From assembly GCF_001620265.1 (NCBI RefSeq), contig NZ_CP012661.1, positions 4,415,001 to 4,479,000 on the forward strand: DNA of 64,000 nt, in the 5' to 3' direction. Below, one piece after another: positions 1-64,000 of this stretch. Numbering within the stretch: the stretch's first letter is position 1; the number at the start of each line of letters is the position of its first letter. The notes under the pieces were generated by a model. That model was not told where the DNA came from, did not search any database, and saw only the letters and a list, made by a program, of their open reading frames with translations. Source of the DNA: Frigidibacter mobilis. Its GTDB lineage: Bacteria > Pseudomonadota > Alphaproteobacteria > Rhodobacterales > Rhodobacteraceae. The translations under genes were made by a program, and so were the position numbers.

Positions 1-385
1 CCGCTTTTGCGAATTTCATCGGCCCTAGGCAACAGGTCATCGCCCAGCACGACTCCGATGGACAGATCGACCCCGGCCTCGGCGGCGGCTTTGGCAAGCG
101 CATCGCTGCAACCACGCGGGTTCACGCCCCCGGCATTGGCAACGACCTTGATCCCTTTTGCCTTGATATCCGGTAACCAGGGTGCCAGCGCCTTGACGAA
201 ATCCGGCGCATAGCCCGACTCGGGCGCTTTGGCGCGGGCCCGCGCCATCAGCGACATTGTCACCTCTGCCAGATAGTCAAACACCAGATAGTCGATCTCG
301 CCCTTTGAGACCAGTTGACCGATCGCTTCCGGCGTATCGCCCAGAAGCCCGATGCACATCCGATGCGCAGTTTTCGTTCCGACAT
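1..385 (-). pseudogene. AtuA-family (DUF1446) protein, N-terminal part, frameshifted and cut by the window edge
   Basis: The reverse strand starts at 385 behind a GGGAGGGAGAG ribosome site and reads MSERKLRIGCASGFW. The family-typical continuation GDTPEAIGQLV...DYLVFDYLAEVT...NAGGVNPRG is in the next frame. Inserting one base in the CCC run at 340-342 restores SGFWGD and an open frame to base 1. AtuA-family proteins occur in clusters for acyclic terpene and related acyl-CoA breakdown; their biochemical role is poorly defined. The gene sits just downstream of an enoyl-CoA hydratase gene on the same strand, so the two probably share a transcript. A restart at the ATG at 359 is possible but would lose the conserved N-terminus. 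The family call is fairly safe; whether the frameshift is real or a sequencing error is unknown. Confidence 0.72.
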
Positions 386-407
386 ATGCCTCTCCCTCCC
401 CGCTTGA

Positions 408-1193
408 TCAGCGGCCCGTCCATTCAGGTTTGCGCTTCGCAATGAAGGCATCGAAGCCTTCGCGCGCGTCTTCGGTCTGCGCTACTCGCGGTAACAGTGT
501 TTCTGCAAACCGCATCTGCTGCGGATAGGTCATGTCCTCCATCGCGTGACAAGCGTATTTTCCCAGCCGGATCGCGCTCGGCGACTGCGCAGCAATCTGG
601 GCAACCAGTTCTGCAACCTTGTCGTCCAACCCCGCGGCATCTGTCACATAGTTGACCAGATTGAACTGCAGGGCCTCCTCGGCCGTCAGAGGAACGCCGG
701 TGATGAACATCTCCATCAGCCTCCGCCGGGGCAGCACGCGCATCATGGGTGGCACGATCGTCATGGGAAACAGACCCACCTTCACTTCCGGCGTTCCGAT
801 GCGGGCATGATCCGCCATCACAGCCAGATCGCAGGCACAGATGATGCCCGCCCCCGCCCCCATCGCGACGCCATTGATGCGCGCGATCGTTGGCTTTCGG
901 CACGCCTGTATCGTCTCGAACAACCTTCCGGCAAAATGATCCGGGTCCGCCGGATCCTGAACAAACGGGCCGCCATCCGCCCCCGCCTTGATGTCGCCCC
1001 CGGCACAGAAGGCGCGCTCGCCCTCGCCGGTCAGAACGATCACGCGGCAATCGCTGTCCCTCTCGGCGGCATATATGGCGGCCATGATCCCGTCCGCGAC
1101 CTCACGGTTGAGGGCATTTCGATTATCAGGACGTCGAATCGTGATACGCACTTCTTTGCCGAGCGCCTGCGATTGAACAACGCTCTCAGTCAT
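408..1193 (-). CDS. enoyl-CoA hydratase/isomerase family protein
   Basis: Crotonase-fold protein of 261 residues that would act on an acyl-CoA intermediate in beta-oxidation-like breakdown. Visible signatures are the oxyanion-hole segment CAGGDIK (about 63-69), NGVAMGAGAG (about 108-116), and both acidic residues expected of a true hydratase, E136 in TPEVKVGL and E161 in RLMEMF. I start at 1193, not at the in-frame ATG at 1214, because a GGGGGGAG box lies about nine bases before 1193. It is divergent from the acyl-CoA dehydrogenase genes, and the intergenic region holds a palindrome matching the one in front of the tandem TetR gene. The AtuA-like gene follows on the same strand. The exact substrate cannot be read from sequence. 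Confidence 0.88.
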   Translation of the reverse strand: MTESVVQSQALGKEVRITIRRPDNRNALNREVADGIMAAIYAAERDSDCRVIVLTGEGERAFCAGGDIKAGADGGPFVQDPADPDHFAGRLFETIQACRKPTIARINGVAMGAGAGIICACDLAVMADHARIGTPEVKVGLFPMTIVPPMMRVLPRRRLMEMFITGVPLTAEEALQFNLVNYVTDAAGLDDKVAELVAQIAAQSPSAIRLGKYACHAMEDMTYPQQMRFAETLLPRVAQTEDAREGFDAFIAKRKPEWTGR

Positions 1194-1269
1194 TTCCGAA
1201 GCTCCCCCCTGCATTCAGGACACCGCGCTTTCTTACGTCAGGTCGTCAAAAGCTTGGCTTGATCTATTT

Positions 1270-1285
1270 TCTAACATGTGTTTGA
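1270..1285. promoter_or_regulatory. probable TetR-type operator, copy 1
   Basis: The 16-base sequence TCTAACATGTGTTTGA is an imperfect palindrome (TCTAACA-NN-TGTTWGA). It lies between the divergent hydratase and dehydrogenase genes. It matches a better palindrome at 7700-7715 in front of the tandem TetR gene, so the same regulator probably binds both. Binding is inferred. Confidence 0.55.
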
Positions 1286-1326
1286 TTTTGGTCAACACTG
1301 CGGACGACATTTTTCGGGAGGATGAT

Positions 1327-2541
1327 ATGACCACTCAAAGTGAGGCCATCTCGGCTGATCTGGAAGCCATCAGGGCGAACTATTCTTTGACCGATGAGCA
1401 ACGTCAGATTGTCGATCACGTGGATCGGGTAGCGCGCGAGGTCCTGCACCCGCTGCAGGCGCGCATGGATGACGAGGAATGGTGGCCCGATGATCTGTTC
1501 AAGCAGATGGGCGAGCTGGGCCTGCTGGGGATTACCGCGCCCGAAGAGCTTGGCGGATCGGGGCAGAACGAATTCACCCAGGCGCTGGTATCCGAGGTTA
1601 TCTCGAAATGGAATCCGGCTGTGGGCCTCTCGCACGGGGCGCATGACAACCTGTGCCTGAACAACCTGCTGCGCAATGGATCCGAAGAGCAGGTAAGGAA
1701 ATATGTGCCGGGTCTTTGCTCGGGCGACCTGGTTGGCGCTCTGGGCCTGACCGAACCGGGCGCGGGGTCCGATGCGCTTGGGTCCATGGCAACCACCGCC
1801 CGCCGCGACGGCGATGACTACGTCATCAACGGCTCGAAGATCTACATCACCAACGGGCCGATTGCCGATGTGATCCTGCTTTATGCCAAAACCGACAAGT
1901 CGAAGGGCGCCAAGGGCATTTCCGCTTTCATCATCGAGACGGACAATCCCGGTTTCAAGGTGGCGCAAAAGCTTGACAAGATGGGATTCCGCGGCTCGCC
2001 AACAGGAGAACTGGTGTTTGAGGATTGCCGCGTACCCGCGTCCGCCATGGTTGGACAGGAAAACACCGGCGTTTCGGTGGTAATGAGCGGGCTGGATCTG
2101 GAGCGTGCCATGGTTGCCTCAGTCTGCGTTGGCATGGCCGAACGCGCGCTGGAACTTGGGCTGGAATACGCCAAGATTCGCGAACAGTTCGGCAAGCCGA
2201 TTGCAAGTTTCCAGATGATGCAGTCGAAACTGGCCGAGATCTACACCGAGGTCGAAACCGCGCGTGCCTTCAGCTATCGGGCGCTGGCCGCCTGTACCGG
2301 GTTGCCGAAAGGGGCCGGTGGCCGCGGCGAAATCCACAAGCTGACTGCGGCGGCCTGTCTTTACGCAGGCGAGGCATTCAACAAGGCGGTGACCGAAGCC
2401 TGCCATATTCATGGTGGCTCTGGCTACATGCAGGACACCGAGATCAACCGGCTGTTCCGCGCCAACAAATTGTTGGAGATCGGCGCGGGAACAAGCGAAG
2501 TCCGCAAGATCATCATTGCCGAAGAACTTTTGCGCGCCTGA
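1327..2541 (+). CDS. acyl-CoA dehydrogenase, isovaleryl-CoA dehydrogenase type
   Basis: FAD-dependent acyl-CoA dehydrogenase of 404 residues that would introduce a 2,3-double bond into an acyl-CoA and pass electrons to ETF. It has the three family domains, with GLTEPGAGSDALGSM near 140-154 and IHGGSGYM near 361-368. The catalytic glutamate appears to be E259 in SGLDLER, while the medium-chain position is IGAGTSEV (385-392) with no glutamate. That is the isovaleryl-CoA dehydrogenase arrangement, so a branched or bulky acyl-CoA is plausible. The start at 1327 follows a GGGAGG box; the upstream in-frame ATG at 1276 overlaps the operator and is unlikely. A close paralogue starts 13 bases after the stop, and the whole run to 6310 looks like one operon. 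Confidence 0.93.
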   Translation: MTTQSEAISADLEAIRANYSLTDEQRQIVDHVDRVAREVLHPLQARMDDEEWWPDDLFKQMGELGLLGITAPEELGGSGQNEFTQALVSEVISKWNPAVGLSHGAHDNLCLNNLLRNGSEEQVRKYVPGLCSGDLVGALGLTEPGAGSDALGSMATTARRDGDDYVINGSKIYITNGPIADVILLYAKTDKSKGAKGISAFIIETDNPGFKVAQKLDKMGFRGSPTGELVFEDCRVPASAMVGQENTGVSVVMSGLDLERAMVASVCVGMAERALELGLEYAKIREQFGKPIASFQMMQSKLAEIYTEVETARAFSYRALAACTGLPKGAGGRGEIHKLTAAACLYAGEAFNKAVTEACHIHGGSGYMQDTEINRLFRANKLLEIGAGTSEVRKIIIAEELLRA

Positions 2542-2554
2542 GGGGGACGAGACA

Positions 2555-3754
2555 ATGAACAAGCAACTGCGCAACGACACCGCTCTGCCAACACATTTCA
2601 TGACGGACGAACAGCAGGCCCTGGCCGATCAGGCCGGCAAGTTCTTCATGTCCGAATTCCACCATCTGAATGCGGAAATGGACGATACTGATGACCTGCC
2701 GTCTTCGGTTTTCCCCAAGCTGGGCGAAATGGGCTACCTGGGACTGAACGTGCCGCCGGAATTCGGCGGCGCTGGTTTGGATTTTACCTCGGCCTGTATC
2801 ATCACCGAACAGCTGTCGCGATCCTCTGCGGCCATCGGACTGACCCATGTGGCGCACGACAACCTCTGCGTCAATAATATCTATCGCAACGCCAATGACG
2901 AGTTGCGCCGAAAATACCTGCCAGGTCTGTGCGACGGCACGCTGGTGGGAGCCCTGGGTCTGACCGAACCCGGCGCGGGGTCTGATGCGCTTGGCTCGAT
3001 GCGGACCACGGCCAAAAAGGATGGCGACGACTACATCCTGAACGGCGCCAAGATCTACATCACCAACGGACCGATTGCCGATCTGGTCCTGGTCTATGCC
3101 AAGACTTCGCCGGAAAAGGGGGCCAAGGGTATTTCCGCTTTCATCGTGGAAACCGACACGCCCGGTTTCAAGGTGGCGCAGAAGCTCAACAAGATGGGAT
3201 TCCGCGGCTCGCCGACGGGCGAACTGGTGTTCGAAGATTGCCGCGTTCCGGCCAGAAACATGGTCGGCAAGCTGGATGGCGGCGTTGCCGTTACCATGTC
3301 CGGGCTTGATCTGGAACGTGCCATCGTCTGTTTCAACGCACTGGGCATTGCGCAGCGGGCGCTGGATATTTCCATCGATTACGCCAAGACACGCCAGCAG
3401 TTCGGCAAGCCGATCGCCAGTTTTCAGATGGTGCAGGCGATGCTGGCCGACATGTATACCCAGATCGAGGCGGCGCGCAGCCTGTCCTTGCGCACCGCGG
3501 CCATGTGTGAGGGCCTCGAAGAGGGCGAAGGCGGGCGCGGCGAAATCCACAAGCTCACCGCTGCGGCGATCTACAAGGCCGCTGAGGCGACATCCTTCGT
3601 GCTGGACAAAGCTGTCCAGATTCACGGCGGCTCGGGTTACATGCGTGATACAGAAGTGAACCGGCTGTACCGGACCGGTCGCGTGCTTGAGGTCGGCGCA
3701 GGCACCCAGGAGGTTCGCAAACTCATCATCTCTGGCGAATTGCTGAAGAACTAG
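2555..3754 (+). CDS. acyl-CoA dehydrogenase, isovaleryl-CoA dehydrogenase type (paralogue)
   Basis: Second acyl-CoA dehydrogenase of 399 residues, clearly homologous along its whole length to the preceding gene, with long identical stretches such as KIYITNGPIAD and GFRGSPTGELVFEDCRVPA. It keeps E254 in SGLDLER as the likely catalytic base and has VGAGTQEVRK where medium-chain enzymes carry their glutamate. The start at 2555 follows AGGGGGACG. Because each copy keeps the catalytic and FAD motifs, both are probably active. They may be two homotetramers of different specificity or one mixed enzyme. The next gene, an SDR, begins 9 bases downstream. Confidence 0.93.
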   Translation: MNKQLRNDTALPTHFMTDEQQALADQAGKFFMSEFHHLNAEMDDTDDLPSSVFPKLGEMGYLGLNVPPEFGGAGLDFTSACIITEQLSRSSAAIGLTHVAHDNLCVNNIYRNANDELRRKYLPGLCDGTLVGALGLTEPGAGSDALGSMRTTAKKDGDDYILNGAKIYITNGPIADLVLVYAKTSPEKGAKGISAFIVETDTPGFKVAQKLNKMGFRGSPTGELVFEDCRVPARNMVGKLDGGVAVTMSGLDLERAIVCFNALGIAQRALDISIDYAKTRQQFGKPIASFQMVQAMLADMYTQIEAARSLSLRTAAMCEGLEEGEGGRGEIHKLTAAAIYKAAEATSFVLDKAVQIHGGSGYMRDTEVNRLYRTGRVLEVGAGTQEVRKLIISGELLKN

Positions 3755-3763
3755 GGGCGGAAC

Positions 3764-4618
3764 ATGAGCGAAGCGAAATCAAGGCGTTACGCGTCCGATC
3801 TCATGGCGGGCCAGGTTGCCCTGGTCACGGGGTCCGGATCTGGAATGGGCCGGGCGACGGCGATCGAAATGGCCTCTTGCGGGGCCAGGCTTGCGCTGTT
3901 CGCGCGCCGCGAAGAGCCGCTGGAAGAGACCGCCGAAATGATCCGGGCGGCGGGGGGCGAGGCCTTTGTCGTGCCCGGAGACACCCGCGACGAAGACAGT
4001 ATCGAAGCTGCGATGGGGCGGATCAAGGACCACTATGGGCAGTTGGATGTTTTGGTGAACAATGCTGGCGGCCAGTATATCGCACCCGCCCGCGATATCA
4101 CCAACAAGGGCTTCGAAGCCGTGATCCGCAACAACCTGATCGGGTCTTGGCAGATGACCCGGGCAGCGGCGGATCACTTCATGTACGACAACGGTGGATC
4201 GGTTGTATTTGTTACCGCCATCTCGGCGCGCACCGCGCTTACCGGCTTTACACACACCGTCGCCGCACGCGCCGGTGTAACGGGCATGATGAAAACGCTG
4301 GCCGCCGAATGGGGCGAGTACGGCATCCGGCTGAACTGCGTCGCACCGGGCACGATCAAGACCGATGCGCTTGGCCGCTATCCGATTCCGCCGGAACAGT
4401 GGAAAAAGCTGAACCGCTCGGTCCTGAACCGGATGGGGGCGGCCGAGGACATCGCTGGCACGATCATTTTCCTGGCCTCGAAACTTGGCGGTTTCATCAC
4501 CGGAGAAGACATTTATGTAGACGGCGGTGAGACCTTGCACATGGGTCATGACGCGCGGGACATGATCAACCCCGCGATGTTCGAGAAACGCGAACGGGGA
4601 GATGGCAAGAATGAGTAA
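3764..4618 (+). CDS. short-chain dehydrogenase resembling 2,4-dienoyl-CoA reductase
   Basis: SDR protein of 284 residues with a Rossmann nucleotide-binding motif TGSGSGMG (22-29) and NNAGG (99-103). The usual YxxxK active site is not present: the aligned residues are T165 and R169 in THTVAARAGV. Loss of the tyrosine, together with AAEWGEYGIR, PGTIKT and the C-terminal DGGE pattern, is typical of mitochondrial/peroxisomal-type 2,4-dienoyl-CoA reductases, which act on unsaturated acyl-CoAs with NADPH. The change of lysine to arginine is less usual. It lies between acyl-CoA dehydrogenase and hydratase genes, which fits removal of a conjugated double bond. An ordinary ketoreductase is less likely. 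Confidence 0.7.
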   Translation: MSEAKSRRYASDLMAGQVALVTGSGSGMGRATAIEMASCGARLALFARREEPLEETAEMIRAAGGEAFVVPGDTRDEDSIEAAMGRIKDHYGQLDVLVNNAGGQYIAPARDITNKGFEAVIRNNLIGSWQMTRAAADHFMYDNGGSVVFVTAISARTALTGFTHTVAARAGVTGMMKTLAAEWGEYGIRLNCVAPGTIKTDALGRYPIPPEQWKKLNRSVLNRMGAAEDIAGTIIFLASKLGGFITGEDIYVDGGETLHMGHDARDMINPAMFEKRERGDGKNE

Positions 4619-5414
4619 ACACCCAGTCCTTCTGGAGATTTCCGACAGGATCGCCACGGTCACGCTGAACGACCCGGAGCGGCGCAACCCGGTCACCGGA
4701 AACGACATGATCGCTGTCCTTCTGGAGACCTTCGCCAAGGTGCAGGCCGATCCTCAGGTCAGCGTGATGATCCTGACCGGCGCCGACCCGGCCTTTTGTG
4801 CCGGCGGCGACATCAAGGAAATGAACGATCCCGACAGCGTGTTCCGCAAGGAGCCGCTGGCGGCGGCGCAGAGCTATGTCGACGGGGTGCAGCGCCTGCC
4901 ACAGGCGCTCTATAACATGGACATTCCCACCATCGCCGCAGTCAATGGCCCGGCGGTTGGCGCGGGGTGTGACCTGACCATGATGTGCGACATGCGCATC
5001 GCATCGGAGAAAGCAAAGTTCGGCGAGGTGTTTCTGAATCTCGGAATCATTCCGGGCGATGCGGGCAGCTGGTTCCTGTTGCGTCGTCTGGGCCACCAGA
5101 AGGCCGCCGATCTGACCTTCTCAGGGCGCATGGTCGGGGCCGAAGAGGCGCTGGAGCTTGGCATGGTGCTTGAACTTGTGCCCCATGAAAAATTGATGGG
5201 ACGGGCCCGCGAACGGGCCGCCGTCATCGCAGCGAAACCACCGCGTGCGGTGCGCGTCGCCAAGCGTCTGATGCGCAATGCCGAACGGATGGATCTACCG
5301 GATTTCCTGAATTCTGCGGCGGCCTATCAGGCGCTCATGCATCAGACCGAAGACCATCACGAGGCGGTTGCTGCGTTCATCGAGAAACGAAAACCCAACT
5401 TTACAGGGCGCTAA
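4611..5414 (+). CDS. enoyl-CoA hydratase/isomerase family protein
   Basis: Crotonase-fold protein of 267 residues, overlapping the end of the SDR gene by eight bases, which suggests translational coupling. Motifs are CAGGDIK (63-69) and NGPAVGAGCDL (about 112-122). The first catalytic acid is kept as E139 in GEVFLNLG; the second position appears to be D167 (AADLTFSG) instead of glutamate, so the exact reaction (hydratase, isomerase or another crotonase reaction) is open. I chose 4611 rather than 4602 because GGGGAG lies at the proper distance from 4611. It is a distant paralogue of the hydratase at 408-1193. Confidence 0.88.
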   Translation: MSKHPVLLEISDRIATVTLNDPERRNPVTGNDMIAVLLETFAKVQADPQVSVMILTGADPAFCAGGDIKEMNDPDSVFRKEPLAAAQSYVDGVQRLPQALYNMDIPTIAAVNGPAVGAGCDLTMMCDMRIASEKAKFGEVFLNLGIIPGDAGSWFLLRRLGHQKAADLTFSGRMVGAEEALELGMVLELVPHEKLMGRARERAAVIAAKPPRAVRVAKRLMRNAERMDLPDFLNSAAAYQALMHQTEDHHEAVAAFIEKRKPNFTGR

Positions 5415-5426
5415 TGGAAGAATTGC

Positions 5427-5909
5427 ATGTCTGATATCTCCAAAAAGAAAATGGAGCAAATCGCGCAGATGTGGAATGCGCGCGGCAAGGGTCTGATAAC
5501 GCATATGGCGCTTGAGATCGAAGAGGTCTCGACTGAAGGCGTTCGCGTTCGGATGCCGTTCAATCCGGACTTTTGCGTCGATGCGGAACAATCGCTGCTG
5601 CACGGTGGTATCCTGACGGCACTTCTGGACAGTGTCTTTGGACTTGCGAACTTTGTTGCCATCGAAGGCGTTAGTACCATGGCCACTCTTGACCTCAGAG
5701 TTGATTACCTGCGCCCGGCCCGTTCGCGCGCGGATGTCATCGTTCAAGCGCATTGTTTTCGCAAGACCCGCCACATCGCCTTCAATTCCGGCAGCGTCTG
5801 GTTCGCGGGCCATGAGCATGCTGAAATAGCCAGGGGAACCGCCTCGTTTGCATTGACGCGCGGCGAAACCAGCCTGTTTGACGCAATGACAAAAGGAAAA
5901 GCCTCGTGA
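5427..5909 (+). CDS. PaaI-like hotdog thioesterase
   Basis: Hotdog-fold protein of 160 residues with the HGG motif at about 59-61 (LLHGGILTALLDS) and DLRVDYLRPA (about 89-98), both typical of the PaaI/YbgC acyl-CoA thioesterase group. It would hydrolyse a CoA thioester, perhaps to release CoA from a dead-end intermediate of the neighbouring pathway. The stop overlaps the start of a second hotdog gene by one base (TGATG), so the two are likely co-translated and may form a hetero-oligomer. The substrate is unknown. Confidence 0.8.
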   Translation: MSDISKKKMEQIAQMWNARGKGLITHMALEIEEVSTEGVRVRMPFNPDFCVDAEQSLLHGGILTALLDSVFGLANFVAIEGVSTMATLDLRVDYLRPARSRADVIVQAHCFRKTRHIAFNSGSVWFAGHEHAEIARGTASFALTRGETSLFDAMTKGKAS

Positions 5910-6310
5910 TGGACGTGCAAACTGTCAATGCCAATGTATCCCGGGTGCCGTTCTTCCGATTTCTCAACTTTGAGGTCAGAAGTCTAGACAGTCTCCATGC
6001 TGAGGCGGAAATGACCTTTGATGACCGCCATATCGGTAACCCGATCATGGAGTACTACCATGGCGGCATAATCGCGAGTTTTATGGAGGCCGCCGCCGCC
6101 ATCGCGGTACAGCCCGATTTCGCCGACGTTCCGGCCAAGCCGATCAACCTGACCGTCGATTACCTCAGACCCGGTGTGAAGGGACCGCTTTTTGCGCGCG
6201 CCAATGTCACGCGCAAAGGCAAGCGGATGGCAAGCGTCAGCGTGCTCAGCTGGCAGACGGATCGGGAAAAGGCGGTTGCCGAAGGGCTGTATCACTTCCT
6301 TCTGGTCTGA
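5909..6310 (+). CDS. PaaI-like hotdog thioesterase (second copy)
   Basis: Hotdog-fold protein of 133 residues, with YHGGIIASFMEAAAA (HGG about 51-53) and NLTVDYLRPG. It resembles its upstream neighbour in motif order but is shorter and distinct. The start at 5909 overlaps the previous stop; a GTG at 5906 is in frame and cannot be excluded. It is the last gene of the plus-strand run that begins at 1327. Its 3' end overlaps the 3' end of the tandem TetR gene, which runs the other way, by 19 bases. Confidence 0.78.
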   Translation: MDVQTVNANVSRVPFFRFLNFEVRSLDSLHAEAEMTFDDRHIGNPIMEYYHGGIIASFMEAAAAIAVQPDFADVPAKPINLTVDYLRPGVKGPLFARANVTRKGKRMASVSVLSWQTDREKAVAEGLYHFLLV

Positions 6311-7690
6311 CCGGGGCAACCGCTTTCTGGGCTACCTTGTCCTGTCGACGGGGCCGCCTCCCGGTGACAAATTCCTTCCAGTAACAGATTGATGAGCATG
6401 CTGGAGAATTCAGGCAGTGATAGATATCCTTCCACTCCTGCCTTGTTCGGGTCGAACCATTCCACCGTCCAGTTCAAAGCACCCAACATCACCTGGCGCA
6501 AGGGGACGATCTTGATATCCGACCGTATGGCACCGTCGTCCTGAGCTTCACGGAGTATCCGATCCCAGAGTTTTCCATATTCATGGCGAATACCCCTGTG
6601 CCTCTCCCTGAAATGATTGGGAGCATTCCATAGCTTCTGATATTCGCCGAGGTGAATTCGCTTGCCTTGAAGAGGAAATCCAGGTGCGCCCAGATTGCAG
6701 TCGCTATCTTGGCGTGATGATCGTACGGGCATCGAATTTCCGAACGGCGGCTTCGACACCTGATAGCAAGTCCCTCAGTCCGGCGTTTAGAACTTCGTCA
6801 ACGATCGCTTCTTTGGAGTTGAAATGGTAATAGACGCTGCCCGCTTTCATGTCCGCTTCTTCCGCGATCTTTCTCAGCGTGGTCGCCTTGTAGCCATTGT
6901 CCCTCAGAACGCGCGCTGCGGCCTTTAGAATTTCTGCACGGGTCTTAGCCGCCTTGCTGTCGGGATCCGGGATCTTGGCGGGAGTGGCGGGGCACAGCTT
7001 CAAGCCTTCGGTATCCGCCTTGCGATGTGGACACATTCCGTCGAGTATCAGCTTACTCATTCGTTCCGCGAGGATGCGCACCGGATACTTGTCGACATCG
7101 TACCATTCTACGGTCCAGTTCATGGCACTCAGGATGAACTGGCGGATCACAGCAGTGGATATGTCGCTTCGAAGGTGGCCGGCGCGTTTGGCGTCATTCA
7201 GGAATTTGCCCCAGGCACCCGCATATGATGCACGCAATTCGCGATGCGGGGCGCGTGTTTCGTCCGACAACATCGGATAGTTCCGAATATTGGCTGACGT
7301 AAAGTCGCTGTCGGTCAATAGGTAGGTAAGGTGTGTTTCAATCAGCAGTCCGAAAGTCTTGCGAAAACCCTCCGAACTTGTCGGTGCCGACCGAACGATT
7401 TCACTGACCGCCTGATATAGTTGACGGACGCCAAGATCGAGAACTTCGCTCAGCATCTGGTCCTTGGATTGAAAATGATAATAAATGCTGCCGGCCTCAA
7501 TGCCAGCTTCCTGCGCGATGTCGCGCATAGTCGTTGCGTGATAGCCTTCATACCGAAAAAGTCGCGCAGCCGCCGAAAGGATACCCTCACGTGTCCTCTC
7601 AGACTTGCTCAAGTCTTCGCTCAGTGTCCTGGGTGGGTCAGTCTTGTGTACCATTCCATTTCGATACTTGCGGGACACGAGACTGTCCAT
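6292..7690 (-). pseudogene. tandem TetR-family regulator (two TetR units in one chain), frameshifted in the second unit
   Basis: Unit 1 has a TetR helix-turn-helix (about residues 33-78, ending SIYYHFQSK) and a ligand domain with FTSANIRNYPML and MNWTVEWYD. After a short linker, unit 2 repeats the pattern: an HTH near 250-295 (SVYYHFNSK), then FTSANIRSYGML and LNWTVEWFD. Unit 2 is intact only if one base is added near 6722 and one in the GGG run at 6619-6621. With both corrections the chain is about 467 residues. The two units are clearly homologous, so this is an internal duplication forming a covalent pseudo-dimer. Such a protein could bind a palindrome as a monomer. The start at 7690 is uncertain (ATG at 7654 is the alternative). 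A palindrome lies 10 bases upstream, suggesting autoregulation. Confidence 0.8.
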
Positions 7691-7699
7691 TGCATTAAA

Positions 7700-7715
7700 T
7701 CTAACAAATGTTAGA
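7700..7715. promoter_or_regulatory. probable TetR-type operator, copy 2
   Basis: TCTAACAAATGTTAGA is palindromic except for its two central bases. It lies between the tandem TetR gene and the divergent BadH-like gene. The same pattern, with one arm slightly altered, is at 1270-1285. It is probably the binding site of the adjacent regulator. Confidence 0.65.
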
Positions 7716-7781
7716 ATAATGCAAGGAACGTTCCGAATCAAGTTCTTTGCCAAGATGATAGCGGAAGAGGAGGACCTCCAT

Positions 7782-8543
7782 ATGCGAGGGTTGAGTGGAA
7801 AACGCGTGATCGTGACCGGCGGCGGCAGCGGCATCGGGCGCGCGGTGTGCGAACGGTTCGGCGAAGAAGGTGCCGAGATTGCGATCTTTGACATGAGCGA
7901 AGACGGGGCGAGGGAAACGGTTCGCCTGATCACCGAGGCCGGCGGCAAGGCGCAGGCCTTCAAGGTGGACATCACCGACCGTGCCCAGGTCGACAAGGCT
8001 GTAGCCGGGTTCGAGGCCGGGGGTCCGGTCGATGTGCTGGTGAACAATGCCGGCTGGGACGTGATCAAACCGTTCCTCGACACCGATCCCAACCTTTGGA
8101 AAAAGGTCATCGACATCAATCTTTACGGTCCGCTGAATATGCATCACGCGGTGCTTCCGGGCATGGTCAAGAACGGCGGCGGCCGTGTGGTTAACATCGC
8201 CTCCGACGCGGGACGCGTCGGATCATCCGGCGAAGCCGTGTATTCGGCCTGCAAGGGTGGCATCATCTCGTTCACCAAAACCGTAGCGCGCGAACTGGCG
8301 CGTAAAGGTATTCAATTGAATGCGGTTGCCCCCGGCCCGACCGATACGCCGCTGTTCGCTCAGGTTGCCGAGGGCGAGGCCGGTCAAAAGATCGCCGAAG
8401 GTCTCAAGCGGGCGATTCCGATGAAGCGCCTGGCGCAGCCGACGGATTACCCTGGCATCATCTGCTTCCTGTCGTCGGACGACGCAGGGTTCATTACCGG
8501 CCAGGTGATTTCGGTTTCGGGCGGCTTGTCCATGCACGGTTGA
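7782..8543 (+). CDS. badH: SDR dehydrogenase similar to BadH (2-hydroxycyclohexanecarboxyl-CoA dehydrogenase)
   Basis: SDR of 253 residues with TGGGSGIG (12-19), NNAGWDV (88-94), S141 in NIASDAGRVGSSG and a complete Y154-SAC-K158 active site, so it should be a functional NAD(P)-dependent alcohol dehydrogenase. The segments NNAGWDVIKPF, MHHAVLPGMV and SGGLSMHG at the C-terminus are characteristic of BadH, which oxidises the hydroxyl of 2-hydroxycyclohexanecarboxyl-CoA in alicyclic acid breakdown. The start at 7782 has an AGAGGAGGACC ribosome site. It is divergent from the tandem TetR gene with an operator between. A role on another cyclic or branched 3-hydroxyacyl-CoA is possible. Confidence 0.78.
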   Translation: MRGLSGKRVIVTGGGSGIGRAVCERFGEEGAEIAIFDMSEDGARETVRLITEAGGKAQAFKVDITDRAQVDKAVAGFEAGGPVDVLVNNAGWDVIKPFLDTDPNLWKKVIDINLYGPLNMHHAVLPGMVKNGGGRVVNIASDAGRVGSSGEAVYSACKGGIISFTKTVARELARKGIQLNAVAPGPTDTPLFAQVAEGEAGQKIAEGLKRAIPMKRLAQPTDYPGIICFLSSDDAGFITGQVISVSGGLSMHG

Positions 8544-8611
8544 AGCCATGACAGCAGCGCCGGACACCAGGCGTTGCTGCCAAACCGTGCCAAAAGAGTT
8601 ACCTCCCGACT

Positions 8612-8638
8612 GGCCGCGCCTTATGTGCGGCCCTTTTT
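8612..8638 (+). terminator. rho-independent terminator after the badH-like gene
   Basis: GGCCGC (8612-8617) and GCGGCC (8627-8632) can pair around a nine-base loop, followed by CTTTTT. It lies in the 114-base gap before the synthetase gene, so that gene may have its own promoter or rely on read-through. Confidence 0.6.
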
Positions 8639-8657
8639 CATTCTAGAAAGGTTGCGA

Positions 8658-10595
8658 ATGTTTCAGCCAGGCTCTGACATCCAGCGGACAAGCACGCTGA
8701 CCTCATTTCTGAAGGGCTGCGGCATTGACAGTTACGAGGAACTCGTCCGCCGTTCGAATGAAGACCCAGACTGGTTCTGGGGCCAGATCATTGACCATGG
8801 CGGGATACGGTTCGCGCAGCCCTACAGCCGGTTGCGAGATATCTCCGAAGGGCCCGAATCGATCCGGTGGGCCGTCGGGAGTACTTTGAATCTGACGGAA
8901 ACCTGTCTTGACGCCCGAATTGCCGATGGCTTGGGCGACAAGGTCGCAATCGACTGGGTCGGCGAAGACGGAAGCCGCCGCCGCTGGACCTATTCCGACC
9001 TTACCGCCGAAGCCTCCCGCGTCGCCTCGGCCCTTGCCACGCGCGGTGTAAGGCCCGGTCAGGCGGTGGGCATCTATATGCCGATGATCCCCGAAATCGA
9101 GGCCGCGCTTCTGGGTATTGCCCGGCTGGGCGCGGTTGCGGTGCCGCTGTTTTCCGGTTTTGCGCCTCATGCCATCGTATCGCGCCTAAACGACGCGGAT
9201 GCCGTGGCGGTGTTGACGGCGGATGCCACACCCCGGCGAGGCAAGCCGGTCTGGATGGAAGCGACCCTTGCCCAGGCTTTGACCGACGTGCCATCGGTTC
9301 ATACCGTGATCAGCCTGCGACGGTTCGGCGGTGCGGTAGCCGATCCCGCCCGCGATCTGGACTGGAGCGAAACCGTGGGCCGCGCCAGTCCGGAGCTTGC
9401 CGCCGTTCCGGTCAAGGCCGAAGACACCTTTCTGATCGCCTATACGTCAGGCACCACCGGACGGCCCAAGGGCGTCGTGCATACCCATCTGGGCGTGCAG
9501 GCCAAGGCCACGGCCGATTTCCTGCTTTGCCTCGACATGAAACGGGATGACCGGCACCTCTGGATGACCGACATGGGGTGGGTCATGGGACCGCTTACCC
9601 TTTTGTCGGTGCTCTTGTCCGGTTCGACTCTGGTGCTGGCCGAGGGCGCACCATCAATGCCCGGCGATCCCTTCAGGCTGCTGCGTCTTGCGTCCGAGAT
9701 GGAGGTCACGCATCTCGGCGTGGCCCCGACCCTGGTGCGGCAGTTCATGACGCAGGATACTGAATCTTTGTCGGGCTACGACTTGTCGTCCCTGCGCATC
9801 GTCGCCTCGACCGGAGAGCCCTGGACCGAGGATGCCTGGCTCTGGCAGCTCGATCATATCTGTCGCCGCCGCGCCGTGCCGCTGAACATCTCGGGCGGGA
9901 CCGAGCTTTTTGGCGCGATCCTGACCTCGACCGTGCTGCACGAGCTCAAGCCCGGCGGATTTTCGGCCCAGGCCCTGGGTGTCGGGGCCAAGGTTCTGCG
10001 CCAGGACGGCAGCGAAGCCGCACCGGGCGAGGTCGGCGAACTGGTCGTGACCCAGCCGCCTCTGGGTCTGACCCCGGCCATCTGGGGGGACCGCGATCGC
10101 TACCTTGAAACCTACTGGTCCACCTTCCCCGGCCTCTGGCGGCACGGCGACTGGGTGCGCTGCGATCCGGACGGGACATGGTATATCCTGGGCCGGTCGG
10201 ACGACACGCTGAACATCGCCGGCAAACGCATCGGCCCGCCCGAGATCGAGGCGGCCCTGACCGAAACCGGAGAGGTGGTGGACGCCGCTGCCATCGCGGC
10301 ACCTGATGACATCAAGGGCGTGGCCGTCGTCTGCGTCTGCGTGGCGGCCCCAAATGTGTCGCCGGACGCGGAGCTCGTGAACCGGCTCAAGGATCGTGTC
10401 GGAGAGATCGTCTCGAAGCCCTTCCGCCCGCGCGAGATCCACTTTGTCGAAGCGCTGCCCAAGACCCGCAGCATGAAAACCATGCGCCGTGTCGTGCGTG
10501 CCGCCTTTCTCGGTGAAGATCCGGGCGATCTGTCGTCGATCAGCAACCCGGAAACCATTCAGCCCATCGCAGACCTGCAAAAGGAAAAGTCATGA
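8658..10595 (+). CDS. acyl-CoA synthetase, acetyl-CoA-synthetase-like (AMP-forming)
   Basis: ANL-superfamily ligase of 645 residues that would activate a carboxylic acid to its CoA thioester through an acyl-adenylate. Visible motifs are TSGTTGRPKG (263-272), the GGTE motif, the YWSTFPGLWRHGDW segment typical of the acetyl/propionyl-CoA synthetase branch, GRSDDTLNIAGKRIGP, and the C-terminal lysine region PKTRSMKTMRR, where the usual glycine before the lysine is methionine. The length matches acetyl-CoA synthetases. It begins after a short leader and its stop overlaps the start of the next gene. It probably supplies the CoA ester that feeds the cluster; the acid is unknown. Confidence 0.88.
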   Translation: MFQPGSDIQRTSTLTSFLKGCGIDSYEELVRRSNEDPDWFWGQIIDHGGIRFAQPYSRLRDISEGPESIRWAVGSTLNLTETCLDARIADGLGDKVAIDWVGEDGSRRRWTYSDLTAEASRVASALATRGVRPGQAVGIYMPMIPEIEAALLGIARLGAVAVPLFSGFAPHAIVSRLNDADAVAVLTADATPRRGKPVWMEATLAQALTDVPSVHTVISLRRFGGAVADPARDLDWSETVGRASPELAAVPVKAEDTFLIAYTSGTTGRPKGVVHTHLGVQAKATADFLLCLDMKRDDRHLWMTDMGWVMGPLTLLSVLLSGSTLVLAEGAPSMPGDPFRLLRLASEMEVTHLGVAPTLVRQFMTQDTESLSGYDLSSLRIVASTGEPWTEDAWLWQLDHICRRRAVPLNISGGTELFGAILTSTVLHELKPGGFSAQALGVGAKVLRQDGSEAAPGEVGELVVTQPPLGLTPAIWGDRDRYLETYWSTFPGLWRHGDWVRCDPDGTWYILGRSDDTLNIAGKRIGPPEIEAALTETGEVVDAAAIAAPDDIKGVAVVCVCVAAPNVSPDAELVNRLKDRVGEIVSKPFRPREIHFVEALPKTRSMKTMRRVVRAAFLGEDPGDLSSISNPETIQPIADLQKEKS

Positions 10596-11446
10596 TCACT
10601 GTTTTCGGAGCCACGGGCACGACTGGCGCGCCCCTCGTCGATACGCTTCTGGCAAAAGGCGCGTCCGTGCGCGCTGTCACCAGCGCCCCCTCCAAGTTAG
10701 ATGCGCTAAGGGCCAAAGGATGCGAGGCGGTCGCAGCGGATTTCACGGACCCTGCCGCGCTGGCGCGGGCCTGTGACGAGGCAGAAAAGATATACCTGGT
10801 CACGCCTGCCCATCTGAACATGCGCCAGTGGAAGGCGAACGTGATCGAGGCGGCCAAGGCCGCGGGCGTGCGCCATATCGTTGTGGCCACGGGGCTTGGC
10901 GCGTCGCCCAAGGCGGGGCTGACCTTTGGAAAGTGGCATTCCGAAACCCAGGAGCTGCTGAAGCAAAGCGGCCTTGACTGGACCTTTGTCCAGCCGACCT
11001 ATTTCATGCAGAACCTGCTGTGGCAGGCCGGCAACATTGCAAAGGACGCCGTATACTATGACGATCTGGGCGGCCCCGTGGCCTGGATCGACGCCCGCGA
11101 CATCGCGGATGTCGCCGCCGAGGCGCTGACCGCTCCGGGTTACGAAGGCAAGGCTCTTGGCCTGACCGGGCCCGAAGCTCTTACCGGAGAAGATATCGCG
11201 GCCCTCCTGTCCGGGGTGACCGGGCGCACTGTCACCTGCGCGCCCCTGTCGGCCGAAAATGCCAAGGCGGGCATGGTGGCTGGCGGAATGCAGGGCGAGG
11301 TCGCCGGAGCCATGGTCGAATTGGCTTCCATCGCGCCCATGGGCTACCTTGCCAGCATCGAGACCACGGTCAGCGATGTGATGGGACGCCCGGCGCGCCG
11401 ATTTGCCGATTTCGTCGCCGAGAACCTGGATGCTTTCGTCAAGTAA
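10592..11446 (+). CDS. NmrA-like NAD(P)-binding protein
   Basis: Protein of 284 residues with an N-terminal dinucleotide motif GATGTTGAP (6-14) and the atypical SDR layout of NmrA / QOR2-type proteins. Members act either as NAD(P)H:quinone oxidoreductases or as redox-sensing regulators without catalysis. There is no YxxxK motif in the usual place. Its ATG overlaps the stop of the synthetase gene (ATGA), so it is translationally coupled. Its role in the cluster is unclear. Confidence 0.72.
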   Translation: MITVFGATGTTGAPLVDTLLAKGASVRAVTSAPSKLDALRAKGCEAVAADFTDPAALARACDEAEKIYLVTPAHLNMRQWKANVIEAAKAAGVRHIVVATGLGASPKAGLTFGKWHSETQELLKQSGLDWTFVQPTYFMQNLLWQAGNIAKDAVYYDDLGGPVAWIDARDIADVAAEALTAPGYEGKALGLTGPEALTGEDIAALLSGVTGRTVTCAPLSAENAKAGMVAGGMQGEVAGAMVELASIAPMGYLASIETTVSDVMGRPARRFADFVAENLDAFVK

Positions 11447-11450
11447 CCTG

Positions 11451-12155
11451 ATGGTGGCGCCGCTTTATCTCGAACTGGCGCCGCCCGAGGAAGCGGCCAA
11501 ACAGATCGACCATCTGTTCGTGTTCCGCGATACCGGTGTGCTGAGCGGTGGTGGACGCGGGCGGTTCGCAACCGACCTCTTTACCCTTTCGGTAACGCGC
11601 GACGACAGCGGCGGGGCGCGTGTATCGCTGGCGCCACCGCGCTCGGGTTTCACTCCCCGCCCAAGTCCATTCCATGGTGTCGTGGCCGGGCTGAGGCTGT
11701 CGTCACGACCGAAGCACTTAGCCGAATCCGAAGTGCTGGACACGTTGGCCTCAGAACTAGCCCGTGTTCAGACCGGTGACGATGACCTGCCTGCGCTCAT
11801 CGCCGTGCTTGACGGCCTTGCGAGAGACCTGCGCTTTGCCGCACCACCCGGAGCTTACTGCGACCGGACCAAACGTCGAAAGGTGCGGGCGGATACGGGC
11901 GTGTCGCGGCGGCGGCTTGCGACCTTGCGACGCTTTCGCCAAGCTCTTGGGCAACTCGCGTCAAAGACCCTGCCGCTGAGCGATCTGGCGCTGGACGCCG
12001 GATATTACGATCAATCTCATTTGTCCGCCGCTTGCCGGATCTTCGCCGGCAAACCGCCCGGCGCGTTGCGCGCTCAGTCCGTTCCGCGTCGTTTTGACCT
12101 TTCGCTACAAGATACGCGCCTCAAAGACCGCCTAAGATTTGTCATTGACGAATGA
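11451..12155 (+). CDS. AraC-family transcriptional regulator
   Basis: Protein of 234 residues. The C-terminal third has an AraC HTH pattern: RRRLATLRRFRQALGQL followed by LPLSDLALDAGYYDQSHLSAACRIFAGKPPGAL, where the second helix-turn-helix is clearest. The N-terminal part looks like the sensing domain of small AraC-type regulators of the 'APLYLELAPP' kind. I use the ATG at 11451, four bases after the previous stop; an in-frame ATG at 11430 overlapping the NmrA-like gene is possible. It may regulate the synthetase/NmrA-like operon or the next gene. Confidence 0.7.
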   Translation: MVAPLYLELAPPEEAAKQIDHLFVFRDTGVLSGGGRGRFATDLFTLSVTRDDSGGARVSLAPPRSGFTPRPSPFHGVVAGLRLSSRPKHLAESEVLDTLASELARVQTGDDDLPALIAVLDGLARDLRFAAPPGAYCDRTKRRKVRADTGVSRRRLATLRRFRQALGQLASKTLPLSDLALDAGYYDQSHLSAACRIFAGKPPGALRAQSVPRRFDLSLQDTRLKDRLRFVIDE

Positions 12156-12176
12156 AATCGAAGAGGAAGACCCGCC

Positions 12177-12631
12177 ATGACGCAATTCAAACCGAAACAC
12201 CCCGACTATGACGCACGCGTGCGCGACAGTTTCGATCGCCAGAAGGTGATGAACACGTTGGGGATCAGCATTGCCGAGCTATCGCCCGGCCGCATTGTTC
12301 TGGAGATGGCACATGAGGATGCCCTGACCCAGCAACATGGGTTTTTGCATGCCGGAATCGTGTCGACAGCGCTGGACAGCGCCTGCGGATACGCGGCCTT
12401 TTCGCTGATGCCGCGGACGCGGCCGTTTTGACAGTCGAATTCAAGATCAACCTGCTCAACCCGGCGGATGGCGAACGGTTTCGTTTCGTCGCTAACGTGG
12501 TGAAACCAGGCAGGACGCTGACCATTTGCGAGGCGCGTGCCTATGCCGTGAAGGGCCAGGATGAAAAGCTCGTCGCAACGATGACCGGAACACTTATAGC
12601 GCTGGTGGGGCGAACGGGCGTGGCGGGGTGA
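12177..12631 (+). pseudogene. PaaI-like hotdog thioesterase, frameshifted
   Basis: The gene starts at 12177 after GAAGAGGAAG and reads the front half of a PaaI-type thioesterase (QQHGFLHAGIVSTALDSACGYAAFSLMP). It then runs to a stop in the wrong frame at 12431. The rest continues in the next frame as VEFKINLLNPADGERF to 12631. Adding one base near 12411-12412 gives SLMPADAAVLTVEFKINLL, which is the expected hotdog helix-strand junction. The corrected length is about 151 residues. It is the third hotdog gene in the cluster. It ends 20 bases before the convergent synthetase remnant. Confidence 0.75.
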
Positions 12632-12651
12632 CGATCGGGTCAGAGCGAAAA

Positions 12652-13530
12652 TTAATCTGCGAGCCGGTCTTCGAGGATATGCCGCTGGACCTTTCCGCTG
12701 GTCGATCTGGGAAAATCCTCGAATGCGATGAATAGAAACTCGCGCGGCCGTTTGTAGCCAGCGAGGTTTTCGCGGCACAAATTCATCAGCGCCTCGGCAT
12801 CCGGCCCGTCCTTGCTGCAGGCGACAAAGGCCACCGGGCTCTCCCCCCATTTCACGTCGAATGCCCGCACTACCGCGGCATCGACCACACCGGGATGAGA
12901 TAGCAGCACACGCTCGATTTCCGCAGGATAGACGTTCTCGCCGCCCGTCTTAATCAAGTATTTCGCCCGATCCACAAAGTCGACGGTGCCGTCCGCATTG
13001 CGCCGGAACAAGTCGCCCATGTGGAAAAAGCCGTTGCGAAAGTCGCGGGCGTTGGCGTCGTCGGCGTACCAGTAGCCTGAAAACAAAGTCGGACCCCGCA
13101 CAGCCATTTCGCCCGGCGTTCCATCCGCCACGTCGCGGTCGTCGGGATCGACCAGCCGAACCTCGCAAAATGCGCTTATGCGCTTGGAAAGCCGGTCCGG
13201 GGTCACACCCGGCGCAATCAGATCAGCGGTTCCCGGCGGCAGGCCGGTTTCAGTTGCGCCGAAGGAATTCAGATAGGGCGTGTCCAGAAGGGCCGTCAGT
13301 TCGGCGATCTGATGCGGCGGCACCAGATCGGCCATTGCGCCACAAACCTTGATCCCCTTCAGCGGCAAAGGGTTGGCGCGTCGTTCAGCGATAAAGGCGT
13401 CCAGCGCACCGGGCATCATCACGAACCAGCCGATCCGGTGGCGCGACAACGCCTCGTTGATGACCGCAGGCTGCAAACCGTCTACCATCACTACGGTTCG
13501 GCCTCGCAGGACCGTCGCCAACGCATGATC
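12652..13530 (-). pseudogene. acyl-CoA synthetase, C-terminal part only, N-terminus lost at an IS66-type end
   Basis: The reverse frame encodes about 293 residues of an ANL ligase: NSFGATETGLPPG, FSGYWYADD, GFFHMGDLFRRN, VDRAKYLIKTGGENVYPAEIE and the end motif PRSTSGKVQRHIL with the catalytic lysine. All of the N-terminal domain, including the TSGTTG loop, is missing. The homology stops around ALATVLRG, directly beside GTAAGCG at 13531, which looks like an IS66-type terminal sequence. The gene is therefore truncated by insertion and cannot make an active ligase. It resembles long- or medium-chain fatty acid and cyclohexanecarboxylate ligases rather than the synthetase at 8658. Confidence 0.8.
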
Positions 13531-14290
13531 AGTAAGCGCCACGCCGTTCCCCTCCTGCCATGCTGAGTTTGACTGTGAGAGTCCTTCTTCTGTGAAGAGG
13601 CAGGATTGGACGGCAAAATGGGCGGCTATTTGGACGGCTCGACGGACGGCTACGCGGGTACCATCGAGGTTTTGGAGGGGCGGTCCGGCCGCCGGCTTCG
13701 GAGCGAGGCGGAACGGGCACGGATGGGCGCGGAGAGCCTGGTGCCGGGAGCGAAGGTTGCGGATATCGCCAGGCGGCATGGTATGACGCGTTGGCAGGTT
13801 TACGACTGGCGCAACAAGCTTCGGGCCGGGCAACTGGCGCTGGCGGCCGAGACGGCGGAGGAGCCGATGTTCGCGGCGCTTTTGGTCGAGCCGGAGGCAC
13901 CGCCCGCACCGCCCCGTCGCAGCCGTCCGGCGCGAAGCGAGATCAGACCCTGCCGGATTGAGCTGGAGGTGGATGGGGTCATCTTGCGGGTGCGATCCGA
14001 CATTGATGAGCTGCAGCTGTCCCGTACGATCCGGGCGATCCGATCGGCCTCGCAATGATCTCGCCGAGCGGTGACCTGCGCGTCTATGTGGCCACGCGTC
14101 CTGTCGACTTCCGCAAGGGCATAGACGGGCTGGCGCTGGCTGTTCAGGAGACACTCGGCTTGGACCCGTTCAGTGGCGCGGCCTTCGTGTTCCGATCCAA
14201 ACGCGCGGACCGGATCAAGGTGCTGATCTGGGATCAGACCGGCATCGTCCTGGTTCACAAGCGTCTCGAGGCGGCAAAGTTCGTCTGGCC
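13531..14290 (+). mobile_element. IS66-family element, left part only
   Basis: It starts with GTAAGCG, which resembles IS66 ends, followed at the usual short distance by an IS66 orf1 and a truncated orf2. The third gene (the large transposase) and the right end are absent. Recognisable element sequence ends near 14290. The left end sits inside an acyl-CoA synthetase gene. The boundary at 14290 is approximate. Confidence 0.68.
13606..14058 (+). CDS. IS66-family accessory protein TnpA (orf1)
   Basis: Small protein of 150 residues. Its centre, RLRSEAERARMGAESLVPG followed by AKVADIARRHGMTRWQVYDWR, is the HTH region found in IS66 orf1 products. The rest is a proline-rich stretch and a conserved IELEVDGVILRV tail. 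IS66 elements need orf1, orf2 and the large transposase to move, and the last is missing here, so the protein has no likely present role. Its end overlaps the start of orf2 by four bases, as usual in this family. Confidence 0.82.
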   Translation: MDGKMGGYLDGSTDGYAGTIEVLEGRSGRRLRSEAERARMGAESLVPGAKVADIARRHGMTRWQVYDWRNKLRAGQLALAAETAEEPMFAALLVEPEAPPAPPRRSRPARSEIRPCRIELEVDGVILRVRSDIDELQLSRTIRAIRSASQ

Positions 14291-14600
14291 CCGGGTGCAG
14301 CCGGACGACCCTCCCCTGCCTTTCGCGTTGATCCTGAGCCGACCCGTTGATCGCTGGCAAGAGACGGAAGTGTGCACTGCATTCTTCCGCGCGGTAGATG
14401 CAAGGGAGTTCGAAAAGTTCTTCGTCACCGAAACAGACGCTCGGGTGACTGAGCAAGTGACTCAACTGGGTGATACTATCATTTCCTACAGCTTGCCGAA
14501 CCACCCGAAGATCTTTGTAACTCTTAAGTTCAGTGCGAGGGGCGGCTCCAAAGACATCCTTGCAAGTGCGCTACACTTAGACCAACCCCCATACCCCTAG
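14055..14600 (+). pseudogene. IS66-family accessory protein TnpB (orf2), C-terminus replaced
   Basis: The first 75 or so residues match IS66 orf2: VYVATRPVDFRKGIDGLALAV, DPFSGAAFVFRSKRADRIKVL and RLEAAKFVWPR. After that the homology ends. The remaining 100 residues or so in the same frame (from PDDPPLPF onward) are not TnpB and are encoded by less GC-rich DNA. The element was therefore cut by a later rearrangement, and the open frame is a chance fusion. Confidence 0.7.
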
Positions 14601-14619
14601 ACTGAGAAACAAAGGACAC
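14290..14619. other. unassigned junction segment between the IS66 remnant and mutT
   Basis: About 330 bases of lower GC content. The plus frame is open up to 14600 and includes a stretch reading DAREFEKFFVTETDARV, which I do not recognise. No second IS end and no target-site repeat could be found. It probably marks the boundary between the accessory block and the core genome. Confidence 0.4.
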
Positions 14620-15060
14620 TTGATGTCTGCTCTGCGCAGCTCCCCGAGTGCTTGTAGCAATACGCGCCTCATTCTGGTCTCTGCCGTCGCGCTGATCGAC
14701 GCCGACGGCAGGGTGCTTCTGGCACAGCGCCCCGAGGGCAAGTCGATGGCCGGGCTGTGGGAGTTTCCCGGCGGCAAGGTCGAGCCGGGCGAGACGCCCG
14801 AGGCGGCGCTGATCCGCGAACTGCGCGAGGAGCTGGGAATCGACACCTGGGCCTCGTGCCTTGCACCGCTGACCTTTGCCAGCCACGCCTATGACAGCTT
14901 TCACCTGCTGATGCCGTTGTTCGCCTGCCGCAAGTGGCAGGGAATCGTGGCCCCGCAAGAAGGGCAAAAGCTGGCCTGGGTGCGCCCCGCAGACCTGCGA
15001 AGCTACCCCATGCCCCCGGCCGATCTGCCGCTGATCCCGATCCTGCGCGACTGGCTGTAG
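14620..15060 (+). CDS. mutT: Nudix hydrolase, MutT type (8-oxo-dGTP diphosphatase)
   Basis: Protein of 146 residues with a complete Nudix box at 51-73 (G-x5-E-x7-REL-x-EE-x-G-I) and the MutT-typical LAQRPEGKSMAGLWEFPGG before it. MutT removes oxidised dGTP from the nucleotide pool and so prevents A-to-C changes. The first 15 residues (MSALRSSPSACSNTR) do not look like a normal MutT start and border the IS66 junction. The native start may have been replaced by the rearrangement, though the catalytic core begins normally at about residue 16. Confidence 0.9.
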   Translation: MMSALRSSPSACSNTRLILVSAVALIDADGRVLLAQRPEGKSMAGLWEFPGGKVEPGETPEAALIRELREELGIDTWASCLAPLTFASHAYDSFHLLMPLFACRKWQGIVAPQEGQKLAWVRPADLRSYPMPPADLPLIPILRDWL

Positions 15061-15088
15061 CTCCCGGAAACATGACGGCCGCCTTGCG

Positions 15089-15117
15089 GCGGCGCGGCAT
15101 CGCCTTCGCCGCGCCGC
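15089..15117 (+). terminator. GC-rich hairpin after mutT
   Basis: GCGGCGCGGC (15089-15098) pairs perfectly with GCCGCGCCGC (15108-15117) around a nine-base loop. There is no U-run, so it is either a weak terminator or a mRNA 3' end stabiliser. Confidence 0.4.
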
Positions 15118-15262
15118 AGAATTAATTTCAAAATTGTTAACGATTACGCAATAAAAGTTCTTGCGGGATCCTTCATAAATATGTCAAAACTGCAGCATGG
15201 GGATGCAAGGTCGGGGCAAGATTTATGCATCATGAAAACAGCGGGAAGTGGGAGACTTTGCA

Positions 15263-15400
15263 ATGCTGAGAACGATCACGGTCGGTAGCTGCGTTTCGGT
15301 GCAGGGTACGTTTGAGCGTCAGCTTGAAAACGGAAAAATTCAGGTGCGCGTTGGGGAGCGCGTGTTTGCAGGCAACCCGGTTGCCAAGAAGGCCGACTAG
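15263..15400 (+). CDS. small hypothetical protein of 45 residues
   Basis: An ATG at 15263 opens a frame MLRTITVGSCVSVQG...VRVGERVFAGNPV ending in AKKAD at 15400. Support comes from a GGGAG box ten bases before the start, an AT-rich promoter-like region just upstream (15120-15200), and a strong terminator 29 bases after the stop. The protein is short, basic at the end and has one cysteine. I do not recognise a function. It stands alone, convergent with infB. Confidence 0.6.
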   Translation: MLRTITVGSCVSVQGTFERQLENGKIQVRVGERVFAGNPVAKKAD

Positions 15401-15428
15401 GAGGAGAGTTGGCTTTCAAGACGAAAAA

Positions 15429-15452
15429 GGGAGGCTAGCGCCTCCCTTTTTT
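15429..15452. terminator. bidirectional rho-independent terminator
   Basis: GGGAGGC (15429-15435) and GCCTCCC (15440-15446) form a perfect stem with loop TAGC. It is flanked by five As on the left and six Ts on the right, so it can end transcription of both the 45-residue gene and the rimP-infB operon. Confidence 0.85.
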
Positions 15453-15503
15453 GTTGTCTCGTGGCATGCACAGCGGACCCGCCACAGGCGCGGCCGCAAG
15501 CCA

Positions 15504-18026
15504 TTACAGCAGCTTGCGCTCCACTTCCTCGCGCTCGAAGATCTCGATGACATCGCCTGCGCGGATATCCTCGTAGTTTTCGAAGGCCATACCGCATTCC
15601 TGGCCCGAGATGACTTCCTTAACCTCGTCCTTGAAGCGCTTCAGCGTCTTCAGCGTGCCCTCGTGGATCACCACGTTGTCACGCAGCAGGCGCACCCCGG
15701 CAGAGCGGCGAGCGACACCTTCGGTGACGAGGCACCCGGCAACCATGCCGACGTTCGACACCTTGAAGACTTCCTTGATCTGCGCGTAACCGATGAAGGT
15801 CTCGCGGATCTCGTTCTTCAGCAGGCCCGAAGCGGCGGCCTTCACGTCATCGACCAGATCGTAGATCACCGAATAATAGCGGATCTCCACACCCTTCTGA
15901 TTCGCAGCCGCACGGGCAGGCGCATTGGCCCGCACGTTGAAACCGATGACCGGCGCGCCCGATGCCTCGGCCAGACTGACATCGCTTTCGGTGATGGCGC
16001 CGACACCCGAATGCAGCACGCGCACGCGCACCTCTTCGTTGCCGATCTTCTCCATCGCCTGGATGATCGCCTCGGCAGAGCCCTGCACGTCGGCTTTCAC
16101 CAGGATCGGCAGTTCCGATACGTTCTTGTCGGCCTTGGCCTTGGCCATCAGCTGTTCCATCGTCGTCGCGGCACCCGCAGCGGCACGCTTGTCGCGGATC
16201 ACCTGATCGCGGTAATCCGCGATCTCGCGGGCCTGAGCCTCGGTCTCGACGACGTTCAGCACGTCGCCGGCCTCGGGCGTACCGTTCAGGCCCAGAACCT
16301 CGACCGGAACCGACGGCCCGGCTTCATCGACGCGCTGGCCCTTGTCGTTGATGAGGGCGCGAACCTTGCCCCACTGCGCGCCGACGACGAAGATGTCGCC
16401 CTTGCGCAGGGTGCCATGCTCGATCAGCACCGTAGCAACGGGGCCACGGCCCACATCCAGCTTGGCCTCGATCACCGCGCCGGCAGCGGCACGTTTCGGA
16501 TTGGCACGCAGGTCGAGGATCTCGGCCTGCAGCGCAATGCTTTCCAGCAGCAGGTCCAGGCCCTTGCCGGTCAGCGCAGAAACCTCAACGTCAAGCACTT
16601 CGCCGCCCATCTGTTCGACGACGACCTCATGCTGCAGCAGTCCGGTCCGCACCTTTTGCGGGTTGGCAGACGGCTTGTCGCATTTGTTGATCGCCACGAT
16701 CATCGGCACCTTGGCGGCACGGGCATGGGCAATCGCCTCGACTGTCTGCGGCATCACTGCATCGTCGGCGGCAACCACCAGCACCACGATATCCGTCACC
16801 TGCGCACCGCGGGCACGCATCGAGGTGAACGCGGCGTGGCCGGGCGTGTCGAGGAAGGTCAGCACTGCCCCCGAATCGGTCGTCACCTGATAGGCGCCGA
16901 TATGCTGGGTGATGCCACCGGCTTCGCCCGACACGACACTGGTCTTACGGATCGCATCCAGCAGCGAGGTCTTGCCGTGGTCGACATGGCCCATGATCGT
17001 CACAATCGGCGGGCGCGGCACCAGGTCTTCATCGGCGTCCTGCACCTTGTCGATGACCTGTTCCACGTCGGAATCGGACACGCGAACCGCCTTGTGGCCG
17101 AATTCCTCGATCACCAGTTCCGCGGTATCCGCGTCAATCGGTTCGTTCATGCTGACCATCAGGCCCATCTTCATCAGCGACTTGACCACATCGGCGGCGC
17201 GTTCGGCCATCCGGTTGGCAAGTTCCTGAACAACGATGGTTTCGGGCAGTTGCACGTCGCGCACCATCTTCTCGGCGCGTTGGCCCATGCCCATAGCCTT
17301 CTGACGGGCCTTGTCCTGCTTGCGCTTCATCGCGGCAAGCGAGCGCGTACGCCCGCCTTCGCCGTTCAGCGCCTCGTTCAGCGACAGCCGGCCGGTGCGA
17401 CGGCTGTCTTCGGTTCCCTTGCTCTTGCCACGTGCATCGCGGTCGGCCGCGGCATCACGCTCGCGGTCGGTCTTGCGCGGGGCTGCGGCAGTCACGCCCT
17501 TGGTGGCAGCGCGCGAGGCTGCAGCCTCGGCCGCAGCCGGATCGGCCGGCTTCTCGGCGCTGACAGGCTTGCGCACATCCTCTTTCTTCTGGGCGCGGAT
17601 CTCGGCTTCGCGCAGCTTGCGGGCATCTTCCTCGGCTTTCAGCCGCAGGGCTTCCTGATGCTCGCGCTCTTCGCGCTCCTTCGCCTCGATCTCGGCGCGG
17701 CGCCGGTCGCGCTCTTCCTCGCGGGCCTTCTCATCGGCCTCGCGTTGCGCAGCCTCTTCGGCCTCGCGGGCCTTGGCGGCACGCAGGGCGGAAAGGCGCC
17801 GCTCCATCTCGGCGTCGGAAATCCCGGCGGGGCGCTTCGACGGATCGCCCAAGGCGCCGGTGCCGGTGCCCTTGCCCGGGGGCGTCCCGGGTTTTGGTAC
17901 CACGACACGCTTGCGCTTCGTCTCGACCAGCACGCTTTTCGTCCGGCCATGCGAGAAGCTTTGCTTCACCTGACCGGAACGCCCACTGCCGAGCCCAAGG
18001 GGTTTTTTGCCGTCACTATCGCTCAT
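15504..18026 (-). CDS. infB: translation initiation factor IF-2
   Basis: GTPase of 840 residues that brings initiator fMet-tRNA to the 30S subunit. Visible parts are a short N-terminal domain, a highly charged Glu/Arg/Ala linker (about 70-150), and a G domain with GHVDHGKT (346-353), DTPGHAAF and NKCDK. The beta-barrel and C-terminal fMet-tRNA binding domains end the protein at ERKLL. Its start overlaps the end of the ylxR-like gene by four bases (ATGA). It is the last gene of the rimP-nusA-ylxR-infB operon. Confidence 0.98.
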
Positions 18027-18670
18027 GCCGAATTCGTATCCTTCCCGGCGGTCCTGCCGCCGTCGTGCTTGCCTTCGATGGCCTTGCTACGCAGACCCGA
18101 AAGCTTTGCCGCTTCCTCTACAACACGCCGTGCGAGTCCGCCAGCCGCAAGCGCGCCGTGTATCGCATGTTCGCGCCCGAATGCCAAACCCAATTCCTGG
18201 GCCGTCAGGCACCCGAAATACCGCCCTCCGGGCGGTGTCCACAGCTTGGTCTTGCCGCGCTCGGATCCGTCCGAGGCTTGCAGCAGAACCTTGGCACGGC
18301 CCTGGGCCAGCCATTCTTTCACCTTCTCGAACCCGGTCACCGCCCCGCCGGCCTTGCGGGCAAGCGACACAAGATGCACCACGCGGTCCGCCAGCATCGC
18401 CTCGACCCGGTCCACCAGATCGGGCGGAACGATCACCGGCGCCTTGGCCGCGCGGGCAAACAGGCCCTTCTTCGCGGCCTTCTCCAGCGCGTCACGGTCG
18501 GCGCTTACCCACATCCCGCGGCCCGGCAGCTTTTCCGCAAGGTCAGCCACCACCGTGCCATCAGGCGCAACCACGAACCGGATCAACCCAGCTTTCGGCT
18601 GCGTCTCGCCGGTGGCAATGCACCGGCGCTCCGTTTCGTCTTCGTCCTTGTTACGGCCACCGCGCGTCAT
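18023..18670 (-). CDS. ylxR: YlxR-family RNA-binding protein with L7Ae-like C-terminus
   Basis: Protein of 215 residues. The N-terminal part has the YlxR features ERRCIATGE and LPGRGMWV (near 49-54). The C-terminal part, [20 protein letters not shown] and later, resembles the L7Ae/L30e-type domain often fused to YlxR in alphaproteobacteria. YlxR proteins are thought to bind RNA and affect transcription or RNase P activity. It lies between nusA and infB, 21 bases after nusA and overlapping infB, which is the normal place for this gene. Confidence 0.92.
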
Positions 18671-18691
18671 CGGTTATCCTCCGAAGCCCTC

Positions 18692-20305
18692 TCAGGCCTC
18701 GTCCTCCACCGCAACGTCGGCCTCACCCTCGCCGCCAAGCTCCGAGGGGTCGACCCAACCCAACTGGATCCGCGCGGTCATCACCAGATGCTGCGCTTCC
18801 TCAAGACTCATGTCGAATTTCTCGAGGATGCCCTCGTCCTTCACGCGCTCGCCGTTGACCGTCGTCCAGCCGCCGGCCAGTTCCCAGTCGGCGCAGGTGG
18901 CGAAGTCTTCTAGCGTCTTCACATCATCCTTCGCCAGCGCTTCCACCATCTGGGGTGTCAGGCCTTCAAATTCAATGAGGCTGTCCTCAACTCCCATTTC
19001 GCGGGCTGCTTCTAGGGCCTTGCGGTTCAGCGCCTCGATATGGTCACGGGCACGGGCCTGCAGCTCGGCCGCGGTCGCCTCGTCGACGCCCTCGATCACC
19101 AGCAGCTCTTCAAGGTCGACATAGGCGACCTCTTCAAGGTTGGTGAAGCCTTCCGACACCAGCAGCTGCGCGAAGGTCTCGTCCAGGTCCAGCGCGGCCA
19201 TGAACATGCCCGTCCGTTCCGCAAACTCGGCCTGGCGCCGTTCGGATTCCTGCGCTTCGGTCAGGATGTCGATATCCAGCCCGGTCAGCTGGCTGGCAAG
19301 GCGCACGTTCTGGCCGCGGCGGCCGATGGCCAGCGACAGCTGTTCGTCCGGCACCACCACCTCGATGCGGTTCGCCTCCTCGTCGATCACCACTTTCGAC
19401 ACTTCGGCCGGCTGCAGCGCGTTCACCAGGAAGGTCGCCTGATCCTCGTTCCACGGGATGATGTCAATCTTCTCGCCCTGCAGCTCGTTCACCACGGCCT
19501 GCACGCGGCTGCCGCGCATACCCACGCAGGCGCCGACCGGGTCGATGGAGCTGTCATAGCTGATGACGGCGATCTTGGCACGGCTGCCAGGGTCGCGGGC
19601 TACGGCCTTGATCTCGATGATGCCGTCATAGATCTCGGGCACTTCCATCTTGAACAGCTCTGCCATGAACTGCGGGTCGGTCCGCGACAGGAACACCTGC
19701 GGGCCCCGGGCCTCGCGGCGCACGTCCTTGATGTAGGAGCGGATGCGGTCGTTCGGGCGATAGCTTTCGCGGCCGATCTTCTCGTTCCGGCGCAGGATGG
19801 CTTCGCCACGGCCGATATCCACGATGATGTTGCCGTATTCCTCGCGCTTGACCACACCGTTGATGATGGTGCCCTTGCGGCCCTCGAACTCTTCGAACTG
19901 GCGGTCCCGCTCGGCTTCGCGGACCTTCTGCAGGATCACCTGCTTGGCCGATTGCGCGGCGATGCGGCCCAGATCGACCGGGGGAACCTCTTCGATGATC
20001 TCGTCACCGACCTTGGGGTCCGCCAGGAACTGCTTGGCCTGCGCGACGGTCATCTGCGCCTGGTAGCTTTCGACGGCATCGTCCTCGACAACCGTACGCA
20101 CCCGGGTGAACTGCGCGCGCCCCGTCTTGCGGTCGATGCTCACGCGGATATCCATCTCGGACCCGTAGCGCGACTTCGCCGCACGGGCGAGCGACTCCTC
20201 CATCGCCTGGATGACGAGCTCGGGGTCGATCATCTTCTCGCGCGCGACCGCCTCGGCGGTCTGCAGGAGTTCCAGCTGGTTTGCGGAAGTGATGGCCATT
20301 CTCAC
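18692..20305 (-). CDS. nusA: transcription termination/antitermination factor NusA
   Basis: Protein of 537 residues with the N-terminal RNA-polymerase-binding domain, S1 domain, two KH domains ([14 protein letters not shown] and [13 protein letters not shown]) and C-terminal acidic helix-hairpin repeats typical of proteobacterial NusA. It controls pausing, termination and antitermination. Its ATG overlaps the rimP stop by four bases. A terminator hairpin ahead of rimP could be a point of feedback by NusA itself, as is known for the Escherichia coli operon. Confidence 0.98.
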
Positions 20306-20904
20306 GCCTCCTCGGACGGGTCGGTGTCTGTATCGGTTTCGGTTTCGATCTCGTCGAACTGGTCTTCGTCGACGATGCCGGCCGCCTTGCGCTGGCGCAG
20401 CATCTCGGCGATCAGCTCGTCGGTCAGGATCAGTTTCGCGTCGGTCAGCCAGTCGAATTTCAGGCCGATGGTCTGGATGCCATTGGCGCCGTCTTCGATG
20501 TTGATAAGCACCTCGTCAGCCTCGGTGCCGACCAGGATGCCCTTGAAGCGCTTGCGCCCGTCGATCTGGGCCTCGGTCTCGATGCGGGCCTCATAGCCTT
20601 CCCACATGTCGAAATCCTTAAGCCGGGTCAGCGGCCGGTCGATCCCGGGGCTGGAGACCTCAAGATAATAGTTGTCCTCGATCGGGTCTTCTACATCCAG
20701 AACCGCCGAAACCGCGGTCGACACCTTGGCGCAATCCTCGACATCAATGCCGCCTTCGGGCCGGTCCGCCATGATCTGCAGCGTCTTGGTCTGCCCGCCC
20801 ATCAGACGGATACGGACCAGCTCGAACCCCAGGCCCTCGATGGCCGGGCTGACGATCTCGGCCAGCCTGCGGTCGATGGCGGTCTTGGCGATCAGGTCGC
20901 TCAT
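20302..20904 (-). CDS. rimP: ribosome maturation factor RimP
   Basis: Protein of 200 residues required for 30S subunit maturation. Signatures are [34 protein letters not shown] and [13 protein letters not shown]. The C-terminus is extended with an acidic Glu/Thr/Asp tail. The start at 20904 was chosen from the family's usual N-terminus and a GAGG box. It is the first gene of the operon, and the leader contains a complete terminator whose U-run ends only a few bases before the ribosome site. Confidence 0.96.
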
Positions 20905-20920
20905 GTTCCGATCCTCAAAA

Positions 20921-20948
20921 AACAAAAAACGGGCCGTGGCGGCCCGTT
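20921..20948 (-). terminator. terminator hairpin in the rimP leader (possible attenuator)
   Basis: On the minus strand AACGGGCC and GGCCCGTT form an eight-base-pair stem around GCCAC, followed by TTTTGTTTTTT. It lies 17 bases upstream of the rimP start. It either ends an upstream leader transcript or works as an attenuator for the operon. Confidence 0.75.
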
Positions 20949-21110
20949 GCAAGCTCCGGTGGACCGCCGGGTTTGGACCCCCGCAGCGCCGCTGTTGAAG
21001 GGCCATATACGGAACAGGCGGCGAGTCTGCAAGCCTCATCGCGCGCAGACCGCGGCGCGCCCTGCCTGCGGCGGCCGAAATCAACGAAGTCCCTTGCCTT
21101 TCCCGACCGC

Positions 21111-21132
21111 ATATCTGACCATAGTCAGATAT
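21111..21132. promoter_or_regulatory. perfect inverted repeat, probable MarR operator
   Basis: ATATCTGAC and GTCAGATAT are perfect inverted copies separated by CATA, 15 bases before the start of a gene whose product has a MarR domain. Autoregulation is the simplest reading. Confidence 0.65.
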
Positions 21133-21146
21133 ATTCGAGGTACCCC

Positions 21147-22052
21147 ATGACAACCGATCCCATCGTGCGCATCCGCCGCTTCCAGCGGGCGGTCACCACC
21201 GAAATCGGCCTTCTGGACGCGTCGTTCCTCGGGCGCGGCCGCCCGCTCGGCCCGGCGCGGGTGCTGAACGCCATTGGCGGCGGGCGCACAGAGCTCAGCG
21301 AGATCCGCGCCTATCTGGGCCTCGATTCCGGGTTGATGAGCCGTCTGCTGCGGAGCCTCGAGGCGGAAAACCTGATCGAGGTCGAGCCCGGACCAGCCGA
21401 CAGCCGGCGCCGACGCGTCACCCTGACAGCGGCCGGCCGAAAGGAATACGCCGCCTATGAGGCCCTGTCCAACAGCAAGGCCGCAGCGATCCTGGCCCGG
21501 CACACGGCCCCGGACGCGCTGCTGGCCGCGATGGACCTGGTGGCCTCTGCCCTCGGGAAGGACCGCACCACCTTTGACGTGGTCGATCCGCGCGATCCGC
21601 GCGCCCGGTCCTGCATGACGGCCTATTATGCCGAACTCGCCCGCCGGTTCGCTCAGGGCTTCGATGTCTCGCTGTCCCGCGATCCCGATGCACAGGACAT
21701 GCTGCCGCCGCGCGGCGCGTTCGTGATCGCGGAGTCTGACGGGCTGCCGCTTGGCTGTGTCGGGCTCAAAGGCACCGACAAGGGCTATGCCGAGATCAAG
21801 CGGCTATGGGTCTCTCCCGCCGCCCGCGGGCTGGGGCTGTCGCGGCGGCTGATGGCCCGGGTCGAGGAGCTTGCCGCGCAAGCCGAAATCAAGGTGCTGC
21901 GTCTCGACACCAACAGCGCCCTGACCGAGGCCGTATCGCTCTATCGCAAGACCGGATGGCACGAGATCGCCCGCTTCAATGACGATCCCTATCCCGACCT
22001 GTTCTTCGAGAAGCGGCTGGCCGGGGCGGACCCCACCCAGAGGGCAGGGTGA
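21147..22052 (+). CDS. MarR-type HTH fused to a GNAT acetyltransferase
   Basis: Protein of 301 residues. The first half (about 1-135) is a MarR winged-helix domain ([40 protein letters not shown]). The second half is a GNAT N-acetyltransferase with the acetyl-CoA loop [17 protein letters not shown] and the [11 protein letters not shown] end motif. This MarR-GNAT architecture is known in several bacterial groups, but substrates are mostly unknown. The start at 21147 follows CGAGG. A perfect palindrome overlaps the promoter region. The gene is transcribed divergently from rimP. Confidence 0.88.
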
Positions 22053-22155
22053 TCGACCGCATCTGCACTTGCCTGGCCGCGGAGCATCTGTCCCTGCCGG
22101 GCGTGGATGGGGTGCCTTTGCGGCTGCCCACCCGCGAAGGCGGGCAGCCCCGGCA

Positions 22156-22656
22156 TCACGCAGCGCGGTTCAGCCGGCTTTCCGCCAGTTTCGACAGTTT
22201 CGCATCCGTGGCCTTCTCCTCGGCCAGGGTCTTCTCGAACAGATCGGCGCATTCGGTGCGGCCAAGTTCCCTGGACCAGGCGATCAGCGTGCCATAGCGG
22301 GTGATCTCGTAATGCTCGACCGCCTGTGCCGCGGCGGCCAGCGCCGCGTCCAGCACCCCATCGTCGTCGATGTCGCCGGCGATCTCGTTGGCTTCCTTGA
22401 TGATGCCGTCGATGGCCGGGCAGGTCACCGCCTTGGGCTTCTCGCCCAGCAGGCCGAAGACCTGTTCCAGCCGCGCGACATGGCCGCGGGTTTCTTCAAG
22501 GTGCATCTCGAAGCCGCTTTTCAGCGCCGGGGCGGTGGCCTTGTCGATCATCTTCGGCAGGGCTTTCTCGATCTGCTTTTCAGCATAGTAGATGTCCTGC
22601 AGCGTATGCAGGTAAAGGTCGTCCATCGTGTGGATATCTGCGCCAAAGAGGGCCAT
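22156..22656 (-). CDS. ferritin-like YciE/YciF family protein (DUF892)
   Basis: Protein of 166 residues, all alpha-helical in appearance, with the family features DLYLHTLQDIYYAEKQIEKALPKM, the repeated E-x-x-H-type metal ligands (HLEETRGHVARLEQ) and AVEHYEITRYGTL. DUF892 proteins have a ferritin-like di-iron fold and are linked to stress survival. The promoter region contains GGAAC-N16-GGTT, close to the EcfG stress sigma factor consensus, which fits the usual regulation of this family. It stands alone in its transcription unit. Confidence 0.88.
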   Translation of the reverse strand: MALFGADIHTMDDLYLHTLQDIYYAEKQIEKALPKMIDKATAPALKSGFEMHLEETRGHVARLEQVFGLLGEKPKAVTCPAIDGIIKEANEIAGDIDDDGVLDAALAAAAQAVEHYEITRYGTLIAWSRELGRTECADLFEKTLAEEKATDAKLSKLAESRLNRAA

Positions 22657-23103
22657 GAGGGTATCCTTTCATCGGGTGTGCGGGCGGCACCGGGTGCGGC
22701 CCGTCTTGCCCCCTCAAAACCGCATCCGGGGCAGAATGTTCCCCCGGATGCGGACGCACAGCCATATGGAGTATGTATAGGATCTGTATGGTTTCTGTAT
22801 GCGTCGTGGCGGGGCGAGGATGTCCCCCCAGAGGGCCAGGCAGCACGAGCCGCGGGCGACCCCCAAAAAAATGGAGGGCCCCGGCACCCCTACCGAGACC
22901 CTCCCCACCCCACGTGCTCCCTACTCACCACACGTGACTGCAAAAGGTCCCGGCCTACTGGCCTATGAGATGACCCTAGACAGTCGGGCAATTCCACGCA
23001 AGGCGCGATTGCGAACAAATCTACATGAAATCATGGCATTAGGGTCAACGCGGCGTTAAGCACGGCGCCCGGAACCGGGTGCCGTGCCAAGCTGCGGCTG
23101 CGA
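22657..23103. other. 447-base intergenic region with a long hairpin
   Basis: No gene found. It holds a perfect 12-bp inverted repeat, CCGCATCCGGGG (22720-22731) with CCCCGGATGCGG (22742-22753), overlapping the EcfG-like promoter. A short run of TCTGTATG-like repeats lies near 22776-22800. The rest shows no clear structure. Confidence 0.5.
22718..22742 (-). promoter_or_regulatory. EcfG-like promoter for the DUF892 gene
   Basis: On the minus strand GGAAC (22742-22738), 16 bases, then GGTT (22721-22718), one base away from the consensus GGAAC-N16/17-CGTT. It is about 60 bases from the start codon. Confidence 0.5.
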
Positions 23104-23445
23104 TCAGGCGTAGGCCGCTTCCTTGCCGAACTGCTTGACCAGCAGGTAGTAGATCGCGGCGCGATACTTGTTGCGGTCGGATTTGCCATAGGCCTCGACC
23201 GCGGCGTCGATCGCCGCCATCAACTCCGGCCCGTCGGCCAGGCCCAGCTTCTTCATCAGGAAATTGGTCTTCACCCGCTCCACCTCTGCCGGATCCGACG
23301 CGGCAATCGTCTCGGCATCGGCATTGTAGATCGCCGGGCCGCAGCCGATGGTGACCTTGGTCAACAGCGCCATATCGACCTCGATACCGCATTTCGCATG
23401 CAGCGCCTCGGCATATTTGGCGACGAGGTCTTCACGTTTTCCCAT
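23104..23445 (-). CDS. DUF2853 family protein
   Basis: Small protein of 113 residues, matching the DUF2853 family along its length: KYAEAL, LLTKVTIGCGPAIYNADAETIA, FLMKKLGLADG and YGKSDRNKYRAAIYYLLVKQFGKE. The family is common in Rhodobacterales and has no established function. The gene is alone on the minus strand, with about 100 bases between it and the ahcY terminator. No signal peptide or membrane segment is visible, so the product is probably cytoplasmic. Confidence 0.85.
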   Translation of the reverse strand: MGKREDLVAKYAEALHAKCGIEVDMALLTKVTIGCGPAIYNADAETIAASDPAEVERVKTNFLMKKLGLADGPELMAAIDAAVEAYGKSDRNKYRAAIYYLLVKQFGKEAAYA

Positions 23446-23550
23446 GTTCTTTCACCTTGATACGGCCGGGCTCTGCCAGCCTTGAACCCATCACGACGCC
23501 CCGGAGGGCTGGCCCGAGCATAGGTGTCACGGGCGCGTGATGGCAAAAGA

Positions 23551-23582
23551 AAACCGCCCGGGCCTTGAGCCCCGGGCGGTTT
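23551..23582 (-). terminator. terminator of ahcY
   Basis: CCGCCCGGG (23554-23562) pairs with CCCGGGCGG (23571-23579), with AAA/TTT extending the stem. On the minus strand it is followed by TTTTCTTTT, right after the ahcY stop. Confidence 0.88.
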
Positions 23583-23612
23583 GTCGCGCGCTGCGGTGGA
23601 CCGGCCGACCGG

Positions 23613-25001
23613 TCAGTAGCGGTAATGTTCCGGCTTGAACGGGCCATCGACGCTGACACCGATATAGTCAGCCTGATCCTTGCGCAGCTCCGTCAGTTTC
23701 ACACCGATTTTCTTGAGATGCAGGCGGGCGACCTTTTCATCCAGATGCTTGGGCAGGATATAGACGCCGGGCGCATATTCGCCCTCCTTGCTCCACAGTT
23801 CGATCTGGGCCAGAACCTGATTGGTGAAACTGGCCGACATGACGAAAGACGGGTGTCCCGTGGCATTGCCAAGGTTCAGCAGCCGGCCCTCGGACAGCAG
23901 GATGATCCGTGCGCCCGAGGGCATTTCGATCATGTCCACCTGGTCCTTGATATTGGTCCATTTGTGGTTCTTCAGCGCGGCGACCTGAATTTCATTGTCG
24001 AAATGGCCGATATTGCCGACGATTGCCATGTCCTTCATCTCGCGGATATGCTCGATGCGGATCACGTCCTTGTTGCCGGTTGTGGTGATGAAGATATCCG
24101 CCGAGGACACCACGTCTTCCAGCAGCACCACCTCGAACCCGTCCATCGCCGCCTGCAGCGCGCAGATCGGGTCAACCTCGGTCACCTTCACCCGGGCGCC
24201 GGCTCCCCGCAGGCTGGCGGCGGAGCCCTTGCCGACATCGCCGTAGCCGCAAACCACGGCGACCTTGCCGGCCATCATCGTGTCAGTGGCGCGGCGGATG
24301 CCGTCGACCAGCGATTCCTTGCAGCCATACTTGTTGTCGAACTTCGACTTGGTGACAGAGTCGTTCACGTTGATCGCGGGGAAGGGCAGCAGGCCCTTCT
24401 TGTGCAAGTCATAAAGCCGATGAACGCCGGTGGTGGTTTCTTCCGAAACGCCCTTGATCGCGGCGCGCTGCGCGGTGAACCAGCCCGGCGAGGCGGCAAG
24501 GCGTTTCTTGATCTGCGCGAACAGGCACACTTCCTCATCCGAGGTCGGCACCTCGATCAGCCCGGCCTCGCCGGCTTCAACCCGCGCACCCAGCAGGATG
24601 TACAGCGTCGCGTCGCCGCCATCGTCGAGGATCATGTTGCAGGTGCCCTCGGGGAACTGGAAGATGCGGTCGGTATAGGCCCAGTAATCCTCCAGCGTCT
24701 CGCCCTTGGTGGCAAAGACCGGGATCCCGGCGGCGGCAATCGCGGCAGCGGCGTGATCCTGCGTCGAGAAGATGTTGCAACTGGCCCACCGCACATCGGC
24801 GCCAAGCGCCTTCAGCGTCTCGATCAGCACCGCGGTCTGGATGGTCATGTGCAGGCTGCCGGCGATGCGGGCGCCCTTCAGCGGTTGCGCCGTGGCGAAT
24901 TCCTCGCGCAGCGCCATCAGCCCCGGCATCTCGGTTTCGGCGATGTCGAGTTCCTTGCGACCATAGCCGGCGAGGGCGATGTCCTTGACGATGTAGTCCA
25001 T
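23613..25001 (-). CDS. ahcY: adenosylhomocysteinase (S-adenosylhomocysteine hydrolase)
   Basis: Enzyme of 462 residues that splits S-adenosylhomocysteine into adenosine and homocysteine in the methyl cycle, using bound NAD. Seen are [28 protein letters not shown], the NAD-binding [10 protein letters not shown] and the C-terminal KPEHYRY. The start at 25001 has AGGAG upstream; the longer open frame beyond it lacks homology. Its position next to hvrA-regA-senC-regB copies the arrangement in Rhodobacter capsulatus. The leader contains a 12-bp perfect hairpin. Confidence 0.98.
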
Positions 25002-25044
25002 AGCAGCCGCTGCTCCTGTCCGAAAATTCAGGTCAGGACGTAGC

Positions 25045-25083
25045 ATCGCCGGGCGCGTGCGGCAATGCGCGGCGCCCGGCGAT
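25045..25083. repeat. 12-bp inverted repeat between ahcY and the upstream gene
   Basis: ATCGCCGGGCGC and GCGCCCGGCGAT are perfect inverted copies around a 15-base loop. It may end the transcript of the 25103-25540 gene or act in the ahcY leader. No U-run follows on either strand. Confidence 0.5.
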
Positions 25084-25102
25084 TTACCAAGCAATTGAGA
25101 CG

Positions 25103-25540
25103 TCAACCCGCCGCAAGCACATCCAGCCCGGTCTCGCCAGCCCAATCACGCCCGGTTTCGATCACGCAAGCGATGCCATCGGCACGGGTTGCCAGCATCG
25201 TCCAGGTGCCAAACCGGTCCGAGGCCCAAAGCTCCACGAACATCCCGTCGCGCTGCTGCGGGGCGCCGATGCGGGATTCCTCGAAATCATTCGACAGCTT
25301 CTCGGTCACGGTGACACGAACGTCGCAATAAGGCTCGTCATAGGCCTGATCGTCGCCATAGGCGGTCACGAGGTCTAGCACGGCCAGATTGTCCAGGCTG
25401 GGGGCTTCGATGCTGTGGCGCACCGCATCGGACGGTTGTACCAGCCGGTACGACAACGACTCTGCCGGTGCGGTCATCGCCAGCGTTGCCGCGGCAAGGC
25501 CGAGGGCGGCGAACACGGGGGCGGTCTGCGAGATTTTCAT
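25103..25540 (-). CDS. secreted hypothetical protein
   Basis: Protein of 145 residues with a typical Sec signal peptide ([21 protein letters not shown], cleavage likely near TAPAES). The mature part has two cysteines, in [11 protein letters not shown] and GIACVIETG, that could form a disulphide in the periplasm. I do not recognise a family. It is upstream of ahcY on the same strand with a hairpin between, so it is probably a separate transcript. It starts after a short ribosome site (AAAGGAGC). Confidence 0.7.
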
Positions 25541-25723
25541 CAGCAGCTCCTTTACGGTCCGGGTGATGTAGCGGCGGGGATCGGCGGGCGATTAAGCATG
25601 GCCGGATCGCTTGACTCTCTGTGCAACAATCCACAAAGGGCCAGAATGGTTCCCTTTGCGGCGTTTACAGATCCTCGGGCGCCCCGTAATCAGGGGTGAA
25701 AACATCCTGAAAGACGGCAGCCA

Positions 25724-26332
25724 ATGGCCAAGGCTTCGCAAAAACTCCCGCGTGCATGGCAGCGGATGCTGTCCGGCCGACGACTTGATCTGCTGGACCC
25801 GGCGCCGCTGGATATAGAGATCGAGGATATCGCCCACGGGCTTGCTTTCGTCGCGCGCTGGAACGGGCAGACGCGGGGCGATTTTGCCTATTCGGTGGCC
25901 GAGCACTCGCTGCTGGTGGAAGAGATCTTCGCGCGCCTGGCGCCAGGGGTGGCGGTGAAATGGCGGCTGGCGGCGCTGCTGCATGACGCGCCGGAATATG
26001 TGATCGGCGACATGATTAGCCCGGTGAAATCCGCGATCGGCCCAGGCTATGGCGAGATGGACCAGCGATTGACGGCAGCGGTGCATCTACGCTTTGGCCT
26101 GCCGGCGACGCTGCCCGCGGGCATCAAGAAAGACATCAAGCGCGCAGACCGGCTGTCAGCCTGGCTGGAGGCAGTGCAGATCGCCGGCTTCACCTCGTCC
26201 GAAGCCGACAGGTTCTTCGGCCGTCCGAACCGGGCTGTGATGAAAGGGCTGGAGATCCGCCTGCGCCCCCCGGCCGAGGTGCGGGCGGAATATACCGCCC
26301 GTCACCGCGATCTTTTGGCACTGATGCCGTAA
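25724..26332 (+). CDS. HD-domain hydrolase, YfbR-like 5'-nucleotidase family
   Basis: Protein of 202 residues with the HD metal-binding set in order: EHSLLVEE (H near 61), ALLHDAPEYVIGD (the HD pair near 92-93) and a later conserved D in KRADRLSAW. It resembles YfbR-type nucleotidases that dephosphorylate deoxynucleoside monophosphates, but the exact substrate cannot be assigned. The region before the start has no strong ribosome site. It is convergent with hvrA, whose end lies 8 bases away. Confidence 0.8.
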   Translation: MAKASQKLPRAWQRMLSGRRLDLLDPAPLDIEIEDIAHGLAFVARWNGQTRGDFAYSVAEHSLLVEEIFARLAPGVAVKWRLAALLHDAPEYVIGDMISPVKSAIGPGYGEMDQRLTAAVHLRFGLPATLPAGIKKDIKRADRLSAWLEAVQIAGFTSSEADRFFGRPNRAVMKGLEIRLRPPAEVRAEYTARHRDLLALMP

Positions 26333-26340
26333 AACCTGTC

Positions 26341-26661
26341 TCAGATCGCCAGTTCGTCCAGGCTCTTGCCCTCTTGCAACGCGGCCTCGACCCAACGCGG
26401 CCGACGGCCCCGCCCGGTCCAGGTATCCGACGGATTTGCCGGATTGGCATATTTCGGCGCAGCGGGCTTGCGCTTCTTCTGCACCTGCACTCCGGTCAGC
26501 TCTGCCAGAGAGAACCCGAGTTTGCGGGCGGTTTCCTCAAGCTCGCTCAGGGCTTCCTTTTTCTTGCGATCCTCGAACGTGGCAATCGCGCGCGAGACCT
26601 GAGTCTGCAGGTCACGCAGTTCTTTCAGCGATAGATCGTCCAGGTTGAAAGCGTTCATCAT
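26341..26661 (-). CDS. hvrA: HvrA, H-NS-family DNA-binding regulator
   Basis: Protein of 106 residues. The N-terminal half is a coiled-coil oligomerisation region (LKELRDLQTQVSRAIATFEDRKKKE). The C-terminal half carries the H-NS minor-groove motif YANPANPSDTWTGRGRRPRWV. HvrA in Rhodobacter capsulatus regulates photosynthesis and nitrogen-fixation genes. It is the third gene of senC-regA-hvrA, but a terminator separates it from regA, so it probably also has its own promoter. A double ATG start (26661 or 26658) makes no practical difference. Confidence 0.93.
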   Translation of the reverse strand: MMNAFNLDDLSLKELRDLQTQVSRAIATFEDRKKKEALSELEETARKLGFSLAELTGVQVQKKRKPAAPKYANPANPSDTWTGRGRRPRWVEAALQEGKSLDELAI

Positions 26662-26722
26662 TGATCCTTTAATAGCTCATCCCCACCTGGCCATTTAATT
26701 CGCGGAAGTGCAAAATGCAAAG

Positions 26723-26748
26723 AAAAACCCCGAAGCGGCGCTTCGGGG
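26723..26748 (-). terminator. terminator between regA and hvrA
   Basis: CCCCGAAGC (26728-26736) and GCTTCGGGG (26740-26748) pair with a three-base loop. On the minus strand TTTTTC follows. Confidence 0.85.
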
Positions 26749-26785
26749 TATTCTTGGTGCCCGGAACGGCAAGTCTGTGCCAGTG

Positions 26786-27340
26786 TCAGCGCGGGCTGCG
26801 TTTCGCCAGAATACGCTGCAAGGTGCGGCGGTGCATGTTCAGCCGCCGCGCCGTTTCGCTGACATTGCGGTCGCACATCTCATAAACGCGCTGGATATGC
26901 TCCCAGCGCACCCGGTCGGCCGACATCGGGTTTTCGGGCGGCGGCGGCAGTGCCTCACCCGTCGACAGCAGCGCCGCGGTGATATCGTTGGCGTCTGCCG
27001 GCTTCGACAGGTAGTCGGTCGCGCCCATCTTGACCGCGGCGACCGCGGTCGCAATGGCACCATAGCCGGTCAGCACCACAATCCGCGCGTCGGGGCGCTT
27101 TTCGCGCAGCGCCTCGACCACGTCGAGTCCGTTGCCGTCTTCCAGCCGCAGGTCGATCACCGCATAGGCCGGGGCCGATTGCTGGACGATGGCCTTGCCG
27201 GCTGCCACGCTTTCGGCGGTTATCGGCGCGAAACCGCGCTTTTCCATCGCGCGCGCCAGCCGGGTGACAAAAGGTGCATCATCGTCGACCAGCAAAAGGG
27301 ACCTGTCAGGCCCCAGCTCGGCATGTTCGTCCTCGGCCAT
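26786..27340 (-). CDS. regA: response regulator RegA (PrrA/ActR)
   Basis: Protein of 184 residues: receiver domain with VDDD and the phospho-acceptor D63 in YAVIDLRLEDGNG, the proline linker PPPPENP, and a Fis-type HTH (NVSETARRLNMHRRTLQRILAKR) that is nearly invariant in this family. RegA is the redox-responsive activator and repressor of respiratory, photosynthetic, carbon and nitrogen fixation genes, phosphorylated by RegB. It lies after senC in the normal order. Confidence 0.97.
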   Translation of the reverse strand: MAEDEHAELGPDRSLLLVDDDAPFVTRLARAMEKRGFAPITAESVAAGKAIVQQSAPAYAVIDLRLEDGNGLDVVEALREKRPDARIVVLTGYGAIATAVAAVKMGATDYLSKPADANDITAALLSTGEALPPPPENPMSADRVRWEHIQRVYEMCDRNVSETARRLNMHRRTLQRILAKRSPR

Positions 27341-27409
27341 TTTTCGAGTATCCCCCAGTGCGTCGGTTGAACCGTTCTAGGACCTTCGGCGGCTGGGGTC
27401 AATTTCTGC

Positions 27410-28036
27410 CTAGCCGGCAGCCTCGATGAAGCAGGCAGCGCGTTCGGCCATCTGCTGCGGCGTCACATCGCGGTTGAAATATTCAACAAACCCGTGGCCG
27501 GGCAATACCAGGTAGGTCTGGGTCGAATGATCGACGAGGTAATAATCGTCCTCGGCCGGCTGCGCCTTGTAATAGGTCCGATAGGCCTGACTAGCCACCC
27601 GCACCTGCTCTTCGCTGCCGGTCAGACCGATCATGCGCGGATGCATCATCGCCGCGAACTCTCCCATCACCTCGGGCGTGTCGCGGTTGGGGTCGATCGA
27701 AATGAACACCGGCGTCACCTGGTAGCCCATTTCTTCCAGCGCATCGACAGCCTCGGCATTGCGCGCATTGTCGAGCGGGCAAACATCGGGGCAGAAGGTA
27801 TAGCCGAAGTACAGCAAGCTCGGCCCGGTGATGACATCGGCGTCGGTGACGGTACGGCCGGTCTGGTCCACCAGCGTGAACGGGCCACCGATGGCACCCG
27901 CCCCCCCCGCAACCACGCCCTGCCGACATTCGGCGAATTTATCATTGCCCCCCCGCGTCAGCGCGAAGCTGACCACAAGCCCTATCGCCACGACCGAAAC
28001 GGCCGCAACTGCCAATCTTTGCGTTGAAACTGCCAT
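27410..28036 (-). CDS. senC: SenC/SCO1/PrrC family copper protein
   Basis: Protein of 208 residues anchored by one N-terminal membrane helix (about 8-26), with a periplasmic thioredoxin-like fold. The copper/thiol site is C82-x3-C86 in TFCPDVCP with the partner histidine in YLVDHSTQTY. SenC helps assemble the copper centre of cytochrome oxidase and links oxidase activity to RegB signalling. It is divergent from regB with 91 bases between, exactly the Rhodobacter arrangement. Confidence 0.95.
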   Translation of the reverse strand: MAVSTQRLAVAAVSVVAIGLVVSFALTRGGNDKFAECRQGVVAGGAGAIGGPFTLVDQTGRTVTDADVITGPSLLYFGYTFCPDVCPLDNARNAEAVDALEEMGYQVTPVFISIDPNRDTPEVMGEFAAMMHPRMIGLTGSEEQVRVASQAYRTYYKAQPAEDDYYLVDHSTQTYLVLPGHGFVEYFNRDVTPQQMAERAACFIEAAG

Positions 28037-28127
28037 GCAAATGTCCCCCAGCTACCTTGTGCATTGATCCCCCATCCGCGCATCACTATCAATCCCGCAA
28101 GCACCAGTTGCGACATCGGGACCATTC

Positions 28128-29513
28128 ATGACCGACCCTTCCGACGCCATTCCGCGCGAAACGCACAGCGATTGGGTTCGGCTGCAAACACTGATATTGC
28201 TGCGGTGGGGGGCGATCACCGGCCAGTTGGTGGCGATTACCGTCGCCTCGCGCGTCTATGGTATCCAGTTCAATCTTGGTGCGTGTTTTCTGGTGGTCGG
28301 CGCCGCGATCATCGCCAACCTCGTGTCGATCTTCGTCTATCCCGCCAACAAGCGGCTGACCCAGACCGAGGCCACGATGACGCTGCTGTTCGACACGGCC
28401 CAACTGGCACTGCTGCTGGCCCTGACCGGCGGTCTGCACAACCCCTTTGCCCTGCTGATCCTCGCCCCGGCCACCATCGGGGCCAGTGCGCTGCAGACAC
28501 GGGCGACGGTGTTTCTGGCGGCGGCGACCATCGCTATGGTCACGCTGTTCGGCTACGCTAACCTGCCGTTGCGCATGGCCGATGGCAGCCAGATCCGGGT
28601 GCCGCCGCTGGTGGAGTTCGGGCACTGGCTGGCCATCGTGATCGGCGTGCTGTTCTTCGGCATCTATGCGCGCCGGGTCTCGTCCGAAATCCACACGATG
28701 GGCGACGCCTTGCTGGCAACCCAGATGGCGCTGGCGCGCGAACAGAAGCTGACCGACCTGGGCGGCGTCGTGGCCGCCGCGGCGCATGAACTGGGCACTC
28801 CGCTCGCCACCATCAAGCTGGTCAGCGCCGAGCTGATCGACGAGCTGGCCGACCGCCCCGACTTGCGCGAGGATGCAGAACTGATCCGCAGCCAGGCCGA
28901 CCGCTGCCGCGATATCCTGCGCTCGATGGGTCGCAGTGGCAAAAGCGACCGGCTGATGCACAGCGCGCCGATCCTGCAGGTGCTGCGCGATGCGGCCGAA
29001 CCCCATGCCGCACGTGGCAAGGCGCTGCATTTCGATGCGGCGCCCGGTCCGGGCGGCGACGACCGCCAGCCAATGATCCTGCGCCAGTCAGAGGTGATGC
29101 ACGGGTTGCGCAATCTGGTGCAGAATGCGGTCGATTTCGCCCGCGCGAATGTGTGGATAGACGTGGAGTGGACACCCTCGCAGATCTCCATCCGCATCGT
29201 CGATGACGGGCCGGGCTATCCGCCGCAGCTGTTCGGCCGGCTGGGTGATCCCTTCACCCGCCGCCGCCGGACCGAAGAAGACCGGGCACGGCGCCCCGAA
29301 TATGAAGGGATGGGGCTTGGACTCTTCATCGCCAAGACCTTGCTCGAACGGACCGGTGCCGAGTTGACCTTCGCCAATGCTGCCGACCCGTTCCTGACGG
29401 CGGACGAACGTCCGCAGCGCTGCGGCGCAATCGTCGAGGTGATCTGGCCACGCGACCGGATCGCCGCACCCGAAAGCGGCCCGCTTGGTGACAATCTTCG
29501 GATTGAAAGCTGA
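28128..29513 (+). CDS. regB: redox sensor histidine kinase RegB (PrrB/ActS)
   Basis: Protein of 461 residues. Six hydrophobic helices fill roughly 20-185, with the ubiquinone-binding motif GGLHNPF at 101-107. The phosphorylated histidine is H220 in AAAAHELGTPLATI. The redox-active cysteine is C260 in QADRCRDIL. The ATPase domain follows with NLVQNAVDFA, DDGPGYP and GMGLGLFIA. All sensing residues known from Rhodobacter capsulatus RegB are kept, so it should respond to quinone redox state and phosphorylate RegA. Confidence 0.97.
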   Translation: MTDPSDAIPRETHSDWVRLQTLILLRWGAITGQLVAITVASRVYGIQFNLGACFLVVGAAIIANLVSIFVYPANKRLTQTEATMTLLFDTAQLALLLALTGGLHNPFALLILAPATIGASALQTRATVFLAAATIAMVTLFGYANLPLRMADGSQIRVPPLVEFGHWLAIVIGVLFFGIYARRVSSEIHTMGDALLATQMALAREQKLTDLGGVVAAAAHELGTPLATIKLVSAELIDELADRPDLREDAELIRSQADRCRDILRSMGRSGKSDRLMHSAPILQVLRDAAEPHAARGKALHFDAAPGPGGDDRQPMILRQSEVMHGLRNLVQNAVDFARANVWIDVEWTPSQISIRIVDDGPGYPPQLFGRLGDPFTRRRRTEEDRARRPEYEGMGLGLFIAKTLLERTGAELTFANAADPFLTADERPQRCGAIVEVIWPRDRIAAPESGPLGDNLRIES

Positions 29514-29569
29514 GCGCCCCGCTCCGCGCAACTCGGCTTAAGGTTGTGCAGATTTCCTCCGCATCCGCG

Positions 29570-29592
29570 AAAGTTAACGCTACGTTAACTTT
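29570..29592. promoter_or_regulatory. palindrome containing a CtrA-type box
   Basis: AAAGTTAACG and CGTTAACTTT are perfect inverted copies around CTA, and contain TTAA-N7-TTAA, the consensus of the cell-cycle/motility regulator CtrA. It lies 61 bases before the PAS-domain gene. Binding is inferred from the pattern only. Confidence 0.5.
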
Positions 29593-29652
29593 TAGCTCCA
29601 AGACTGATGAAGCGTCCCCAGCAGCCCCCAATCGGGAAAGCCAGGTAAAAAG

Positions 29653-31332
29653 ATGCCACCCAACTGGGCGTTTGCCCTTATTCTCGTCGTCACTTCGGTC
29701 GGATCGGCCTTTGCCGCATTGGCGTTGCTCTCCGCCCTGACACCTCGGCGTGGTCCACCGCGCAAACTAGCCGAGGTGGAGCCGGTAATGGAGGAGGCGG
29801 TTTTTCTGTTTGACGACCAAGCGCTGATCGACGCCACCGCCCCGGCCCGCGCCCTGATTGAGGCGACGCCGCTCCACGGCAGCGACTGGGCCCGGCTTTG
29901 CGCCTTCCTCGGTCCGCAGTTCGAGCGGTTCGAGTCAGAAATGGCACGCCTCTCCGAGCGCGGCGCCATAGAACTGAAGGGAGGCGGCCCAGCCCCGTTG
30001 CGCCTGAAGGCAGAGCTGATTTCCGGTCTGGCGCGGATCACGCTCTCGGACCCCGAAGCCGAGGGACAAGGCCGGATGGTCGATGCGCTGAGCCTTCGTG
30101 CGATGGAGGACGAACTGGCCGGCCTGCGCGAGACCGCCGACGCAATGCCGGTGCTGGCCTGGCGCCAGGACCGGCGGGGTGAGGTGGTCTGGGCGAACCG
30201 GGCCTATCTACTGCAGTCGGGGGCGCTGACCGGCGATCCCGATGACCCCTGCCTCTGGCCTTTGCCCCACCTGTTCGACCTCGGCCCCGAGGCAGCCCCG
30301 CTGCAATCGGGCGGCACCCCGCTACCCGCCCGCCGCATGCGGCTGGATCTGCCGGGACAGGACAAGCCGCTGTGGTTTGACTGCCACAGCTTCGACTCTG
30401 CCAATGGTTCGATCAGCTTCGCGCTGCCCGCCGATGCAACGGTGCGGGCGGAAACCGCCCTGCGCGAATTCGTGCAGACCCTGACGAAGACCTTCGCACA
30501 TCTGCCGATCGGGCTGGCGATCTTCGACCGACAGCGGCAACTGGCATTGTTCAACCCGGCACTGATCGACCTGACGACACTTGGCCCCGATTTCCTATCG
30601 GGCCGCCCGACGCTGTTTTCCTTCCTCGACCGACTACGCGAGGCGCGGATGATCCCCGAACCCAAGGATTACCGCAGTTGGCGCCAGCAGATGGCGAAGC
30701 TGGAAAAGGCCGCCTCGACGAGCCAGTATCACGACACCTGGACCCTGCCCTCGGGCCAGACCTATCAGGTCACCGGCCGCCCACATCCCGATGGCGCCGT
30801 GGCGCTGCTGATCGAGGATATCTCGGCCGAGGTCTCGCTGACCCGCCGTTTCCGTTCGGATCTGGAAATGGGGCAGGCGGTGGTCGACAGCCTGCCCGAG
30901 GCGATCGCCGTGTTTTCGCCCGCGGGGATGCTGGTCATGTCGAACGTTGCCTATGCGCAGATGTGGGGCACCGACCCCTCGACGGCATTGGGCGAGGTTG
31001 GCGCAACCGAGTCGATGCGGCTCTGGCAGGCAGGCAGCCTGCCGAACCCGATCTGGGCCGATGCCCGCGACTTCATTTCCAGCATCGGCCCCCGCGTTGA
31101 CTGGACAGGCGATGCGGTGTTGCTGACGGGCCAGCACATCGCCTGCCGGTTCCAGGCCATCGCCGGTGGCGCCACGCTGGCGGGCTTCCTGCCACAGGGC
31201 TCTGATGCAAGGCTGCCCCTTGGCCCCCGCCGCCTGCGCCGCCGCCCCGACACTACGACACCGGCCGCCGAGCCGCAAGGTTGGGGCGATTTCCCCTGCC
31301 CCGAAGACGCCGAGCAGGCGGATCGCGGGTAG
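29653..31332 (+). CDS. membrane-anchored PAS-domain protein
   Basis: Protein of 559 residues with one N-terminal membrane helix (about 5-28). It is followed by several PAS-like segments: one around VLAWRQDRRGEVVWANRAYL (near 165-185), one around LPIGLAIFDRQRQLALFNPAL, and one around LPEAIAVFSPAGMLVMSNVAY. No kinase, cyclase or EAL domain follows; the end is a basic, low-complexity tail. Similar proteins sit upstream of tsaE in many Rhodobacterales, but no function is established. A CtrA-type box in the promoter region hints at cell-cycle or motility-linked control. Confidence 0.8.
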   Translation: MPPNWAFALILVVTSVGSAFAALALLSALTPRRGPPRKLAEVEPVMEEAVFLFDDQALIDATAPARALIEATPLHGSDWARLCAFLGPQFERFESEMARLSERGAIELKGGGPAPLRLKAELISGLARITLSDPEAEGQGRMVDALSLRAMEDELAGLRETADAMPVLAWRQDRRGEVVWANRAYLLQSGALTGDPDDPCLWPLPHLFDLGPEAAPLQSGGTPLPARRMRLDLPGQDKPLWFDCHSFDSANGSISFALPADATVRAETALREFVQTLTKTFAHLPIGLAIFDRQRQLALFNPALIDLTTLGPDFLSGRPTLFSFLDRLREARMIPEPKDYRSWRQQMAKLEKAASTSQYHDTWTLPSGQTYQVTGRPHPDGAVALLIEDISAEVSLTRRFRSDLEMGQAVVDSLPEAIAVFSPAGMLVMSNVAYAQMWGTDPSTALGEVGATESMRLWQAGSLPNPIWADARDFISSIGPRVDWTGDAVLLTGQHIACRFQAIAGGATLAGFLPQGSDARLPLGPRRLRRRPDTTTPAAEPQGWGDFPCPEDAEQADRG

Positions 31333-31439
31333 GATTGGCCGCAAGACAGGCTGGCCACCCAGCCTGCTGTCCAACCGGACACGCCCTGCCAGCGCCTCGG
31401 CGCTTGCGGCTGCGGCCGGGGCGGATAAAAGTCTGGCAC

Positions 31440-32987
31440 ATGAATGATGCCCTGATAGCCTTTCCCCCTGCACAACCGGGCTCGCCCGCCGCGCCGCTTC
31501 GGTGGGTACTGCGGCTGCCCGATGCCGAGGCAACGACGGCACTTGCGCAAGGGCTTGCCCCGCGGCTGCACGCTGGCGACGTGCTGCTGCTGCAAGGCCC
31601 CATCGGCGCCGGAAAGACCCATTTTGCCCGCGCGCTGATCCAGGCGCTGCTGGCCACCGAGGGCCGGGCCGAGGATGTGCCCTCGCCCACCTTCACGCTG
31701 GTGCAGACCTATGCCGCCGCGGGGATGGAGATCTGGCATGCCGACCTCTACCGCCTGACCTCGCCCGCCGAGGCCGAGGAACTGGGGCTGGAGGATGCCT
31801 TCGCCGAGGCGCTGTGCCTGATCGAATGGCCGGACAGGCTGGGCAGCCTCGCGCCTGCCAATGCGCTGACGCTGGACTTTGCGCCCGAGCCGCAGGGCGA
31901 CGGGCGGCTGCTGACGATCACCGCGACCGACCCGTGCTGGCACGCGATCCTGACCGAGGAGCCCCCGATGACCGGGCCCGCCCGCGACGCCGCCGCCTTC
32001 ATCGTCGCCGCCGGCTGGGGCGATGCCGCGCGCAGCCGGCTGGCGGGCGATGCGTCGAACCGCAAGTATGACCGGCTGATCCGTGCGGATGGCACCCGCG
32101 CCGTGCTGATGGATGCCGACCCGGCCAAGGGCGAGGATGTGGCGCCGTTCCTGGCCGTGGGCCGGGCGCTGCTGCTGCGCGGGCTGACGGCGCCGGACGT
32201 GCTGGCCGAAGACCGCGCGCAGGGCTTCCTGCTGCTGGAGGATCTGGGCGACGACCTCTTCGCCCGGGTTCTCGCCCGCGATCCGGCGCAGGAGCCCGAG
32301 CTTTACGCCGCCGCGACCGATGTGCTGACCCATCTGCACGGCGCGCCGCTGCCCTTGGGCCTGCGCGCCTATGATGCTGCGCTGATGGGCAAGATGGCCG
32401 CGCTGGCGCTGGACTGGTATCTGCCGGGCGTGACCGGCGCCCGCACCGACAGCGCCGGTTTTGCGGGTCTGGTGGCGGCGCTGCGCGACAAGCTCGCACC
32501 CGGCGAGCCGGTGATGGCGCTGCGTGACTACCACGCCGAAAACCTGCTCTGGCTGCCCGGCCGCACCGGCATCGCCCGCGTCGGCCTCTTGGACTTTCAG
32601 GACGCGATGGCAGCCCCCCGCGCCTATGACCTCGTCTCGATGCTGCAAGATGCCCGCCGCGACGTGCCAGAGGCCATCGAAGCCGAGATGGTCGCCCGCT
32701 ACACCGCGCAGAACCGGCTGGACCCGGACCGCTTTTGCGCGGAATACGCCTTCTGCGGCGCGCAGCGGAACCTGCGGATCATCGGCGTCTTTGCCCGGCT
32801 GTCGATGCATTACGGCAAACCGCATTATGTGGACCTGATCCCCCGGGTCTGGGGCCTGCTGCAGCGCGATCTGGCGCATCCGGCGCTGGCGGATCTGCAA
32901 GCCGCCGTCGCCGCCACCCTGCCCGCGCCGGATGCCGCCGGCCTGCAACGGATCAAGGAGCAGGCCGGATGCCACCCGCTGCGCTGA
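31440..32987 (+). CDS. tsaE: TsaE-phosphotransferase fusion (t6A ATPase + AmgK-like sugar kinase)
   Basis: Protein of 515 residues. Residues 1 to about 165 are TsaE, the ATPase that drives the TsaBD complex in tRNA t6A synthesis, with the P-loop GPIGAGKT (53-60), SPTFTLVQTY and HADLYRL. From about 180 it is an aminoglycoside-phosphotransferase-like kinase with LRDYHAENLLW and LLDFQDA, like AmgK of the cell-wall recycling pathway. The MurU gene overlaps its end by 19 bases, which supports the AmgK role. The fusion is known in Rhodobacterales. Because this assembly has many single-base deletions, a separate pair of genes joined by an error cannot be fully excluded. Confidence 0.88.
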   Translation: MNDALIAFPPAQPGSPAAPLRWVLRLPDAEATTALAQGLAPRLHAGDVLLLQGPIGAGKTHFARALIQALLATEGRAEDVPSPTFTLVQTYAAAGMEIWHADLYRLTSPAEAEELGLEDAFAEALCLIEWPDRLGSLAPANALTLDFAPEPQGDGRLLTITATDPCWHAILTEEPPMTGPARDAAAFIVAAGWGDAARSRLAGDASNRKYDRLIRADGTRAVLMDADPAKGEDVAPFLAVGRALLLRGLTAPDVLAEDRAQGFLLLEDLGDDLFARVLARDPAQEPELYAAATDVLTHLHGAPLPLGLRAYDAALMGKMAALALDWYLPGVTGARTDSAGFAGLVAALRDKLAPGEPVMALRDYHAENLLWLPGRTGIARVGLLDFQDAMAAPRAYDLVSMLQDARRDVPEAIEAEMVARYTAQNRLDPDRFCAEYAFCGAQRNLRIIGVFARLSMHYGKPHYVDLIPRVWGLLQRDLAHPALADLQAAVAATLPAPDAAGLQRIKEQAGCHPLR

Positions 32988-33666
32988 TGCTCTACGCCGC
33001 CGGCTTCGGCACTCGCATGGGCGCGCTGACGGCGGATCGGCCCAAGCCGCTGATCCCGGTCGCCGGGCGCGCGCTGATCGACCATGCGCTGGCGCTGGTG
33101 CCGCCGGGGCTGCGGGTGGTGGTGAATACCCATTACCGCGCCGACCAGATCGCCGCCCATGTCGCCGGGCGCGGGCTGCTGCAGTCACACGAGCCGGACC
33201 TGCTGGAAACCGGCGGCGGCCTGCGCGCCGCGCTGCCGCTGCTGGACGCGGACCCGGTCTATACGCTGAACACCGATGCCGTCTGGACCGGGCCCAACCC
33301 GCTGGACACCCTCGCCGCCGCCTGGGATGAGATCCGGATGGACGCGCTGCTGCTGCTGGTGCCGCCCGGTCGCGCCACCGGCCACACCGGCCGCGGCGAC
33401 TTTGCGATGGCGGGCGATGGCACGCTGAGCCGGGGCCGGGCTTCGTTCCCACCGTGGTATATACCGGCGCGCAGATCATCTCGCCCCGGCTGCTGGACAC
33501 GGTGCCGGACCGCATCTTCTCCAGCAACCGGCTCTGGGATGCCGCCGAGGCGCGCGGCCGGCTGTTCGGCGTTCTGCATCCCGGCGGCTGGTGCGATGTC
33601 GGCCAGCCAGGCTCGCTTCCGCTGGCCGAGGCGCTGCTGGCAGGCCAGACTGGCCACGATGTTTGA
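32969..33666 (+). pseudogene. murU: MurU-like N-acetylmuramate-1-phosphate uridylyltransferase, frameshifted
   Basis: Nucleotidyltransferase with MLYAAGFGTRMGALTADRPKPLIPV at the N-terminus (signature GFGTRM...KP), NTHYRADQIAAH and TLNTDAVWTG. The frame breaks after DGTLSRG. One base added in the GGGG run at 33432-33435 gives GPGFVPTVVYTGAQIIS and continues to the stop at 33666 (about 232 residues). Together with AmgK it returns MurNAc to UDP-MurNAc in peptidoglycan recycling. Its stop overlaps the addB start. Almost certainly functional in the organism if the shift is a sequencing error. Confidence 0.85.
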
Positions 33667-36613
33667 GCCCTCCGCCACCCCGCGCCTGTTCGCCCTGCCC
33701 TGCGGTGCAGATTTTCCGGCGGCGCTGGTCGATGGGATGATCGCACGGATGGCGGGCCAGCCGCCCGAGGCGATGGCGCGGGCGACGCTGTACCTCAACA
33801 CCCACCGGATGCTGCGCCGGGTGCGCGAGGTGTTCGGTGCCCGCGGCGCCCGGCTGCTGCCGCGGCTACGGCTGGTCACCGACCTTGGCCGCGATCCGCT
33901 GGCGGGGATGCCGCCCGCGATCCCGCCGCTGCGCCGCCGGCTGGAGCTGGCCCAACTGGTGGCGGGCCTTGTGGCGAACCAGCCCGATTTCGCGCCCGGC
34001 ACTGGCATCTATGACCTTGCCGACAGCCTTGCCACCCTGATGGACGAGATGCAGGGCGAGGGCGTGGACCCGGCCGCGCTGGAGCGGCTCGACATTGGCG
34101 ACCATGCCGCGCATTGGCAGCGGGCACTGGCCTTCATCCGCATCGTCGCGCGCTATTTCGACGGGTCCGAGGCGCCGGACCCGAGGCACGGCAGCGCCAT
34201 GTGGCCGAGGCGCTGGTCCAGGCCTGGGCCGAGGCGCCACCCGAAGGGCCGGTGATCGTTGCCGGGTCGACGGGCTCGCGCGGGGCCACGGCGCTGTTCC
34301 TGCAGGCGGTGGCGCGGCTGCCGCAGGGCGCGGTGCTGCTGCCCGGCTTCGACTTCGACCTGCCCGATGCGGTGTGGACCGGCCTCGATGACGGCACCTT
34401 CCCGGCCGAGGATCATCCGCAATACCGCTTCTGGACGCTGACTCGCGCGCTCGGCCTCGCCCCGCGCGACGTGGCGCGGTGGAGCGAGGCGCCGGCCCCC
34501 AGCGATGCGCGCAACCGGCTGGTCTCGCTCGCGCTGCGGCCCGCGCCGGTGACGGACCAGTGGCTGACCGAGGGCGCGCGGCTGACCGACCTTGCCGGGC
34601 CACCGCAGGGCTGACCCTGATCGAGGCCCCCAATCCGCGCACCGAGGCGCTGGCGATCGCGCTGCGGCTGCGGCAGGCGGCCGAAGACGGCGTGCGCGCC
34701 GCGCTGGTCACGCCCGACCGACTGCTGGCGCGGCGGGTCGCGGCCGCGCTGGACCGCTGGGGCATCGTGCCCGACGAATCCGCGGGCCTGCCGCTGGTGC
34801 TGTCGCCGCCGGGGCGGTTCCTGCGGCATGTGGCGGCGCTGGCCGGGCAGAAACTGACGGTCGAGGCGCTGCTGACCCTGCTCAAGCACCCGCTGACCTG
34901 CTCGGGCGGCGAGGCGCGCGGCCCGCACCTGCTGTTCACCCGCGAACTGGAGTTGCATCTGCGCCGGCATGGGCCGGCCTTTCCCGCGGCGGCCGATCTG
35001 GCGAAGTGGGCCGCGAAGGGCCCCGAGGATGGGCGCGCCGCCTGGGTCGCCTGGCTTGGCGAGACCCTGAGCGGGCTGGAGGAGCTCAGCGGCGAATACC
35101 CGCTTTTAGCCTGTGTAGAGACGCTTCTGGCACGCGCCGAGGCTTTGGCCGCCGGGCCGGGCGGCTCGCCGCGCACACTCTGGGCCGAAGCCGCGGGGCG
35201 CGAGGCGGCGCGGATCCTGAGCGAGCTCAGGCGCGAGGCCCGCATGGTGGCCGCTTCTCGCCCCATGACTTCGCCGACCTGCTGGCGACGCTGCTGCAAG
35301 CCGGATCCGTTCGCACCCCCGACGCGCCGCACCCGCTGATCGCGATCTGGGGCACGCTCGAAGCACGGGTGCAGGGCGCCGATCTGGTGATCCTGGGCGG
35401 GCTGACCGATGGCGTCTGGCCCGAACTGCCGCCGCCCGATCCCTGGCTGTCGCGCAAGATGCGGGCCGAGGCGGGCTTGCTGCTACCCGAGCGCCGCGTC
35501 GGCCTTGCGGCGCATGATTTCCAGCAGGCGGTCGCGGCGCACAAGGTGGTGCTCAGCCGCGCCCTGCGCGATGCCGAGGCGGAAACCGTGCCCTCGCGCT
35601 GGCTGAACCGGCTGACCAACCTGCTGAACGGGCTGGCGTCGCAGGGCGGCCCGCAGGCGCTGGCGGCGATGCAGGCGCGGGGCGCGGCGCTGGTTGCGGA
35701 TGCGCTGCGGCTGGAGGCGCCCGGGGCCCCGGCTCCCCGCGCCCATCGCCCCGCCCCGCGCCCGCCGCTGGCCCACCGCCCGCGCGAGCTTGCAGTGACC
35801 GGCATCCGCACGCTGATCCGCGATCCCTATGCCATCTACGCCCGCCATATCCTGCGGCTGCGCCCGCTGGACCCGATCGGCGCCGCGCCGGATGCACGGC
35901 TGCGCGGGCAGGCGCTGCACCTGATCGTCGAGCGCTTCATCCGCGAGCGGCCGGCAGACGAGCCCGCCGAAGCGGCCGCAGCCAGGCTGCTGGCGGTCGC
36001 CGAAGAGGTGCTGGCGGCCGAGATCCCCTGGCCCAGTGCGCAGCGGCTGTGGCGCGCGCGGCTGGCGCGCGTCGCCCCCCGCTTCCTGGCGGCAGAGGCG
36101 GGGCGCGCGGCCCGTGGCACGCCGCTGCTGATCGAGAAAAGCGGCTCTGTGACACTGCAAACGCTGCAGTTTACCCTCACCGCCCGCCCCGACCGGATCG
36201 ACCTGCTGGAAGACGGAAGGGTCCATATCTACGACTACAAGACCGGCGAGCCGCCCAGCCTGAAGAAGCAGGAGCACTTTGAAAAGCAACTGCTGCTGGA
36301 GGCGGCGATGGCCGAACGCGGCGCCTTTGCGGCGCTTGGCCCGCGCGAGGTGGAGGCCGTCACCTATATCGGCCTTGGCACCGGCGCCAAGCTGGTCACC
36401 AACCCGCTGGAGGATGGCATCCTTGGCAAGACCTGGTCGGGCCTGCACCGGCTGATCGGCGGCTATCTGGTGGAGGGGCGCGGCTACACCGCCCGCCGCG
36501 CCATGTTCGAGACCCGCGATATCAGCGATTACGACCACCTCTCGCGCTATGGCGAATGGGAGCTGAGCGAGGCCGCCACGCCCGAACGCGTCGGCCCGGA
36601 GGGGGCCGCATGA
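33659..36613 (+). pseudogene. addB: double-strand break repair protein AddB, with three frameshifts
   Basis: The AddB sequence begins MFEPSATPRLFALPCG and changes frame at about 34180-34183, 34607-34610 and 35249-35252. Each shift is corrected by adding one base, giving EAPDPEARQRHVAEAL, GPPQGLTLIEAPNPRTEA and MVARFSPHDFADLL. The corrected protein is about 985 residues, normal for alphaproteobacterial AddB. It ends with the RecB-type nuclease region (IYDYKTGEPPSLKK), which cuts the 5' strand. AddB pairs with AddA, encoded by the next gene, whose start overlaps by four bases. Confidence 0.9.
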
Positions 36614-39600
36614 CCCGCAGCGCCGCAAGCCAGCGGCAGGTTCTGGCGGCAGAGCCCCGCGCCTCGACCTGGCTGTCGGCCAATGCCGGATCGGGCAAGA
36701 CCCGCGTGCTGACCGACCGGGTGGCGCGGCTGCTTCTGGGCGGGACCGAGCCGCAGCACATCCTGTGCCTGACCTATACCAAGGCCGCCGCGTCCGAGAT
36801 GCAGAACCGGCTGTTCCGGCGGCTTGGCGAATGGGCGATGCTCGAGGAGGGCCGGCTGCGCGCCGCGCTGGCCGAGCTTGGCATCGACGGGGTGGTGAGC
36901 GCCGAGACGCTGGCCGAGGCACGGCGCCTGTTCGCCCGCGCCATCGAGACGCCGGGCGGGCTGCGGATCCAGACCATCCACTCGTTCTGCGCCGGCCTGC
37001 TGCGGCGGTTCCCGCTGGAGGCGGGCGTCTCGCCCGACTTCACCGAGATGGACGACCGCGCCGCCGAACTGCTGCGCGCCGAGATTGTCGAGGAACTGGC
37101 GGGCGGCGCGGATATCGGCGCGGTGGACGCGCTGGCGGGGCTGGTGGCGGGGGATGACCTGTCGCCGGTTCTGGGCGATTTGTGCCGGAACAGTGACGCA
37201 TTTGCCAAGCCGCTGACCCGCCCGGCTGCGCTGGAGCTGTTCGATCTGCCGCCCGGCCATGACCGCGCCACGCTGCGGGCCGAGGTGCTGATGGGGGATG
37301 AGGCGGCCCTGCTGGCCGAACTGGTGCCGCTGCTGCTGGCCAGCGGCGCGAATGACCGCAAGGCGGGCGAGCGGCTGGCCTCGCTGGACATGGCCGAGAC
37401 CGACTGCCTGACCGCGCTGGAAGATGTGCTGCTGACCGGCAAGACCGCCAAGGAGCCCTTCACCGCCAAGACCGGCAGCTTCCCGACCAAGGGGCTGCGC
37501 GAGGGCCCCTGCGCGCCTCTGATGCCGCGCCTGCAAGCGCTGATGCTGCGGGTGGAAGCGGCGCGGCCGCGGCGGATCGCGCTGGCGGCGGCAGAGCGCG
37601 CGCTGGCGCTGCACCGCTTCGCCGCCGCCTTCCTGCCGCGCTATCACGCGCGCAAGGCAGCCCGCGGCTGGCTGGATTTCGATGACCTGATCGCCCGCGC
37701 CGGGCGACTGCTGTCGGATCGCAGCGTGGCGCAATGGGTGCTGTTCCGGCTCGATGGCGGCATCGACCACATTCTGGTGGACGAGGCGCAGGATACCAGC
37801 CCCGGCCAATGGGCGGTGATCGAGCGGCTGAGCGAGGAGTTCACCGCGGGCGAGGGCGCGCGCGAGGGGCGGCGCACACTGTTCGTGGTCGGCGACAAGA
37901 AACAGTCGATCTACAGCTTTCAGGGCGCCGACCTGATCGCCTTCGACCGAATGCGCGACCAGTTCGCCGGCCGCTTCCAAGCCGTCGGCGCGGCGATGCA
38001 GGATCTGACGCTGGACCATTCCTTCCGCTCTGCCCCCGCGGTGCTGCGGGTGGTGGACCTGGCCTTTGACGGGCGCGAGGATCGCGGCATCGGCGGCGCG
38101 CCGCTGCATCTGGCCTTCAAGGCGGAAATGCCGGGCCGGGTGGACCTGTGGCCGCTGATCCCCAAGGCGGAACGCGAGGAACCAGAGGCCTGGGACGCGC
38201 CGGTGGACCAGCTGCCCCAGGCCCATCCCGCGGTGCAGCTGGCGCGGCGAATTGCCCGCTGGATCGGCGATACCATCGCCGCGGGCACGCAGATCCCAGT
38301 GCCGGGGGGAACGCGCCCGGTGCATGAGGGCGATTTCCTGATCCTGGTGCAGCGCCGGTCGGAGCTGTTCGCCGAGATCATCGCAGCCTGCAAGGCGGCG
38401 GGGCTGGCGATTGCCGGCGCCGACCGGCTGAAGCTGGGCGGCGAACTGGCGGTGAAGGACATCCGCGCCGTGCTGGCCTTCCTGGCAACGCCCGAGGATG
38501 ACCTGTCACTGGCCGCCGCCCTGCGCTCGCCGCTGTTCGGCTGGACCGAGGCGCAGCTTTACGATCTGGCGCAGCCGCGCCAGGGCTACCTGTGGCAGGC
38601 GCTGCGCGGGCGCGCGGATCATGTCGAGACCCGCGCCATCCTGAACGACTTGCGCGACCGGGCGGATTTCCTGCGACCCTACGAGCTGATCGAACGGCTG
38701 CTGACCCGGCACGCGGGGCGAAAGCGGCTGGTGGCCCGGCTGGGGCCCGAGGCAGAAGATGGCATTGACGAGCTGTTGACCCAGGCGCTGGCCTTCGAGC
38801 GCAGTTCGGTGCCCAGCCTGACCGGGTTCCTGGTCTGGATGGAGGGCGGCGATGTCGAGGTGAAGCGCCGGCCCGAGGCCGCAGGCCACGCGATCCGGGT
38901 GATGACGGTGCATGGCGCCAAGGGGCTGGAGGCGCCGGTGGTGATCTTGCCCGACACCATCCGCGGCGAGCGCAGCAACGAGGCGCCGATCCTGCGGCTG
39001 GAGGATGGCACGCCGGTCTGGCGCACGACTGCCGACGAAACCCCGCCGGTGATGGCCGGGGCACGTGCGGCGGCACGGGCGCGGCAGACCGAGGAGCGGG
39101 ACCGGCTGCTCTATGTGGCGATGACGCGGGCGGAAAGCTGGCTGGTGGTCTGCGGCGCGGGGGATGCGGGCAGCAGCGGCGATCAGTGGTGGAGCCTTGT
39201 GGCCGCCGCGATGGACAAGGCAGGGGCTGAACCGGCTGAGGCAGGCTTTGGCCCGATCCTGCGATCTGCCTCGGGCGCGTGGCCGGCGGATGCGCCGGCA
39301 AGTGCCCCCGCCGCGGCTCAGGCCGATATGCCGCCGCTGCCGGACTGGGCGCTGCGACCCGCACCGCCTGCCGTCGGCGCCGAAAAGCCGCTGTCGCCCT
39401 CGGACCTCGGCGGCGCCAAGGCACTGCCGGGCGAGGCGGCGCTGCTGGACGAGGATGCTGCCCTGCGCCGGGGCCGGCAGCTGCATCTGCTGCTGGAGCA
39501 TCTGCCGGACTGGCCCGCCGAGGCGCAGGCCGAAATCGCGCTGCGGCTGCTGTCGGTAGGCGAGGACAGCGCGGATCCTGCAGAGATAGAGACTGTTCTG

Positions 39601-39975
39601 GCCGAGGCGCAGGCCGTGCTGACCAGCGAGGCGATGCGGCCTTGGCTGGGCCCGGACACATTGGCCGAGGTCGAGATCACCGCGCATCTGCCTGAACTTG
39701 GCGGCCGGCTGGTCCACGGCATCCTCGACCGGCTGTGGATCGGCGAGGACCGGGTGCTGGCCATCGACTACAAGTCGAACGCCGTGGTTCCTGCCCGCCC
39801 CGAGGACGTGCCCCCGGGCATTCTGCGCCAGATGGGCGCCTATGCCGCGGCGCTGGCGCAGATCTATCCGGGCCGCCGCATCGACACCGCGATCTTGTGG
39901 ACACGCTCCGGCCTGCTGATGCCACTGCCTTGCGATATCGTGAGGGCGGCCTTGCAAGGAACCACCATCCCTTGA
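36610..39975 (+). CDS. addA: double-strand break repair helicase AddA
   Basis: UvrD/RecB-type helicase-nuclease of 1121 residues. Motif I is ANAGSGKT (24-31), motif II is LVDEAQDTSPGQW, and further motifs are VGDKKQSIYSFQGAD, VMTVHGAKGLEAPVV and LLYVAMTRAE. The C-terminal nuclease motif is LAIDYKSNAVVP. With AddB it resects double-strand ends for RecA loading, the RecBCD equivalent in this group. The frame is intact, unlike addB. The ATG overlaps the addB stop. Confidence 0.96.
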   Translation: MTRSAASQRQVLAAEPRASTWLSANAGSGKTRVLTDRVARLLLGGTEPQHILCLTYTKAAASEMQNRLFRRLGEWAMLEEGRLRAALAELGIDGVVSAETLAEARRLFARAIETPGGLRIQTIHSFCAGLLRRFPLEAGVSPDFTEMDDRAAELLRAEIVEELAGGADIGAVDALAGLVAGDDLSPVLGDLCRNSDAFAKPLTRPAALELFDLPPGHDRATLRAEVLMGDEAALLAELVPLLLASGANDRKAGERLASLDMAETDCLTALEDVLLTGKTAKEPFTAKTGSFPTKGLREGPCAPLMPRLQALMLRVEAARPRRIALAAAERALALHRFAAAFLPRYHARKAARGWLDFDDLIARAGRLLSDRSVAQWVLFRLDGGIDHILVDEAQDTSPGQWAVIERLSEEFTAGEGAREGRRTLFVVGDKKQSIYSFQGADLIAFDRMRDQFAGRFQAVGAAMQDLTLDHSFRSAPAVLRVVDLAFDGREDRGIGGAPLHLAFKAEMPGRVDLWPLIPKAEREEPEAWDAPVDQLPQAHPAVQLARRIARWIGDTIAAGTQIPVPGGTRPVHEGDFLILVQRRSELFAEIIAACKAAGLAIAGADRLKLGGELAVKDIRAVLAFLATPEDDLSLAAALRSPLFGWTEAQLYDLAQPRQGYLWQALRGRADHVETRAILNDLRDRADFLRPYELIERLLTRHAGRKRLVARLGPEAEDGIDELLTQALAFERSSVPSLTGFLVWMEGGDVEVKRRPEAAGHAIRVMTVHGAKGLEAPVVILPDTIRGERSNEAPILRLEDGTPVWRTTADETPPVMAGARAAARARQTEERDRLLYVAMTRAESWLVVCGAGDAGSSGDQWWSLVAAAMDKAGAEPAEAGFGPILRSASGAWPADAPASAPAAAQADMPPLPDWALRPAPPAVGAEKPLSPSDLGGAKALPGEAALLDEDAALRRGRQLHLLLEHLPDWPAEAQAEIALRLLSVGEDSADPAEIETVLAEAQAVLTSEAMRPWLGPDTLAEVEITAHLPELGGRLVHGILDRLWIGEDRVLAIDYKSNAVVPARPEDVPPGILRQMGAYAAALAQIYPGRRIDTAILWTRSGLLMPLPCDIVRAALQGTTIP

Positions 39976-40032
39976 CCTGCCCTGCCCGCGTCCATAGTTT
40001 CAGGGCCAACCCGTTTCATCAGGAGAAGACCG

Positions 40033-40353
40033 ATGGCAACGCATGCCGTGACCGATGCCACCTTTGACGCCGAAGTCCGCCAGTCGGACATCCCGGTCGT
40101 CGTGGATTTCTGGGCCGAATGGTGCGGCCCCTGCCGCCAGATCGGGCCGGCACTGGAAGAGATCGCCACCGAGATGGCGGGCAAGGTCAAGATCGTGAAG
40201 ATCAACGTCGATGAAAACCCCGACAGCCCGGCGCAGCTGGGTGTGCGGGGCATCCCGGCGCTGTTCCTGTTCAAGGACGGCCAGGTCGTGTCGAACAAGG
40301 TCGGCGCCGCGCCCAAGGCCGCGCTGCAAAGCTGGATCCAGTCAGCGATCTGA
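40033..40353 (+). CDS. trxA: thioredoxin
   Basis: Protein of 106 residues with the active site W-C31-GP-C34 in [15 protein letters not shown], the cis-proline segment [12 protein letters not shown] and the family length. It is the general cytoplasmic disulphide reductase. The start follows AGGAGA. It is the last gene of the tsaE-murU-addB-addA-trxA run, the order seen in many Rhodobacterales. Confidence 0.97.
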
Positions 40354-40380
40354 TCGTCGTCGCAACTGCCGGGTTGGACG

Positions 40381-40400
40381 GGGCGCCGCTTGCGGCGCCC
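40381..40400. terminator. hairpin between trxA and the convergent kinase-like gene
   Basis: GGGCGCCGC and GCGGCGCCC pair perfectly with loop TT. It sits where both transcripts end. No strong U-run, so its efficiency is unclear. Confidence 0.6.
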
Positions 40401-40408
40401 CTGCTGTT

Positions 40409-41400
40409 TCAGCGCAGGTCGGGAAATGCCCGCCGCGCGATGGCGCGCAGCGCGGCCAGGCGGATCTGCTGCAGCAGGTCGGTTCTGGCCGCCGCCGGCG
40501 GGATGCGCGCCCAGTCGGCAATGATCTGGTTGCGCAGCAGGAAGCCGATGCTGGCATCCTCGGGCCCTGCGAAATCGTAGCCCCGGAAGAAGGCCGCCAG
40601 CGCGCGCGGCGGCAGCACCTCGCCTTCGGGAATTTGCGCGGGATCGGTGCAGCAGACGGCAAAGTTCAGCAGCAGCCGCGCCACGTCATGCCCCACGGGG
40701 GCGCTTTGCGCCGGGGCGAAGTCCAGTCCCCAGGCACCATCCACCCCGGGCGGATCCCCCGCCAGCACCAGGTTGCGCAGGTTCATGTCGCCATGCCGCC
40801 CCGCGGCGCGCGCCGGCAGGCCGTCATATCCCGGTCCGGCGTCGATCACCCGCGTGCTCAACGCCACGAACTCCTGCGACAGCGGCACCGGGCGGCGCCC
40901 CGCCACCACCGCGTCGCGTTGCCGGGCCAGATGCTCGCAGACGACCCGCGGGCGATAGCTGCGCGGACCGGCATCGGTGGCGGCGTGGAACCGCGCCAGC
41001 CAGCGGCCGCATGCCTCCAGCGCATCATCCAGTTGCTCGGGCCGTGTCGCCTGCTCCATCACCCCGGCAGCGGTATCGCCCGGCACCCGCTCCATCAGCA
41101 GGACATGGCTTTCGGGCTGCGCCGCCAGCACCCGCGGCACCCCGCCCCCATCGCCCGCAAGGCCGCCTGCTGCGCGGCAAGGCTTCCTGCGAACAGCGCC
41201 GGGTCAGAGGGCAGCGGCGCCAGCTTCAGCACCAGCGGCGGCTGGCCGGGGGAGGCCATCTCCAGCACGATGCGGCGCCGGGTGGGCTCGTCCCGCCAGG
41301 TCAGCAGCCGGGGTTCATAGTGGTTTGGCGTCACCCCGGCCATTGCCGCCAGCCTTGGCCACAGCGCCAATGCCGTCCGTTCAAGCCCTGTCCTGCCCAT
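40409..41400 (-). pseudogene. aminoglycoside phosphotransferase-family protein, frameshifted
   Basis: The minus strand begins [17 protein letters not shown] and keeps homology to about 41145, where the frame changes. One base added in the CCCC run at 41140-41143 joins RAMGAG to [21 protein letters not shown]. The rest is a kinase lobe with [13 protein letters not shown] (catalytic loop) and WGLDFAPAQ (metal-binding Asp). The corrected protein is about 330 residues. It is an APH/choline-kinase-like enzyme of unknown substrate. It is convergent with trxA and divergent from hslV. Confidence 0.78.
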
Positions 41401-41538
41401 TTCATTCCGTCCGATCTGCCCCCAAGGTCATGTTGCCGATCCGGGCGGCGAGGGAAAGACCCCCGCCCAAAATGCCCGGGGTTGCGGCGCCCGGCCCCGC
41501 GCCCATATTCAGACCGGGACACAACGGAAGGCACACCC

Positions 41539-42108
41539 ATGACCCGCGACGAGTTTCCAGGCTGGCACGGCACCACGATCATCGGCGTCCGCCGCGGTGG
41601 TCGGGTGGTGATCGCCGGCGATGGCCAGGTCAGCCTTGGCCAGACGGTCATCAAGGGTTCGGCCCGCAAGGTGCGCCGGCTGTCGCCCGGCGGGCATGAT
41701 GTGGTGGCCGGGTTTGCCGGGTCCACCGCCGATGCCTTCACCTTGCTGGAGCGGCTGGAAAAAAAGCTGGAGGCTGCGCCCGGCCAGTTGGCCCGAGCCT
41801 GCGTGGAACTGGCGAAGGACTGGCGCACCGACAAGTACCTGCAGAAGCTCGAGGCGATGCTGATCGTGACCGACGGCAGCGCGTTGCTGGTCGTCACCGG
41901 CGCGGGCGATGTGCTGGAGCCCGAGCATGACGTGGCCGCAATCGGATCGGGCGGGAACTATGCGCTCGCCGCCGCCCGGGCGCTGATGGAGACGGAATTC
42001 GACGCCGAGACCATTGCCCGCAAGGCGATGGCGATTGCGGCAGACATCTGCGTCTATACCAACGGCAAGCTGACGGTAGAGAGCATAGAAGAGACCAGCC
42101 GTGGCTGA
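41539..42108 (+). CDS. hslV: ATP-dependent protease subunit HslV
   Basis: Threonine protease of 189 residues. The catalytic N-terminal threonine after processing is expected at T12 in [33 protein letters not shown] and [14 protein letters not shown] are also typical. HslV forms a double hexamer that works with the HslU unfoldase. The start at 41539 has a GGAAGG box. A DUF2157 gene lies between hslV and hslU, its GTG start overlapping the hslV end. Confidence 0.97.
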
Positions 42109-43161
42109 CCCCGCTGCCGGCTTCACCCGCGATGACCTGCGCGCAAGCGTCGCCGCCGGGCTGCTGACCGAACCGCAGGCGGCCGGCCTTCTGGCACTGG
42201 CCGAGGCGCGGCACGGCGCCCGCCTCGCGCAGCCCGCAGAGGACGAACCCTTCGAGCTTTTCCGCGGCTTTGCCGAAATCTTCGTGTCTGTCGGGCTCGT
42301 GCTGCTGCTGGCGGGCGTCATCGGGGTATCGGCGCTGCTTCGCAGCCCGCTGCTGCTGATGGCGCTGACGGCCGGAGCCTGCTGGGGGCTGGCGTGGTAT
42401 TTCACGCTGCGCCGGCGGATGGTGCTGCCGTCCATCGTGCTGGTCTGCGGCTTTGCGGCGGGGATCGGTGGGGTGGCGGCCTCCATCATCGGCAGTGACG
42501 GCACCGGCCAGGGCCTGCTGGTCTGTGCGCTGGTCGCGGCGGGGCTGGCGCTGTGGTACCGGGTGTTCCGCCTGCCCTTCACCATGTTCCTGCTGGGGCT
42601 GACCGGGCTTGCCGCCGTGGCCATCGTCACGGGCAGCATCGCCCCGATGCGGCGCTGCACGGCTGGCAGGCGATGTTCGACCTGCGCGCCGGATCGGGCC
42701 TTGCACTTGGCACGCTGGCCTTCGGGCTTGCGGCCTTTGCCGGCGGCATGTGGTTCGACAGCCGCGATCCGCACCGGCTGGGCCGCTATGCCGCCAGCGG
42801 GTTCTGGCTGCATCTGCTGGCCGCGCCGGCGCTGGTGAACACGGTGGCGCTGACCTTCTACAACATGGGCCCCGGGCCCGGCTATGTGCTGCTGGCGCTT
42901 GCCCTGGCGCTGGTCGCCCTGCTGGCGCTGGTGATCGACCGGCGCAGCTTCCTGACCGCGGGCATCGGCTACCTCGCCTTCCTCATCACGCTTGTCGCCC
43001 GGCAGGGCGGCGATCTCGACTGGCCCTGGACCCTGCTGATCCTGGGCGCCATCATCACCGGCCTTGGCGCCACCTGGACAGACCTGCGCGCCCGCCTGAT
43101 GCGGGCCCTGCCCGACTTTCCCGGCAAGCGCCGCCTTCCGCCCTACACGGAGACCCCATGA
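42101..43161 (+). pseudogene. DUF2157 membrane protein, frameshifted
   Basis: It begins with GTG at 42101 overlapping hslV, and reads [19 protein letters not shown], then hydrophobic helices (VSVGLVLLLAGVIGVSALL and others). The frame changes after GSIAP. One base added in the CCCC run at 42643-42646 restores [19 protein letters not shown] and the rest of the membrane protein to 43161. The corrected length is about 353 residues with about eight or more helices. DUF2157 has no known function. Its stop overlaps the hslU start (ATGA), so it is translated with the HslVU protease genes. Confidence 0.8.
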
Positions 43162-44468
43162 CCGACCTGACCCCGCGCGAGATCGTATCCGAGCTTGACC
43201 GCTACATCATCGGCCAGCAGGGCGCCAAGCGCGCCGTGGCCGTGGCCCTGCGCAACCGCTGGCGGCGCAAGCTGCTGGGGGATGACCTGCGCGAGGAGGT
43301 CTATCCGAAGAACATCCTGATGATCGGCCCGACCGGCGTCGGCAAGACCGAGATCAGCCGCCGCCTGGCGAAGCTGGCCCGCGCGCCCTTCATCAAGGTC
43401 GAGGCAACGAAGTTCACCGAGGTCGGCTATGTCGGCCGCGATGTGGAACAGATCATCCGCGACCTCGCCGATGCCGCCATCGTCGAAACCCGCACCCGGA
43501 TGCGCGACGAGGTCAAGGCCCGCGCCCACAGGGCCGCCGAGGAGAGGGTGATCGAGGCGCTGGCAGGCGCGGATGCGCGCGAGGCAACACGCGAGATGTT
43601 CCGCGGCAAGCTGAAGCGCGGCGAGCTGGATGCGACGGTGATCGAGCTGGAGGTGGCCGATTCTGCCCCCGCGATGCCGATGTTCGAGCTGCCGGGCCAA
43701 CCCGGCGGGATGGGCATGGGCGCGATGAACCTGGGCGAGATCTTCGGCAAGGCCTTTGGCGGCCGCAAGATCCGCAAGAAGCTGACCGTCGCCGAAAGCT
43801 ATGATCTGCTGATCGGCGAAGAGGCCGACAAACTGCTGGACGATGAGACCGTGAAGGCCGCGGCGCTGGAGGCGGTGCAGGAAAGCGGCATCGTGTTCAT
43901 CGACGAGATCGACAAGGTCTGCGCCCGCGCCGAGGCCCGCGGCGCCGACATCTCGCGCGAGGGCGTGCAGCGTGACCTGCTGCCGCTGATCGAGGGCACG
44001 ACCGTCAGCACCAAATATGGCCCGGTCAAGACCGACCATATCCTGTTCATCGCCTCGGGCGCCTTCCACATCGCCAAGCCCTCGGACCTGCTGCCCGAAC
44101 TGCAGGGCCGCCTGCCGATCCGGGTGGAACTGCGCGCGCTGACCGAGGAAGATTTCGTGCGCATCCTGACCGAGACGGACAACGCGCTGACGCGCCAGTA
44201 CACCGCGCTGATGGCGACCGAGGAGGTGACAGTGACCTTCACGCCAGATGGTATTGCCGCACTGGCCCGCATCGCGGCCGAGGTGAACCGCAGCGTCGAG
44301 AATATCGGGGCGCGGCGGCTTTATACGGTGATGGAGCGGGTGTTCGAGGAGCTGTCCTTCACCGCGCCTGACAGGGGCGGCGAAGCGGTGGTGGTGGATG
44401 CGGATTTCGTCGAAAGGAACCTGGGCGACCTGTCCCGTTCCGCCGACCTGAGCCGTTACGTACTGTAA
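43158..44468 (+). CDS. hslU: HslU, ATPase subunit of the HslVU protease
   Basis: AAA+ unfoldase of 436 residues. Walker A is GPTGVGKT (about 57-64), Walker B is IVFIDEIDK, the pore loop GYVGRD and the C-terminal SADLSRYVL needed for docking to HslV are all present. The I-domain is shortish and Gly/Met-rich around [13 protein letters not shown]. It unfolds substrates for HslV. The gene overlaps the DUF2157 gene by four bases. Confidence 0.98.
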
Positions 44469-44526
44469 CACTGGCGATGTACCTCCGGGCAGGCTACGAA
44501 ATCCGTAACCTGTCCCGGAGCGCGCC

Positions 44527-45648
44527 ATGAGTGCCTTTCGCCCCGCCCTGCTTCTGCTGATCCTGCTGGCGGCGTGCACGCCGCGGGGCGCGATCATCAT
44601 CGACCCCGCAGCAGCCGAGGTGGGCACGGTGCGGCCGGTCTTCGTCGCCAGCTCACGCGGCAGGGATGAGGAGACGGGCACCGAATATGCACGTTTCCGC
44701 AATCCTGAAACGCGGTTTGCGCGGTTCGACGTCTCGATCCCGCCAACACACGAACCGGGGCAGATCGTCTACACCAGGCCCAACCACGCCGCCAATCCGC
44801 AGACCGATTTCCTGACCACGCGCGAGATCGTCTATGACGAGGCCGGCGCCTTCCGCGCCGATCTAGCGCACGAGCTGCAGCAGGCCCCGCGTGGATCGCG
44901 CGAGGCGGTGATCTTCATTCATGGCTTCAACACCACCTTTGCCGAAGGGCTCTACCGGATCGCGCAGCTGTCGCATGACCTGAAGATGCCAGGGGTGGCT
45001 GTGCATTACGCCTGGCCCTCGCGCGGGGCGCCGCTGGCCTATGCCTATGACCGCGATTCCGCGCTGTTCGCGCGGGATGGGCTGGAGAGGTTGCTGAACG
45101 AAGTGACGGCGGCTGGCGCAGAGCGGGTGGTGCTGGTCGGCCACTCGATGGGCGCCGCACTGACGATGGAAACCCTGCGGCAGATGGCGATTGCGGGCAA
45201 ACCGGCGCGCAACATCGCCGGCGTGGTGCTGATCTCGCCTGACATCGACGTGGACCTGTTCCGCGCGCAGGCAACGCGGATCGGCGAGCTGCCGCAGCCC
45301 TTCGTGATCTTCACCTCCAAGAAGGACCGGGCGCTGGCCCTGTCGGCCCGGGTTTCGGGGGAAACGGCGCGGCTGGGCAACGTGACCGACGTTGCCTTGC
45401 TGTCGGGCCTGAAGGTGACGATGGTCGATGTCACCTCCTACTCTACCGGCGTAGGACATTTCACGGCAGGCACCTCGCCGGCGCTGATCGGCATCCTGTC
45501 ACAGCTCGGCGAAGTGGATGAGGCCCTTGCCAGCGGCCAGATCGGCGAAACCGGGCTGTTGCCGGGCGTGGTGTTGACGGTTCAGGGCGCAACGCAGATC
45601 GTGATGTCGCCGGTGACGGCGCTGGCGGGCGGGCTTGGCGGCCAGTAG
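44527..45648 (+). CDS. alpha/beta hydrolase lipoprotein (DUF900)
   Basis: Protein of 373 residues with a lipoprotein signal (LLLLILLAAC, lipid attachment near C17). The hydrolase core has FIHGFNTTFAEG and the nucleophile serine in GHSMGA, then DIDVDLF and a late histidine in GVGHFTAGTSP. DUF900 proteins are secreted or outer-membrane-attached esterase-like hydrolases with unknown natural substrates. It begins 58 bases after hslU and ends three bases before the convergent Smr gene. Confidence 0.85.
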   Translation: MSAFRPALLLLILLAACTPRGAIIIDPAAAEVGTVRPVFVASSRGRDEETGTEYARFRNPETRFARFDVSIPPTHEPGQIVYTRPNHAANPQTDFLTTREIVYDEAGAFRADLAHELQQAPRGSREAVIFIHGFNTTFAEGLYRIAQLSHDLKMPGVAVHYAWPSRGAPLAYAYDRDSALFARDGLERLLNEVTAAGAERVVLVGHSMGAALTMETLRQMAIAGKPARNIAGVVLISPDIDVDLFRAQATRIGELPQPFVIFTSKKDRALALSARVSGETARLGNVTDVALLSGLKVTMVDVTSYSTGVGHFTAGTSPALIGILSQLGEVDEALASGQIGETGLLPGVVLTVQGATQIVMSPVTALAGGLGGQ

Positions 45649-45651
45649 CGC

Positions 45652-46266
45652 CTAACGTCCGCGCCGCAGGTAGACGTAATAGGCCCCGGCCCCGCCATGC
45701 TTGAGATGCGCCTGCACCACCTGCAGAACCAGCGCCCCAAGCGGCGGCATGGTCAGCCATTGCGGCACCTGATGGCGCAGCACGCCCTGCCGCTGCGGGA
45801 TCGGGCCATTGTCGAGCCCGCGCTTGCCCTTGCCGGTGATGACCAGCACCAGCCGCCGCCCTGCCGTGGCGGATCGCAGGATGAAATGGGTCAGTTCCGG
45901 GTGCGCCTCGGCCAGGGTCATGCCGTGCAGGTCGATCCGCGCCTCCGGCTCCAGCCGGCCGCGGGTCATGGTCTTGTGGGTCTTGTGATCCATCCGCAGC
46001 GGCGCCGCCGACAGCCGGTCGGTGATCGAGGGCGCCAGGTCCATGCGGAAGGCGAGGTCGGGAGCAGACTGGCCGATGCGGAAATCCTGGACATCGGGCC
46101 GCGGCTTCTTCCTGGGCACATCGACCTGCGGCACCTGATGCGCGGGCGGATGCGCCGCGACCGGGTCGGCAGCCGGACGGCCGGGATGCAGCGGCTGCGC
46201 GCTGGCGGCGATGCGCTGCCACAGCTCGCGCTCCTCCGGGCGCAGACCGCGCGGCCGCCGGGTCAC
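45652..46266 (-). CDS. Smr-domain protein
   Basis: Protein of 204 residues. The C-terminal Smr domain is clear: RIDLHGMTLAEAHPELTHFI, LVLVITGKGKRG and HGGAGAYYVYLRRGR. Smr domains are DNA/RNA nicking or binding modules related to the MutS2 C-terminus. The start is a GTG at 46266 whose last bases overlap the mltA stop, in the tight order Tim44-MltA-Smr (all four-base overlaps). The longer upstream frame runs through mltA and is not used. Confidence 0.85.
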   Translation of the reverse strand: MTRRPRGLRPEERELWQRIAASAQPLHPGRPAADPVAAHPPAHQVPQVDVPRKKPRPDVQDFRIGQSAPDLAFRMDLAPSITDRLSAAPLRMDHKTHKTMTRGRLEPEARIDLHGMTLAEAHPELTHFILRSATAGRRLVLVITGKGKRGLDNGPIPQRQGVLRHQVPQWLTMPPLGALVLQVVQAHLKHGGAGAYYVYLRRGR

Positions 46267-47204
46267 AGCCTTGCTCCGGGGGCCATCCGTTCCGCCAGGG
46301 CCGGGGGTAGCAGCAGCACCAGGCGGCCCGCATCCTTCATCCGCCCCGCCATCTCGCCCGCCTCGGCGCCCGATCCGCAGAACAGGTCGCCCCGCTGCGG
46401 CCCGTGCATGGCGCTGCCGCTGTCCTGCGCAATGCACAGCCGCGACAGCGCCTGCGTTTCCACCCAGACCGGCGCCCCCAGCGGGATGTGATCGCTGTCC
46501 ACCGCAAGGCTGCGCATTGGCGTGACCGGGCGGCCCATCGCGCCGATGGGGCCAGAGCTTTCGGGAAGGTCCAGCAGCTTGAAAAACACGAAGGACGGGT
46601 TGTGCCAGAACAGTTCCACCGCCTGCCCCGGATGCGCGGCGCACCAGGCGCGGATCGTCTGGGCCGACATCGCCGCGGCCGAAACCTCGCCGCGGCGAAT
46701 CAGTTCCTGCCCGATGGAGCGGTAGGGCTGGCCATTGCGCCCGGCATATCCCATGCGCAGCAGCCGCCCATCCTCCAGCCGCACCCGAGCCGAGCCCTGC
46801 ACCTGCGCCAGAAACGCCTCGACCGGGCTGTCGAGCCAGACCAGTTCCTGCCCGCGCATCAGCCCGCCAAGCTCGATCGCGGCGCGCGAGGGCCCCACGA
46901 GGCCGGGTGCATGTTCGGCAGGCAGCGCATAGAGCGGCCAGGCAAAGCGCGCCGTGGCGGTCAGCGAGCCCTGAAGTTCGGGTTCATAATAGCCGGTCAG
47001 CAGCGCCGGGGGGGTGCCGATCTCGACCGGCACGAAATGCGTCTCGAAGAACGCGCGCGCATCGCCTCCGGTATCGCCGGCGGCGGCGGCCCAGTCGGGC
47101 CCCAGCAGATCTGCCGTCACGAAAAACGCCGCCCGAGCGGCGGCGTGGTCGTCCCTGTCCCAGCCGGGAAGGGCGGCGTGGGTCCGTCGCCGCGCCGCGA
47201 TCAT
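46263..47204 (-). CDS. mltA: MltA-type lytic murein transglycosylase
   Basis: Protein of 313 residues with the MltA domain (TGYYEPELQGS, FAWPLYALP, VQGSARVRLEDG, GYAGRNGQPYRSIG) and the C-terminal 3D domain (LAVDSDHIPLGAPVWV, IAQDSGSAMHGPQRGDLFCGSG) carrying the catalytic aspartate. It cleaves peptidoglycan glycan strands to anhydro ends. No signal peptide or lipobox is visible at the start, which overlaps the Tim44 gene, so export is unexplained. A missed upstream start would overlap the Tim44 coding region heavily. Confidence 0.88.
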   Translation of the reverse strand: MIAARRRTHAALPGWDRDDHAAARAAFFVTADLLGPDWAAAAGDTGGDARAFFETHFVPVEIGTPPALLTGYYEPELQGSLTATARFAWPLYALPAEHAPGLVGPSRAAIELGGLMRGQELVWLDSPVEAFLAQVQGSARVRLEDGRLLRMGYAGRNGQPYRSIGQELIRRGEVSAAAMSAQTIRAWCAAHPGQAVELFWHNPSFVFFKLLDLPESSGPIGAMGRPVTPMRSLAVDSDHIPLGAPVWVETQALSRLCIAQDSGSAMHGPQRGDLFCGSGAEAGEMAGRMKDAGRLVLLLPPALAERMAPGARL

Positions 47205-47863
47205 TCGCCGGTGGCCACCAGTTGCCAGTTCGGGTCCGACGCACCCATCTTGCGGGCGAAGGTCCAGATATCACGCTGCTTGCGCGCCGATTTCGGATCG
47301 CCCTCGACAATGGCCCCGTTGCTGTCGCGCGCGACAGAGATCAGCTCGCCCACGAAGCGCACGGAAATTTCGCCCTCGTCGGTGGCCGCGTCGAACTCGG
47401 CCCCATGCAGCGCCAGTTCACGCAGCCCGATAAACTCGGCGGTGATGGTCAGGCCCTGTGCCTCGCGCGCGGCGATCACCTCGGCAAAGCTGTCATAAAC
47501 TTCGGGCGCCAGGAACGGCTTGACCGAGGCAAGCTCGCCCTTCTCGAAGGCCATCAGGATCATCTCATAGGCGCCGCGGGCGCCTTGCAGGAACTCGCCC
47601 ACCGAAAAGCTGGGCTCGGCCAGTTTCATCGCCGCCAGCGCCCGCGCGGCATCGCTGCCATCGGACACGTGATCGGTGATGTCACGGTCGGGGCCGCCCT
47701 CGATCACCTCGAAATCCCGGCGCACCGCACGGCCTTCGGGCAGCGGCGTGGCGACGGGCGGCTTTTCAAAGCCTTCGCGCGTGCCGAGAACGGCTTTCAG
47801 GCGCAGGATCAGGAAGATGGCAATCCCGGCCAGGACAAGCAGTTGGATGACGGCATTCGACAT
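47201..47863 (-). CDS. Tim44-like protein (TimA)
   Basis: Protein of 220 residues with one N-terminal membrane helix (VIQLLVLAGIAIFLILRL) and a C-terminal Tim44-like domain (FLQGARGAYEMILMAFEKG, VKPFLAPEVYDSFAEVI). Bacterial Tim44-like proteins are inner-membrane proteins related to the mitochondrial import motor subunit. The divergent neighbours fxsA and secB suggest a link to envelope protein handling. It is the first gene of a three-gene overlapping operon. Confidence 0.92.
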   Translation of the reverse strand: MSNAVIQLLVLAGIAIFLILRLKAVLGTREGFEKPPVATPLPEGRAVRRDFEVIEGGPDRDITDHVSDGSDAARALAAMKLAEPSFSVGEFLQGARGAYEMILMAFEKGELASVKPFLAPEVYDSFAEVIAAREAQGLTITAEFIGLRELALHGAEFDAATDEGEISVRFVGELISVARDSNGAIVEGDPKSARKQRDIWTFARKMGASDPNWQLVATGE

Positions 47864-47995
47864 GAGCAGACCTTTAAAACGGACAGGCGATCGCGCACGG
47901 GGTTGGCACATCTCGCCGTCGCTACCTATGTAGGGCAGGGGCGAGGTCAAGTCCACCATCGCCCGGAACCGAGGATAAGCACAGGAATTCTGCCG

Positions 47996-48496
47996 ATGTG
48001 GCTTTTCGTGGCCTTTCTGGCCGTCCCGCTGATCGAGATCACGCTGTTCATCCAGGTGGGCGGTCTGATCGGCCTGTGGCCGACGCTGGCGCTTGTCCTG
48101 CTGAGCGCCGTGGCCGGAACCTGGCTGATGCGGCGCGAGGGCGCGCGGGCGCTGAATGACCTGCGACGGTCGCTGAACGATCTGCGCGACCCGACCGGCG
48201 ACATTGCGCATGGCGCCATGATCCTGCTGGCCGGCGCGCTGCTGCTGACACCGGGGTTCTTTACCGACGCGATGGGCCTTCTGCTGCTGATCCGGCCGGT
48301 GCGCACGGCCTTGATGGCCCAGATCGGCAAGCGCGTCACCATGACGCGGTTCACCGTGGGCGGCGCACCTATGGACGGGCGTTACCCCGATTACCGCCCG
48401 GACCCCCATCGCGGTCCCACCGTGATCGACGCCGAGTTTCATGAGGTCGACCCTCGCACCCCGCCGCGCGGCCCCTCGGGCTGGACGCGCGACTAG
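47996..48496 (+). CDS. fxsA: FxsA family membrane protein
   Basis: Protein of 166 residues. Membrane helices cover MWLFVAFLAVPLIEITLFIQVG, LWPTLALVLLSAVAGTWLM and GAMILLAGALLLTPGFFTDAMGLLLL; the last is the conserved FxsA signature. The C-terminus is a soluble Pro/Asp/Arg-rich tail. FxsA in E. coli protects against F-plasmid exclusion of phage T7, but its general function is unknown. It is divergent from the Tim44-like gene and upstream of secB. Confidence 0.93.
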   Translation: MWLFVAFLAVPLIEITLFIQVGGLIGLWPTLALVLLSAVAGTWLMRREGARALNDLRRSLNDLRDPTGDIAHGAMILLAGALLLTPGFFTDAMGLLLLIRPVRTALMAQIGKRVTMTRFTVGGAPMDGRYPDYRPDPHRGPTVIDAEFHEVDPRTPPRGPSGWTRD

Positions 48497-48579
48497 GCTT
48501 TTCGCGCCACCATTGAGCCGCACGGTGCAAGGTGCTACACGCTGCCGCGACCGAGATTGTCCAACGGGAGACGCTACAG

Positions 48580-49104
48580 ATGGCCGAAAACGGCAACGGG
48601 GCCGCGCCCCAACCGGAAACCCAGCCGGCCGCCACGCCGCAGACACCCCGGATGCAGGTGCTGGCCCAGTTCATCCGCGACATGAGCTTCGAAAATGTCG
48701 TGGCGCAGAAAGGCCTGACCAATGCCGAAGTGCAGCCGGAAATGTCGGTGCAGGTCAGCCTTGATGCGCGCAAGCGCCCGGCGGAAAACCAGTACGAGGT
48801 GACCACCAAGTTCAAGATCACCTCGGCCAACCGCGCCGACAAGGCGCCGCTGTTCCTGCTGGAGCTGGAATATGGCGGTATCTTCCATGTCGAAGGCGTG
48901 CCGGACGAGCAGATGCACCCCTATCTGCTGATCGAATGCCCGCGGATGCTGTTCCCCTTCGTGCGACGCATCGTTTCGGATGTGACCCGCGATGGCGGCT
49001 TCCCGCCTCTGAACCTCGACACCGTGGACTTCCTGGCGCTCTACCGTTCGGAACTCGCGCGGCGGGCCGAAGCGCAGAAGACCCAGCCGCAAGCGCTGAT
49101 CTGA
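48580..49104 (+). CDS. secB: protein-export chaperone SecB
   Basis: Protein of 174 residues with the SecB core: QVLAQFIRDMSFENV, QVSLDARKRPAENQYEV, FLLELEYGGIFHVEGV and ECPRMLFPFVRRIVSDVTRDGGFPPL. SecB keeps precursors unfolded and hands them to SecA. The N-terminus has an alphaproteobacterial Gln/Pro-rich extension. The start at 48580 follows GGGAG. The hairpin at 49123-49152 may end the transcript. Confidence 0.98.
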   Translation: MAENGNGAAPQPETQPAATPQTPRMQVLAQFIRDMSFENVVAQKGLTNAEVQPEMSVQVSLDARKRPAENQYEVTTKFKITSANRADKAPLFLLELEYGGIFHVEGVPDEQMHPYLLIECPRMLFPFVRRIVSDVTRDGGFPPLNLDTVDFLALYRSELARRAEAQKTQPQALI

Positions 49105-49122
49105 ACGCCGGAGTTTTGACAC

Positions 49123-49152
49123 GCGCCGCTGCGGGCTCCCCTGCGGCGGCGC
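49123..49152 (+). terminator. probable terminator after secB
   Basis: GCGCCGC (49123-49129) pairs with GCGGCGC (49146-49152); CTTCCTTTT follows. The U-run is imperfect. Confidence 0.5.
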
Positions 49153-49170
49153 CTTCCTTTTGGGGATTTC

Positions 49171-49707
49171 ATGATGACCGACCTGATCCCCGCCTGGTTG
49201 GACGGCAGCCTCACCCCGGTGGACAAGCTGGAAGTGCATCGCCGCGGTCTGCGCCACAAGGCGGTGTCCGTCTTCGTGCTGGCAGGCGAGCGGGTGCTGA
49301 TCCAGCGCCGCGCCGCGGGCAAGTATCACACGCCGGGGCTGTGGGCGAACACCTGCTGCACCCATCCGCATTGGGATGAACCTGCCGCGGATTGCGCCCT
49401 GCGCCGGCTGCGCGAAGAGCTGGGGATCGAGAGGCTGGCCCTGACCGCCGCCGAAACCGTCGAATATCGCGCCGATGTGGGCAATGGCATGACCGAGCAT
49501 GAGCTGGTCGAGATTTTCGTGGCCGAGGCGCCGGCCGATCTGCCCGTCAGCCCCGACCCCGCCGAAGTGTCGGCCATCCGCTGGATCGCGCTGCGCGACC
49601 TTCTGGACGAGGTCGAGGTCGACCCCGACCGCTTTACCCCCTGGCTGCGGATCTACCTGACCGACCACCGCGACCGCATCTTCGGGCGGCGCGTGGGCGG
49701 CCGCTGA
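49171..49707 (+). CDS. idi: isopentenyl-diphosphate delta-isomerase, type I
   Basis: Nudix-fold isomerase of 178 residues converting isopentenyl to dimethylallyl diphosphate. The active-site cysteine is in NTCCTHPHW, the catalytic glutamate in MTEHELVEIF, and the Nudix region in CALRRLREELGIE. Family length is normal. It is not adjacent to carotenoid or bacteriochlorophyll genes here; it stands between secB and tamA. Confidence 0.95.
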   Translation: MMTDLIPAWLDGSLTPVDKLEVHRRGLRHKAVSVFVLAGERVLIQRRAAGKYHTPGLWANTCCTHPHWDEPAADCALRRLREELGIERLALTAAETVEYRADVGNGMTEHELVEIFVAEAPADLPVSPDPAEVSAIRWIALRDLLDEVEVDPDRFTPWLRIYLTDHRDRIFGRRVGGR

Positions 49708-49859
49708 CCGTGTTGTGACAAAACCACCCCGATCACGCGAAAACTTCGCGGGGCAGGGAACCGGCGATTCCTTGCCCGCATTGTGACCTCGGGACTGGCA
49801 TCCGCGTCCCGGACCTGCGAAACCTTGGTCGGGTGCGGGACGGCAGAGGGGCAAACGGG

Positions 49860-51719
49860 ATGCGCGGAAAGCTTCGCCTTGCAAACTGGGGGTTGGCGCT
49901 TGCACCGGCGCTGCGCAGCTCATCATGTGCCGCCTTGCTGGCCTCGGCGGCCACAGTCTGGACAATGGCCCCGGCGGCCCGTGCGCTGGACGTGAATCTG
50001 CAGATCACAGACGCCTATGACTCGCTGCGCGACGCGATCCGGGCCGCCTCGCTGCTGTATTCCAGCCAAGACGAGGACGAGGTCGATACTCAGGACCTGT
50101 TCGCCTCGGCCCGCGCCGATTATGGCCGCATCCTGGGCGCGCTCTATGCCGAGGGGCATTATTCGGGTGTGATCCGCATCCTGCTTGACGGGCGCGAAGC
50201 CGCCACGATCCCGCCGCTGGATGCACCCGACACGATCAGCGCCATCACCATCGAGGTCGATCCCGGCCCCCGCTTCCGCTTCAGCCGGGCCGAAGCGGCG
50301 CCACTCGCGCGCGGCACCGAACTGCCGGAGGGCTTTGCCGTGGGCCAGCGCGCAAGGTCGGGCGAGATCGTCGGCGCGGCGGATGCGGGGGCCGAGGCCT
50401 GGCGCGCTGCGGGTCACGCCAAGGTACGGGTCGGCCGCCAGCAGGTGACCGCCGATCACCGCAATGCCACGCTGGATGCGCGCATTGGGTTTGACCCCGG
50501 CCCGCGCGTCACCTTTGGCAAGATGGCGATCACCGGTAACGAACGGGTGCGCAGCCGGCGCATCGACAAGATAGCGGGCTTCCCGACCGGCGAGATCTAT
50601 GACCCCGAAGAGCTGGAAGACGTCGCCGACCGCCTGCGCCGCACCGGCGCCTTCCGGTCTGTGGCGCTGACCGAGGCGGAAACGCTGGGCCCCGGCGCGA
50701 CGCTGGATTACCAGCTGGTCGTGGTCGAGGAGCGCCGCCGCCGGATGAGCTTTGGCGCGGAAGTGTCCAGCCTCGACGGCGCCAAGGTCTCGGCCGGCTG
50801 GATGCACCGCAATCTTCTGGGCGGCGCCGAGCGGCTGGCGATCAATGGCGAGATCGGCGGTATCGGCTCGCAGACCGGGGCCGAGGATTACAGTCTTGGC
50901 GTGCGGCTGGACCGGCCCGGCACGCCGTTCCGCGATTCGACCGCCTTTGTCGAGGCGCTGGTCGAACGCGCGCAGGAAGAGGATTACACCGCCGACACTG
51001 CCCGCATCAGCTTTGGCCTCACCCGCTACATCACCGATCAGCTGACCGGCGAGGTGGGGTTCGGCTACGAGATTTCCGAGGTCACCGACGACTTCGACGA
51101 GATCACCTATGAACAGCTGGTGCTGCCGGTGACGCTGACCTGGGACAGCCGCGATGCTGCGCTGAACGCGGTGGAGGGTTACTATGCCAAGGGCGAGATG
51201 ACGGCCTTCCGCGGCTTTGGCACCACCGGCACCGGCGCGCGGCTGGGATTTGACGGGCGCGCCTATCGCGGCTTTGGCGAGGATGACCGGGTGGTTCTGG
51301 CGGGCCGGGTGCAGGGCGGGGCCATCGTCGGATCGGACCTGCTGGAAACCCCGCGGGAGTATCTGTTCTATTCGGGCGGCGGCGGCACCGTGCGCGGCCA
51401 GCCCTACCAGTCGCTGGGGGTCGAGATCGACCGCGGCGGCGGACAGACCCAGAACATCGGCGGCGACCGTTTCCTTGCCGTCTCGGCCGAGGTTCGCGCG
51501 AAGATCCGCGGCAACTTCGGTGCAGTGGCCTTCTATGACGCCGGCTTTGTCGGGATCGACGACTTTTCCGAAGACACCGGCGCCTGGCAGTCGGGCGCGG
51601 GTCTCGGCCTGCGCTATGACACCGGCATCGGCCCGATCCGGCTCGACGTGGCGGCGCCGGTGTCGGGCAATACCGGCGACGGCGTGCAGATCTACCTCGG
51701 GATTGGACAGGCATTCTGA
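49860..51719 (+). CDS. tamA: TamA, outer-membrane Omp85-family assembly protein
   Basis: Protein of 619 residues with a signal peptide (cleavage near AARALD), N-terminal POTRA domains (for instance FGKMAITGNERVRSRRIDKIAGFPTGEIYD), and a C-terminal 16-strand-type beta-barrel ending in the outer-membrane signature phenylalanine (GIGQAF). The Omp85 lid motif appears as VRGQPYQSLG. TamA works with TamB to insert a subset of outer-membrane proteins and in lipid transport. I start at 49860 because GAGGGG precedes it; its stop overlaps the tamB start. Confidence 0.95.
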   Translation: MRGKLRLANWGLALAPALRSSSCAALLASAATVWTMAPAARALDVNLQITDAYDSLRDAIRAASLLYSSQDEDEVDTQDLFASARADYGRILGALYAEGHYSGVIRILLDGREAATIPPLDAPDTISAITIEVDPGPRFRFSRAEAAPLARGTELPEGFAVGQRARSGEIVGAADAGAEAWRAAGHAKVRVGRQQVTADHRNATLDARIGFDPGPRVTFGKMAITGNERVRSRRIDKIAGFPTGEIYDPEELEDVADRLRRTGAFRSVALTEAETLGPGATLDYQLVVVEERRRRMSFGAEVSSLDGAKVSAGWMHRNLLGGAERLAINGEIGGIGSQTGAEDYSLGVRLDRPGTPFRDSTAFVEALVERAQEEDYTADTARISFGLTRYITDQLTGEVGFGYEISEVTDDFDEITYEQLVLPVTLTWDSRDAALNAVEGYYAKGEMTAFRGFGTTGTGARLGFDGRAYRGFGEDDRVVLAGRVQGGAIVGSDLLETPREYLFYSGGGGTVRGQPYQSLGVEIDRGGGQTQNIGGDRFLAVSAEVRAKIRGNFGAVAFYDAGFVGIDDFSEDTGAWQSGAGLGLRYDTGIGPIRLDVAAPVSGNTGDGVQIYLGIGQAF

Positions 51720-54700
51720 TGATGATGCAGCGGCTGCTTCCCCTCGCGCTTTGCCTGTTCCTGCCGCTGACCGCTGCCGCACAGGACGCTGCCGCGACCG
51801 ATGCACAATCCGACGCAGACCGTGGCTGGCTGACCGGGTTCCTTGAAGAGAACCTGTCCGGCGCCGGGCGCGATGTACGGGTCGAGGGCTTCGCCGGCGC
51901 CTTTTCCTCGCGCGCGACCTTCACCAGCATGAGCTTTGCCGATGACGATGGCGTCTGGCTGACGATCCGCGATGGCGCGATCCAGTGGAACCGCTCGGCG
52001 CTGCTGGCCGGCCGGATCGAGATCCGCGAGCTGACGGCGGCCGAGATCGACCTGCCGCGCACGCCGGGCAGCGGCGCGGAAGGCACGGATCTTCCGGCCC
52101 CCGAAGCCTCGGGCTTTGCGCTGCCCGAGCTGCCGGTTTCGGTGCAGATCGGCACGCTGAAGGCCGAGCGCGTGGTTCTAGGCGAGGCGGTCTTCGGCGC
52201 CGAGGCGGTGTTTTCGCTGGAGGGCACCGGCCAGCTTGCCGGCGGCGAGGGCAGCGCGGAGCTGACCGTCAACCGCATCGACGGGGCACGGGGCGAGCTG
52301 TCTTTTACCGGGGCCTATGCCAATGCCACCCGGCAGGCAACGGTGGATCTGCTGCTGAGCGAGGGCGAGGGCGGGATCGCGTCTACCCTGATCGGCATTC
52401 CCGGAAATCCGGCCGTGACGCTGGCGGTCAGCGGAACGGGGCCGATCGACAATTTCGGCGCCGATGTGGTGCTGACGACCAATGGCCAGCCGCGCCTGTC
52501 GGGCCGGGTGGAGCTGCTGGCGCAGGTGCCCGAGGGGCAAACAGAGCCGGTGCGCAGCTTCCGCGTCGATCTGGGCGGCGATGTCGCGCCGCTGTTCCTG
52601 CCGGCCTATCGTGATTTCTTCGGCACCGAGATCCGCCTTGTCGCCGCCGGCGCGCGGCAACCCACGGGCGAACTGGCCCTGTCGGACCTGAGCCTGCAGG
52701 CCCGCGGCATCGACCTGCGCGGCCAGTTGCAGGTGGGCGCCGATGGCCTGCCGGTGCTGGCGGACCTGTCGGCGCGGCTGGGGTTGGAGGATGGCAGCGA
52801 GATGCTGCTGCCCGGCTCCGGCACGCCGACGCGGCTGCGCGCGGCAGTGCTGACATTGGGTTTCGACGCGACCGAGGGCCGGACTGGGACCTTGCGGGCG
52901 AGGTGATGGGCCTGCAGCAAAGCGGCATCGGCATCGCCCGGCTGCGGCTGGACGGGGCAGGGCAGATCGTGCGGCCGCAAGATGCCGGCGCAGGCGCGTC
53001 GGTGACTGCGGGCTTCGACTTTGCCGCCACCGGGATCACCGCCGCCGATACCGCACTGGCCCAGGCCATCGGCCCCCGGCTGACCGGCCGCGCGCAGGTG
53101 AACTGGCAGGCGGGCGGCGCACTGGAAATCCCGGAGCTGGTCGCCGAGGGAGCCGATTATGGCCTGACGGCGGCGGCCACCATCACCGGCCTCGACAGCG
53201 CCTTTACCATCGACGGTTCTGCACAGGCGCGGCTGGACGACCTGACCCGCTTCTCGGGGGTTGCCGGCCGGCCCCTGTCAGGCAGGGCGAATGCCGATGT
53301 ATCGGGCAGCTATGGCCTGCTCTCGGGCATTTTCGACGTGACGGCAGAGGTGGCCGGCACCGATCTGACGGCGGATATCGCCGAACTGGATGCGCTGCTT
53401 GCCGGCCGCTCGCGCATCGCCGCCTCGATCCGCCGCGACGAGACCGGCACCGAACTGCGCTCCCTCACCCTGCGCGCAGGAACGCTGGCCGCCGATGCCT
53501 CAGGCCGGCTGGCGACAGGCGACAGCGACCTGAAGGCGGTGCTGGACTTTGCCGACCTGTCGGTGATGGGCGGGCCCTATCGCGGCAGCCTGTCGGTCGA
53601 GGCCGGGTTGCAGCAGGCCGGCGCGGTCAACCGCTTTACGATCAACGGCAGCGGCACCGATCTGGCCCTGGGCATCCCCGAGCTGGACGGGTTGTTGGCG
53701 GGCAGCACGGCGCTGACCTTCATCGGCAGCGAGATGAACGGCGCGATCACACTCGACACCGCGCAGATCGGCAATGCGCAGATAGATCTGGATGCCAGCG
53801 GGCGGTATGCAGCCGGGGCCAGCGACCTGACCGCCACGCTCGATCTGCCGAACCTTGCGGTTCTGGGCGGCGGCTATCGCGGCCGGCTTGCCGCCGAGGC
53901 GCGGATGACAGAGGCCGGCCCGGTGCGGCGGCTGGAGCTGACGGGCACCGGCACCGGCCTTGCCATAGGCCAGGCCGAGGCGGACCGGGTGCTGGCCGGC
54001 ACCACCCAGCTTGACCTTGCCGCCGAGATGGAGGCGGGCGCGATCCGGGTGGACAGGTTCAACCTCACCAACCCGCAACTGACTGCCTCTGCCACCGCGC
54101 AGGCCGATGGCGAGGCCCGCAGCGTGGATATCGAGGCGCGGCTGGCCAACATGGCGCTGCTGGTGCCGGGCTTTCCGGGCGCGCTGACCGTTTCGGGCCG
54201 GGCCGAGGATATAGGCGGCAGCTACCGGCTGGACCTGACGGGGCAGGGGCCGGGCGGCACCAATGCCCGCGTCACGGGCACGGTCGCGCATGGCTTCGGC
54301 ACCGCCGATCTGGCCATCACCGGAGGCGCCCAGGCTGGCCTTGCCAACGCGTTCATCTCGCCGCAAAGCGTCGAGGGACCGCTGGCCTTCGATCTGTGGC
54401 TGAACGGCGCGCCGGGGCTTTCGGCGCTGTCGGGGCGGATCTCGACCACCGGCGCGCGCTTCTCGGCGCCGACGGCGGGCATCGCGCTGGAACAGCTGTC
54501 GGCCAGCGCCGATCTGGCAGGGGGGCGGGCGCAACTGACGGCGGATGCACGGATGTCCGAGGGCGGACGGGTCGCCGTCTCCGGACCAGTCAGCCTGTCA
54601 GCGCCGTTCGACGGCAATCTTGAACTACGCTTCAACAACACCCGCCTGCGTGACCCTGATCTCTACGATACCCGCGTCGATGGCACGCTTAACATCAGCG

Positions 54701-55596
54701 GCCCGCTGGCGGGCGGCGCCACCATCTCGGGCACGCTGCGGCTGGATGAAACCGAGATCCGCGTGCCCTCGACCGGGCTTGGCGGTGCGACCGCCATCCC
54801 CGACCTGCAGCATGTGGCTGAACCTGCAGAGGTGCGCGCCACCCGCGGCCGTGCCGGCCTGCTGGAAACCGGCAATAGCGGACCAAGTGGCAGCACGCGG
54901 CCCTATGGCCTTGACGTGCGGGTGATCGCGCTGAACCAGATATTTGTGCGCGGCCGCGGGCTGGATGCGGAACTGGGTGGGCAGGTGCGCCTCTTGGGCA
55001 CCACTGCCAATGTGCAGCCGCAGGGCCGATTCGAGCTAATCCGCGGTCGGCTCGACATTCTCGGCCAGCGCTTCGAGCTGGATGAGGGGCTGATAGAGCT
55101 GCAGGGCAGCCTGGAGCCCACCATCCGCTTCTCTGCCTCGACCGAGACCGATGGCGACACCTCTACCATCGTGATTTCCGGCCCGGCCTATGAGCCGGCG
55201 ATCAGCTTCGAGTCCTCCTCCGGGCTGCCGGAAGAAGAAGTTCTGGCACGGCTGCTGTTCGGGCGCGGGCTTGACAATATCTCGCCGCTGCAGGCTGCGC
55301 AGCTGGCCTCGGCGGTGGCGACGCTGGCGGGGCGGGGAGGCGAAGGCATTATCGGCCGGCTGCGGCAGAACTTCGGCCTCGACGATTTCGACGTAACCAC
55401 CGATGCCGATGGCAATGCCGCAGTGCGTGCCGGCAAGTATCTGTCCGAGAACGTCTATACCAATGTGACCGTGGGGGCCGAAGGCAACAGCTCGATCAGC
55501 CTGAACCTGGATGTGACACGCAATATCGTCATCCGCGGCAAGGTGGATGCAGCCGGGGATTCCGGCGTGGGTGTGTTCTTCGAAAAGGACTACTGA
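51719..55596 (+). pseudogene. tamB: TamB, translocation and assembly module protein, frameshifted
   Basis: The gene begins MMMQRLLPLALCLFLPLTA (signal anchor) and reads a long AsmA/TamB-like repeat protein. The frame changes near 52879-52881, where one added base gives ATEGPDWDLAGEVMGLQQSG. It then continues to the TamB C-terminal domain (ISFESSSGLPEEEVLARLLFGRGLDNISPLQAAQLASAV) and ends GVGVFFEKDY. The corrected length is about 1290 residues, usual for TamB. It bridges the inner and outer membrane with TamA, encoded just upstream. Loss of function is unlikely in life. Confidence 0.92.
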
Positions 55597-55603
55597 CGCG
55601 CAC

Positions 55604-55627
55604 GGGCGGCCCTGGAAACGGCCGCCC
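55604..55627 (+). terminator. GC-rich hairpin after tamB
   Basis: GGGCGGCC (55604-55611) and GGCCGCCC (55620-55627) pair around an eight-base loop, eight bases after the tamB stop. No U-run follows. Confidence 0.5.
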
Positions 55628-55677
55628 AAACGCAGATCCGGGCGATCAGGTTCCCAAAATCTCGCAGCTTTCTTTCA

Positions 55678-55702
55678 GGAACTAGCCCTGCGCCAACTGG
55701 TT
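55678..55702 (+). promoter_or_regulatory. EcfG-like promoter for the PRC-barrel gene
   Basis: GGAAC (55678-55682), 16 bases, GGTT (55699-55702), one mismatch to GGAAC-N16/17-CGTT. It lies 54 bases before the start codon. Confidence 0.5.
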
Positions 55703-55755
55703 GTTAGGGCATAGCAGGGCCACACACGGCCCGTCCGAACTGAAAGGAATGCGAC

Positions 55756-56721
55756 ATGAACAAGCTTCTTGCATCGACCGCAATCGTTGCGATGACCGCT
55801 CTGCCGCTGGCCGCACAGACCACCACGACCGAAACCACCTCGCCGGAGACCACGGCGCCGATGGTCACGGACACCGCGCCTTCCACCACCGGCTCGGCGA
55901 CGATGGACACCAGCACGACCACCGACACGATGGGAACGAGCGGCTTTTCCTACACGGCGATGGCCGAAGACCTGATGGCCTCCGACTTCACCGGCAAGAA
56001 TGTCTATGTCTCCGAAGGAGCCGTGGCAACCACGGCCGTCAACGACGCGGATGCCGACTGGGACAACGTCGGCACCATCAGCGACGTGGTGATGAGCCGT
56101 GACGGCGCAGTACAGGCCATTCTGGTGGACGTGGGCGGTTTCCTTGGTATCGGCGCGAAAACCGTGGCCGTGGACATGGACCAGTTGAACATCATCTCGG
56201 ATGGTGACAGCGCCGATGACTATTTCGTGGTCTTTACCGCTTCGCGCGAGGCACTGGAAAATGCCCCGGAATTCGTGGCCGCCGATGATGTTGCCGCGAC
56301 GATGGACACGACGGCGACCGGTACCACCGCGCCGATGGCGACCGACACCACCACCGGCATGGCGACCGATACCACCGGCGTTGCAACCACCGACACCGCC
56401 ACCGGCATGGGGTCTGGCGACCCGATGGCGGACATGATCGACCCGACCACGCTGACCGCCGAGCAGCTGCAAGGCGCACCGGTCTATGACGCCAATGACG
56501 AGCGCATCGGCAATATCTCGGAACTGGTGGTCGCTGCTGACGGCACCATCACCGAAGCCGTGATCGACATCGGCGGGTTCCTTGGCATCGGCGCCAAGCC
56601 GGTCGCCCTGAACTTCGAACAGCTTCAGGTGATGGCCGAAAACGCTGACGGCAGCGGGGTGCGCGTGCATCTGACCGCGACCGAGGAAGAGCTGGAGGCG
56701 ATGCCCGAATATCAGGGCTGA
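55756..56721 (+). CDS. secreted protein with two PRC-barrel domains
   Basis: Protein of 321 residues with a signal peptide (cleavage near LAAQT). Two Thr/Ser/Met-rich linkers alternate with two PRC-barrel domains. Domain 1 has DADADWDNVGTISDVVMSRDG and VDVGGFLGIGAKTVAVD; domain 2 has DANDERIGNISELVVAADG and IDIGGFLGIGAKPVALN. They are an internal duplication. The protein is acidic and probably periplasmic. Related proteins are often induced in stationary phase or stress, in line with the EcfG-like promoter. The precise role is unknown. Confidence 0.85.
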   Translation: MNKLLASTAIVAMTALPLAAQTTTTETTSPETTAPMVTDTAPSTTGSATMDTSTTTDTMGTSGFSYTAMAEDLMASDFTGKNVYVSEGAVATTAVNDADADWDNVGTISDVVMSRDGAVQAILVDVGGFLGIGAKTVAVDMDQLNIISDGDSADDYFVVFTASREALENAPEFVAADDVAATMDTTATGTTAPMATDTTTGMATDTTGVATTDTATGMGSGDPMADMIDPTTLTAEQLQGAPVYDANDERIGNISELVVAADGTITEAVIDIGGFLGIGAKPVALNFEQLQVMAENADGSGVRVHLTATEEELEAMPEYQG

Positions 56722-56747
56722 ACGATCAGGTAGTTTGACGAGTGCAG

Positions 56748-56774
56748 GGCCCGGGCAATAGTCCGGGCCTTTTT
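56748..56774 (+). terminator. terminator of the PRC-barrel gene
   Basis: GGCCCGG (56748-56754) pairs with CCGGGCC (56763-56769), then TTTTT (56770-56774). Confidence 0.85.
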
Positions 56775-56998
56775 CCGTTCGTGAACCCTCCGTGAAGCTG
56801 GGCGACGGCAGAACAGAAATCGGTGCCCGGTCTGGCGCTGAATACAAGGCCGCGCAAACGATCGTCTGTCCCAGCAGAGGTTTGAGGCATAACAGCAACT
56901 CGATACTGCCTTTGGCGGCCCTGCGAGGACCTGCACGTGTCGAAGCCGTGCAAAGGGATCTCCGGGGCGGTGCCAAAGGCCGAGCTTGCGCCCGAATG

Positions 56999-58747
56999 TC
57001 AGATCCCCGGCGAGGCTTCGGCCGGGGGAATGCCGCCGATCTCGAAGCGCACGCTCAGACGATATTCACCGTCGGCACTGACAATCTCGACCGCGCTGTC
57101 AAGCTGGTGGGCAAAGGCATTGATAAGCTTGGTTCCGATCCCTGGGGCATCGCCTTCAACCCTGTCCGGCACGTCTGATCCTTGCGAGTTCATGATCGCC
57201 AGCGTCGCGGTGCCATCCTTCTCGTCGCGCAGCGTCAGGCGAATCCAGCTCTGGCCGGCTCCCGCCGGAGGACTGGCATATTTCACCGCATTGGTCAGCG
57301 CCTCGGTCGCCAGCAACGACACCGGCACCGCCTGATCGGGATAGAGGGTGACCGGCGCAAAATCGGTATCGATCTTCAGGTTCGAGCCGGGGGCGACGGA
57401 CATCATCGTCATCTGGCTGACGATATCGCCCAGCAACTGGTCGGCCTGCACCGCCGACAGGGTTTCCGCCTGATAGAGATTGCGGTGGATGGTGGCGAGG
57501 CTGGCAACGCGGTCCTGAACGCTTTTCAGCACCCTGCGCGCGCCCGGCTCCTTCACCTGGCGGATCTGCATGTTCATAATCGACGCGATCAGTTGCAGGT
57601 TGTTCTTCACCCGGTGGTGAATTTCCTTCAGCAGCACGGTCTTTTCCTGCAGCGACGCTTCAAGCTCTGCCTCGTCGCGGATCAGGATTCGGGCAAGGTT
57701 GTGGAAGGTCTGGCTGACATCGGCGATCTCGGCCGGCGCATTCTTCAGCACATCCGGCGGCGCGTCGCGGCGGCCAAGCGCAAAGCGGCGCATCTGGCCG
57801 CGCAGCTCGCGCACATGGCGGATGACCAGACGGTCCACCGCCGCATAGGCGACCAGCAGGCTGGTGATCCACATCGTCAACGGGAACAGTAGGGTCGAGG
57901 GTGCGATAAGGTCGCGGCCCAGTTGCGCCTGCTCGGGTGGCCAGCTTCCGACCACCTGCACCATCCCGGGCACCAGATCGAGCATGGCGAACACGCGCGT
58001 GCGGCCCGCCCCATCCCGGGCGCGGAAGATCGCCTCGTCACTGTCCAGCAAAGAGGAAGCCTCGCGCCCCGCAGGCAGCACCAGCGGCACCTCGGCCAAA
58101 AGGTGGTTTTCCACGAAAAGCGGCTGGCCGGCATGGTTGAACATGACAATGTTCACATCGCGCTCGCGCCCTCGCCTCGATCGCAGCAGCTCCAGCGTCG
58201 AATGCTTCACCGACAGCGTCAGCATCCCCAGCAACACGCCGTCCCGGCTGACGGGCTGCGTCACGATCAGCACCGCCTCGCGTGAGATCTGGCCGGTGGC
58301 GTTGGCGGTGACCATCGCCCGCGGCGCAGCAATGAAGGCCTGATAGGTGGCGCTTTGCGACATGTCGCGCGCTGCCACCGAGGAGGAACAGGTCATCTGG
58401 CCATTGGTTGGTATGAAACCGGCAAAGGCGTAGATCGGGCTTCGACGGACATAATCGCTCAGGATCTGCGAGCAGGCGGCATCGTTTTCCACCGTATCCA
58501 GCAGCGCCTGCGACAGGGCTTCCGAGGCGCCAAGCGCGCTCTCGATCATCGCGCGCTCACCGGCAGCAGCATTGGAGGTGCGCTGCAGCAGCGCCGATTC
58601 CGCAGCCTGCTCGGCATCCTGCGCCATGCGCCAGGTCTGGACCAGCGCGATAGTTCCCAGCGGCAGCAGCGCCACCGACAGAAGAAAGGCCAGGCGAAAG
58701 CCCAGCCGTTCTGTGAATTTCAGTTTCCCCCGCAGCCCGGCTTTCAT
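56999..58747 (-). CDS. sensor histidine kinase of the HisKA_2/HWE-type, probable stress response kinase
   Basis: Protein of 582 residues. An N-terminal membrane helix (about 18-40), a periplasmic sensing domain of about 250 residues, and a second helix (about 285-305) precede the cytoplasmic part. The phosphorylation site is in LLKEIHHRVKNNLQLIASIMNMQIRQ, the HisKA_2 pattern, and the ATPase has EALTNAVKYA and GIGTKLINAFA. Such kinases often signal to PhyR in the alphaproteobacterial general stress response. It begins four bases after the ecfG stop, so nepR-ecfG-kinase form one transcript. Confidence 0.88.
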   Translation of the reverse strand: MKAGLRGKLKFTERLGFRLAFLLSVALLPLGTIALVQTWRMAQDAEQAAESALLQRTSNAAAGERAMIESALGASEALSQALLDTVENDAACSQILSDYVRRSPIYAFAGFIPTNGQMTCSSSVAARDMSQSATYQAFIAAPRAMVTANATGQISREAVLIVTQPVSRDGVLLGMLTLSVKHSTLELLRSRRGRERDVNIVMFNHAGQPLFVENHLLAEVPLVLPAGREASSLLDSDEAIFRARDGAGRTRVFAMLDLVPGMVQVVGSWPPEQAQLGRDLIAPSTLLFPLTMWITSLLVAYAAVDRLVIRHVRELRGQMRRFALGRRDAPPDVLKNAPAEIADVSQTFHNLARILIRDEAELEASLQEKTVLLKEIHHRVKNNLQLIASIMNMQIRQVKEPGARRVLKSVQDRVASLATIHRNLYQAETLSAVQADQLLGDIVSQMTMMSVAPGSNLKIDTDFAPVTLYPDQAVPVSLLATEALTNAVKYASPPAGAGQSWIRLTLRDEKDGTATLAIMNSQGSDVPDRVEGDAPGIGTKLINAFAHQLDSAVEIVSADGEYRLSVRFEIGGIPPAEASPGI

Positions 58748-58751
58748 GCCG

Positions 58752-59312
58752 TCACCCTGATGAGGCGGACGCCGCCATCACGGCCATTGTTGCAGGATCG
58801 GTCATCGTCAGCTCCTCGCCTTCGGCCAGCTGCAGCAACTCTGACAGCCGCTTGCGGCCACGATTGGCGCGGCTCTTGATGGTGCCCACCGCCACGCCGC
58901 ACATCTGCGCTGCTTCCTCGTAGGCGAAACCCGAGGCACCGACAAGGATCAGCGCCTCGCGCTGTTCATCGGGAAGCTGCTCGAAGGCCACGCGAAAGTC
59001 TGCCAAGGCAAGGCGTCCGTCATGGTCGGGCTTGGTCGCCAGCCGGCTGGCATGGATGCCATCGACATCGGCAACCTCGCGCCGGGTCTTGCGGCGGGCC
59101 GAGTAGAAGGTATTGCGCAAGATCGTGAACAACCAGGCGCGCAGGTTGGTGCCACGCTGAAAGCGGTCGATATTGCTCCAGGCCTTCAGGATGGTGTCTT
59201 GCACCAGATCATCCGCAGCCGACGAATTTCGCGTCAGGCTGAGCGCGAAGGCACGAAGCGCGCCGAGGTGGGTGACCAGCTCGTCGCGCGGATCAACGGA
59301 GCCGTCGTTCAT
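58752..59312 (-). CDS. ecfG: general stress response sigma factor EcfG
   Basis: Sigma-70 family ECF factor of 186 residues with region 2 (DDLVQDTILKAWSNIDRFQRGTNLRAWLF) and region 4 (LPDEQREALILVGASGFAYEEAAQMCGVAVGTIKSRANRGRKRL) linked directly. The strong region 2/4 patterns and the neighbours nepR and phyR assign it to the EcfG group, not another ECF class. It transcribes stress genes from GGAAC-N16/17-CGTT promoters. Its start overlaps the nepR stop (ATGA), so production is coupled to the anti-sigma factor. Confidence 0.96.
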   Translation of the reverse strand: MNDGSVDPRDELVTHLGALRAFALSLTRNSSAADDLVQDTILKAWSNIDRFQRGTNLRAWLFTILRNTFYSARRKTRREVADVDGIHASRLATKPDHDGRLALADFRVAFEQLPDEQREALILVGASGFAYEEAAQMCGVAVGTIKSRANRGRKRLSELLQLAEGEELTMTDPATMAVMAASASSG

Positions 59313-59464
59313 TTCTCGCGGTCCTGTTCCTTGAGCTGCTGAAGAAGCTGCATGAACTTGTCGGGGACCGCTTCCTCTACCATCTGCTGGTAGACGCGCC
59401 TTAGATTTTCATCAATCTGGCGTTCCACGGTCGGCTTGCTGTCGTCGCTTCCACTGGATTTCAT
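59309..59464 (-). CDS. nepR: anti-sigma factor NepR
   Basis: Short protein of 51 residues, MKSSGSDDSKPTVERQ followed by the NepR core IDENLRRVYQQMVEEAVPDK and MQLLQQLKEQ. NepR holds EcfG inactive until phosphorylated PhyR draws it off. It lies directly before ecfG with a four-base overlap and divergent from phyR, the standard arrangement. It is shorter than many gene finders report, but the core is complete. Confidence 0.95.
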   Translation of the reverse strand: MKSSGSDDSKPTVERQIDENLRRVYQQMVEEAVPDKFMQLLQQLKEQDREK

Positions 59465-59500
59465 GCTGCTTCCCGGGCCGTATTTTTATTCACGCGCGCT

Positions 59501-59526
59501 GGAACCAGAACTGGGGCGCCGGCGTT
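59501..59526 (+). promoter_or_regulatory. EcfG-type promoter for phyR
   Basis: GGAAC (59501-59505), 17 bases, CGTT (59523-59526), a full match to the EcfG consensus, 37 bases before the phyR start. Confidence 0.75.
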
Positions 59527-59533
59527 TGGTTCC
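59509..59533 (-). promoter_or_regulatory. EcfG-like promoter for nepR-ecfG
   Basis: On the minus strand GGAAC (59533-59529), 16 bases, AGTT (59512-59509), one mismatch. It overlaps the phyR promoter almost completely. Confidence 0.5.
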
Positions 59534-59563
59534 CTGAAAAACTAAAAAATTGTCGGAGATGAC

Positions 59564-60375
59564 ATGACAGACGGGAAATCGACGGACATCACTGCGGCTA
59601 TTGGGCCGGAGCTTCCTTTCCTGCGCCGTTATGCTCGCGCGCTGACCGGCAGCCAGACGACGGGAGACCGCTACGCCGTGGCCACTCTCGAAGCGATCCT
59701 TGCGGACCGGACGTTGTTCGAGGGCGATCTGGCGCCGCGGGTGGCACTGTTCCGGGCCTTTCATGCCATCTGGTCCTCTGCCGGTGCGCCGGTTGCGGAA
59801 GGCGGCACGGATGCGCTCGAAGCGCGGGCGCAGGTTCACCTCTCTGGCCTGACGCGCAACACCCGCGAAGCGCTGCTGCTGCGCACGATCGAGGAGATGC
59901 GTTTCGACCAGATCGCGCAGATCATGGATATCACCCAGTCGGAAGCCGAAGAGCTTATCACCATCGCCATGAACGAGATGGGACGCACCATCCTCGGCGA
60001 TGTGATGATTATCGAGGATGAGACAATCATTGCGATGGATATCCAGAGCATTGTTCAGTCGATGGGCCATCATGTCACGGGATTGCTCGCACCCGCGAGC
60101 AGGCCGTGGCGCTCAGCCGCAAGCAGCGCCCGAACCTGGTGCTTGCCGATATCCAGTTGGCGGACAATTCATCGGGCGTCGATGCGGTCAAGGATATTCT
60201 GGGCGAGCTTGGCGATATCCCGGTGATCTTCATCACTGCCTTCCCGGAACGCCTGCTGACGGGCGAACGGCCGGAGCCGGCCTTCCTGATCTCGAAGCCC
60301 TACTTGGAAGAGCAGGTGCGCTCTGCCGTCAGCCAGGCGATGTTCTTTGCCTCGACGGAAACATTGGCAGCCTGA
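59564..60375 (+). pseudogene. phyR: PhyR, general stress response regulator (sigma-like + receiver), frameshifted
   Basis: The first 135 residues are the EcfG-like sigma domain without function in transcription (ALLLRTIEEMRFDQIAQIMDITQSEAEELI). The receiver domain follows: VMIIEDETIIAMDI, then a frame change near 60082-60084. One added base (GI before ARTREQAV) gives RPNLVLADIQLADNSSG with the acceptor Asp in LADIQLAD, then PVIFITAFPERLL and FLISKPYLEE. The corrected length is about 270. When phosphorylated, PhyR binds NepR and frees EcfG. It is divergent from nepR. Confidence 0.92.
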
Positions 60376-60398
60376 TATCGCCGCTCTGATGACCCGTT

Positions 60399-60422
60399 AA
60401 AGGCCGCCCTTGGCGGCCTTTT
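60399..60422. terminator. bidirectional terminator between phyR and the DUF1328 gene
   Basis: AAAGGCCGCC (60399-60408) and GGCGGCCTTT (60412-60421) form a ten-base-pair stem with loop CTT, ending in TTTT on the plus strand. Confidence 0.85.
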
Positions 60423-60430
60423 GCATCACG

Positions 60431-60598
60431 TCACACCTGGCTTCGGATAGCCCGTGCGATCAGTGCCACCACAAACAGCACAAGGAAGATGAAGAACAAC
60501 ACCTGCGCAACGCCGGCAGAAACGGTGGCAAGCCCGCCAAACCCGAAAACGCCGGCGATCAGCGCGATGACGAAGAAGACAGCGGCCCAGTAAAGCAT
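60431..60598 (-). CDS. DUF1328 small membrane protein
   Basis: Protein of 55 residues, [21 protein letters not shown] followed by [30 protein letters not shown]: two membrane helices and a short basic end, the DUF1328 pattern. The family is common next to stress genes in alphaproteobacteria; function unknown. It has a full EcfG consensus promoter and ends at the shared terminator with phyR. AGGAGC precedes the start. Confidence 0.88.
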
Positions 60599-60661
60599 GA
60601 AGGGGCTCCTTTGATTATGTCACAGGGACTTGGGCAGGGAGATCTGCTTTATTGGAGATCG

Positions 60662-60687
60662 AACGCACCAGAGTCGGCCGGGGTTCC
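60662..60687 (-). promoter_or_regulatory. EcfG-type promoter for the DUF1328 gene
   Basis: On the minus strand GGAAC (60687-60683), 17 bases, CGTT (60665-60662): full consensus match, 63 bases before the start. Confidence 0.75.
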
Positions 60688-60729
60688 CAAGATGCCGCAC
60701 CCGCAGAAAGCGGCCATGCAGGGGCACAA

Positions 60730-60754
60730 GGAACCAGTCCGACCCGACCGCGTT
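60730..60754 (+). promoter_or_regulatory. EcfG-type promoter for the DUF883 gene
   Basis: GGAAC (60730-60734), 16 bases, CGTT (60751-60754): full consensus match, 38 bases before the start. Confidence 0.78.
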
Positions 60755-60792
60755 GACCGGGCAACAGAAACGCATCTTGAAGGAGACGTGAC

Positions 60793-61140
60793 ATGGCTCG
60801 CGCACCCGAAATTCCGACCAGCAACGGCAACGGCAAGGCGCTGGATGCCGACTACGCCGCGCTCAGCGAGCAGATCGCCTCGCTGAGGGCCGATCTTGCC
60901 AATATCACCGGCACGCTGGCCGATATGGGCCGTCATCAGGGCGCCTCGGCGGTCGAAGGAGCCAAGATCCGTGCCGAGCAGCTGCGCGACATGAGCGCCG
61001 AGCAGGTCGAGGCGCTGCGTCTGCGCGCGAACGATGCCGCCGCGCAGGCCGATGCCTTTGTCAAGGAACGTCCGGCAACCGCCGTGGGCGTGGCCGCAGC
61101 CCTTGGCTTCGTGCTGGGCCTGCTGACCGCCAAGCGCTGA
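60793..61140 (+). CDS. DUF883 (ElaB/YqjD-like) membrane-anchored protein
   Basis: Protein of 115 residues: a long amphipathic helical region (LSEQIASLRADLANITGTLADMG and following), then ERPATAVGVAAALGFVLGLLTAKR, the C-terminal membrane anchor typical of ElaB/YqjD. In E. coli these proteins bind ribosomes at the membrane in stationary phase. The EcfG promoter just upstream matches this role. It leads a two-gene operon with the holin-like gene starting eight bases downstream. AAGGAG precedes the start. Confidence 0.88.
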   Translation: MARAPEIPTSNGNGKALDADYAALSEQIASLRADLANITGTLADMGRHQGASAVEGAKIRAEQLRDMSAEQVEALRLRANDAAAQADAFVKERPATAVGVAAALGFVLGLLTAKR

Positions 61141-61147
61141 GGCCGGA

Positions 61148-61504
61148 ATGCTCAAGGGCCTCCTGACCGACGCACGGGTCACGGCAGAGCGGACTGCCCG
61201 CAGGGCGGTCCGCTCTGCCGTACTCGGGCTATGCGCCGCCCTCTTCGGACTGGTGGCGCTTGCATTCATGACCGCCGCGGGCTTCATCGCCCTGATGGCG
61301 GAGCACGGCCCGGTCGCGGCAGCCCTGACGCTGGGGATCGGCTATCTGGTACTTGCGGCACTGTTCCTGGTGGCGATGGCCAGTGGCCGCACGACACCGC
61401 CGCCGCCTCCGGTGGAAAAACCCCGCCCGCCGCTGGCCGATGCGTTCTTGCTGGGCCTGGAAGCCGGGCGCGGCTTCGCCCGCGGACGGCGCGGCGATCT
61501 TTAG
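61148..61504 (+). CDS. holin-superfamily-like small membrane protein (YqjE-like)
   Basis: Protein of 118 residues with two membrane helices (VLGLCAALFGLVALAFMTAAGF and AALTLGIGYLVLAALFLVAMAS) and a proline-rich cytoplasmic end. It looks like the YqjE/DUF1469 type encoded after YqjD-like genes in E. coli and alphaproteobacteria; databases may call it a phage holin relative, but there are no phage genes here. Its stop (TAG) interlocks with the stop of the convergent YihY gene. Confidence 0.72.
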   Translation: MLKGLLTDARVTAERTARRAVRSAVLGLCAALFGLVALAFMTAAGFIALMAEHGPVAAALTLGIGYLVLAALFLVAMASGRTTPPPPPVEKPRPPLADAFLLGLEAGRGFARGRRGDL

Positions 61505-62364
61505 GCTTCAGGCTCCGCGGCGGCCGGTTCCGGCGGCCGCGGAATGCCAAGAACCCGGTTCAGTGCCGCCCCCAGAAGCACCGCATAGGACGACAGGTAG
61601 AACCACATCAGCAGCGCCACCACCGCACCAAGCGATCCGTAGACCCGGTTGTAAGATCCGAAATTCGCCAGGTAGACCGAGAAGGCCAGCGAGGCCGCGG
61701 CCCAAAGCAGCGCCGCCAGCCCCGCGCCCGGCGTAATCCAGCCGGCGCGGTGCTCGGATCCGGTGTTGGGGCCAAAGCGGTAGACCAGCCCCAGCGTCGC
61801 CAGCAGCAGCAGGAAGGTCGCCGCCCAGGGCAGTCCCGCCACAATACGCCCTTCGGCAGGGCCAAGCGGCAGGAAGGCCAGCAGGATCGGCACCACCACC
61901 ACCGTCATCAGCCCGGCAATCGCCATCCCCAGCACCGCCAGCGTCAGCCCCATCGCCACCGCAACCTGCCGCAGGCCGCCCCGGCTGGGAGACTCATATA
62001 TGGTGTTGAGCCCCTGCACGACCGAGGCGAGCCCCGCCCGCGTCGACCACATCGCCACCGCCAGCGACAGCCCGGTCCGCCAGCCCACCTGCTCGCCCGA
62101 GGTGCGCACCAGCGCCTCGACCTGGCCGCGGATCAGCCCGAATGCCTCAGGCGGGATGAACCCGTCGGCCACGTCGAGATAACTTTGCAATGCGGCCGGA
62201 TCGGCCAGCCAGCTCCAGATCGACACCACCGCGCCAAGCGCCGGAAACAGCGCGAACATCGCATAGAACGCGACCCCGGCCGCGATGAGGCCAAGGTTGC
62301 GCTCATCGGTCAGGCGCCACAGCTCTGTCAGGATCGTCCAGGGGGTCAGGGGTTTTTGCGGCAT
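61501..62364 (-). CDS. YihY/BrkB family inner membrane protein
   Basis: Protein of about 287 residues with six membrane helices and the family motifs RNLGLIAAGVAFYAMFALFPAL, GWRTGLSLAVAMWSTRAGLASVVQGLNTIYE and GAVVALLMWFYLSSYAVLLGAALNRVL. YihY proteins were once called ribonuclease BN in error; they are membrane proteins of uncertain, perhaps transport-related, role. I favour the ATG at 62364, which follows AAAGGGA, but 62394 is in frame. A full EcfG consensus promoter lies 240-260 bases upstream. Confidence 0.88.
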   Translation of the reverse strand: MPQKPLTPWTILTELWRLTDERNLGLIAAGVAFYAMFALFPALGAVVSIWSWLADPAALQSYLDVADGFIPPEAFGLIRGQVEALVRTSGEQVGWRTGLSLAVAMWSTRAGLASVVQGLNTIYESPSRGGLRQVAVAMGLTLAVLGMAIAGLMTVVVVPILLAFLPLGPAEGRIVAGLPWAATFLLLLATLGLVYRFGPNTGSEHRAGWITPGAGLAALLWAAASLAFSVYLANFGSYNRVYGSLGAVVALLMWFYLSSYAVLLGAALNRVLGIPRPPEPAAAEPEA

Positions 62365-62394
62365 CGGGGATGTCCCTTTGTCATCGGTCGGCAT

Positions 62395-62729
62395 CAGGCC
62401 GCAGGTCGATGGTGCCCGGATGAAGAACGGGATGCAACCGCTTGTGGAACAAAGACTATCGCTGATCGGGGAAAGGGGAGCCGCGAAACGGACCTCTGGT
62501 GAGGGACAGTGGGGCGAGGCCCGCTTCGCGGCATCCGGCTTTTGGCGGGGACCTCTTGCCGGATCACCGGGCGGCCCGGCAAAGCCGCGCGGTTCACCCA
62601 CATAACGACAAAGCCGCCTGCCGGTTCCCGCAAAATCCCGGATTTTTCACCGTTACCGCAAACGGTTTTCTCTTGCCCTCGCCGCCCCGGATGGTTGACT
62701 TGCCGCGGCACAAGATACGGGAGCGGGCC
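62395..62729. other. 335-base intergenic region with an inverted repeat before the xylulokinase gene
   Basis: It holds the EcfG promoter on the minus strand and ACCGTT / AACGGT (62649-62654 and 62661-62666) followed by TTTTCTCTT, which is either a small terminator or an operator for the sugar kinase gene. No further gene seen. Confidence 0.45.
62604..62628 (-). promoter_or_regulatory. EcfG-type promoter upstream of yihY-like gene
   Basis: On the minus strand GGAAC (62628-62624), 16 bases, CGTT (62607-62604): full consensus match. The leader to the favoured start would be about 230 bases. Confidence 0.65.
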
Positions 62730-64000
62730 ATGTATATCGGACTGGATCTGGGAACCTCGGGGCTGAAGGGTATCCTTATCGACGACGCACAGCGCGTGCT
62801 GGCAGAAGCGACAGCGCCACTGACGGTCACGCGCCCGGCGCCGGGTTGGTCAGAGCAGGCACCGACCGACTGGGTGCTGGCGGCAGAGGCGGTGCTGGGA
62901 GAGCTTGCGGCCTATGGCCTTGGTTCCGTGCGGGGTATCGGGCTTTCGGGCCATATGCACGGCGCCACGTTGCTGGACGCTGCCAATACCGTGCTGCGGC
63001 CCTGCATCCTGTGGAACGACACCCGCGCGCATCTTGAAGCGGCGGCGCTGGATGCCGATCCGCGCTTTCGTGCCGTCACCGGCAATATCGTGTTCCCGGG
63101 CTTCACGGCGCCAAAGCTGGTCTGGGTGGCGCGGCACGAGCCGGAAATCTTCGAAAAGGTCGCCAAGGTCCTGCTTCCGAAGGATTATCTGCGCCTGTGG
63201 CTGACGGGTGAGCACGCGGGCGACATGTCCGACGCCGCCGGCACCAGTTGGCTGGATACCGGGGCGCGGGGCTGGTCGTCGGGTCTGCTGGACGCGACCG
63301 GGATGAGCCTGTCGCAGATGCCGCGGCTGGTGGAGGGGTCTGAGGTGTCGGGCGTGCTGCGGCCCGAGATTGCAGCGCGCTTCGGACTGCCGGCGGGTGT
63401 GGTGGTAGCGGGCGGCGGCGGCGACAATGCCGCCTCGGGCATCGGGGTCGGGGTGGTGAAGGCGGGGCAGGCCTTTGTCTCTCTGGGAACCTCGGGCGTG
63501 CTGTTTGCGGCCAATGACGGCTATCAGCCCGATCCGGCGACGGCCGTGCACACCTTCTGCCACGCGCTGCCCGGCACCTGGCACCAGATGGGGGTGATCC
63601 TGGCCGCCACCGATGCGCTGAACTGGTTCGCGCGGCTGGCGGGCACCGCCGCCGCCGGGCTCACCGCCGATCTGGGCGCGCTGCGGGGGCCCGGCAGCAC
63701 AAGGTTCCTGCCCTATCTGGGCGGCGAGCGCACGCCCTTGAACGATGCCGCGGTCCGCGGCGCCTTCATCGGGCTGGACCATGCCACGGACCAGCAGGCC
63801 GCAACCCGCGCCGTGCTGGAGGGCGTGACCTTCGCCATTGCCGATTGCCGCGATGCGCTGGCCGCGACCGGCACCCGCATCGACAGCCTGCTGGCGGTGG
63901 GCGGTGGATCACGCTCCGACTACTGGCTGGCGGCGATTGCGACAGCCCTCGATACCCCGGTTTCCCTGCCGGTGGCGGGCGATTTTGGCGGGGCCTTTGG
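62730..64000 (+). CDS. xylB: xylulokinase, cut by the window edge
   Basis: FGGY-family sugar kinase; 423 residues are visible. Seen are MYIGLDLGTSGLKGILID at the start, GLSGHMHGATLLD, ILWNDTRA, LPKDYLRLWLTGE, GGGGDNAASGIGVG and SLGTSGVLF, all typical of xylulokinase (D-xylulose to xylulose 5-phosphate). The start at 62730 follows GGGAG. The last part of the second domain lies beyond the window. In Rhodobacter, xylB is often part of a polyol or xylose uptake operon; the upstream region here is not sugar related, so any operon partners must be downstream. Confidence 0.92.
   Translation, partial: MYIGLDLGTSGLKGILIDDAQRVLAEATAPLTVTRPAPGWSEQAPTDWVLAAEAVLGELAAYGLGSVRGIGLSGHMHGATLLDAANTVLRPCILWNDTRAHLEAAALDADPRFRAVTGNIVFPGFTAPKLVWVARHEPEIFEKVAKVLLPKDYLRLWLTGEHAGDMSDAAGTSWLDTGARGWSSGLLDATGMSLSQMPRLVEGSEVSGVLRPEIAARFGLPAGVVVAGGGGDNAASGIGVGVVKAGQAFVSLGTSGVLFAANDGYQPDPATAVHTFCHALPGTWHQMGVILAATDALNWFARLAGTAAAGLTADLGALRGPGSTRFLPYLGGERTPLNDAAVRGAFIGLDHATDQQAATRAVLEGVTFAIADCRDALAATGTRIDSLLAVGGGSRSDYWLAAIATALDTPVSLPVAGDFGGAF

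Follow-up and report, generated by a model that had tools for sequence, protein, structure and literature searches.

A TetR-type regulator with two repressor units in one chain and a candidate palindromic operator at acyl-CoA breakdown genes

TetR repressors with one and two units per chain

In the textbook view TetR repressors are homodimers, and most single-chain TetRs have been engineered; the KstR2, PfmR and FadR-type TetRs have one unit per chain and function as homodimers on other operators. The one solved natural single-chain TetR that we found is Mce3R of Mycobacterium tuberculosis (PDB: 9b7y), whose site is asymmetric, unlike the candidate site of the family described below. The available portion of its description (PMC11667970) presents double TFRs as an infrequent subfamily and reports for Mce3R a nonpalindromic 25-bp operator, nonidentical helix-turn-helix (HTH) units, a single ligand-binding domain and homodimers, paired through helix 15, in 63% of the particles, along with a suggestion of DNA looping. 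GplR1 is called an unusual TetR, and the part of its description available (PMC12455991) holds no hint of two units. A literature search with loose matching ('tetr' also retrieved 'tetra-' words), whose long results were covered in part, found no paper on the present family. Double TetRs are already known as a kind through Mce3R; what sets the present family apart, as judged by computation, is the combination of a candidate palindrome with like HTHs.

The regulator considered here is encoded in a window of 64,000 nucleotides, the whole stretch of Frigidibacter mobilis DNA that was analysed. Like Mce3R, its intact homologues have two TFR units per polypeptide, and the structure model of its best match, P0001, is helical (pTM 0.83), is predicted to match 9b7y over the full length and packs its two units in a manner resembling that structure. 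In contrast to the nonpalindromic site and nonidentical HTHs of Mce3R, computation points to a candidate palindrome and to a recognition core shared by both HTHs. The sequences are 16% identical, and Mce3R obtains 62.1 bits against the A1 profile, below 13 single-unit sequences (below 5 for P0001); since it scores below single-unit TetRs, nothing in these comparisons points to a fusion origin shared with Mce3R. KstR2 reaches 67.9-68 bits with the same profile, and in a structure search with the model each unit was predicted to match the fold of the KstR2, PfmR and FadR-type TetRs, families not listed by the aligner not being counted as excluded. The NCBIfam equivalog model for KstR itself (NF033703) gave 50.8 bits, below its cut-off of 280, and that for the ScbR family (NF041196) gave 154.3 bits beside a cut-off of 150, but by matching the protein along two stretches, for which a one-unit cut-off is not meaningful.

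The single-unit TetR_C_24 repressors of Bradyrhizobium and other organisms (loci L107-L116 and proteins P0121-P0240, the latter with two longer members, 361 and 368 aa in length) share with the double TetR its Pfam domains, its recognition-helix core and, at most of their loci, the palindrome discussed below. They differ in having one unit per chain, and two chains would be expected to occupy each palindrome. Another alphaproteobacterial double TetR, a chain of 412 aa with two TetR_N stretches (L017 in genome G040, 1456-2691), has units that fall outside the tree groups of the present family on end branches of length 10. It is probably an independent fusion, which suggests that fusion of TetRs probably happened more than once.

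The double-TetR gene, its family and its frame breaks

The initial annotation had proposed two complete TetR units in one protein, and the domain searches confirm both the proposal and its coordinates: TetR_N and TetR_C_24 each occur twice (Table 1), and the landmark motifs FTSANIR and NWTVEW are in place. Both TetR_N copies exceed the Pfam cut-off and lie within a single 472-aa open frame on the minus strand, while the TetR_C_24 of unit B lies in a different frame from that of unit A. As assembled, the chain terminates inside unit B: the 328 aa from the ATG at 7690 comprise two TetR_N and one TetR_C_24 before a stop at 6704-6706, and the rest of unit B is spread over two other frames, one at about 6725-6625 that contains FTSANIR and one at about 6620-6292 that contains NWTVEW. 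The annotation's suspicion of the sequence at 6600-6730 proved well placed, with two frame breaks lying near 6.62 and 6.73 kb.

Table 1. Positions of the double-TetR gene, its domains, the candidate operators and related genes (window coordinates unless a contig is given)
Feature	Position	Strand	Remarks
Double-TetR regulator gene	6292..7690	-	Broken twice in unit B as assembled; intact in relatives
Unit A TetR_N helix-turn-helix	7442..7582	-	Profile match, 75 bits
Unit A ligand/dimerisation core, TetR_C_24	7037..7348	-	Residues 115-218; protein-level E 5.9e-14
Unit B TetR_N helix-turn-helix	6791..6931	-	65.8 bits; frame shared with unit A
Unit B core, TetR_C_24	6370..6618	-	Other frame in assembly; E 5e-10
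Stretch with both frame breaks	6610..6735	-	From comparison with 10 relatives
Palindrome TCTAACAAATGTTAGA, candidate operator between regulator and divergent SDR	7700..7715	.	Exact site
Second candidate operator TCTAACATGTGTTTGA, head of acyl-CoA dehydrogenase operon	1270..1285	.	Exact site
Divergent short-chain dehydrogenase (SDR)	7782..8543	+	BadH as top NCBIfam match (371 bits; cut-off 431)
AMP-forming acyl-CoA synthetase, likely target operon	8658..10595	+	
Two acyl-CoA dehydrogenases, likely target operon	1276..3754	+	Two ORFs, 1276-2541 and 2411-3754, with real starts probably more internal
SDR, enoyl-CoA hydratase, two hotdog thioesterases	3764..6310	+	After the acyl-CoA dehydrogenases, same direction
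Single-unit TetR (L124)	G000:C1:4406150-4406776		Outside window, 15 kb from double TetR
Close second copy of single-unit TetR (L125)	G000:C4:18729-19355		Contig C4

A search with the 328-aa open part recovered 1186 homologues, the best 120 of which are 402-486 aa long; the best match, P0001, a protein of 466 aa, is 98% identical. As the precomputed Pfam entries of these homologues name domains without copy number, the two-unit span was judged from 36 aligned sequences among the best 120 of the 1186, and all 36 cover both units. Because P0001 is nearly identical and full-length, and the best homologues are of similar length, the double-TetR gene is a genuine two-unit gene and no artefact of the frame breaks. 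Pseudooceanicola atlanticus (L042) likewise has an almost identical, intact copy. Of 76 loci taken from named genomes, 61 contain an ORF with two HTHs, separated by 214-219 residues, ten (L107-L116) are single-unit and five were missed by the filter. The relatives thus carry the pair as one gene rather than two, in agreement with the annotated natural one-chain pair, and over the 76 loci it does not hold that the homologues are always two genes. In 60 of the 66 loci L041-L106 the opposite strand upstream of the gene encodes an SDR of at least 73% identity (a weak match at L099 being left uncounted). One double TetR with 73% identity (L101, 6001-7371) is on a contig labelled as a Marinobacter MAG, representing either an out-of-class transfer or a binning error. 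In genomes of the L087 type the double gene is immediately followed by a further TetR-like ORF of 220 aa (in the L087 genome, G706:C604:13336-15360).

In a quick tree of 96 units, made without bootstrap and with no trustworthy root, 35 of 35 A units, 35 of 35 B units and 24 of 24 single-chain units each fall on one side of a branch, with SH-aLRT support of 96, 58 and 95 respectively. A single event in which a TetR_C_24-type repressor was duplicated and fused, and which has been retained since, would explain the separate A and B clades, and the A and B units are likely to be sisters. Mean identity between units A and B of one protein is 65% for the HTHs and 39% for the cores. The core of the recognition helix is near-invariant across A, B and single units, and both units have retained FTSANIR and NWTxEW. 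The B cores are more conserved than the A cores in 547 of 595 pairs, and seven core columns are fixed differently between A and B units.

The breaks in the window copy could mean that it is a true pseudogene, or a truncated working regulator consisting of unit A and the second HTH, with its regulon released or rewired. We consider this unlikely. The assembled frame does end at 6704, and in a comparison over 12.3 kb with ten relatives the window copy has six private one-base length differences, two of them inside the double-TetR gene, as against 0-2 in each relative (a number deflated by near-copies among the relatives). Against decay, both breaks are one-base differences in short homopolymer runs that are missing from the ten relatives, and at least two of the remaining four private differences are likewise in such runs; further, at 15 synonymous and 9 non-synonymous changes, the codons of the gene depart from the majority of the relatives to an extent that falls inside the range shown by the neighbours. 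The assembly also breaks elsewhere. When compared with a same-genus genome (G001:C37, located via IF-2) it has nine frame breaks in 76 kb by a strict count that is uncalibrated as an error rate, and some of these may reflect gene boundaries, or breaks in the relative itself, one such ambiguous case being the junction of two overlapping ORFs at 52.87 kb; a looser count of 37 was discarded as it took in antisense ORFs and gene boundaries. At window 34180-35240 a single frame of 1009 residues in the same-genus genome has three breaks here. Single-base gaps number 83 in the window assembly versus 59 in the same-genus relative, and 12 versus 5 in runs of four or more. Given the homopolymer context, the further breaks and the excess of gaps, the breaks in the window copy are probably sequence errors rather than decay. 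Programmed frameshifting was rejected because the relatives keep one frame.

The acyl-CoA gene cluster and the candidate operator

The genes surrounding the regulator form a cluster with an acyl-CoA synthetase, enoyl-CoA hydratases and pairs of acyl-CoA dehydrogenases, SDRs and hotdog thioesterases. At window 300-12626 this cluster is about 95-96% identical at the DNA level to copies in many other genera, including Oceanicola, Pseudooceanicola, Primorskyibacter, Thalassobius, Ruegeria, Sedimentitalea, Sulfitobacter, Shimia and Maritimibacter; such identity across genera suggests recent transfer of this catabolic cluster between them.

The double-TetR gene is separated from the divergent BadH-like SDR by a palindrome with the consensus TCnAACAnnTGTTnGA, which recurs at acyl-CoA genes. 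The consensus was drawn from 58 regulator-SDR intergenic regions (57 loci and the window; L090, L091 and L104 were left out as their HTH was not recognised), reduced to 25 by removal of near-copies. In these 25 regions 11 of the 12 specified columns carry 1.6-2.0 bits and the A before the centre 1.13, while the third position varies in step, with T, G or A in the left half matched by the complements in the right half. The left flank (-30 to -4) carries 0.65 bits or less and the right flank is partly conserved, giving the site a mild asymmetry. A consensus promoter scan at 7600-7850 found none.

The window has two exact sites, at 1270 and 7700, where 0.05 are expected, and the whole genome has seven versus none for the reversed pattern used as a control. 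The five sites outside the window, on the chromosome and on contig C4, lie near genes for a CoA-transferase III, a thiolase, an FMN-type reductase and an acyl-CoA dehydrogenase, and none of the 20 TetR_N matches in the genome falls within 25 kb of them. Similar CoA-transferase blocks, each with two candidate operators 3.66 kb apart, are present on the chromosome and on contig C4 (L121, G000:C1:4371000-4387000; L123, G000:C4:40000-58000). Across the 66 loci there are 87 exact sites versus one for the control; 43 of these loci have an exact site near the regulator start and 28 have two or more sites. Many close loci repeat the spacing of the window, with another site some 6.4 kb away from the regulator. 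Seven of the 66 have no exact site (L065, L090, L091, L102, L104, L105, L106), and a variant palindrome is found at the regulator promoter of L105 and L106.

Our preferred reading, with a probability of roughly 0.65, is that the double TetR is a covalent pair that places two HTHs on one palindrome and represses its own gene along with acyl-CoA operons, an acyl-CoA acting as the releasing ligand. The two units would pack together within one chain, and their near-alike HTHs would bind the two halves of a single palindrome, so that the chain takes the place of the TetR homodimer with one chain per palindrome, an arrangement that the conserved promoter palindrome fits. Repression would extend to the SDR, other acyl-CoA catabolic operons and the regulator's own gene. 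We infer release by an acyl-CoA intermediate because the neighbouring genes are of acyl-CoA metabolism and the KstR2, FadR and AibR folds are among the structure matches. In many genomes a nearby unfused relative with the same recognition core may share the sites.

Possible fused and unfused readers of the palindrome

The co-resident single-unit TetR bears on which protein reads the palindrome, as its recognition core is identical in reading to that of the double TetR. Nine of the 295 genomes in the family-level sample carry the double TetR and have 7, 6, 2, 5, 5, 7, 5, 6 and 7 sites, whereas the other 286 have 0 to 3. Four or more sites are thus seen in 8 of 9 carriers versus none of 286 others (Fisher p 7e-15, with related genomes counted as independent although those sharing the transferred cluster are not). 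All eight genomes with four or more sites also carry a close relative of the co-resident single TetR, and G089, the only one of the nine with the double and without the single, has two sites. While the association speaks for this TetR family, it does not separate its fused from its unfused member, since the same eight genomes carry both. In a class-wide sample of 385 genomes a two-unit match was found in G000, G570 and G646 and a single-unit match in seven more; the strict palindrome is present in G000 and G570 only, and G646 has none.

Loci with the single-unit gene present a similar picture. The palindrome is found at 8 of the 10 loci L107-L116, with 13 sites versus none for the control. Genome-wide counts covered eleven genomes of twelve loci tested (that of L108 was left out), eight of them single-only. 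No two-unit match was found in these eight; seven have three to seven exact sites and G327 has none, and the majority of the sites share a contig with the single-unit gene. Fused and unfused repressors appear to use the same palindrome, and with this site present in single-only genomes the simplest reading would be that the fused chain is a covalent form of the old homodimer. A fuller version, in which a symmetric covalent homodimer reads the palindromes of its unfused relatives one per chain, has diverging pockets and shares or competes for sites with the unfused relative, is more tentative, and we place it slightly short of an even chance.

The co-resident unfused TetR might instead be the sole or main reader of the dispersed palindromes, with the double TetR controlling just its own neighbourhood or competing for these sites. 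This would accord with the shared recognition core of the single at C1:4406150-4406776, with its presence in 8 of 8 genomes with four or more sites, and with the distance of about 26-34 kb that separates the 3.66 kb site pairs of C1 and C4 from a copy of this single TetR. Among 32 genomes carrying the double, moreover, a single of 63% identity or more is present in 22 and absent from 10. We nevertheless find it rather unlikely, as the 15 kb and 10 kb stretches around the two single-TetR genes (L124, L125) have no exact site, while the promoter of the double has one in 43 of the 66 loci. Of the ten double carriers without a single, several of them MAGs that may be incomplete, six keep an exact palindrome at the promoter of the double (L062, L075, L089, L098, L099, L100) and four (L090, L102, L103, L106) have no exact one there; and G035 and G239, which have more distant singles and no double, contain 0 and 1 site.

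Two further alternatives concern how the double chain would act. It could mainly be a homodimer whose four HTHs connect two operators and draw the intervening DNA into a loop, the mode proposed for Mce3R, for which the available text gives 63% homodimeric particles and suggests looping (PMC11667970). Fusion would then favour cooperativity across distant sites over binding as a monomer. The pairing of the operators at 1270 and 7700, the 3.66 kb pairs and the recurrent second site about 6.4 kb off would suit such a bridge; we are doubtful of it, as paired sites may just mark the heads of separate operons, and similar spacing is seen in single-only genomes, where a single chain cannot bridge. More improbable still is a two-input switch, in which pockets A and B take different ligands and impose AND/OR control on one operator. 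The A and B units have evolved separately since the fusion, and their 39% core identity within a protein, the stronger conservation of B and the seven differently fixed columns would be in keeping with two ligands, whereas FTSANIR and NWTxEW in both units point to the same ligand class, and Mce3R is described with one ligand-binding domain in the available part of its report (PMC11667970). The core identity and the differing columns, being sequence comparisons, neither prove nor exclude such a switch. Covalent pairing on one palindrome is retained as the preferred account.

These comparisons suggest that a one-piece TetR switch for genes of acyl-CoA breakdown has arisen in nature. The family and its unfused sisters with the same site would provide matched natural pairs for testing the effects of fusion, in which DNA affinity, ligand response and divergence of the pockets can be compared; if the proposal is true, the two forms of repressor would act on one regulon, in competition or in cooperation, in many genomes. 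The palindrome predicts an acyl-CoA catabolic regulon and could point to the substrate of the widely transferred marine cluster. The Sneathiella genome of L098 (G331) has three double-TetR genes and one exact palindrome, and its operators may have drifted.
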